A stretch of DNA of 32,256 nucleotides from Bacteroidales bacterium. GTDB lineage: Bacteria; Bacteroidota; Bacteroidia; Bacteroidales; M50B96. The notes under the pieces were generated by a model that was given only the letters and a program-made list of their open reading frames with translations, did not search any database and was not told where the DNA came from. Positions within the stretch are counted from its first letter, which is position 1; each line of letters begins with the position of its first letter. The stretch spans positions 1 through 32,256 of the forward strand of contig JAGYLP010000022.1 of the NCBI GenBank assembly GCA_018401015.1, read 5' to 3'. This document shows positions 1-32,256 of the stretch, in pieces. The position numbers and the translations under genes were made by a program.

Positions 1-59
1 AGAAAAACTTGATTGAAAAATTCGGAACTGGACCAGGAACTAATTATTCGATAAAATAG
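1..59 (+). CDS. 3' end of a possible winged-helix (AlbA_2/ATP-binding type) protein, partial
   Basis: The reading frame from base 3 is open to a TAG at 57-59 and ends KNLIEKFGTGPGTNYSIK. This resembles the closing segment of winged-helix regions at the C-terminus of AlbA_2/putative ATP-binding and Fic-associated proteins, where a GLI-x-R/K-x-G-x-GRGT-x-Y-x-L pattern forms the wing. Only 18 residues lie in the window, so family and function are a guess. The stop codon is embedded in a motif that recurs at the stop of the Fic gene at 2646-2659. Confidence 0.35.
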   Translation, partial: KNLIEKFGTGPGTNYSIK

Positions 60-80
60 AAAAACGCCCTACAATAAATA
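54..80 (+). repeat. Stop-spanning 3' flank motif, copy 1
   Basis: The 14 bases aaatagaaaaacgc at 54-67 recur exactly at 2646-2659, at the end of the Fic gene. In both places the TAG inside the motif is the stop codon of the preceding gene. The next 13 bases remain similar, with four differences, three of them C/T. This arrangement is what one expects of a cassette boundary or attC-like site following an accessory gene. The match is seen directly; the cassette reading is inference. Confidence 0.5.
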
Positions 81-141
81 GGACTCTGAGCGCTCTGCAA
101 GACCGAGCGAGGAGTACAGGTTGGACTACATCCGACCTGGA

Positions 142-309
142 ATGAAGTATTCCTATGTACTTATCGACGGTTTTGGTGATTTTGGCGCAATGAAATTAAC
201 TACGTTCTTTGAAATTTTGCAGGCTTATGTACCGGATCGTTCTCATGCTGAGTTTTCTTTTCCTATTTTTATGATGCATTTGGTAGGTTTGTTAGTGAAC
301 AGCGCATAG
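142..309 (+). CDS. Unrecognised short ORF in gene-remnant region
   Basis: From the ATG at 142 the frame encodes about 55 residues beginning MKYSYVLIDGFGDFGAMK and ends at a TAG at 307-309. I recognise no family. A TTG at 121 in the same frame is an alternative start. It sits between a partial accessory gene and a broken ATPase gene, so it may be a gene fragment or a chance ORF. The 310-440 stretch after it shows only an imperfect GC-rich inverted repeat around 375-425. Confidence 0.2.
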   Translation: MKYSYVLIDGFGDFGAMKLTTFFEILQAYVPDRSHAEFSFPIFMMHLVGLLVNSA

Positions 310-443
310 CTCTCCCATGCTACCTAGCAGTAGATTTTTATGAAATGATAGTCGAAAACAGGATAGCTGGCGATATGGCCGGCGAACGAATGCGGGGCAG
401 CTCGCTTATTCGGAGCATCCGGCCGGTTTTACAAACAGGAATG

Positions 444-480
444 ATTATCAAAACATGCAATAATGGCATGTTTTGATAAT
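444..480. repeat. Perfect 15-bp inverted repeat (hairpin)
   Basis: The arm attatcaaaacatgc at 444-458 is followed by a 7-base loop and its exact reverse complement at 466-480. The stem is long and perfect but has no clear T tract, so it is more like a mobile-element end or protein-binding palindrome than a plain terminator. It lies immediately 5' of the recognisable DUF4143 remnant and may mark the breakpoint that removed the rest of that gene. Confidence 0.6.
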
Positions 481-492
481 TTATTTTGTGTT

Positions 493-879
493 TTTGGAAC
501 AAAGTACTATTTGGTTGATGCAGGTTTATTGAATATACTAGTTGGTAAAGAACGGTTAACAGACAGGGGACACATTCTGTAAAATATTGTTTACCTGGAA
601 CTTATTCGTCGTGGAAACAAAGTATGGACCGGTACAACCCGAAATACGGAAGTCGATTTTGTGTGTAAAACCCAAACAGGCGAAATCGAATACTATCAGG
701 TTGCATGGCAGATGACGAACGAAAATGCAATTGACCGTGAGTTTGGTACATTGGAAAAAATAAAAGACAATTATCCAAAAATTTTACTCACGACAGAATC
801 GTTCACACAAGACCGTTCTGGAATAAAACACCTAAATGTTTTTGATTGGCGACTTAAAACAGAGAAAACAAATGAATAA
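493..879 (+). pseudogene. Remnant of AAA+ ATPase with DUF4143 C-terminal domain
   Basis: One frame runs through 493-879 and matches the C-terminal DUF4143 half of the widespread archaeal/bacterial AAA-ATPase family: KYYLVDAGLLN, then HIL-stop-NIVYLELIRRG, then TEVDFVCKTQTGEIEYYQVA, then REFGTLEKIKDNYPK and GIKHLNVFDWRL. The family consensus has HILENIVYLELLRRG at the first junction, so the TAA at 580-582 most likely replaced a Glu codon. The N-terminal P-loop ATPase domain is missing altogether. The reading frame is otherwise undamaged, which suggests recent inactivation. The downstream piece from 661 could still be translated from a GTG, but it lacks the ATPase and is unlikely to work. Confidence 0.75.
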
Positions 880-889
880 CCACTGGTCC

Positions 890-1109
890 TAATCAAGTAA
901 ACTTCCCCACCAGTAAACACTGATGGGCAGAGCCTCTCACAATTTATCCCGAACCATCGGAATCACTCTATCCCGAAAACTTTTGGAGGACTAGTATTCA
1001 GTCCCGAACCTTCTGGATTAAAATGTGGCTCAATGTAAACTTGGTATTCGAGGAAGGCTTCATATCCTCTTTTCTTTAAGCGTTCCAAGGTAATGGTAGA
1101 TTTTAGTAT
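890..1109 (+). repeat. ~220-bp direct repeat, copy R1
   Basis: This stretch is a near-identical direct repeat of 2664-2884, differing at scattered positions. It contains short dyads around the words tcccgaa and cggga. On the minus strand both copies keep a related open frame containing ERLKKRGYEAFLEY; in copy R2 it runs from an ATG at 2863 to a stop at 2711 (50 codons). R1 follows the DUF4143 remnant and is joined directly to the broken tyrosine recombinase at about 1110. It could be a mobile-element end, a non-autonomous element or a recombination site; I do not recognise it. Confidence 0.7.
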
Positions 1110-1132
1110 GAAACCATTTGGCCTCCCGCGCC

Positions 1133-1423
1133 AGTGATTTTGTTTTCGAGGGGCAGTATATTGGCGAGCCTTACAGTTCGAGCAGTGCACAGTAGGTGAT
1201 GAATCGGGCCTTACCGGCAGCAGGAATTAGCAAGCATGCTGCCGTTCACTCCCTGAAGCACAGTTTTGCCACCCATTTGTTAGAGAGTGGCACCGATATT
1301 CGCTACATTCAAGCTTTATTAGGCCACAGCAGCATCAAGACCACTGCTATTTACACCCATTTACGTTCCGACAAGCTAACCCGAATAGTTAGTCCGTTGG
1401 ATCGTTTGAAGTTGGATGAATAA
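1133..1423 (+). pseudogene. C-terminal remnant of tyrosine recombinase (integrase)
   Basis: The frame from about 1133 reads DFVFEGQYIGEPYSSSSAQ, a TAG at 1193-1195, then VMNRALPAAGISKHAAVHSL. It continues through HSLKHSFATHLLESGTDIRY and LGHSSIKTTAIYTHLRSDKL. This is the catalytic C-terminal half of a XerC/D- or integron-integrase-like recombinase. The stop sits where the family usually has a Gln or similar residue (SxxSAQQVxxxA). The second catalytic Arg of the HxLRH box is Lys here, while the LGH histidine and the YTH tyrosine are present. The N-terminal SAM-like domain and the first catalytic Arg are absent, with repeat R1 abutting the break. Inactive. Confidence 0.8.
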
Positions 1424-1828
1424 GCTTCTTAAAGGGTTGATTTTGAAAAGGCGACTTTCGTATGTAAAACTACACTAAGAGAAAAGGAATGGGATTTTCC
1501 AATCTGAATTTGGGTTTTATCCTTTTCAATAACTTGCATTCAAAGAACTCTCCTAAACGGCTCGTCTTTTACCCAATACGGCTCTTCTGTATCCAAAAAA
1601 CTGCTATTTTAGAAGCAGTAAAAAATTCGAGTATGAAGCCTTCTCATTCATCTGCAAGCATAAGTCCATCAGCTGGCGCTTATTCGTCCCTTCTCCAAAG
1701 CGTTTTCGATTTTGTGAAAAGTGATACAAAGTTGGGGATATACTAGTTAACAGCCATTTAAAGCGACAGAAACAAACGGTTTGACCTAAATATTTTGTAA
1801 ATTTGGAAAGGATTTAAGACTGAAAAAT
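1424..1828. other. Intergenic stretch, no recognisable gene
   Basis: One 85-codon frame is open at 1489-1746 on the plus strand, but its Ser/Lys-rich, low-complexity translation resembles nothing I know and it lacks a convincing start. The tail of the stretch carries taaatttg at 1798-1805, a match to the Bacteroidota -7 element TAnnTTTG. The upstream TTG at 1781-1783 is too close (14 bases), so this is only a weak promoter candidate for the antitoxin-Fic pair. Confidence 0.4.
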
Positions 1829-2050
1829 ATGTTCAACACGATAGAAATAGACAGAAATAATTTGACAATAATGGGAGTTAAGTTTTCGGACTTGAAAACC
1901 CTGGAAAGCACCGCAAGCGCACTGGGGAGTAATATGTTCGAAGGATTTAACCCTACTCCAAAAGGTGTTGAAATTATAAGGGACTATGTGACGGGAAAAA
2001 TATCACTAACTGAACTTGTGGCATTTGCTAAACAAAAAGCTTATGTCTAA
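1829..2050 (+). CDS. Fic-inhibiting antitoxin (VbhA-like)
   Basis: This 73-residue protein precedes and overlaps a Fic-domain gene. It contains SNMFEG, which fits the [S/T]xxxE[G/N] inhibitory motif of class I Fic antitoxins; the Glu reaches into the Fic active site and blocks productive ATP binding. The segment after it, with PTPKGVEIIRDYVTGKISL, resembles the antitoxin_VbhA helical domain. The stop overlaps the Fic start by 8 bases, as expected for translational coupling. Family assignment rests on the motif and the gene order. Autoregulation is common in this class but nothing here shows it. The start ATG at 1829 follows an A/G-rich stretch. Confidence 0.8.
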   Translation: MFNTIEIDRNNLTIMGVKFSDLKTLESTASALGSNMFEGFNPTPKGVEIIRDYVTGKISLTELVAFAKQKAYV

Positions 2051-2651
2051 TTCCTACAAATACATAGACCCTGACTTCACCTACACTGACCCCAAGACAG
2101 GACTTCTAAGAAATTTGCAGGACATAACTGACCCCGATGTATTGCTTTTTGTTGAGAGCGGTGCGGTAACAAAACGTCTTCAAGAACTTTACGAGAATCC
2201 CTATAAAATCAGGGGTGTTGACAGCCTTTTTGAAATTCATAGACATTTGTTTCAGGACCTTTACGTTTGGGCAGGAAAGAAGCGGATAGTTGAAATAAGC
2301 AAAGACGGCAAACAATTCTTCCCTACTTCGCACTTTGACACCGCCTTCGGGTACATTGACCAATTACTTGGTGAGTTCAATAAAATCCCAAAAGGCAACA
2401 AAAGACTGCTTGCCGAGAAATTGGCGGAAATTTTAGATAATGTCAACTATTTACACCCATTCAGAGAAGGAAATGGACGAACACAAAGAGAATTTTTGCG
2501 ACTGTTGGCATTAAAAAAAGGCTTGACACTCAATCTCAACCCTCCAGACAACAAAAGTGTTTACGAACGATATATGAAAGGCACAATTAAAAGTGACGTA
2601 AAGACTTTGACTGAACTGATTTTTGAATTAATTCACACGTATGACAAATAG
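2043..2651 (+). CDS. Fic-domain AMP-transferase toxin
   Basis: The protein has about 202 residues if started at the ATG at 2043, which overlaps the antitoxin stop; an earlier in-frame start at 2016 would overlap further and is less likely. The Fic signature is HPFREGNGRTQREF, fitting HPFx(D/E)GNGRxxR: the His is the catalytic base, the acidic residue binds metal and the GNGR loop holds the phosphates. The flap before it is visible as KKRIVEISKDGKQFF. Enzymes of this kind transfer AMP to a hydroxyl on a target protein; for VbhT/FicT-like toxins the targets include DNA gyrase and topoisomerase IV, but the target here is unknown. No frame damage is seen, so the pair may be the only live genes among the remnants. 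The stop lies in the motif at 2646-2659. Confidence 0.88.
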   Translation: MSNSYKYIDPDFTYTDPKTGLLRNLQDITDPDVLLFVESGAVTKRLQELYENPYKIRGVDSLFEIHRHLFQDLYVWAGKKRIVEISKDGKQFFPTSHFDTAFGYIDQLLGEFNKIPKGNKRLLAEKLAEILDNVNYLHPFREGNGRTQREFLRLLALKKGLTLNLNPPDNKSVYERYMKGTIKSDVKTLTELIFELIHTYDK

Positions 2652-2672
2652 AAAAACGCTTTATAATCAAGT
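2646..2672 (+). repeat. Stop-spanning 3' flank motif, copy 2
   Basis: The sequence aaatagaaaaacgc repeats 54-67 exactly and contains the Fic stop codon. It runs straight into repeat R2. Having the same 3' flank on two unrelated genes is typical of genes captured as cassettes. Confidence 0.5.
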
Positions 2673-2884
2673 AAACTTTCCCACCAGTAAACACTGATGG
2701 GCAGAGCCTCTCACAATTTATCCCGATCTTTCGGGACCACTGTATCCCGATGGCTTTTGGAAGGTCTAGTATTCAGTCCCGAACCTTCGGGATGAAGATA
2801 TGGCTCAATGGAAACATGGTATTCGAGGAAGGCTTCATATCCTCTTTTCTTTAAGCGTTCCATGGTAATGGTAGTTTTTAGTAT
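2664..2884 (+). repeat. ~220-bp direct repeat, copy R2
   Basis: This is the second copy of the element at 890-1109, in the same orientation. Copies R1 and R2 flank the recombinase remnant and the Fic pair, so this 1.5-kb interval may have moved or been duplicated as a unit. On the minus strand a 50-codon frame (2863 to 2711) starts MERLKKRGYEAFLEY. Perfect words such as gaggaaggcttcatatcctc are shared by both copies. Confidence 0.7.
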
Positions 2885-3248
2885 TGGACTTTACCCACTC
2901 CTGAATAGAATTTTATTCCATTGGGAGGTAGTCAAATTGAAGGGTCAGGATACCGAATGGACCATCGAAAAACCTTCTTGGATAAAAATGAAAATTTAAA
3001 TGAGATAGAACTAAAAGGATGAAAAGTTATGTAGTGAATTTTACGAAAAGTTCTGCACTGAAATTTGCCATTTTTTCTGCAGTGCAAATTTGCTAATCAC
3101 AGTTATCTTACTTCAAAGTCAAAAGTATCGAGATTTTTAATTTAAAGAACTGTTTGTCATGGTTTTAGGACTGATGTGTTCGGTTGAAAATTAGACATTA
3201 GATGAAAACACATTTACTTGCTTTTAAATTGTTTGCGATTTTTGGTTA
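2885..3248. other. Intergenic stretch with possible gene tail and short repeats
   Basis: Just after R2 a plus-strand frame to the stop at 2997-2999 reads GLYPLLNRILFHWEVVKLKG and onward. It looks like a protein tail with a hydrophobic stretch but I cannot place it. At 3053-3093 two imperfect direct copies of ctgcactgaaatttgc lie 24 bases apart, and tgcactg with cagtgca can also pair. The rest is AT-rich without features. Confidence 0.35.
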
Positions 3249-3548
3249 TTAAAAAGATAATAATGCCAACAACCCAATAATAACAATGCCAACCATTATA
3301 ATAATGGCTATTTTGTCACCCGAATGCTTGTTGTTTGATGGAGGCCTTTTTATGTTTGTTGCAGCCTTTTTCATGTTTTCGGAAATTAATACAGCCTCAT
3401 CTGAGATCTGTGAATCAATTTCTTCAACAATGGAAATTCTCTTAACTATATTTGTTTGGCCACAGGAGGGGCATTTGAATGTTCTTCCCAAATGCTCCTC
3501 TTCGAATTTTATAATTCTTCCACATGCAACGCATATCGATTCAAGCAT
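3249..3548 (-). CDS. Zinc-ribbon protein with C-terminal membrane anchor
   Basis: This is a 99-residue protein. The N-terminal 35 residues form a zinc ribbon with two CxxC knuckles (CVACG and CPSCG) separated by about 16 residues. A polar linker follows, and the last ~20 residues (IAIIIMVGIVIIGLLALLSF) form one transmembrane helix ending at the C-terminus. The topology suggests a tail-anchored protein with the ribbon in the cytoplasm. It is the last of three co-directional AT-rich genes, 29 bases after the TPR gene, and probably belongs to their operon. No family function is known to me; a scaffold or sensor role is speculation. Confidence 0.7.
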   Translation of the reverse strand: MLESICVACGRIIKFEEEHLGRTFKCPSCGQTNIVKRISIVEEIDSQISDEAVLISENMKKAATNIKRPPSNNKHSGDKIAIIIMVGIVIIGLLALLSF

Positions 3549-3577
3549 AATTATTATGGTTTATCAGTTTGGTTCTA

Positions 3578-5158
3578 TTAATCTAAAAAAATGATATCAT
3601 TTGAATTAGGGCTTTCGGGTTCATGCAATGAATTATCTTTTTTTTCTGATTCCAGTTTATGAACCTCTAAAAAAATGTCCAAATACACATTCAAATTATT
3701 CAAATATCTATTCAATCCGGATAAATTCATGTAGAAGATTGCGTTTTCTATGCCTCTATTTAACAGGAGATTAATGTTATTGTAAGTGCCAATGCCCGAT
3801 TTGTTGATAAGTAAAAGCTTTTCACTCAATCTATCTTTTAGGTAAAAAGATTCGTAAAGGTCCTTGGATAAACGATATTTATCTAAATTTATGATATCGT
3901 CATGCAGGTCATACACAAATACCTGTTGCTTTTCATCTAGAATTATTAGTTTAAAATAAGTTAAGGTGACGACTTCATTGTTATCTAAAATGCATTGATT
4001 CAGTATTTTATCCCCATTCTTTAACTCGATTGGTTGTTGTATAGATTCATAATATGGGTCAAAGTCAGGAGTCTTTTCTTTGAGAATTTCTTGTAATCTA
4101 TTTAAAATGAGATCTTCAACGGTTATTAATTTCGTTTCCAAGAAAGAAAGAACTTTAAAATTCTCAACTGAAATATTTTTTAATCGTTCTTTAGATATTT
4201 CAATTTTTTTTAGATAGTCTGGAACTAACTGATATAAGGGTAGATATTTTTCAGCTACACTCTTCGGTGTATATCTTAAAAAGGAATTAGGAAGATTTAC
4301 ACTGTCCAGTAAACTAAGGATTTTTTCAAGATTTGATAAAGAAAAATATAAATTCTGGGCACTTTTAAGGGATATTGCATATTTACTAAGATTTATTCTA
4401 CCAATGACCTTTTCGCGATTTTCAACGTCTAACTTTTCTGATAGCACAAGTAAAACCATTAAAATCCGATCGGGTTTTTGTCCATCGTAACTTTCTATAG
4501 CCAAATCTACCCAATCCAAAAGGTCTGAAGTTATCTTCTTAGTATAAATAGATATAATTATTTTTGAAAGAATAAGAGGTGTATGAGATAGATTACTTTG
4601 CAATAGGGCTTCGAGCTGGTTGATGACTTCCTGCGCGTCATCATATTTGGATTCACTTATTAAGCGCCCAACAATATCAAGACCTATATATTGTCTAAAT
4701 GAAGGATCCTCACTTGAATAATGGAAAGCTTGTTGCAAAAAAAGATCTTGATTGTAATTATCATCTAAAAGGAAGTAGCATTTTGAGAGCAAATAATAGA
4801 CCTGGTAATCATATCTATTAATTTCTATACTTTTTTTGAAATCTTGTATAGCATCATCAACCCAACCATTCCGAAGAGCGTTGATGCCAAATTCTTTCAA
4901 TTCCTCTGCCTCTGCTTTCCGTTTATTCTTCAGAACTGAGAGTGCTTCCTTGAAAATACTAGACTGAATCGCTAACTCAAAAGATAGCATTGCAAAACCT
5001 TTGTTTAGTGTTTCATTCAGCTGGCTCATTTCGGAATTAAATTCAGACGTGAAGGATTGAATACTTTGATTGATCTCGTCCAAATTTACATTTGAGTTAT
5101 AGGTATTATAAGCAATTGAAGCATTTATAGCATTTTTAATAAAACTTGTCCATTTCAT
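3578..5158 (-). CDS. TPR-containing protein of unknown function
   Basis: The 526-residue protein opens with a helical, Asn/Ser-rich region (residues ~20-85) predicted by eye to be coiled coil. A clear tetratricopeptide segment follows around residues 85-150: ELKEFGINALRNGWVDDAIQ, then DFKKSIEINRYDYQVYYLLS. The pattern of small and aromatic residues fits the TPR consensus. The middle is mostly helical. The last third has more beta-like, charged sequence and ends without a membrane segment. I recognise no catalytic motif. It lies between the HhH protein gene (78 bases upstream) and the zinc-ribbon gene (29 bases downstream) on the same strand. The low GC and biased codon use differ from the genes after 6700, which suggests horizontal acquisition. 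Confidence 0.65.
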   Translation of the reverse strand: MKWTSFIKNAINASIAYNTYNSNVNLDEINQSIQSFTSEFNSEMSQLNETLNKGFAMLSFELAIQSSIFKEALSVLKNKRKAEAEELKEFGINALRNGWVDDAIQDFKKSIEINRYDYQVYYLLSKCYFLLDDNYNQDLFLQQAFHYSSEDPSFRQYIGLDIVGRLISESKYDDAQEVINQLEALLQSNLSHTPLILSKIIISIYTKKITSDLLDWVDLAIESYDGQKPDRILMVLLVLSEKLDVENREKVIGRINLSKYAISLKSAQNLYFSLSNLEKILSLLDSVNLPNSFLRYTPKSVAEKYLPLYQLVPDYLKKIEISKERLKNISVENFKVLSFLETKLITVEDLILNRLQEILKEKTPDFDPYYESIQQPIELKNGDKILNQCILDNNEVVTLTYFKLIILDEKQQVFVYDLHDDIINLDKYRLSKDLYESFYLKDRLSEKLLLINKSGIGTYNNINLLLNRGIENAIFYMNLSGLNRYLNNLNVYLDIFLEVHKLESEKKDNSLHEPESPNSNDIIFLD

Positions 5159-5236
5159 TTTTAAGATTGTTTGATAAATAAATTCGATTGCTAATCAGAA
5201 ATACTATTTCAATAGGTTTTTATTAAAAAAGTCTTA

Positions 5237-5947
5237 TTACATTAATCCTATAATCTCGTCAGCGTAATTATAGCAGAGCCGATCCATCTCCCAGCCAGTA
5301 AGACCTATCTGATTAGCTACTCGCAGAAGAAGTTGCTCTTTTTTAGCAGGAGAGAGTGATTGCTCAGGGAAATTGTCAAAGTATTTATTAATTTTTGAGT
5401 CAATCTTGATTGAATTCTCAAAGGCTGGTATCTGTTCGTCCATACATAAGTTTTTTGCATATTGGATTCCAACTCCTTCAAACTTCATCCAGAACTGTAA
5501 ATATTCACTATAGGAATTACATGTATCATATTCTTTAATCATCTCACCTATTCCTGCCATGTTCATATTTGAACAAAATCGTTTTGCAGAAATAGATGCA
5601 AATCGATAGTTTCCTTGACGATTTAGCCATTCTTTAAAATTTAACTGATTTATTGCGCTGCATTGTCCCGGCAATGTGTTAATTTCCTGCCATGCTCTTT
5701 GAAAATCATTGTATGTAACAGGAAACTTAATCCGGCAGTTTTTGCTTCCATAACTTAAATAAACTGAACAGGCTAGCCGTAATGGTATGAAATTATTTGG
5801 AGATTCTATTCTTAGTCTATTCAGCGTCTTTGCGATTTCATTTTGTTCTGTTTTTGTGTTTTCCCATCTGGTCAGATTCACTGAATTTGTCAGAAATTTG
5901 CTAACAGCTACGTAAAGTCGCTTTTCCATGCTTTCTCTATGATTCAT
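5237..5947 (-). CDS. Helix-hairpin-helix (DNA-glycosylase-fold-like) protein
   Basis: This is a 236-residue protein. The C-terminal half contains FEGVGIQYAKNL (about residue 155), matching a helix-hairpin-helix (LxGVGxxxAxxL). IKIDSKINKYF follows some 20 residues later, in the place where HhH-GPD glycosylases have VDTHVxR with the catalytic Asp. The closing GWEMDRLCYNYADEI resembles the final helix of that fold. The Lys that marks bifunctional glycosylases (GVGxKxA) is Gln here. I infer a DNA-binding or base-excision-like protein, possibly not a glycosylase. The N-terminal half is not recognised. It is the first gene of a probable three-gene minus-strand operon. An internal ATG (residue 7) is an alternative start. 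Confidence 0.55.
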   Translation of the reverse strand: MNHRESMEKRLYVAVSKFLTNSVNLTRWENTKTEQNEIAKTLNRLRIESPNNFIPLRLACSVYLSYGSKNCRIKFPVTYNDFQRAWQEINTLPGQCSAINQLNFKEWLNRQGNYRFASISAKRFCSNMNMAGIGEMIKEYDTCNSYSEYLQFWMKFEGVGIQYAKNLCMDEQIPAFENSIKIDSKINKYFDNFPEQSLSPAKKEQLLLRVANQIGLTGWEMDRLCYNYADEIIGLM

Positions 5948-6505
5948 TGTTACTTTATTAATGTTCCCCTTGCAGTGCAGATTCTTGTCTAGTTTCTGTT
6001 TCTATTTTTTCTCTCTCAATTTTTTTAGCTTTTAATCAAAATTATTCACGAAAATAAGTGCGGTCCGTGTCAAAATCTGACAACTTGATCGAGTTGGACG
6101 GTGAAAAATCATATTTTATTAATAAACAGAGCAATACAAAATGATTGTTAGAAAGTTACAGAAACTATAGAACTATTTGTCATCTAAGTTGGCTTAACTT
6201 GATGAAAATCAATATTTAATGAAGGGTTTTCCGGGAATCAGCCCTCTCTTTAAACACATAGTCGGTAGCATCCTCAATCAAAAACTAGCTTAGTAATCTT
6301 TTTTGTTTACGAAGAATGTAGGTTTTAATATCTGAATAGGCGTAAACCACTCTTTTCCCAGAGATGAATACGAATATAAGACTCTGGCCACTAGCGTATT
6401 ACTCCATTTATTGCATCCATTCCCCATACTACCTACTTTTATAAAGGGATGCGATGCTTTCTTGCGGGTAAAATATGTAAAAAGCAAAAAAATAGCTTGA
6501 GTTGA
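5948..6505. other. AT-rich intergenic stretch with a small foldable segment
   Basis: No gene is convincing. The segment 6065-6103 contains two adjacent short hairpins (tgtca/tgaca at 6068-6082, and caact/agttg just after) enclosed by ccgt and acgg. This could fold as a small structured RNA or be an operator, but the stems are short. A 65-codon minus frame at 6290-6487 has no recognisable content. The stretch marks the change from low-GC accessory DNA to higher-GC host-like DNA. Confidence 0.3.
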
Positions 6506-6673
6506 TTCGGATGCAAGGTTAGTCGGGGCGTAGTGTTAATCAACTCCACTTGGAGCCTAATTTGGCTAAAGGGTGAAAAGCATTCGGTAATAGCACGCTC
6601 TTTTCTGGAGTATTTGAATCTGCATAAAGCAGAAGTGGTAAGGAACCGGTTCAATCGGATTGAGCAATTTTAG
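6506..6673 (+). pseudogene. Possible C-terminal remnant of a LysR-type regulator
   Basis: The frame to a TAG at 6671-6673 reads INSTWSLIWLKGEKHSVIAR and then SFLEYLNLHKAEVVRNRF. It resembles the end of the LysR effector domain, where W-x-x-x-x-LK-x-K-x-LSP-x-A-x-AFL-x-FL is typical. An in-frame TGA lies at 6503-6505 and nothing matching the DNA-binding half is found upstream, so this is a remnant. The assignment rests on one short motif and could be wrong. Confidence 0.4.
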
Positions 6674-6706
6674 TTTTATCGTGGAAAAGGCGACTTAAAC
6701 AATCGC

Positions 6707-6736
6707 TTGGTCTTCTTGTTTTAATGGCTACTTTTG
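6707..6736 (+). promoter_or_regulatory. Bacteroidota-type promoter for the His-rich protein gene
   Basis: The -33 TTG at 6707-6709 is 19 bases from tacttttg at 6729-6736, an exact TAnnTTTG -7 element. The ATG at 6753 lies 16 bases after the -7 box, so the leader would be very short. This is the best promoter match in the window. Confidence 0.65.
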
Positions 6737-6752
6737 CGCCGATTTTAACTAT

Positions 6753-7085
6753 ATGACACTAAAGAAAATTTTTCAGACCCAAGCTTTGTTGGTCCTGTTC
6801 CTGGCCTATTTTGCCAGCATTTCTTTCTTTACGCACAGTCATGTGGTCGATGGCTTAACCGTGGTGCATTCGCATCCTTTCTCCTCGGACTCTTCCGATC
6901 ACTCCGAAGAGGATTTGGTCTTAATTGCTGCATTATCTGACTATTTAAGTCCTGAGCTCGCACTCGCACCTCAGCTGCCGGACGTAATTGTATCTGCCTA
7001 TCGGGTATGGCAAGTTTCCTTACCGGAACCTGTCTCTGCTTTCCCGGTGCAGGTGCCTTCCCTGCGCGCTCCTCCAGCCCGCTAA
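6753..7085 (+). CDS. His-rich exported small protein upstream of TonB receptor
   Basis: This is a 110-residue protein. Residues 1-27 form a signal sequence or N-terminal anchor with a hydrophobic core (ALLVLFLAYFASISFF). It is followed at once by THSHVVDGLTVVHSHPF, a double HSH pattern, and then an acidic HSEED segment. The C-terminus is Pro-rich and not recognised. Small proteins with this HSH-VVDG-x-T-x-VHSHPF layout are found beside metal-related TonB receptors in Bacteroidota. The His clusters suggest binding of a transition metal at the periplasmic face of the inner membrane, by inference. It is about 200 bases ahead of the receptor gene on the same strand and has its own promoter match. 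Confidence 0.65.
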   Translation: MTLKKIFQTQALLVLFLAYFASISFFTHSHVVDGLTVVHSHPFSSDSSDHSEEDLVLIAALSDYLSPELALAPQLPDVIVSAYRVWQVSLPEPVSAFPVQVPSLRAPPAR

Positions 7086-7282
7086 ATCGTTTCTTCCCCT
7101 CTCTTTTTTAAAATTGTATCATCCATTTTCAAAGAAAAGTAGCTGTCAGCCATTGTTTAACAGTTGCTTATGAGCATAAGTAGAGCCTTTAAGTTCTAAG
7201 GCGAAACGGGTGGTTTTGCTCGTACTAATCCTTGATTTTGGAATGGTCGAAAATGATTACGTCTTTCCAATTGAAAACCTAT

Positions 7283-9577
7283 ATGAAAAAATATAAACGT
7301 TCGTTCTTTCCCTTCATCGGCTTGATGCTCATGATGGTTTTATCCCCTTTTGCCCAAAAACCAACCGATACCAATTTATTTGGTCATGTTATATTGAAAA
7401 GTACTGGCGAGCATTTGCCTTACATCAATATCAGCCTAAAGGGAACGGCCATTGGTACTGCTACCGATGCCAGTGGCCATTATTTTTTAAAAAACTTGCC
7501 CGTTGGGACGTTTACGGTGGTGGCTTCGGGAATGGGCTATACTTCGGAAGAAAAAGTAGTTAGTCTTGAAGCCGGCAAGAGCCTCGAACTCGATTTTATC
7601 CTCCTCGAAGATGCGATTCAATTGTCGAATGTGGTGGTTTCGGCTAACCGTAGCGAAGGAAATCGAAAAGAAGCTGCCGTAGTGGTTAATGTGATTAGTC
7701 CTAAAACCTTTGAATCGACCAACTCGGTTTGTGTGGCTCAGGGATTAAATTTTCAGCCTGGATTGCGGGTTGAAACCAATTGCCAGAATTGCGGCTATCA
7801 GCAAGTTCGGATCAACGGGCTAGATGGTCCTTATTCTCAGATACTAATCGATAGTCGTCCTATATTCAGTTCCTTAGCAGGGGTTTATGGCTTAGAGCAA
7901 ATCCCGGCGAGCATGGTGGAGCGGATCGAGGTGATGCGTGGAGGAGGGTCGGCGCTTTTTGGATCAAACGCTATTGCCGGAACGGTCAACATCATTACCC
8001 GTGAACCCGATGTGAATGCAGTAACACTTTCAAACACAACCAATGCTATTGGTGGCGAGGCGCTCGATGTGAATCACTCCTTTAATGCATCGGTCGTAAG
8101 CGATAATAACAAAGCCGGAATCTTATTTTTTGGTTCTACCCGTAATCGGGGTGTATGGGATGCGAATGGCGACGGATTTTCTGAAGTAACCTCCATTCGT
8201 AGTAAAAACCTGGGATTTCGTTCCTATTATCGGACCACCAATTACAGCAAACTGACGTTGGAGTACCATCATTTATCGGAGTTTCGTCGCGGTGGAAGTC
8301 AGGTAGATCGGCAACCGCACGAAGCAGATATTGCCGAGCAAGTGGAACATCTCATTCATACCGGAGGAATTCGATGGGATCTTTTCGATAAGGACAATCG
8401 ATTCAAGGTCAGTATGTTTTCGTCGGCTCAGGCGATCGACCGAAACAGTTATTATGGAGCTCAACAAGATTTAAATGCCTACGGTTACACCACCGATTTA
8501 AGTTGGTTAACCGGCGGACAACTGGTTTATTCTTTTTCCAAGTTGTTGTGGATGCCGGCCGACTTGACTTTAGGTGCTGAGTATAATTTGAATAATTTGG
8601 AAGATCAGATTCCCGGCTATTTTAGACATATTCAACAGGAAGTACGGATTGCCAGTGTATATGCTCAAAACGAATGGAAGAATGCGCAATGGAGTATTTT
8701 AACCGGATTGCGCATGGATAAGCACAATCTATTGAATAATCCGGTTTTCAGTCCACGGGTGAATATTCGATACAGCCCGGTTGAGTCGCTCAGTTTCCGG
8801 GCCAGTTTATCTACCGGCTTTCGCGCTCCCCAAGCATTCGATGAGGATTTACACATTAACATAGCCGGCGGCGAAGCTATGCTAATTGTGATTGATCCCA
8901 ATTTGCAAGAAGAGCGTTCTCTCAGCTACAGTGCTTCGGTCGATATGAATCGACAATGGGGATCGGTACAAATGAATTTCCTGGCGGAAGCGTTTTACAC
9001 TGAATTGAATCAGGTTTTTGTACTTGAAGAAATTGGCTACAATGCCGATGGGATTATCAATTTTCTCCGCAGGAATGGATCCGGAGCAGTGGTGCAGGGC
9101 TTGAATCTGGAGGGAATTTTGGTTCCCCATACCGACTTTTCTTTTCAGTTTGGGTTAACCTTGCAGCAAAGCCTTTACCGAGAACCGGAGCGATGGAGCG
9201 AACAAGTGGAACCTCAAAAAGAAATGTTCCGAACTCCGAATCAATACGCCTACTTCACTTCGAATTGGAAGTTTTTAAAAGCGTCGGAATTATCCTTTTC
9301 AGGAACCTACACCGGCAGCATGTATGTGAAGCACTATGCCGGAAATATACCCGAAGATCGCGTAGTTGAAACCCCCTCTTTTGTGGATGTCACGATTAAA
9401 TACGCCCATGATTTCAAAATTAATGGTGAAATTCGTGGACAATGGAATGCCGGAGTTCAAAATATTTTGAATTCCTATCAGAAGGATTTCGATACCGGTC
9501 CAACGCGCGACAGCGGATATATTTATGGCCCGGCGCTACCCAGAACCTTCTTTGTAGGTTTTAAAATCGAACTTTAG
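7283..9577 (+). CDS. TonB-dependent outer-membrane receptor, probable metal or metal-complex uptake
   Basis: The start at 7283 (MKKYKRSFFPF) gives a proper signal peptide ending near SPFAQ and a protein of about 764 residues; the longer frame from 7232 adds 17 residues before it. Residues 30-110 form a carboxypeptidase-regulatory-like beta-sandwich common in Bacteroidota. The plug (about 115-242) contains NCQNCGYQQVRINGLDGPYS and VERIEVMRGGGSALFGSNAI, and ends NIITREP. The rest is a 22-strand-type barrel ending FFVGFKIEL with a terminal Leu. The CxxC at residues 167-170 in the plug is notable and recurs in receptors near metal efflux genes. It brings a bulky ligand into the periplasm using TonB-ExbBD energy. 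Ligand unknown; the His-rich neighbour favours a metal chelate. Confidence 0.88.
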   Translation: MKKYKRSFFPFIGLMLMMVLSPFAQKPTDTNLFGHVILKSTGEHLPYINISLKGTAIGTATDASGHYFLKNLPVGTFTVVASGMGYTSEEKVVSLEAGKSLELDFILLEDAIQLSNVVVSANRSEGNRKEAAVVVNVISPKTFESTNSVCVAQGLNFQPGLRVETNCQNCGYQQVRINGLDGPYSQILIDSRPIFSSLAGVYGLEQIPASMVERIEVMRGGGSALFGSNAIAGTVNIITREPDVNAVTLSNTTNAIGGEALDVNHSFNASVVSDNNKAGILFFGSTRNRGVWDANGDGFSEVTSIRSKNLGFRSYYRTTNYSKLTLEYHHLSEFRRGGSQVDRQPHEADIAEQVEHLIHTGGIRWDLFDKDNRFKVSMFSSAQAIDRNSYYGAQQDLNAYGYTTDLSWLTGGQLVYSFSKLLWMPADLTLGAEYNLNNLEDQIPGYFRHIQQEVRIASVYAQNEWKNAQWSILTGLRMDKHNLLNNPVFSPRVNIRYSPVESLSFRASLSTGFRAPQAFDEDLHINIAGGEAMLIVIDPNLQEERSLSYSASVDMNRQWGSVQMNFLAEAFYTELNQVFVLEEIGYNADGIINFLRRNGSGAVVQGLNLEGILVPHTDFSFQFGLTLQQSLYREPERWSEQVEPQKEMFRTPNQYAYFTSNWKFLKASELSFSGTYTGSMYVKHYAGNIPEDRVVETPSFVDVTIKYAHDFKINGEIRGQWNAGVQNILNSYQKDFDTGPTRDSGYIYGPALPRTFFVGFKIEL

Positions 9578-9644
9578 ATTCCAACCTCAGGGGCATTTGA
9601 AACGTGTTAAAGTTTTATAGCTTTAGCTGCAAAATTTTAGCAAG

Positions 9645-12600
9645 ATGCAAAAGCTTCATAACCTCTTGGTTGTATTCATATTATTGGTTTTGTCGCCCAT
9701 TAGTTGGGGGCAAAATGTGAAACTGAGCACACAAGACTCCATTCGATTGGTTCAATTGCCTGAATTGCAGCCATCGGGTCATTATTGGCAACATAAATCG
9801 ACTTTACCTTTGGTCGTCGATAATACCAACCTCCCCTTTTGGCGAGGGTTGTTTTGGCAATCGGGTTGTTCCTGCGGACAAGCATCCTCGGAAGGCTATG
9901 TTTTCACCTATGAGATGGCTCGCGAACGCAATGTCGATGCAAGCCTCGACGCCAATCGGTTTCCATATAGCTTTACCTACAATTTTTTGAATGAAGGCAA
10001 TACCGTTTGCGGAGCCAGTTGGCTCGAAAGCATGGATATTATCCGCGAAGCCGGAAATCCAGCGCTTCCGGATAATAATGGACTACTAACCGATGGCGGA
10101 ATGAAATTGTGGCTCAACGGTTACGATCATTATTATTCCGCCATGAAAAATCGGATAAATCAGGTGTATGCCATTCATGTGGGAACTCCGGAAGGGCTTG
10201 AGCGATTGAAGCATTATTTGCACAATCATTTGGAAGGAGCTTCCACTGGCGGAATGGCATTTTTTTATGCTAACCATGTCGATTATCCCGAAGTGTTACC
10301 TGCCGGTACTCCCGAAGCCGGTAAGCATCTTATAACCGAATTCAGCAATACCTCGCATAGTATGACCATTGTGGGGTACAACGATCAGGTTCGCTACGAT
10401 TTTAATAACGATGGGGTTTATACCAACCACATCGATATCAACAACGATGGGGTGGTCGATATGCGCGACTGGGAGATTGGAGCGTTGAAGATTGCGAACA
10501 CTTACAGCGGTGGAGTAGGAGGAGGGCCTGTTAATTGGGCCGACCAGGGTTTTGCCTATGTACCTTATCGAATTTTAGCTTATCATAACGGTCCGGGAAT
10601 TTGGGATAAAGCCGCTTATGTAGTCGATGTAAAAGAAGATTACGAACCCTTACTAACCGCCAAAATTAGTCTAACCCATGATTCCCGTTTTCGAATCAAG
10701 GTTTCAGTAGGTGTTGCATCGTCGGCTTTTGCCAGTTGGCCGGATAAAATCGAAGATTTTCCTCATTTCCGATTCCAGGGAAGCGATTTATACCTGCAGG
10801 GCGGAACTCTTGAAGCAGATAAAACCCTGGAGTTTGGATTGGATATTTCCGAGCTGCTACAATATGTTGAGCCGGGAGCCAATCGCAAGTTCTTCCTCTT
10901 GGTCGAGGAAGATGATCCCGATGGATTTGCAACCGGGCGAGTGAATAGTTTCAGCATCATCGATTATTCGCAGGGCGGAATTGAAATTCAATCGTCCCAA
11001 ACGAATGTGAACCTTGTGCAAAATGGAACAACCTTACTTTGGTTAACCCATCAGCCCAATTTTATGCGGCCCGAGATTACCACCGACAGCATTCCGCCGG
11101 TTGTGCTTAATGCTCCTTATCAGGCTGAATTGGAGGCTCAACAGGGCTCGGAGCCTTTCCAATGGTATCCATTTTTTAATTATCGGATTACCGAGCTAAA
11201 TCAAACTTTTAATCCAATTAGCGGCTCGGTCCTGCCGAATACGTATTTGAACGCTAGTTTCGATTTTGAATTTCCTTTTTACGGTGAAAAATATACGCAA
11301 GCTACTGTTTCCCGCCTCGGTGCGCTGATGTTCGACTCCGAAGCCTCTTTCATCCCATACGCCCGCGATTATAGCGTCTTGATGCGGTACTTTAAAAGCA
11401 TTGCACCCATGTATGGTTATCATTCCGGTGCAACAATCCGGTATGAGGGAAATGCGAATTATGCCAGTTTTTACTGGACAGCTGTATTTGCCGGAATCAA
11501 CCTGGAATATATGATTACTTTATTTCCCGATGGCACCATTTATATCGATTATGGAAATAATTCGAATCCGCCCAACCGAGAGTGGCAGGCAGGGATAACT
11601 AAGGGAGATCAGACTAATTATCAGGAATTTAGCTGGTCGAGTGTGACCGTTCCGTCGAATAAGCGCATTATCCTGGAGCCCAGGCCTTTCCCTGATGGTC
11701 TTAGCGTAAGTAGCGACGGTATTATTAGCGGATTACTTGCTCAAGATTACGCGCAGGATTCGATTTTTGTGAAGGTGTTCGATAATAATTGGCTCAGCAC
11801 CGTAAAAGGATTTCCCTTCGAGAAAAGTGGCATGCAATTTTCCGATTATGTGATTAATACCTCCGGCTCGGTAAATCCGGAGTATGGTTCGTTCTCTTAC
11901 CTGAGTCTCGATGTAACCAATGTGGGAGAAACGGATATTCAAAACATTCATCTCGATTTATATCCCATGGACACTACGATCATGATGGTGGATGATTCGG
12001 AGAATTTCGCTTTGTTGGGAACCGGCCAGACCCTCAATCTGAATAATGCTTTCAGCTTTGTGGTCTCGGAATATATCGAAGATGAAACGCCCATTTCTTT
12101 TGTGCTGGAGGTTCAATCGTCCACAGTTCAATCGTTCGATACCCTGGTCTTTGTGGCGCGTGCTCCGAAACTTGTTCTTACCGATGCCCATTATACCGAT
12201 GGGAATGATAGTATTTTTGAGCCGGGCGAATCGGGTTATCTGGAGTTAATTTTCCGCAACGAAGGAGGAGCTAAGGCTTACAATGTAGTGGCCGAGTTTG
12301 GCACTTTCGCTGATTACTTGCAATTGATGGGAGTTTCAGGAAATCAAGTTTCCGTTATATCGCCTGGCGAGGATTGGTCGGTAATACTTTCGCTGCAATC
12401 CGATTTAACGACTCCTAATCCCCACATTGAGTGGCTTCCGGTGAGTATTCAAGGTGATTTATCGTATGGAATGGAAATGGAAGTTCCGGTTGGATTGGGA
12501 ACAGCTAGTGAAACCTGGGAAGGAGGAAATCCAATTCCGCTGCCTTGGGCATTTTCCGGTAATCAGGGTTGGTTTAAGGATACCAGCATTGTTTTCGAAG

Positions 12601-13949
12601 GGAATCTAGCTTTGCGAAGTGGTCTAATTACGCATAACGAATGGAGTTCTTTTAGCATAGCATGCGAAGTAGCCAGTTCGGGTAATATTTCCTTCTATCG
12701 TAAGGTGTCGTCGGAAACAAATTATGATTTTTTGCGCTTTTTCATCGATAATACAGAAGTCGATACGTGGAGTGGCGACCAAGACTGGTCGCAGGAGGTT
12801 TATCCAATCAGTGCAGGGCATCATGTTTTTGAGTGGCGCTACACCAAAGATTATTCGGTGAATACAGGCGAAGATGCTGCATTTGTCGATTGGATTCAAT
12901 TGCCTGCCTCCGATTTCCTATTGCCGGAATTGTGGCTTTCAAATTTATCCGTAGAAAAAACCTTGCCTCCCGACCGAGTAGAAACCGATACGCTTTTCAT
13001 TCGAAATGTGGGTGGAAGTATTTTGAGCTTTGAAGCAAATTTGGATTCGAGTGCGGTGCTTGCTTCGAATCAACAGCCCCCTTATCAGCTTAAAAGTATC
13101 GATGGTTCTTACTTGAATTATAGTCCGGGAGCCCTCAATACCGGTATGCCGATTGTTTTGCGTCTGGAGGTGTATAATAACAGCAGCGATAGCGAGTGGC
13201 TTCAGTCGGTGCGCGTAAGTTTTCCATTGGGTATTCACCTCGATTCAGCAACTCATTTTACGGGAGGATCGGCAGGAGTTATGGAGTGGGATGGAAGCAA
13301 TGGAAATGGAACCGATGTAATATGGTATGGTGAGGATCCTGATGGATGGGGAGTTGTAAAAGGAGGTGAAACAGCTTCGGCCGAATTGCATTTATGGATC
13401 GATCCGGCTATTCAGAATACGATGGTTCTTTTTTACGAGGTGAGTGGCGATTCATACGGTTCTGCACCCCATTCCTTTTCCGATATTATCGTGTTGAATA
13501 ATTTGGGAGCAAACGATACTTGGTTGACCTTGGAGAATGGTTTTGGAACGGTTCTAACGGAGGTCGATTTTCCCTTGTTGCTCCGATTCAATACCTATGG
13601 AATACCACTGGGCGACTACGAAGGGTCAATTAACCTACAAACCAATGTGGATACAACCCAAATTCCTGTTTTATTGCATGTGATTGATCCTTTGCGAGTG
13701 GACGATTACCGTCAACAAATACAAATTTACCCCAACCCAGCCAGTCATTGGGTGAAGTTTCGGGTTCCCGGCGATGGTCCAATGAAGGTTGAATTATTCA
13801 CTTCCTCCGGCGAATGTGTGTTGAGCCGGGAAACGGTCCATTCCGAAGAATTGATTGCACTCGACCAGCTAACGTCAGGTATCTATTGGATGGTTGTTTC
13901 CTCGAGCCAGGCTCGATGGGTCGAGAAAATAATCGTGATACCCCAATAG
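9645..13949 (+). CDS. Secreted papain-like (C1) cysteine peptidase, multidomain, T9SS substrate
   Basis: The protein has 1434 residues, with a signal peptide ending near SWGQ (residue 23). A C1-family domain spans about 55-315: Q72 and WQSGCSCGQASS with likely nucleophile C77, then NTSHSMTIVGYND (H238) and KIANTYSGG (N285) before a Tyr-rich close. Inside it, YDFNNDGVYTNHIDINNDGV (251-270) continues into VDMRDW as two EF-hand/dockerin-like calcium loops. Ig-like and beta-sandwich modules follow, plus a cleaved-adhesin or MAM-like domain (about residues 1000-1100: GNISFYRKVSSETNYDFLRF). The last ~80 residues (QIYPNPAS, SGIYWMVV, VEKIIVI) form a type A T9SS sorting domain. Expected fate: export by Sec, then T9SS, then surface attachment or release. 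Substrate unknown. Confidence 0.88.
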   Translation: MQKLHNLLVVFILLVLSPISWGQNVKLSTQDSIRLVQLPELQPSGHYWQHKSTLPLVVDNTNLPFWRGLFWQSGCSCGQASSEGYVFTYEMARERNVDASLDANRFPYSFTYNFLNEGNTVCGASWLESMDIIREAGNPALPDNNGLLTDGGMKLWLNGYDHYYSAMKNRINQVYAIHVGTPEGLERLKHYLHNHLEGASTGGMAFFYANHVDYPEVLPAGTPEAGKHLITEFSNTSHSMTIVGYNDQVRYDFNNDGVYTNHIDINNDGVVDMRDWEIGALKIANTYSGGVGGGPVNWADQGFAYVPYRILAYHNGPGIWDKAAYVVDVKEDYEPLLTAKISLTHDSRFRIKVSVGVASSAFASWPDKIEDFPHFRFQGSDLYLQGGTLEADKTLEFGLDISELLQYVEPGANRKFFLLVEEDDPDGFATGRVNSFSIIDYSQGGIEIQSSQTNVNLVQNGTTLLWLTHQPNFMRPEITTDSIPPVVLNAPYQAELEAQQGSEPFQWYPFFNYRITELNQTFNPISGSVLPNTYLNASFDFEFPFYGEKYTQATVSRLGALMFDSEASFIPYARDYSVLMRYFKSIAPMYGYHSGATIRYEGNANYASFYWTAVFAGINLEYMITLFPDGTIYIDYGNNSNPPNREWQAGITKGDQTNYQEFSWSSVTVPSNKRIILEPRPFPDGLSVSSDGIISGLLAQDYAQDSIFVKVFDNNWLSTVKGFPFEKSGMQFSDYVINTSGSVNPEYGSFSYLSLDVTNVGETDIQNIHLDLYPMDTTIMMVDDSENFALLGTGQTLNLNNAFSFVVSEYIEDETPISFVLEVQSSTVQSFDTLVFVARAPKLVLTDAHYTDGNDSIFEPGESGYLELIFRNEGGAKAYNVVAEFGTFADYLQLMGVSGNQVSVISPGEDWSVILSLQSDLTTPNPHIEWLPVSIQGDLSYGMEMEVPVGLGTASETWEGGNPIPLPWAFSGNQGWFKDTSIVFEGNLALRSGLITHNEWSSFSIACEVASSGNISFYRKVSSETNYDFLRFFIDNTEVDTWSGDQDWSQEVYPISAGHHVFEWRYTKDYSVNTGEDAAFVDWIQLPASDFLLPELWLSNLSVEKTLPPDRVETDTLFIRNVGGSILSFEANLDSSAVLASNQQPPYQLKSIDGSYLNYSPGALNTGMPIVLRLEVYNNSSDSEWLQSVRVSFPLGIHLDSATHFTGGSAGVMEWDGSNGNGTDVIWYGEDPDGWGVVKGGETASAELHLWIDPAIQNTMVLFYEVSGDSYGSAPHSFSDIIVLNNLGANDTWLTLENGFGTVLTEVDFPLLLRFNTYGIPLGDYEGSINLQTNVDTTQIPVLLHVIDPLRVDDYRQQIQIYPNPASHWVKFRVPGDGPMKVELFTSSGECVLSRETVHSEELIALDQLTSGIYWMVVSSSQARWVEKIIVIPQ

Positions 13950-14007
13950 TCTGTTAAAAGGTGCAAGAAAGCGATGGTAGGCTGTGGTGAATACAAAAGC
14001 CTTTCAG

Positions 14008-14015
14008 TACCTTTG
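14008..14015 (+). promoter_or_regulatory. -7 promoter element of cytidine deaminase
   Basis: The sequence tacctttg matches TAnnTTTG exactly and lies 15 bases before the ATG at 14031. No good -33 TTG is seen 19-21 bases upstream. Its position inside the longer open frame from 13974 supports choosing 14031 as the start codon. Confidence 0.45.
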
Positions 14016-14030
14016 GATAAATTTTTTTGT

Positions 14031-14519
14031 ATGGTAGAAAAACGTGAATTAACAATACGCTACAATGCTTACCCCGATTGGAATCGCTTATCGGTTCCGG
14101 ATCAGGATTTAATTGAAAAGGCTCGTCAAGCAGCTGAAAACTCCTATAGTCCTTATTCCAAATTTGCGGTTGGTGCTGCTGTTTTATTGGCCAATGGCGA
14201 AATCATTACCGGAGCCAATCAGGAGAATGCGGCTTATCCATCCGGTTTATGTGCCGAGCGAGTGGCTTTATTTTATGCCAATGCCCAGTATCCCGAAGTG
14301 TCGGTGAAAGCTATTGCGGTGGCAGCCTACAATCAGAATGGCATGCTCATCGACCCGGTACCTCCCTGCGGAGCTTGCCGTCAGGTAATGAGCGAAACGG
14401 AGAATCGTTACAATCAACCTATTCGTGTGCTCCTTCCTGGCGAGCATGAAGTATTGGAGTTCGATTCCGTAGCGGATTTATTGCCTTTTGGATTTAAACC
14501 TTCCTACCTAACAGCCTAG
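14031..14519 (+). CDS. cdd: Cytidine deaminase
   Basis: A 162-residue protein with the zinc site of the homotetrameric cytidine deaminase family: GLCAERVAL (zinc Cys and the catalytic Glu) and PPCGACRQVM (the other two zinc Cys). SPYSKFAVGAAVLLANGEII is the typical N-terminal strand-helix, with FAVGAA contacting the nucleoside. It hydrolyses cytidine and deoxycytidine to uridine and deoxyuridine in pyrimidine salvage, in the cytoplasm. The family is usually 130-160 residues; the ~25 extra N-terminal residues here are common in Bacteroidota. The start at 14031 is preferred over 13974 because a -7 element lies between them. Confidence 0.93.
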   Translation: MVEKRELTIRYNAYPDWNRLSVPDQDLIEKARQAAENSYSPYSKFAVGAAVLLANGEIITGANQENAAYPSGLCAERVALFYANAQYPEVSVKAIAVAAYNQNGMLIDPVPPCGACRQVMSETENRYNQPIRVLLPGEHEVLEFDSVADLLPFGFKPSYLTA

Positions 14520-14588
14520 GAACATCCTAAATCTATCCTGAATTTTGAGGTAGTTTCACGTTTTATACTTTTTGTAAAACTCACATCG

Positions 14589-14820
14589 ATGAAACTCCTA
14601 TTAGTTGAGGATAATCTGCGGCTATAGCAGTCGATCGAGGAATTCCTCGAAAAGAATCGCTTTTTGGGTGAAACGGCATCGGACTATATGACCTAATTGT
14701 ATCAATTCAAAGATGAAACAGGTTCTGTCAATGTGGAGATTAAAATGAAGTATATGTCAGAGGTTGCCTCGACGAAAAATGACATCGATTCATCGAAGTC
14801 GATTCGATTTATTGGAGGAT
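14589..14820 (+). pseudogene. Fragment of a response-regulator receiver domain
   Basis: The frame begins MKLLLVEDNLRL, has a TAG at 14625-14627, then reads QSIEEFLEKNRF up to a TAA. The start is the classic receiver strand with its acidic pair (VEDN), and the stop interrupts the first helix. The following codons to a TAG near 14820 (NVEIKMKYMSEV and onward) do not match a receiver domain, so most of the gene has been deleted or mutated. No sensor kinase remains nearby. The fragment lies between cytidine deaminase and the ornithine aminotransferase pseudogene. Confidence 0.65.
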
Positions 14821-14861
14821 AGAAATTGAAGTTGAAGAATAGTCTTGATCGGTGATTAGCA

Positions 14862-14897
14862 AAAAAGTCCGGTTCTTAATGAAGAGCCGGACTTTTT
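14862..14897. terminator. Bidirectional hairpin terminator
   Basis: The arms aaaaagtccggttctt and aagagccggacttttt pair over 16 positions with one G-U, around a loop aatg. It is flanked by A on one side and T on the other, so it can end transcription from either direction. It lies 30 bases after the ornithine aminotransferase stop (minus strand) and after the response-regulator fragment (plus strand). Confidence 0.8.
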
Positions 14898-14926
14898 GAT
14901 ATCGTATTCTTTTTATTCGAATTGAG

Positions 14927-16125
14927 CTAAAGTCGTTTAATAATGCCTCGATACGCTTCCATGAGTTGTTCTTCGTTAATTACCAGGGCGGAGCAAAGAC
15001 GAGATATGTGTCCATGGGTGGGTTTTGCGATAAGTCCGTTTTCTTTTAAAGCTAAACAAACATCCCAGGCTGTTTTTCCATTTTTCGGACGAATAATCAC
15101 CGCGATTGAGTAATCCTTTTCCGCGCACTAATTCAACCATGTCGGATTTAACCGCTTTGTAGTTCTTTCGGAAAATTTTACCACTAATTTTCAGCATTAG
15201 CAGCCAGATTCTTTCTTTTACTACCTCAAGTGCCGCAATGGCTACTTTAGCTAAAGGGTTGCCACCAAAAGGTCGGAACCATGTTCCCGGGTTTAATAAC
15301 TAGCATAAGATCATCGTCGGCTAAAACACAAGAAACCGGGAATACTCCCCCTGAAACAGCTTTACCTAAAATCAAAATATCCGGACGAACCCCTTCGTGG
15401 TCGCAGGCCAACATTTGACCCGTGCGAGCGATACCTGTTTGCACCTCGTCGGCAATGAACAGCACGTTTTTCGCTTTACAGCGATCGTATGCAGCTTTCA
15501 AATACCCTTCCGAAGGTACATCTACACCTGCTTCTCCTTGAATAGGCTCAACCAGAAAACCGGCAACATTCGGATCTTCCAATGCTTTTTCCAAAGCGGG
15601 GATATCGTTGTAAGGTATAATAATGAAACCGGGAGTGTAAGGACCAAATCCATTGCGCGAATCAGGGTCGGTGGACATACTAATAATGGTGGTAGTACGA
15701 CCATGGAAGTTGCTCTCGCAGACAATTATTTTTGCTTCGTTAGTAGGAATTCCTTTCTTATCGTAACCCCAACGGCGGCATAATTTGATTGCTGTCTCGT
15801 CGGCTTCGGCTCCCGTATTCATTGGGAGAACTTTGTCGTAACCAAAAAACTTGGTAATAAACTCTTCAAATTCACCCAAGACAGAGTTGTAGAAAGCTCT
15901 GGAGGTAAGGGTGATTTTATCGGCTTGCTTCTTTAGCGCATCGATAATTTTTGGATGACAATGGCCTTGGTTAACAGCCGAATAGGCCGATAAAAAGTCG
16001 TAGTAACGCTTTCCTTCAACGTCCCAAACATACACTCCTTCGCCGCGGTCTAATACGACTGGAAGCGGATGGTAGTTGTGTGCACCGTACTTGTCCTCTC
16101 TATTAATGTAATCTTGTGTGGTCAT
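14927..16125 (-). pseudogene. rocD: Ornithine aminotransferase, frameshifted 3' part
   Basis: Reading from the ATG at 16125, 292 codons are intact and give a typical class III aminotransferase: [35 protein letters not shown], and [10 protein letters not shown] holding the likely PLP lysine. From about 15290 downward the family match continues only by changing frame repeatedly. Extra or missing single bases occur near 15265-15292 (PGEHGSTFGGNP region), 15185-15225 and about 15105. The C-terminus is then readable as NGKTAWDVCLALKENGLIAK and IISRL-like residues to a TAG at 14927-14929. The enzyme would convert L-ornithine and 2-oxoglutarate to glutamate-5-semialdehyde. Without the C-terminal third it should not fold. 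Local sequencing error is the other possibility. Confidence 0.85.
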
Positions 16126-16576
16126 GTTTTCCTTTATTAATTAGTTTTATGTTAAGTATTTAGAGCTTCGCAACTTGCTTGCAATGCTAATAAAGAAGCC
16201 CAAATTTTCAAAGCAGAATCGACTGCTTCGAATATGTTTAAAAATAGCCTGATTCCTACGCAATCTCACTTTTCGTCGTTGAATGTCGGAGAATGGGTTG
16301 ATGAGCTGCTAATTTGTTGAAATTCAGGCCTGTAATTGATGGTATAATTCGTTGTCGAATCAAAGAATAGGGAGCTTTTTACAAAACAACAGTTTCTTTG
16401 TAGTTCCTACCGGATCCCTCTTCCACGACCTTTAGAAGGAGGGCACCTCCTTACTTAGAGCCTGTACAGTGGACCTTTAAAAGCAGTACACATGAGAAAC
16501 GAATTTGTCCAATCGTTCTCGCTATTCTGATACTTCTGTAAGTGCTATCCGTGCCTTGGAATTTGGAGCAGGATTG
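16126..16576. other. Intergenic stretch, no gene recognised
   Basis: Both strands are broken by stops throughout. The only structure is aaggagg/cctcctt at 16436-16452, a perfect 7-bp stem with a 3-base loop. It lies downstream of the methyltransferase (minus strand) but has no T tract. The 3' side, from about 16126, carries aaaggaaaac just before the rocD ATG, a plausible ribosome-binding region. Confidence 0.4.
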
Positions 16577-17125
16577 CTATGTTTTTCTTTCGCAATAGAC
16601 AAACATGTGCCGAGGTGTAAAATAGCGCAGTATCGGTCGAATACCCAAGGCAAATTCGGGGTTGGTGTATTGTTTCTCTTTCAGGATGGTCCACCCGGCT
16701 TTATTGAGCAGCATCCGTAGTTGTTTGGGTTCAAATTCGTGATAATGACAATCGTAGGGATCGTTTGGATTCCAGTAGGCCTCGGCGAACCAAAGATTTA
16801 AGGGCACCGAAAGGATTAGTTTGGGTGCCCGAATCGCTTTGAGCAATGGGAAAGGGGAGACCAGATGCTCCAAAATTTCGAAGGCCGTAACCACCTCGTA
16901 ACCATCTTTTTCGACTTGATGAAAATCCAAATCCAGGTCTTGCTGGTTAGCGGTATTTTCGACTCGATGACCCTGTTGGCGTATAAGCTCCGACAAAGGA
17001 TTATTCGGACCCAAATCCAGAATGCTTAATTGCTTTGGCAGACATTCATGGATAAATTCAATGGTTCTTTGAAAGCGTCGCTGGTGTTTACCGTGATAGT
17101 CGCTATTTACTTCGATACTTTTCAT
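16577..17125 (-). CDS. SAM-dependent methyltransferase (class I, type 11/12-like)
   Basis: The protein has 182 residues. LSILDLGPNNPLSELI at about residues 33-48 is motif I of the Rossmann fold; the usual G-x-G is reduced to GPN. AFEILEHLVSPFPLLKAI is the motif IV/post-I region and LILSVPLNLWF the following strand. HYHEFEPKQLRMLL near the C-terminus resembles methyltransferases acting on glycolipids or quinone-like lipids. The substrate cannot be deduced. It follows the racemase by 47 bases on the same strand and may share its transcript. Confidence 0.78.
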   Translation of the reverse strand: MKSIEVNSDYHGKHQRRFQRTIEFIHECLPKQLSILDLGPNNPLSELIRQQGHRVENTANQQDLDLDFHQVEKDGYEVVTAFEILEHLVSPFPLLKAIRAPKLILSVPLNLWFAEAYWNPNDPYDCHYHEFEPKQLRMLLNKAGWTILKEKQYTNPEFALGIRPILRYFTPRHMFVYCERKT

Positions 17126-17172
17126 GCGCTAAAACTACGAATCTTGTGGGGTAGATCGAAGGTGCTTTACAC

Positions 17173-18261
17173 TTATTTTTTGGAAAAGTCTCCTTTAACT
17201 CTTTTGTCGATGTACCGGGAGTTGATCGTTCGCAGGGTTCCCATGTAATCCATGCGTAGTTCCAACAGATCGCCTACCTTGTAATCGGCTTTATTTTCAC
17301 CCAGGTCAATAACAAACATGTCGGAACTGGCCCCCACGATGCTTATGTCGGGATCAACCGGTTTGATATGTTCTCCTTCAACATCCAGTAATCCGATATC
17401 GATAATCGCTCTACAGGAGGTTTGTCCAATTTGGTTTTCGTCGAATTGAACAGTGTGCCCCTCGAGGTTGGTACCCATGTCGCCCATAGGAACCTGTGGC
17501 TTTTCAATTAACTCGATTATTTCAGAATGGAGGGTAAATACATCGTTCTCCATGTCTTCGAAGGGTCGGTCGTTATACACGTCGGTTCCCAGGTAGAGTG
17601 TTTCGCCCACCCGGAAGTGATTAATTCCGGCCGGAAGGAGACCCTGATAAATAAGTGGAATAGTAACCGAGGAACCTCCTGAAACATAGTCGATTTTACG
17701 ATTAAATTTTGCTTCGATTAATTGCTCGTACAAGGATAGTTGGATGAGTTTATCGTGGTTGGGCAGCACACCATAGAGGCAGGATAGGTTCGTGCCTATA
17801 CCAGCCACTTCGATGTGATCCATATTGAAAACCTGATCGTAGAATTCGATTAAGTCGTCGCGCATAACCCCTTCGCGCAATTCGCCCAGCTCAATCATGA
17901 TAATCACTTTGTGGACTTTGCCTTGTTTTTTAGCTTCTTCCGACAGCATTCGAATGGTTTCCATCTCGGTATTCATGCTGATATCAGCATATTGAACAAC
18001 GCCCTTAATGGCTCGTTTGGCCGGAGGTTTAATATAAATTGTTTCGATGGAAGGTTTTATCTGTTTGATCGTTTTGAGGTTGGATACACGAGAATCGCAT
18101 ACCTGTTCAATGTCGAACTGTAGTAATTCCTCCAGAAAAAGTTTATTTCCACACAAAAGTTTCGTTACAATAGACCATTGTATGTCACGTTTTTTAAACA
18201 GGTAATCAAGGTGTTCAAAATTAGCACGAAGTTTATCGCGATCGAGGGTTACAAAAGCCAT
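17173..18261 (-). CDS. PLP-dependent ornithine/alanine racemase family enzyme
   Basis: A 362-residue protein with an alanine-racemase-type N-terminal barrel: VTKLLCGN holds the Schiff-base lysine (K34), and strand motifs IEVAGIGTNLSCLYG and YVSGGSSVTIPL bind the phosphate. NHFRVGETLYLGTDV matches the ornithine-racemase (Orr/YhfX) branch more closely than true alanine racemase, which would have a separate C-terminal beta domain with a catalytic Tyr. It probably racemises ornithine or a related basic amino acid in the cytoplasm. The ornithine reading is supported by the neighbouring rocD pseudogene. It starts 1 base after the acetyltransferase stop, so the two are co-translated. Confidence 0.8.
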   Translation of the reverse strand: MAFVTLDRDKLRANFEHLDYLFKKRDIQWSIVTKLLCGNKLFLEELLQFDIEQVCDSRVSNLKTIKQIKPSIETIYIKPPAKRAIKGVVQYADISMNTEMETIRMLSEEAKKQGKVHKVIIMIELGELREGVMRDDLIEFYDQVFNMDHIEVAGIGTNLSCLYGVLPNHDKLIQLSLYEQLIEAKFNRKIDYVSGGSSVTIPLIYQGLLPAGINHFRVGETLYLGTDVYNDRPFEDMENDVFTLHSEIIELIEKPQVPMGDMGTNLEGHTVQFDENQIGQTSCRAIIDIGLLDVEGEHIKPVDPDISIVGASSDMFVIDLGENKADYKVGDLLELRMDYMGTLRTINSRYIDKRVKGDFSKK

Positions 18262-18262
18262 C

Positions 18263-18709
18263 TTAGTCTTTTTTAAGGTATCTCATTTCAAGGTATTTGC
18301 TGGTAAATCCAATTTTTTCGTAGAGGTGTCGTGCCGGGTTGTCGGGTTCAACGTGCAAAGCAACGTTTCCTTCGGCTACTTTCATAGCTTCCTGCATCAT
18401 GTGTTTGCCGATTCCTTTTCCTCGCAAGGCACGGTCGGTAGCAATATACACGAGAATGTTCTCGGGAATATATCCTTCCATTCCGGTTCGATTTACCACT
18501 ACTACGCAAGCGGTCGATCCTTCCCAAAAACCTTGTAATACGAATCCTCCAAATGAAGGATACTCTTTGAGTGAATAGTTAACGGCCTTTTCAATGTCGT
18601 TCCATGCATCGCCAAATTGCTCCAAATGTTGATGCAAAAAGTTAATTAGTTCTTCTTTTTCTTCTTTACTCGGTTTTTGATTTTCGTTAAATAATTTCGT
18701 TTTAATCAT
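18263..18709 (-). CDS. GNAT-family N-acetyltransferase
   Basis: With the ATG at 18709 the protein has 148 residues; a GTG at 18736 would add nine. RALRGKGIGKHMMQEAM is GNAT motif A (RxxGxG/A), which binds the acetyl-CoA pyrophosphate, and HVEPDNPARHLYEKIGF is motif B. The N-terminal half (residues 20-75) carries the acceptor side and is not specific. It is the first gene of the minus-strand cluster with the racemase, so its substrate may be an amino acid such as ornithine or its D-isomer; that is inference from context. Confidence 0.85.
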   Translation of the reverse strand: MIKTKLFNENQKPSKEEKEELINFLHQHLEQFGDAWNDIEKAVNYSLKEYPSFGGFVLQGFWEGSTACVVVVNRTGMEGYIPENILVYIATDRALRGKGIGKHMMQEAMKVAEGNVALHVEPDNPARHLYEKIGFTSKYLEMRYLKKD

Positions 18710-18723
18710 AAATTTTTTACGAA

Positions 18724-18873
18724 ATGCCCCAGGCACTCGAAGCGCTGCGGGACATGCTCGCCGCGCTTTCTTCTGAGAAAAGAGAGTTTCTCAGTCACTT
18801 TACCAGGCTGATATGTGATATTTTTGAATCGATGTCACAAAGTAATAAAAAATGCAACCCGATTCCAAGATAA
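18724..18873 (+). CDS. Possible small protein, divergent to the acetyltransferase gene
   Basis: An open frame of 49 residues starts MPQALEALRDMLAALSSEKR and runs to a TAA at 18871-18873. The first 40 residues are alpha-helical and amphipathic by eye. It has no recognised family or clear ribosome-binding site. It overlaps the leader hairpins of the opposite gene, and one of the two readings is probably wrong. Confidence 0.25.
   Translation: MPQALEALRDMLAALSSEKREFLSHFTRLICDIFESMSQSNKKCNPIPR
18742..18794 (-). promoter_or_regulatory. Structured leader of the acetyltransferase-racemase transcript
   Basis: Two stems lie between the promoter match at 18838-18868 and the start at 18709. One is ctgagaaa/tttctcag, 8 bp perfect with a 6-base loop (18773-18794). 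The other is gcgctgcg/cgccgcgc, 8 bp with one mismatch and a 9-base loop (18742-18766). The second is far more GC-rich than its surroundings. Together they suggest a regulatory leader RNA, but no known riboswitch is recognised. A plus-strand ORF covers the same bases and is an alternative explanation. Confidence 0.4.
18838..18868 (-). promoter_or_regulatory. Promoter of the acetyltransferase-racemase cluster
   Basis: On the minus strand a TTG at 18868-18866 is 20 bases from TTACTTTG at 18845-18838, one mismatch from TAnnTTTG. This would give a leader of about 120 bases before the ATG at 18709, long enough for the two hairpins. Confidence 0.45.
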
Positions 18874-18999
18874 TTAGCTTTTATTTCATGTTTGACTCCA
18901 TATTGAATCCTTTATTTTTCTGAAAACTAACTTAGAATAGCTTTGGATCGATCAAGGAATTATTCTTGAAGCCGGTTTTATGCTTGAAAAACTAGTTTT

Positions 19000-19152
19000 A
19001 TGTTTTTTTTGTTAGGAGCCGATTTTGCTTTTTTGATCAACTTAATTGTCCTATTTTGGAGTGGTTTTGCTGTTAGCACGGCAGCTCCAGCCAAATTACC
19101 GAACCCTGAATGGGACAATGATTCGACAAAAGGCTCTGTCAGGAACGGTTAA
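19000..19152 (+). CDS. Possible small membrane or exported protein
   Basis: An open frame of 50 residues starts MFFLLGADFAFLINLIVLFW, hydrophobic for the first ~25 residues, then a polar Pro/Asn/Asp-rich tail ending in SVRNG. It ends 39 bases before the glycosyltransferase start. No family is recognised, and the hydrophobic segment comes from a T-rich run that could open a frame by chance. Confidence 0.25.
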   Translation: MFFLLGADFAFLINLIVLFWSGFAVSTAAPAKLPNPEWDNDSTKGSVRNG

Positions 19153-19191
19153 AGTGTTTTTGAATGAAATGTTTTAACGACGGAGTATAAC

Positions 19192-20100
19192 ATGAAAAAA
19201 GTAAGTGTTATTGTTACCACCTTTAATGCCGAAAAGACGATTATTCCTACCCTTAAGTCGATTTTAGATCAAGAAGGCATCGGGGAGCTTTTCGAAGTAG
19301 AGCTAATTGTTGTCGATGATTGCTCCACCGACCATACCCTGAAGGTACTCCAGGGCATCCCGGCACGAGTAATGACAACGCCGGAAAATACCGGAGGTCC
19401 GAACATTGGGCGGAATATGGGTATAAAGGCTGCAACCGGCGACTACCTTGCCATTACCGACCACGATGATATCTGGATGCCTCATCGACTCAAAACTATG
19501 TTGCCTTACCTGGAGAATTACCCAATTGTGACATCGGGTTATACGATTATCGACGTGGTGAACCAAAAAGAATTTTCCCGTAATTGTAATAGTCAGTATG
19601 GCTTCGTTAAATATGAGCAAAATGAAACCTTTCTTGCTCGGCTTAAAAAACTAAACAGCGGGCAAATAACCTATCTCGGAGCCATTATTTATCGTCGTGA
19701 GTTAAAGGATATTCTCTTCGAAGACTATTTTGGAATGGTCGATTTCGATTGGATCCTTCGGCTTTTTCACCAACAAAGCAGCTTAGAAATTTGCAAACCG
19801 CTCTACAAACGCTATGTACATGGTAGTAATTTGTATATGAGGGATGTATATCGTAAGTTCGATTTTTATTACTCCCTCATGAGTATCGAAGATTATCAGG
19901 AGTTGTATCCAAGAGAGGTTCGAAAAGCGACTCGACGAATTAATGGCAGTAGAGCCCGATATTACTATCTGGTCGGAAACATGCGAAAAGCACGCTACCA
20001 TTTTCGCAAAGGAGAATTCAACTGGATTACGCTGTTGTATTATTTTACTACCTATGTTGGCCATCGCTACGTGAAAAAGAAGTTTAATATTTTTGGTTAG
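19192..20100 (+). CDS. Glycosyltransferase family 2
   Basis: The 302-residue protein has a GT-A fold: KKVSVIVTTFNAEKTIIPTL at the start, LIVVDDCSTDHTLKVL binding the nucleotide, and AITDHDDIWMPHRL as the metal-binding DxD region. GMVDFDWILRLF is the acceptor-side segment. The C-terminal ~70 residues are basic and rich in aromatic residues, without a clear membrane helix. It probably adds a sugar to a surface polysaccharide or glycolipid; the sugar cannot be told. GGAG lies 10 bases ahead of the ATG. FkbM follows after 6 bases, so the two form an operon. Confidence 0.88.
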   Translation: MKKVSVIVTTFNAEKTIIPTLKSILDQEGIGELFEVELIVVDDCSTDHTLKVLQGIPARVMTTPENTGGPNIGRNMGIKAATGDYLAITDHDDIWMPHRLKTMLPYLENYPIVTSGYTIIDVVNQKEFSRNCNSQYGFVKYEQNETFLARLKKLNSGQITYLGAIIYRRELKDILFEDYFGMVDFDWILRLFHQQSSLEICKPLYKRYVHGSNLYMRDVYRKFDFYYSLMSIEDYQELYPREVRKATRRINGSRARYYYLVGNMRKARYHFRKGEFNWITLLYYFTTYVGHRYVKKKFNIFG

Positions 20101-20106
20101 GAAGCA

Positions 20107-20859
20107 ATGAAAAAGCTAAAGAGAAAATTGAATGAAATGCGACAAGAGGTTATTTTTTCCTTTCGTTCCTGGAAAATGGCCCTCCTCCAAAATCCTCAAT
20201 GGGTGGCTCATCTCCATTCCAATATTAAGCTGCCACGTCGGTGGTATGGAAGCACTTACGGTGGTTTTTTTGTGTGCCCCGATTACCTCCGGGCGCAGTC
20301 CATTGTTTATTCGGTTGGTATTGGTAAGGATATTAGTTTCGACCGAAAAATTATTCAGAATCACGGGTGTAAGGTGTTTGCTTTCGATCCTACCCCAAAA
20401 TCCATTCAGTACCTCGCTGAACTAAACCTACCCTCAGAGTTCATCTTTCATCCTTGGGGTTTAGCAGTTCAAAGCGGACCACAAACTTTTTATTTGCCGA
20501 AAGATGATCGTGGCGTATCCGGAAGTCGTGAAATGAATCATGCCGTAGATGCCCAAAAAAGCATTGAAGTGGATATGAAATCGCTACCCGATCTCATGAA
20601 CTTGATGGGCCATTCGCATATCGACCTACTAAAGATTGATATTGAGGGCTCTGAATATGAGGTGATTAAGGATGTTTTGAATCGGTCGATCACGATAAAC
20701 CAGCTGTTAATCGAATTTCACGATCGGTTTTTCAATACCGATGAACCGCGATCCCTCGCTACAATCCAACAGTTACAAGAAGCTGGTTACCGCATCTTCG
20801 CCACATCTCGAAACAAAGAAGAAATTTCGCTCATCCATGAAAGAATGTTGACCTCTTAA
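20107..20859 (+). CDS. FkbM-family SAM-dependent methyltransferase
   Basis: The 250-residue protein shows the FkbM pattern: VYSVGIGKDISFDRKII binds SAM, VFAFDPTPKSIQYL follows, and LLKIDIEGSEYEVI (about 178-191) is the family hallmark after the active strand. FkbM members O-methylate sugars or polyketides, and such genes are common in polysaccharide clusters. The preceding glycosyltransferase suggests a methylated sugar, by inference. The 20860-21102 stretch after it has no gene, only the promoter of the efflux operon. Confidence 0.85.
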   Translation: MKKLKRKLNEMRQEVIFSFRSWKMALLQNPQWVAHLHSNIKLPRRWYGSTYGGFFVCPDYLRAQSIVYSVGIGKDISFDRKIIQNHGCKVFAFDPTPKSIQYLAELNLPSEFIFHPWGLAVQSGPQTFYLPKDDRGVSGSREMNHAVDAQKSIEVDMKSLPDLMNLMGHSHIDLLKIDIEGSEYEVIKDVLNRSITINQLLIEFHDRFFNTDEPRSLATIQQLQEAGYRIFATSRNKEEISLIHERMLTS

Positions 20860-21047
20860 AAATTAGTTTGACAATGAGGAATTCAAGATTCAAAATTTAA
20901 GGACAGGGATTAAGGGGTGATATGCTACAAAAGTGTCAATAATTGAGCTCAACAAAAGATTAGCCGGCAGATTTAGGTTCATTGATGTGCTTTGTCGTAC
21001 GGTTAGCTTTGGCTCTTGAATTAATTTGTTAAATAGAAGTGAAAGCA

Positions 21048-21079
21048 TTGGTGCATGCGCTCTCTTTTTCTTTCATTTG
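21048..21079 (+). promoter_or_regulatory. Promoter of the RND efflux operon
   Basis: A TTG at 21048-21050 is 21 bases from ttcatttg at 21072-21079, one mismatch from TAnnTTTG. The ATG at 21103 lies 23 bases downstream. No operator palindrome or metal-regulator gene is seen nearby. Confidence 0.45.
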
Positions 21080-21102
21080 TGAATCAAATTTAATTCAACG
21101 CT

Positions 21103-22620
21103 ATGAAAGCTTATCATGCTTTGCTAGGCTTGCTCTTTGCAGGCTTACTGTATTCCTGCCAGCCACATTCTCATTCGAACGACGATCACCATCAAAACGA
21201 GGATCATTCGCACGAAGTTGTTCCCCTAATGTTAACGAGCTATTCCCAAAACTTCGAGCTCTTTGCCGAAGCTGAACCGCTCGTCGTGAATCAATCATCC
21301 GAAGTCTTGGCTCATTTTACCCATTTAGCCAACTTCAAACCCTTCGATGGCGAATTAACTGCTATCAATCTGACTCAAGACGATCATACTACAGCTGCTC
21401 AAGAAATCAATAAAATTAAACCCGGAATTTTTCGGTTTCAGCTTACTCCGAAGCAAGCCGGCAAGCAGGAAGTAGAATTTATAATGAAAGATCAAGCTGG
21501 AGATTACTCCTTCCGGTTAGACTTGATCGTTTCAGCCACGAAACCAGAAGCGGATGAAATTGCTGAATCCTCTCAAGTAAACGTTTCCGATGCGCAGTTT
21601 TTTTCGAAAGAACAGTCCTGGAAAATCGATTTTGCAACGGATTATCCACAGCTAAGCCAACAAGGTCCTCAAATAATAGCGACTGCCAAACTATCTCCCT
21701 TGCCCTCCATGGTAGCTACCATTCATGCAGGTATTTCAGGTATAATAAGCGATCCTGACAACAAGCTCTTTCCTGGTCGTAAGGTGGAAAAAGGAGAGGC
21801 TTTAGCCTGGTTAAAAGGAAATCTATTGGCCGATGAATCCATTCAGCTTCGAATGGCCCAGGCACGTAAACAATGGGAAAAAGCGGAACAAGATTTTTTA
21901 CGGGTAACGTCCTTGCGTGAGGAAAAAATCGTTTCGGAACGCGAATTTCTCGATGCACAGCTCGCTTATCATTTAGCCGAAAATGAATGGCTCAATTTGG
22001 AACGAAGTTATCAACCCGAAGGGCAGAGACTAATAGCAACGGAGTCGGGTCGATTGCATCGTGTATATGTCGAATCGGGAGAGTATGCCGAGGCTGGTCA
22101 GGCTCTCTTTGCGATCGACCCGGGAAGCCACTTGCTGCTTGAAGCTGAAATGGCACCACGTTACCGAAAAAGCCTGGATCGAATAGCATCGATTGAACTG
22201 AAAACCACTGATGGAGCGTATTTTTTATCCGAAAGTTTGGATTGGAACGTGCTAAGTATAGGATCTTCCACCCAATCCGACAATTTCCTGCTACCGGTTA
22301 GCATCGCTGTTCGATCTCATCCCGACCTACTCCCCGGAACCTTTGTTGAGTTAATGATTCGCACGGAAGGTGAAGTCGAGCATTTAATCGTTCCCCAATC
22401 GGCTTTAGTCGAGCAACAGGGAAATTATTTTGTGTATGTTCAGCATCATCCTGAATCGTTCGAGAAAAGGTTGGTTCAGGTTTCAAGCTTGTATGGACAG
22501 GATGCTATCATAAATGCAGGCTTGCAGCCCAACGAGCGCCTGGTAACCCGTGGTGCCATCATGCTAAAGTTAGCCGAAGCAAGTGGCGGATTAGATGCTC
22601 ATGCAGGTCACGTACATTAG
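21103..22620 (+). CDS. Periplasmic adaptor lipoprotein of heavy-metal RND efflux (CusB/CzcB-like)
   Basis: The protein has 505 residues, with a lipoprotein signal ending LLYS-C19. The mature N-terminus is His-rich (PHSHSNDDHHQNEDHSHE) and the C-terminus ends in DAHAGHVH. A beta domain at about 40-145 (FTHLANFKPFDGELTAINL) resembles the YtkA-like or extended N-terminal domain of Bacteroidota adaptors. Next come the split lipoyl/barrel-sandwich halves around a helical hairpin (about 245-310: RMAQARKQWEKAEQDFLRVT). The beta-barrel and membrane-proximal domains close the protein. It bridges the inner-membrane pump and outer-membrane channel; the His tracts may bind the exported metal. It is the first gene of a three-gene operon. 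Confidence 0.9.
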   Translation: MKAYHALLGLLFAGLLYSCQPHSHSNDDHHQNEDHSHEVVPLMLTSYSQNFELFAEAEPLVVNQSSEVLAHFTHLANFKPFDGELTAINLTQDDHTTAAQEINKIKPGIFRFQLTPKQAGKQEVEFIMKDQAGDYSFRLDLIVSATKPEADEIAESSQVNVSDAQFFSKEQSWKIDFATDYPQLSQQGPQIIATAKLSPLPSMVATIHAGISGIISDPDNKLFPGRKVEKGEALAWLKGNLLADESIQLRMAQARKQWEKAEQDFLRVTSLREEKIVSEREFLDAQLAYHLAENEWLNLERSYQPEGQRLIATESGRLHRVYVESGEYAEAGQALFAIDPGSHLLLEAEMAPRYRKSLDRIASIELKTTDGAYFLSESLDWNVLSIGSSTQSDNFLLPVSIAVRSHPDLLPGTFVELMIRTEGEVEHLIVPQSALVEQQGNYFVYVQHHPESFEKRLVQVSSLYGQDAIINAGLQPNERLVTRGAIMLKLAEASGGLDAHAGHVH

Positions 22621-22632
22621 GAGGGAAGGAAT

Positions 22633-25600
22633 ATGTTAGATCGAATCATTCATTTTTCGCTCCACAACAAATACCTCGTGTTAATTATTGGGGTCATTTT
22701 AATGGCAGTAGGATTGCGCACTTCCGTTAACATGGATGTGGATGTTTTTCCCGATTTAACCGCTCCTACGGTGGTGGTTATGACCGACGCACATGGAATG
22801 GCTTCGGAAGAGGTAGAGCGCCTGGTTACATTTCCCATTGAAACGGTGGTAAATGGTTCTACGGGTGTACGGCGTGTTCGCTCGGCTTCGGCTCAAGGCT
22901 TTTCTTTCGTATGGGTCGAATTCGATTGGGGCACAGATATTTACAAAGCTCGTCAGGTGGTAAGCGAAAAGCTCATCCAAATAAGTGCACAAATGCCTTT
23001 GGGAGTGAGCCAACCCATGCTAGCCCCTCAATCGAGTATTATGGGGGAAATTTTCTTTGTCGGTTTACAAGCTGACTCTACCTCGCTCATGGAATTGCGC
23101 ACCTTAGCTGAATGGAGCATCAAACCCTTGATTTTGTCAACGGGTGGTGTTTCCCAGGTGAGCATCATTGGTGGCGAATACAAGGAATATCAGGTTTTAC
23201 TCGACCCGGAAAAAATGGCCTTCTATGGAGTTGGTTTAAACGAGGTTGCGGAAGTATGCCGAGGTATTGGAAGGAATGCACCTGGGGGCGTAGTACGCCA
23301 GTTTGGGAATGAGTTTACCGTGAGGGGAATTGCCCGGACAGCTGACCTCGATGAGTTGGCATCCACTTTTATCAAAATGCGCGGAAATAAATCGATTGTA
23401 CTGGGAGATGTGGCGGTGGTGCAAATAGGTGCGGCCCCCAAAATGGGAACTGCAGCCGGCAACGGAGAGCCGGCGGTTATCATGGCTATTTCCAAACAAC
23501 CCGGCACCAATACTTTACAATTAACCGAAGCCATTGAAACAAATCTGGAAGCGCTCAAAACGTCATTACCTCCCGATGTTCAGTTGAATACCCATATTTT
23601 CCGGCAGGCCGATTTCATCGAAGCATCGGTAAACAATGTTCAAAAAGCTTTAATCGAAGGAAGTATTTTTGTCGTAATCATCTTATTCCTGTTTCTCCAA
23701 AGTTTCAGAACCACCATTATTTCCCTTATAGCCATTCCTATTTCATTGCTCGGAGCAGTACTCGTTTTGAACGCTTTGGGAATGTCGATTAACACTATGA
23801 GTCTGGGAGGAATGGCCATTGCGATTGGTTCCCTGGTGGACGATGCCATTATTGATGTGGAGAACGTTTATAAACGATTGCGTCAAAACCGGCAGCTTCC
23901 TGATTATTTGCGTAAAAGTGCTCTCATGGTTGTGTACGACGCTTCGCGAGAGATTCGATCGTCTATTTTTAATGCTACCCTTATTATCATGGTTGCTTTT
24001 GTGCCACTCTTTTTCCTCTCAGGAATGGAAGGACGAATGCTCCAACCCTTGGGGATTTCTTTTCTGGTAGCCCTTTTTGTATCCCTTTTAGTAGCCATGA
24101 CGCTTACTCCGATTTTGGCTCAATGGCTTTTGTCGGATGAGGCTTATTTGCGTAAAAATGAAAAGGATAATCGATTTGTGCAAACCTTGATGCGCGCTTA
24201 CACGCAGTCGCTCACCCGTGTTTTGAACCATCGGTTTCTCGTTTTAGGAAGCATTATCGTTTTATTTATTGCCTCCCTATGGGTATTTTCAGGATTAGGA
24301 CGTAGTTTCCTTCCTGAGTTTAACGAAGGGTCCTTAACCATATCGCTCATCACTCAGCCGGGTACCTCGCTCGACGAAAGCGATCGCATAGGGAGCATTG
24401 TAGAGCGTGAGCTACTGAGCATTCCGGAAGTTCAGAGTACGGCCCGCAGAACGGGTCGAGGCGAACTCGACGAACACTCACAGGCTACGAATAGTGCCGA
24501 ACTCGATGTTAATTTCGATTTGGCCGAACGTTCGCATGCCGAATTCATGGAATCGGTTCGACAAACGCTGGGTCAAATTCCGGGTATTGCCTTTACGGTC
24601 GGACAGCCCTTAGGTCATCGCATCGATCACATGCTAAGCGGTACCCGAGCGAACATCGCTATCAAGATTTTCGGAGAAGATTTGCCCTTGCTTTATCAAG
24701 TGGGGAAAGAGATTGAATCGAAAATTCAGGGTGTTGAAGGACTGGTAGATATATCGGTCGATCAGCAAATTGAAGTGCCCCAATTGCTTATTCGTCCCGA
24801 TCGGGAACGACTTGCTCGTGCCGGCATTTCGATGCAAAGTTTTACCGATTTTGTTGAAATCGCCTATGGTGGAGAAAAAATGGCCGATATCTACGAGAAT
24901 CAACGTCGATTCGACTTAGTGGTTCGTTTCGAGGAAGATTATACTTCGCATATCGACGGAATAAAGAATGGTTTAATCGACACCTACGATGGGCGAAAAA
25001 TACCCCTATCTGAAGTCGCAGAAGTACGATCGCTCATGGGGCCAAGTACGATAACCCGCGAGAATGTTCACCGGAAATTAGTGGTATCCGCCAATGTTGC
25101 CGGTCGCGATTTACGCAGCGTGGTTCAGGATATTCAACAGGAAATAATGAATCATGTAGCTCTTCCCGAAGGGTATCGGATTGAGTACGGAGGACAATTC
25201 GAAAGCGAAGAAAAAGCTTCCAGAACCTTACTGCTCACCTCTATATTGGCTATTCTGGTTATTTTCTTCCTGCTATATCAGGAATTTCGAAGCTTTCGTT
25301 TAGCAGGATTAATTCTATTAAATCTTCCCTTAGCCCTGATTGGTGGAATTTTGTCGGTTTGGATTACTTCCGGAAGCTTGAGCATTCCGGCTATTATCGG
25401 GTTCATTACCTTGTTTGGGATAGCTACTCGAAATGGAATCTTGCTCGTTTCCAATTATCAGCGACTGCAAGCTTCCGGAACTCCCTTAACCGAAACCTTA
25501 ATCCAAGGGTCGGCCGATAGGCTAAATGCCATTCTAATGACTGCCCTTACGGCCGCGTTGGCCCTTATCCCACTGGCCTTGCAAGGTGATTTATCGGGGA

Positions 25601-25737
25601 ATGAAATTCAAAGCCCAATGGCTAAAGTAATTTTGGGTGGATTGCTCAGTTCTACTCTTTTGAATATCTATATTTTACCGGTCGTGTATAGTTTCTTTAA
25701 CCCGAAGGTACAACCTTCTCAAACTGTCGAATCATGA
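22633..25737 (+). CDS. Heavy-metal efflux RND pump (CusA/CzcA family)
   Basis: The 1034-residue protein has two sets of a transmembrane helix, a large periplasmic loop and five to six helices. The TM4 motif is AIAIGSLVDDAIIDVENVYK (about 395-414), with Asp403/404 and Glu410 in the positions of the proton-relay region (CusA Asp405). HRIDHMLSGTRANIAIKIFG in the second porter domain resembles CusA's Met-containing RIDMLxTG rather than CzcA's FNELIAG. This favours Cu/Ag or a related soft metal, but the VDDA motif differs from CusA (VDAA) and from the CzcA DGAVV type, so substrate is unsure. GGAGGGAAGGAAT lies before the ATG, 12 bases after the adaptor stop. The downstream gene overlaps its stop by 4 bases. 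Confidence 0.92.
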   Translation: MLDRIIHFSLHNKYLVLIIGVILMAVGLRTSVNMDVDVFPDLTAPTVVVMTDAHGMASEEVERLVTFPIETVVNGSTGVRRVRSASAQGFSFVWVEFDWGTDIYKARQVVSEKLIQISAQMPLGVSQPMLAPQSSIMGEIFFVGLQADSTSLMELRTLAEWSIKPLILSTGGVSQVSIIGGEYKEYQVLLDPEKMAFYGVGLNEVAEVCRGIGRNAPGGVVRQFGNEFTVRGIARTADLDELASTFIKMRGNKSIVLGDVAVVQIGAAPKMGTAAGNGEPAVIMAISKQPGTNTLQLTEAIETNLEALKTSLPPDVQLNTHIFRQADFIEASVNNVQKALIEGSIFVVIILFLFLQSFRTTIISLIAIPISLLGAVLVLNALGMSINTMSLGGMAIAIGSLVDDAIIDVENVYKRLRQNRQLPDYLRKSALMVVYDASREIRSSIFNATLIIMVAFVPLFFLSGMEGRMLQPLGISFLVALFVSLLVAMTLTPILAQWLLSDEAYLRKNEKDNRFVQTLMRAYTQSLTRVLNHRFLVLGSIIVLFIASLWVFSGLGRSFLPEFNEGSLTISLITQPGTSLDESDRIGSIVERELLSIPEVQSTARRTGRGELDEHSQATNSAELDVNFDLAERSHAEFMESVRQTLGQIPGIAFTVGQPLGHRIDHMLSGTRANIAIKIFGEDLPLLYQVGKEIESKIQGVEGLVDISVDQQIEVPQLLIRPDRERLARAGISMQSFTDFVEIAYGGEKMADIYENQRRFDLVVRFEEDYTSHIDGIKNGLIDTYDGRKIPLSEVAEVRSLMGPSTITRENVHRKLVVSANVAGRDLRSVVQDIQQEIMNHVALPEGYRIEYGGQFESEEKASRTLLLTSILAILVIFFLLYQEFRSFRLAGLILLNLPLALIGGILSVWITSGSLSIPAIIGFITLFGIATRNGILLVSNYQRLQASGTPLTETLIQGSADRLNAILMTALTAALALIPLALQGDLSGNEIQSPMAKVILGGLLSSTLLNIYILPVVYSFFNPKVQPSQTVES

Positions 25738-26966
25738 ACATGAATCATTCTATGAAACGACCCATCGTTATTCAATTTTTTCGCATAAGCCTGGTGCTGT
25801 CGAGCTTGTTCTTGATTAATAGTGCTTGGGGCCAGACTCCTCAAGCCTTAAAAAACCTGATTGATGAACTGCAGGGTAATAGTTTGAGCCTGAAGTCCAT
25901 TCATACTGCCGAAGAGGCCAATCGGTTGGAATATCAAACGAATCTCTTCTTGCCCAATCCGGAGCTGGGGTTCAATTATTTGTGGAGCAGTCCGGTAGCC
26001 ATGGGTAATCGTCGTGACGTATCCTTGGTGCAACGATTCGATTTTCCAACAGCTTATATTTATCGTTCCGATTTATCGGATTTGCAGATTAAACAATCCA
26101 TACTAGCGGAGGATTTAGCAGCTCTCGAAATGCGCTACGAGATTAGTCTTTTGTATTATGAACTGGTGTATCGAGGGCAGATGGAACAGGAATGGTCCGT
26201 ACTCGAAGAACATGCCGAGCAGCTCACTCAAGCCTACCAACAGCGTTTGGATGCTGGCGATATCGGATTAATGGAGTTGCATAAAGTGGAATTAAACGGC
26301 TTAAAGGTTGCGAACCAGCGGAATAGTCTTCAAACAGAGATCGATCAACTCTTACTGGATTTGAAAGTCAGAAACGGAGGAAAATTAGTAGAGCTAAATG
26401 CTTCTGAGTGGGATTTGGTGAGTTTGCCCGCTTCGTTCGATGATTATTACCTTGAATTGCGAGCAAAGAATCCCCTTTTAATGCAATTAGAAAATGGGAT
26501 TTCGATGGCTCAGAAACAAGTTCAACTGCAGAAGGCTTTGCGTCTGCCGCGATGGTCGGCCGGATACATGGATGAATACACCGTTTTTCAAAATGTGCAA
26601 GGAATCAGTGTGGGGATGACACTGCCTTTATGGGAGCAAAAAAATAAGGTTAAATGGGCAAAGGCCAATCAGTTAGCTGCTGAATCGGCTCTGGAGGAAT
26701 ATGAATTATATTTTCGGGTAGAGGCTGAAAAAGCCTATCGGACTGCTTTGAAACTGGATGCTCAAATCCGTTTATTTGAGGAAAAAATGGCTCAACTAAA
26801 CCAACTCGATCGGCTGGGAAAAGCACTTGATAGTGGACAAATATCCTTGATGGAATACTTGTTCGAAATCAATTTTTACACCGAGAATACCATGAGCTTA
26901 TTGAAGTTGAAGCGCGATTTGCGCATTGCCTGGGTTAATCTGCATCGGTTTTCAGCATTGGATTAA
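25734..26966 (+). CDS. Outer-membrane efflux protein (TolC/CusC-like)
   Basis: A 410-residue protein with a signal peptide ending near NSAWGQ; in-frame ATGs at codons 1, 3 and 7 leave the start slightly uncertain. Two internally similar halves of long helices (SIHTAEEANRLEYQTNLFLP and MAQKQVQLQKALRLPRWSAG) are separated by barrel strands, as in TolC family members. It forms the outer-membrane and periplasmic tunnel for the RND pump. The ATGA overlap with the pump stop shows coupled translation. Its end overlaps the convergent TrmH-family gene by 4 bases. Confidence 0.9.
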   Translation: MNMNHSMKRPIVIQFFRISLVLSSLFLINSAWGQTPQALKNLIDELQGNSLSLKSIHTAEEANRLEYQTNLFLPNPELGFNYLWSSPVAMGNRRDVSLVQRFDFPTAYIYRSDLSDLQIKQSILAEDLAALEMRYEISLLYYELVYRGQMEQEWSVLEEHAEQLTQAYQQRLDAGDIGLMELHKVELNGLKVANQRNSLQTEIDQLLLDLKVRNGGKLVELNASEWDLVSLPASFDDYYLELRAKNPLLMQLENGISMAQKQVQLQKALRLPRWSAGYMDEYTVFQNVQGISVGMTLPLWEQKNKVKWAKANQLAAESALEEYELYFRVEAEKAYRTALKLDAQIRLFEEKMAQLNQLDRLGKALDSGQISLMEYLFEINFYTENTMSLLKLKRDLRIAWVNLHRFSALD

Positions 26967-27757
26967 AAGCCACGTTGACGCATGGCCTCGTAGAGAAGAA
27001 TGGCGCCTGAGCTGGCTACATTGAGCGAGTCGGCTTTTCCTCGCATCGGAATGATGATGTTTTTATCGGAAGCTTCGACCCAAGTGGGAGATATTCCATC
27101 GGCTTCGGTTCCCAGCACAATGGCACAGGCTTGGGTGTAATCGACCTGATGGTAAGGATGGCTAGCTTCGAGCCAGGTTGTGAAGATTTGTATGTTATGC
27201 TGTTTCAGCCAATTCAAACTTTCTGCATTGCCCGCTATGTAGGCTGGCACAGTAAAAATGCATCCAAGCGAAGCACGAATTGCGTTCGGATTGTATAAAT
27301 CGGTTCGCTCATCGGCTAAAATAATTCCGTTTATGCCGGCTGCGTCGGCTGTGCGGAATATTGCACCAATATTTCCCGGTTTTTCAATGCCTTCAATAAC
27401 CAGGTAAATGGGATGTTTTTCCCGAGGGGCGGGCGGTAAGAGGTGATCCCTTCCCGACGCAATGCACAGGATGCCACCCGATTGGCCCCGGTAGGCAATT
27501 TTTTCGTAAACATCGCCGCTTACCGAATAGAAATTATCGGGCAATGCTTGGCCATAAAACGATTTAACCGCTTGTTCCGAAAGGATTTCCGGACAATAAA
27601 AAACACTCTCAGGCTGATATCCGGAAGCCAACAGTTTTTCCTGTTCTTTCATTCCTTCGCAGGTGAAAAGCCCGGTTTTTCTTCGTTCCGTATGCTTTTG
27701 AAGATTAAGAACTTGCTTTATTTTCGGATTTTGCTTGCTGCTAATATGAAGAGGCAT
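26963..27757 (-). CDS. TrmH-family (SpoU) RNA 2'-O-methyltransferase
   Basis: The 264-residue protein has all three SPOUT motifs near the C-terminus: EKPGNIGAIFRTADAAG (motif 1, catalytic Arg), IVLGTEADGIS (motif 2) and IIIPMRGKADSLNVASSGAI (motif 3), which forms the trefoil knot. The N-terminal ~100 residues are the RNA-binding L30e-like domain seen in TrmH/RlmB. It methylates a ribose 2'-OH in rRNA or tRNA; the position cannot be told. It is followed after only 18 bases of upstream sequence by the RluA-family gene, on the same strand. Confidence 0.88.
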   Translation of the reverse strand: MPLHISSKQNPKIKQVLNLQKHTERRKTGLFTCEGMKEQEKLLASGYQPESVFYCPEILSEQAVKSFYGQALPDNFYSVSGDVYEKIAYRGQSGGILCIASGRDHLLPPAPREKHPIYLVIEGIEKPGNIGAIFRTADAAGINGIILADERTDLYNPNAIRASLGCIFTVPAYIAGNAESLNWLKQHNIQIFTTWLEASHPYHQVDYTQACAIVLGTEADGISPTWVEASDKNIIIPMRGKADSLNVASSGAILLYEAMRQRGF

Positions 27758-27775
27758 TGTTTAAAAAGCTAATAA

Positions 27776-28684
27776 TCAGATTATTTTGTAGTTTTCGTCG
27801 GCATTGGGCGAGGGTTTGAAAAAACGTGCAGAGGGTTGGTAATGCAATTCGATAATCTTTTGATTGACCGGATGTTCGAGTTTAAGTTTATAAGCTGCCA
27901 GGCGTATTTGCCGACGAAAAAAAGGCTCCGCTCCGTATTTTCGATCTCCTACAATCGGACAACCTAGTTCACTTAAATGAACGCGAATTTGATGTTTACG
28001 TCCGGTGTGCAAAGTAACCTCCAGAACCGAGTAGGGTAGCGCATCTTTTATCCAACGATACGAGGTTTTGGCATACCGCGATCCGGCAACCTCAGTAGGA
28101 TAAGCCTTCACTTTCTGATGTTCTTCGTCGCGTAAGTAGGATTCCAGTACTCCTTCTTCCTTCTCAGGTTTACCCTCGGTTAAGGCCAGGTATTGTTTCG
28201 TTACTGTCGACCAGTTTTCTTTGAATTGTTCGGCAATTTCTTCCGACTTAGCCATGATCAGAAATCCCTCTACCTCCCGGTCGAGTCGATGAACAATCCA
28301 AAGTCGCGTATTTCGCAGGTCGCGTTTAGATAGATAGGCTTCCAATATCTTTTGAAAGCTTTTTGCTCCCGGCTGATTGCTGTCGGGGTGGGTGAGTATC
28401 CCGGCCGGCTTAATCGCGATGAGAAAAAAACGATCCTCGTAATGAATCGCAACAGGTTTACGTCTATCGGGCTTGAGATGAATTTTCGGGACTTCGTGCT
28501 TGTCGGCTTTTTCAATCCACAGATTCGCTTCTACATCCAGGGCCGGATGCGAAGGAATTGCTTTCCCATTCAATTTAAATCGACTGTGTTTTATGATTTG
28601 CTTTGCTTTTTGTCGGGAAATGCCTTGATACATCTCCATGACGATTTCTAGTAAGCTTCCTTTTTTTTTCGTTTGATATTTCAT
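27776..28684 (-). CDS. RluA-family pseudouridine synthase
   Basis: The 302-residue protein has an S4-like N-terminal region (residues ~15-60: ISRQKAKQIIKHSRFKLNGK) and the RluA catalytic motif LWIVHRLDREVEGFLIMAKS with the active-site Asp in HRLD. GRKHQIRVHLSELGCPIVGD is the conserved substrate-binding loop and RQIRLAAYKL the later strand. It isomerises uridines in rRNA or tRNA. The position cannot be chosen among RluA, RluC, RluD or TruC types. It is the first of two minus-strand RNA-modification genes. Confidence 0.9.
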   Translation of the reverse strand: MKYQTKKKGSLLEIVMEMYQGISRQKAKQIIKHSRFKLNGKAIPSHPALDVEANLWIEKADKHEVPKIHLKPDRRKPVAIHYEDRFFLIAIKPAGILTHPDSNQPGAKSFQKILEAYLSKRDLRNTRLWIVHRLDREVEGFLIMAKSEEIAEQFKENWSTVTKQYLALTEGKPEKEEGVLESYLRDEEHQKVKAYPTEVAGSRYAKTSYRWIKDALPYSVLEVTLHTGRKHQIRVHLSELGCPIVGDRKYGAEPFFRRQIRLAAYKLKLEHPVNQKIIELHYQPSARFFKPSPNADENYKII

Positions 28685-28818
28685 CGTTCTGCGCTAATGG
28701 TTAAGCAATCGAATGGCACTTTTCAGCAAAATTGATATCGATTCCTTTTCGCCTCAAAGGTAAGGGAAAACCTGTATGCTGCGTACTTACAAAATAGAAT
28801 GAAATGGGATATAAAAAT

Positions 28819-28857
28819 TTCCGGCATTGCTGGCAGTAATTACCTGCAATACCGGAA
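28819..28857 (-). terminator. Terminator of the octaheme cytochrome operon
   Basis: The arms ttccgg-x-attgc and gcaat-x-ccggaa pair with one mismatch, with a further GG/CC pair inside, around a loop of about 10 bases. Read on the minus strand, the stem is followed by aaatttttat, a weak T tract. It lies 69 bases after the cytochrome b stop. The rest of 28685-28925 holds no gene. Confidence 0.65.
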
Positions 28858-28925
28858 AAAAAAACGATGAGGATAACAAGATGCTGAGCTAGGTCAGCTA
28901 TTCTTTATGATTACTAATAAGGGTA

Positions 28926-29900
28926 TTACGATGGTTGATTAGGATTGCTTAAATCGATAATAAAGCCTTCCATCCCAACAATGGAATCGCCATCGATAAT
29001 GGGATTGGCTGTAAGAACATGTTCTCCTTTGCTTCCATCGAAGCATAAGCGGGTAACTTTAAGGCCACTGACTGAATTTCCCTTGAAAACTTGATTTATA
29101 ATATTTTGAAGTTGAGCTTGTTCGGTGGGGCATCGGGTAATACTCACGGGTTTACCGAGGTAATGTTCTGCTTGATCGGTTCGATACATTTTTAACCAGG
29201 CATCGTTAACGTCTTCGATGATGCCGTCGATGTTGAGTCGATAATAACCTGCTGAACTGTCTTTAACTGCCTGTGCCGAATGTTCTTTTTGGAATTGCTC
29301 CGGATCCACGTCCACACTTTCCCATCCGGTAATCATGGCTTTAATGCTGGTAAGAGGTGCTTCGCCGGTAGTGGTCAAATAGATGTGAGCAATCACAAAG
29401 GCGATGAATAAAAAGGCGACAAAGGTGTGAATAATGGCAATGGTGCCATGCGATTCAACCTGGATGATATCGGAAGGATATAAAAAACTCAGATAGATAA
29501 GTCCGGTGATGATTTGAGCCGGGAAAATGACCGTTTTCAGTCCTAGATAGATTAATCGTTGCAAGGGATTAAATTTCGTGTAAACGGTTTTATGGGTGGG
29601 GTGGGGAGCACCTTTGAATATACCGGTGAGGTAATAGGCTGCCTGAGCTTTTATAAATCGGGTGGTTGGAATGTACTGCCGCCATTCGCCGGTTACAAAA
29701 TGCCAAAAGATGGCAAAAATGATGAGTACAATGAGGGCAATCGATGCCAAGTTGTGCCATAGCACAGCAGCCTCAAATCCGAGTAATTGGTAATTTCCGT
29801 GCATTTCGAAACCGGTTAACATCAGAAATAATATGAGAGCAGCCTGACTCCAGTGCCAGAAGCGCTCAAAAGCTTGGTAGATATAGGTATTTCTTTTCAT
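28926..29900 (-). CDS. Membrane cytochrome b (hydrogenase/thiosulfate-reductase type) with C-terminal PAS domain
   Basis: The 324-residue protein has residues 1-195 as a four- or five-helix cytochrome b of the Ni-Fe hydrogenase/cyt b561 type: FERFWHWSQAALILFLMLTG with H16, LWHN with H49, H67, then IIHTF and AHIYL (H158, H172). From about 215 to 318 a soluble PAS domain follows (SAGYYRLNIDGIIEDVNDAW, then EGFIIDLSN). The b-type unit should pass electrons between the quinone pool and the octaheme protein encoded 91 bases upstream. The PAS domain is not part of the usual family and could sense redox state or a ligand, or tether a partner. No frameshift is needed to read through the junction, so the fusion is real in the sequence. 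Confidence 0.85.
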   Translation of the reverse strand: MKRNTYIYQAFERFWHWSQAALILFLMLTGFEMHGNYQLLGFEAAVLWHNLASIALIVLIIFAIFWHFVTGEWRQYIPTTRFIKAQAAYYLTGIFKGAPHPTHKTVYTKFNPLQRLIYLGLKTVIFPAQIITGLIYLSFLYPSDIIQVESHGTIAIIHTFVAFLFIAFVIAHIYLTTTGEAPLTSIKAMITGWESVDVDPEQFQKEHSAQAVKDSSAGYYRLNIDGIIEDVNDAWLKMYRTDQAEHYLGKPVSITRCPTEQAQLQNIINQVFKGNSVSGLKVTRLCFDGSKGEHVLTANPIIDGDSIVGMEGFIIDLSNPNQPS

Positions 29901-29991
29901 AAGTAGTCGATTATACTGATGGCTCTGCGTTTATTAGGATGATAAATCTGTCGAGAGCGCTTATACGATTTTGCGATTGGTTGCTAATAAT

Positions 29992-31620
29992 TTATTTCGT
30001 TTGCGATCGATTCGATTTGCTTAAGATTCGAATGATAGAGTGAATAGTAACTCCAATTAATGAAAGAAGAATGATGCCGATGCCAATTCGATCGAGCATG
30101 GCATGTCGATCTCTCCCAATGAGGTAAAAATCGTTCAGTTCACTTAATCGTCCGTTTGAATCGTGACATTCGATGCAAGTTAGGGATTGTTCACGAGGTG
30201 CCACCATATGGTTGATGGGCCAGGTCATTTCGCTTGCAATGAATCCATATTCGCCACTGTAGGCTAAACCCGTTGCTTCGGCTCCAGCCTTTGCCGCTTT
30301 ATGCCAATCGAAATGGGTCCAAAAAGCCGTGGAATCTTTTCCAAATAAATGAGGATTAATCAAATACTCGTTTTGAACATCGTAAATGATGTTGGCTCGA
30401 TGAACTTTAACCGGGATAATTTTAGACCGTTTATCGGCATAAGACCCCTGCAAAGGGTTCATATTCAAGGTTTCGTTAGGATTAACCGGGTCGCCCAATA
30501 CGTAATGGTCGGCGATCCCGTTAAACCAGCGGTATTCAGGCTCCACGTTTTTAGCCCAGGTGAAATCTCCCTTCATGGAGTGATAAATGATGTTACCCAT
30601 CGAATCTTTTTTGACAACCATGGAGCCATCGGGGTTTAATTTGCCTGCGGTAGACCAGTCCCAGCTCATTTTAGTAGCACTCACTTTTGCATATTCCGGG
30701 ATATGACAGGTTTGACAATCGACCCTGGCCGAATGCAGGTTTAGAATTTCATTTGCGTGAGGATTAGCCGAATGACATCCGGAACAACCTATCCGGTTTG
30801 TGTCTTGCGAAGCAATTGAATAAAGACTTCCGGAAATTGCATGCTCTTCGGTACGATGGCAATCGACACAACTCATTCCGGCTCCATCGCTAGCCATGTG
30901 GACATCCACTTCGCGTGTAACCTCCTTTAATTCAGTGGCAATGTCGCCATGCTTCACATTATTACCCCCTCCGCCAACAAAATGACAGGCTCCACAATTT
31001 TCAATGCGCGGACTCCCAATGTTCTGAGCAATGTGTCGGTAATCGGGTGGCATAAATTCTTCGCCGGCACTTGTTTTTTTCTCCGTAACCGGATAGCCGG
31101 CACCCGATGGAAATTTCTTATACGTATCGGTTTGGTCGTGACAAACCAAGCAGTCGATTTTTCGTTCTTCGGAAAAATCGAAGCCATCGTCTTTCCAACC
31201 ATAACCGATATGGCAACTGGTGCACCGGGGTTCATTTGATTGAATGCCAATACAGAAATTATTGAGGATATTTTTCTTACCCAATTGAATGGTATCGCCA
31301 TTTTCGGTAACGTACTCACGCGACCAGGTCCAATGCGAGGTTTGCATTACTTCTTGGGCGGTTGTATTGTGGCAATACAAGCATGCTTCCGTTACTTGCT
31401 CCGGTGTTTCGAATTCTTGCTGGAGCAGACTGTATTGCGAATGATCCGGTCCTTGTTTTTTCTGACTGGGCTCACGAATAAGGGTTACCTCCTTCGCTTT
31501 GTTATTTAGTCTAATATTCTGAATGTAATAATAGCCCAAAATCCAGGGAAGTAGAAGGGCCGCAAACAGACCTAGAACGCTCCAGAAACGAGCAGTAGAT
31601 TGATTTTTAAACAGATTCAT
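29992..31620 (-). CDS. Octaheme c-type cytochrome, tetrathionate reductase (Otr) family
   Basis: This is a 542-residue protein with eight CxxCH heme sites, beginning near residues 80, 133, 157, 209, 251, 279, 302 and 482. The long gap between the seventh and eighth, and the size, match Otr of Shewanella, which reduces tetrathionate and in vitro nitrite and hydroxylamine. An N-terminal helix (WSVLGLFAALLLPWILGYYY) and a C-terminal one (IGIGIILLSLIGVTIHSIIR) anchor it in the membrane with hemes in the periplasm; soluble Otr lacks the second. In life the substrate is uncertain. It starts 2 bases after the small metal-binding protein and is followed by its likely electron partner, cytochrome b. 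Confidence 0.9.
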   Translation of the reverse strand: MNLFKNQSTARFWSVLGLFAALLLPWILGYYYIQNIRLNNKAKEVTLIREPSQKKQGPDHSQYSLLQQEFETPEQVTEACLYCHNTTAQEVMQTSHWTWSREYVTENGDTIQLGKKNILNNFCIGIQSNEPRCTSCHIGYGWKDDGFDFSEERKIDCLVCHDQTDTYKKFPSGAGYPVTEKKTSAGEEFMPPDYRHIAQNIGSPRIENCGACHFVGGGGNNVKHGDIATELKEVTREVDVHMASDGAGMSCVDCHRTEEHAISGSLYSIASQDTNRIGCSGCHSANPHANEILNLHSARVDCQTCHIPEYAKVSATKMSWDWSTAGKLNPDGSMVVKKDSMGNIIYHSMKGDFTWAKNVEPEYRWFNGIADHYVLGDPVNPNETLNMNPLQGSYADKRSKIIPVKVHRANIIYDVQNEYLINPHLFGKDSTAFWTHFDWHKAAKAGAEATGLAYSGEYGFIASEMTWPINHMVAPREQSLTCIECHDSNGRLSELNDFYLIGRDRHAMLDRIGIGIILLSLIGVTIHSIIRILSKSNRSQTK

Positions 31621-31622
31621 CC

Positions 31623-31835
31623 TTATTTTTTTAAAAGTTCTTCCCGAATCATTTTATGTCCGCAATTCGGACAATGGAGGGTGGTGCATTTTACTCCCTG
31701 TATGTGCTCGACCCGCGTGCCACACGCATGACAAGCACAAAAACCTCCTGGTCCTTTTGAGCCTCCGCCATTTTTTCCTTTACCTTCATGTGCCCCTTTT
31801 TCGCCATGTTCATGTGAATGATGATTTCCGTCCAT
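31623..31835 (-). CDS. His-rich small protein with zinc-ribbon-like Cys motifs
   Basis: A 70-residue protein. Residues 1-32 are His/Gly/Lys-rich (DGNHHSHEHGEKGAHEGKGK), and the second half has CACHACG followed by CPNCG. This gives two CxxC pairs plus extra Cys and His that can hold zinc or another metal. No signal peptide or membrane helix is visible, so it is probably cytoplasmic. Its stop is 2 bases from the octaheme cytochrome start, so it is co-translated. A role in heme or metal delivery is plausible but unproven. Confidence 0.65.
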   Translation of the reverse strand: MDGNHHSHEHGEKGAHEGKGKNGGGSKGPGGFCACHACGTRVEHIQGVKCTTLHCPNCGHKMIREELLKK

Positions 31836-31891
31836 AATACAGAGTTTTAAGTGGTGAAAATTCCCAACCTTTTGATAATAATGGTGTATGA

Positions 31892-31899
31892 CAAATTTA
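31892..31899 (-). promoter_or_regulatory. -7 promoter element of the octaheme operon
   Basis: Minus-strand TAAATTTG matches TAnnTTTG exactly, 57 bases before the first start at 31835. No TTG is found at the usual distance, so strength is uncertain or an activator is needed. The rest of 31900-32190 is AT-rich without a gene. Confidence 0.4.
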
Positions 31900-32190
31900 A
31901 GGAAGTCTTAGGTAATTATTCTACTATTTGTATATGTTGTTCGATATAAGTTAGTGCTGTAGTTGCATGTTCTTTAATAGATTATTGTAAATCAGTATAT
32001 TAATATCCGAAATTATGGTGGTTGACTTAAAGGTGTATCGGATGTTTTTCTCCTAAATTATTTAAATAGCGATTTAAGTGTTATTAGGTAGAAGGTTGAT
32101 GGGTTTGTGATATAACGGTGAATTATTTTTTGGTCATTTTAATTCAAAAGGGATTGAAGGAATTAATAATTGGTTCATCCTCCTCAATAA

Positions 32191-32256
32191 GGTGTCGCCC
32201 CTCTGGGGCTTTAGGGGATTTTCCTGACAATTAGCTACAAAGGTTTCGCTCCTACG
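32191..32256. repeat. REP-like palindromic intergenic repeat, cut by the window edge
   Basis: gcccc/ggggc pair around tct at 32197-32209, and the end of the window has ttcgctcctacg, which looks like the first arm and loop of a second hairpin (gagcgaa would be the partner). Tandem short palindromes of this look, with a GC-rich stem and TCT or TAC loop in AT-rich intergenic DNA, recur in many Bacteroidota genomes. It could serve as a transposase-mobilised REP element. Confidence 0.5.

Follow-up and report, generated by a model that had tools for sequence, protein, structure and literature searches.

A cytochrome b–PAS fusion encoded next to an octaheme tetrathionate-reductase-family cytochrome c in Bacteroidales may place a sensor-type domain directly on a respiratory electron carrier

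Cytochromes b of the FdnI and PhsC kind, members of Pfam family PF01292, link quinone to a periplasmic enzyme by electron transfer, and to our knowledge neither FdnI nor PhsC carries a PAS tail. The usual outputs of sensor domains are kinases, cyclases or transcription factors, and we know of no fusion of the NifL-type FAD-PAS or of the PAS protein of structure 3lyx to a respiratory subunit. The excerpted literature on octaheme cytochromes c of the tetrathionate reductase (OTR) type names tetrathionate, nitrite and hydroxylamine as substrates reduced by the characterised enzymes (PMC4484225). According to excerpts of further reports, an octaheme protein of Beggiatoaceae, whose kinship to the OTR described here is not established, reduced tetrathionate faster than nitrite (PMC6449678), and Caldithrix abyssi possesses an OTR gene while its predicted respiration of sulfur compounds was unsupported by growth tests (PMC5317091). 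A pairing of OTR with cytochrome b was proposed earlier for TDIS_1882/TDIS_1883 of Thermosulfurimonas dismutans; it is the same kind of gene pair as the one analysed here, and the excerpted text on it mentions no PAS domain (PMC4911364). Both domains and the cytochrome–OTR pair were already known, while their combination in one protein and its tandem forms were not found described: among the papers listed by searches of open-licence PubMed Central, none describes a cytochrome b–PAS or an octaheme–PAS fusion in its title or abstract start.

The DNA analysed (hereafter the window) is a stretch of 32,256 nucleotides from a Bacteroidales contig. At positions 28926-29900 it holds, on the minus strand, a single intact open reading frame of 324 codons plus a stop codon, with no stop inside. 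The product matches the cytochrome b family PF01292 over residues 8-192 (E 2.8e-23, 83 bits against a Pfam cut-off of 30.1) and the PAS family PF00989 over residues 213-316 (E 2.2e-5, 24.9 bits, barely above the cut-off of 22.6). The initial sequence-only reading, that about 100 residues of PAS follow a cytochrome b without a frame break, is thus borne out by one uninterrupted frame with matches to both families. The PAS is the last element of the protein, with nothing after it but the stop codon (28926-28928, minus strand). A frame error or an assembly join is excluded by the intact frame and by identical architecture in many independent genomes, and a chance PAS match is excluded by structure and conservation. 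Pfam scans of two fusion proteins revealed neither a kinase nor any other output domain, and the frame lengths of the remaining fusion proteins leave scant space for one. A sequence search with the full protein against solved structures gave no credible match. The full-protein AlphaFold2 model, built from 55 aligned sequences, had a mean pLDDT of 81.6 and a pTM of 0.55, so the position of the cytochrome part relative to the PAS in it is unreliable.

The same fusion was found in 7 of the 60 genomes in a sample of relatives (own genome counted), which refutes the possibility that it occurs only here. Of 393 sampled genomes from the order, 42 matched the PAS subfamily at E 1e-14 or better, and all 42 were read; 38 of the 393 carry a cytochrome b followed by one to three PAS domains, and the other four of the 42 carry PAS-kinases (L030, L159-L161). 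In samples of wider taxonomic range the searches returned the own genome only, both for this PAS subfamily (E 1e-15 or better) in 198 genomes of the class and for a cytochrome b running into a PAS in 395 genomes of the phylum, where a cytochrome b was present in 53 and at most four candidates per genome were scored. The named loci discussed below are the best 80 of 580 matches to the fusion query in the GTDB species set; 52 of them have the fusion and 28 are PAS-less, a ratio that gives no prevalence because the loci were selected as the best matches to a fusion. Their 83 cytochrome b proteins comprise 27 with one PAS, 23 with two, 5 with three and 28 with none. All 52 fusion loci among these best 80 of 580 matches come from metagenome-assembled genomes, mostly labelled Bacteroidales or Bacteroidota, the labels otherwise being Flavobacteriaceae/Lutibacter (two), Chlorobiota (two) and Calditrichia (two). 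Two layouts occur: in the short-linker form, to which the window protein belongs, the PAS begins near residue 207, and in the long-linker form near residue 250. Among the matches listed, the nearest cytochrome b by identity (68%, locus L078) lacks a PAS, and since many cytochrome b homologues are without one, the PAS is dispensable in other lineages.

The cytochrome b part (residues 1-205; 29286-29900, minus strand) was modelled and searched for related folds on its own, the fold search with the full model having listed PAS domains throughout. The separate model (pLDDT 86.6, pTM 0.79) was closest to FdnI (1kqf_C, Z 15.7, rmsd 2.8, 189 residues aligned), which was also the sole Foldseek match with an E value under 0.001; hydrogenase-1 cytochrome b (Z 12.4 and 11.8) and the E. 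coli superoxide oxidase (Z 11.9) were weaker. In the AlphaFold2 model four transmembrane helices span residues 10-34, 42-70, 112-139 and 151-175. His16 and His49 are present in 84 of 84 aligned rows, and His158 and His172 in 83 of the 83 rows having a residue there; by analogy with the FdnI family we take these four to be the ligands of two b hemes. The heme histidines and further polar residues are invariant in proteins with and without a PAS, which suggests an intact electron carrier. The protein shares its four transmembrane helices and its four conserved histidines with FdnI and PhsC, whose partner is an iron-sulfur/molybdenum enzyme, whereas the partner gene in the window encodes an octaheme cytochrome c. 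Among NCBIfam profiles, NF011582 (thiosulfate reductase cytochrome B subunit) scored highest, at 107.7 bits, which falls short of its cut-off of 204. The protein had been called a hydrogenase-type cytochrome b; this holds for the PF01292 match, where it is a matter of the Pfam name, and gives way to the FdnI fold and the better NF011582 score. A hydrogenase subunit was rejected, since the NiFe-hydrogenase cytochrome b profile TIGR02125 scored 45.7 bits, far under its cut-off of 121.5, and the adjoining gene encodes the octaheme cytochrome and not a hydrogenase.

This adjoining gene (29992-31620, minus strand, 542 aa) lies directly upstream of the fusion gene on the same strand. Its product is the octaheme reductase that the sequence-only reading had supposed, and belongs to the octaheme tetrathionate-reductase family: it scores 609 bits against TIGR04315 (cut-off 375), contains eight CxxCH motifs and aligns with the Shewanella OTR (1sp3_A) at E 1.6e-131, its Lys223 falling on Lys153, presumably the active-site ligand of the Shewanella enzyme. 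Among the best 80 of 580 matches an OTR gene accompanies 51 of 52 fusion loci and all 28 PAS-less loci, and the only fusion locus lacking it (L064) is cut by a contig end that leaves 99 bases ahead of the cytochrome b. The octaheme cytochrome is thus the likely catalytic partner of the cytochrome b–PAS protein. The window OTR ends in a hydrophobic helix carrying a histidine followed by an arginine, and the alignment with the Shewanella OTR ends before this helix. All 73 OTRs of at least 480 aa from the window and the loci among the best 80 of 580 matches have exactly eight CxxCH motifs; the C-terminal helix motif was found by pattern in 66 of these 73, and the histidine and arginine were recognised by eye in the other seven. 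The helix might pack against the cytochrome b. Just upstream of the OTR gene lies a small Cys/His-rich, zinc-ribbon-like reading frame (31623-31835, minus strand) whose zinc-ribbon matches stay below the cut-offs, and relatives of it occur near fusion genes in four of the fetched loci (L038, L040, L044 and L133); its membership in the OTR unit is uncertain. The contig ends 421 bases past it.

The two periplasmic loops of the cytochrome b contain no lysine or arginine, while the N-terminus contains three and the middle loop six. By the positive-inside rule these charges predict that the N-terminus and the C-terminus, with the PAS, lie on the cytoplasmic side of the membrane. In the model, helix 4 is linked to the PAS through a strand (193-197) and a helix (200-214).

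The reading that we favour, with a probability of roughly 0.45, is that the protein is a quinol-oxidising anchor for OTR whose cytoplasmic regulatory PAS acts on the cytochrome itself. The fusion gene would encode the membrane anchor of an OTR-type complex, in which a di-heme cytochrome b with four helices, similar in kind to FdnI and PhsC, would oxidise menaquinol and would hand the electrons to the periplasmic octaheme cytochrome, the pairing being shown by gene linkage and the route being presumed. The PAS, predicted to be attached at the cytoplasmic end of helix 4, could bind a cytoplasmic signal and change the activity or the assembly of the cytochrome, and electron flow into the reduction of sulfur compounds (or nitrite) would then be tuned post-translationally. 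We suggest tentatively that one to three PAS domains, of a type also present in histidine kinases, sense the state of the cell interior and act as a cytoplasmic governor, setting the rate of electron transfer from menaquinol to the octaheme cytochrome without transcription and through direct allosteric control. As no output domain follows the PAS, the fusion is not a classical signalling protein, and the missing output domain together with the rarity of kinase genes nearby favours an effect on the cytochrome over signalling. Gating of electron flow to the octaheme reductase, proposed at the outset from the sequence, agrees with the predicted topology and the absent output domain, and the gating itself is what we infer from them. 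The cell may regulate a respiratory enzyme directly through a built-in PAS; what is conserved here is a sensor-type domain devoid of an output module, attached to a respiratory cytochrome b on the side predicted to be cytoplasmic. If gating is true, post-translational control of an anaerobic respiratory complex would be open to direct testing here, and the homologues with no, one, two and three PAS domains form a natural series. The PAS tail moreover marks out one variant among OTR complexes.

The PAS module itself (residues 206-324; 28929-29285, minus strand) was assigned from PF00989, the AlphaFold2 model and fold matches. Its profile gave weak matches only to solved structures (best 3lyx, E 0.0092), and the PAS identity is nevertheless firm because of the structure and the conservation in relatives: both the profile cut-off is exceeded and a PAS fold is predicted, with block-mean pLDDT values of 92-96 across residues 221-310 of the full-protein model and 3lyx_A (CPS_1291) as the nearest solved fold (Z 17.1, rmsd 1.7, 116 residues aligned). 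The prediction of a PAS fold made at the start is hence confirmed. The NifL FAD-PAS (2gj3_A, Z 16.1) is a near fold neighbour and the EcDos heme PAS (1vb6_B, Z 14.7) a somewhat less close one, equally high scores being obtained with many PAS domains that bind other ligands or none. The window PAS thus has its fold in common with the NifL domain and 3lyx, while identity to them is only about 19%, and FAD in the window PAS is a candidate.

Across 89 PAS domains, G218, Y219, N232, W235, G274, R284, H294 and G312 are invariant; R256 is conserved in 97%, C286 in 77 of 89, and H251 in 91%, the window having a proline there. Copies from one-, two- and three-PAS proteins all retain Y219, N232, W235, R284 and H294. 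The axial histidine of FixL/Dos-type heme PAS domains sits in the F helix, and the photoactive cysteine of LOV domains is conserved in the E helix region. Neither a conserved histidine in the F helix (258-272) nor a conserved cysteine in the E region (249-257) was found across the 89 domains, which disfavours FixL/Dos-type heme and LOV flavin photochemistry as conserved features. The description of the PAS as redox-sensing is accordingly weakened to a possibility. Possible alternatives for the PAS are a flavin, the conserved cysteine C286, quinone-linked cysteine chemistry, a small or non-redox ligand and other modes of heme binding; quinone-linked cysteine chemistry is known from ArcB (a discussion passage in PMC6456745). 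Members of the PAS subfamily are also found in histidine kinases. The window PAS matches a histidine kinase with the order PocR-PAS-HisKA-HATPase (L030) at 57 bits, and the fusion-PAS profile matches four kinases (L030, L159-L161) at E values of 4.6e-36 to 5.9e-35. Kinases L030 and L116 share with the fusion PAS the Arg, Cys-Lys-Asp, His and E-G-F-x-I-D motifs. These five kinases (L030, L116 and L159-L161) have the same PAS subfamily, but with a kinase output and no cytochrome b.

PAS domains commonly dimerise, and the conserved module might instead serve assembly or docking, dimerising the cytochrome b or recruiting another PAS protein with neither ligand nor gating. The variation from one to three tandem copies would be expected of a surface more than of a single switch, and PAS-B dimer domains of the CLOCK/BMAL1 and ARNT type do occur among the fold matches. 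On the other hand, the invariance of Y219, W235, R284 and H294 suggests, weakly and from the alignment, a preserved interior or ligand site over a variable interface, and the Arg-Cys-His pattern common to the fusion PAS and the PAS of the histidine kinases L030 and L116 is a further weak argument in the same direction. We regard a docking role as somewhat unlikely.

The gene neighbourhoods point to sulfur compounds and also bear on the question of signalling. Among the best 80 of 580 matches, Rhodanese/YeeE2-type genes were found in 27 of 52 fusion loci and in 24 of 28 PAS-less loci, and YeeE1 (PF04143), of the sulfur transporter type, in 8 and 22 of them, respectively, so that the PAS-less OTR–cytochrome b loci have this neighbour more commonly than the fusion loci. 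In the own genome PF04143 genes are located elsewhere, on contigs C25 and C84. A molybdopterin PsrA-like gene was found in 8 of the 52 fusion loci and in none of the 28 without a PAS, again among the best 80 of 580 matches. All contrasts between loci with and without PAS are confounded by lineage, and many of the loci are cut by contig ends.

A different possibility is that the redox state of the cytochrome b heme or of the quinone is passed through the PAS to a separate regulator, which could be a kinase, a Crp/Fnr-type protein or a member of a family of about 237 aa (c5). Crp/Fnr-type genes occur in 15 of 52 and c5 genes in 12 of 52 fusion loci, with 0 of 28 PAS-less loci for both (best 80 of 580 matches), and the PAS subfamily is one also used by histidine kinases. 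Set against this, lineage confounds the contrast in Crp/Fnr-type and c5 genes; the fusion protein has no output domain; and a direct search with kinase sequences found kinase-like genes in 2 of the 52 fusion loci and in 5 of the 28 loci lacking a PAS among the best 80 of 580 matches, many of them cut by contig ends. Furthermore, no Crp-type gene was recognised by eye among the reading frames of the window, which reaches only to the contig end noted above, and the sole c5 relative found in the own genome is weak and lies on another contig (G000:C34:123836-124282). The one c5 member scanned (L074:3804-4517, minus strand) had no Pfam match, and another c5 relative was seen at L023, a PAS-less locus that is not one of the 28 counted above. 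We consider this signalling role unlikely, and the suggestion that the PAS reports redox state has become less likely likewise, as the protein ends after the PAS and kinase-like genes are so rare in the fusion loci.

On a cytochrome b tree of 86 rows, 2 changes suffice to explain the PAS label, compared with 23.7 when the labels are shuffled. The PAS-less protein of L078 branches as sister to the short-linker clade, which fits either one gain with one loss or two gains. The window protein falls in a set of 12 rows (support 97/81) in which all 11 others carry two PAS domains, and the single PAS of the window may hence be a secondary reduction. The first and second PAS domains of 17 short-linker two-PAS proteins lie on opposite sides of a branch with support 96/94; the window PAS is about equally similar to both in every 20-residue block, and its own branch is long.

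For 12 close pairs, dN/dS was 0.015-0.059 in the cytochrome part (9 pairs with measurable dS) and 0.018-0.088 in the C-terminal part (11 pairs with measurable dS), the latter being the higher in all 9 pairs measurable for both. C-terminal dS was below 1 in only 4 of the 11 pairs, with dN/dS of 0.043-0.088; most dS values approach or exceed saturation, so the ratios of pairs with C-terminal dS of at least 1 are rough. The C-terminal part is kept by purifying selection, with a constraint slightly below that of the cytochrome. That the PAS is a passive leftover of a sensor-kinase fusion that lost its kinase part, for which the presence of the subfamily in kinases could be cited, is therefore highly improbable in view of this selection, the tandem duplication with separately conserved first and second domains (96/94), and the occurrence of the fusion throughout one order, in 38 of its 393 genomes sampled.

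Apart from the cytochrome b–PAS protein, several other arrangements were seen. The own genome encodes a second cytochrome b (C49, L029:2882-3517, minus strand), 34% identical and without a PAS, in a cluster that by eye includes a multiheme cytochrome c, an Fe-S protein and an NrfD-like protein. Two further loci show by eye other fusions of a PF01292-like cytochrome b, which precedes a multiheme cytochrome c in a protein of 737 aa at L113:2848-5061 (plus strand) and follows one in a protein of 554 aa at L114:1180-2844 (plus strand). Elsewhere in the window, three reading frames in a row at 21103-26966 (plus strand) resemble by eye a heavy-metal RND efflux system composed of adaptor, pump and outer-membrane channel.
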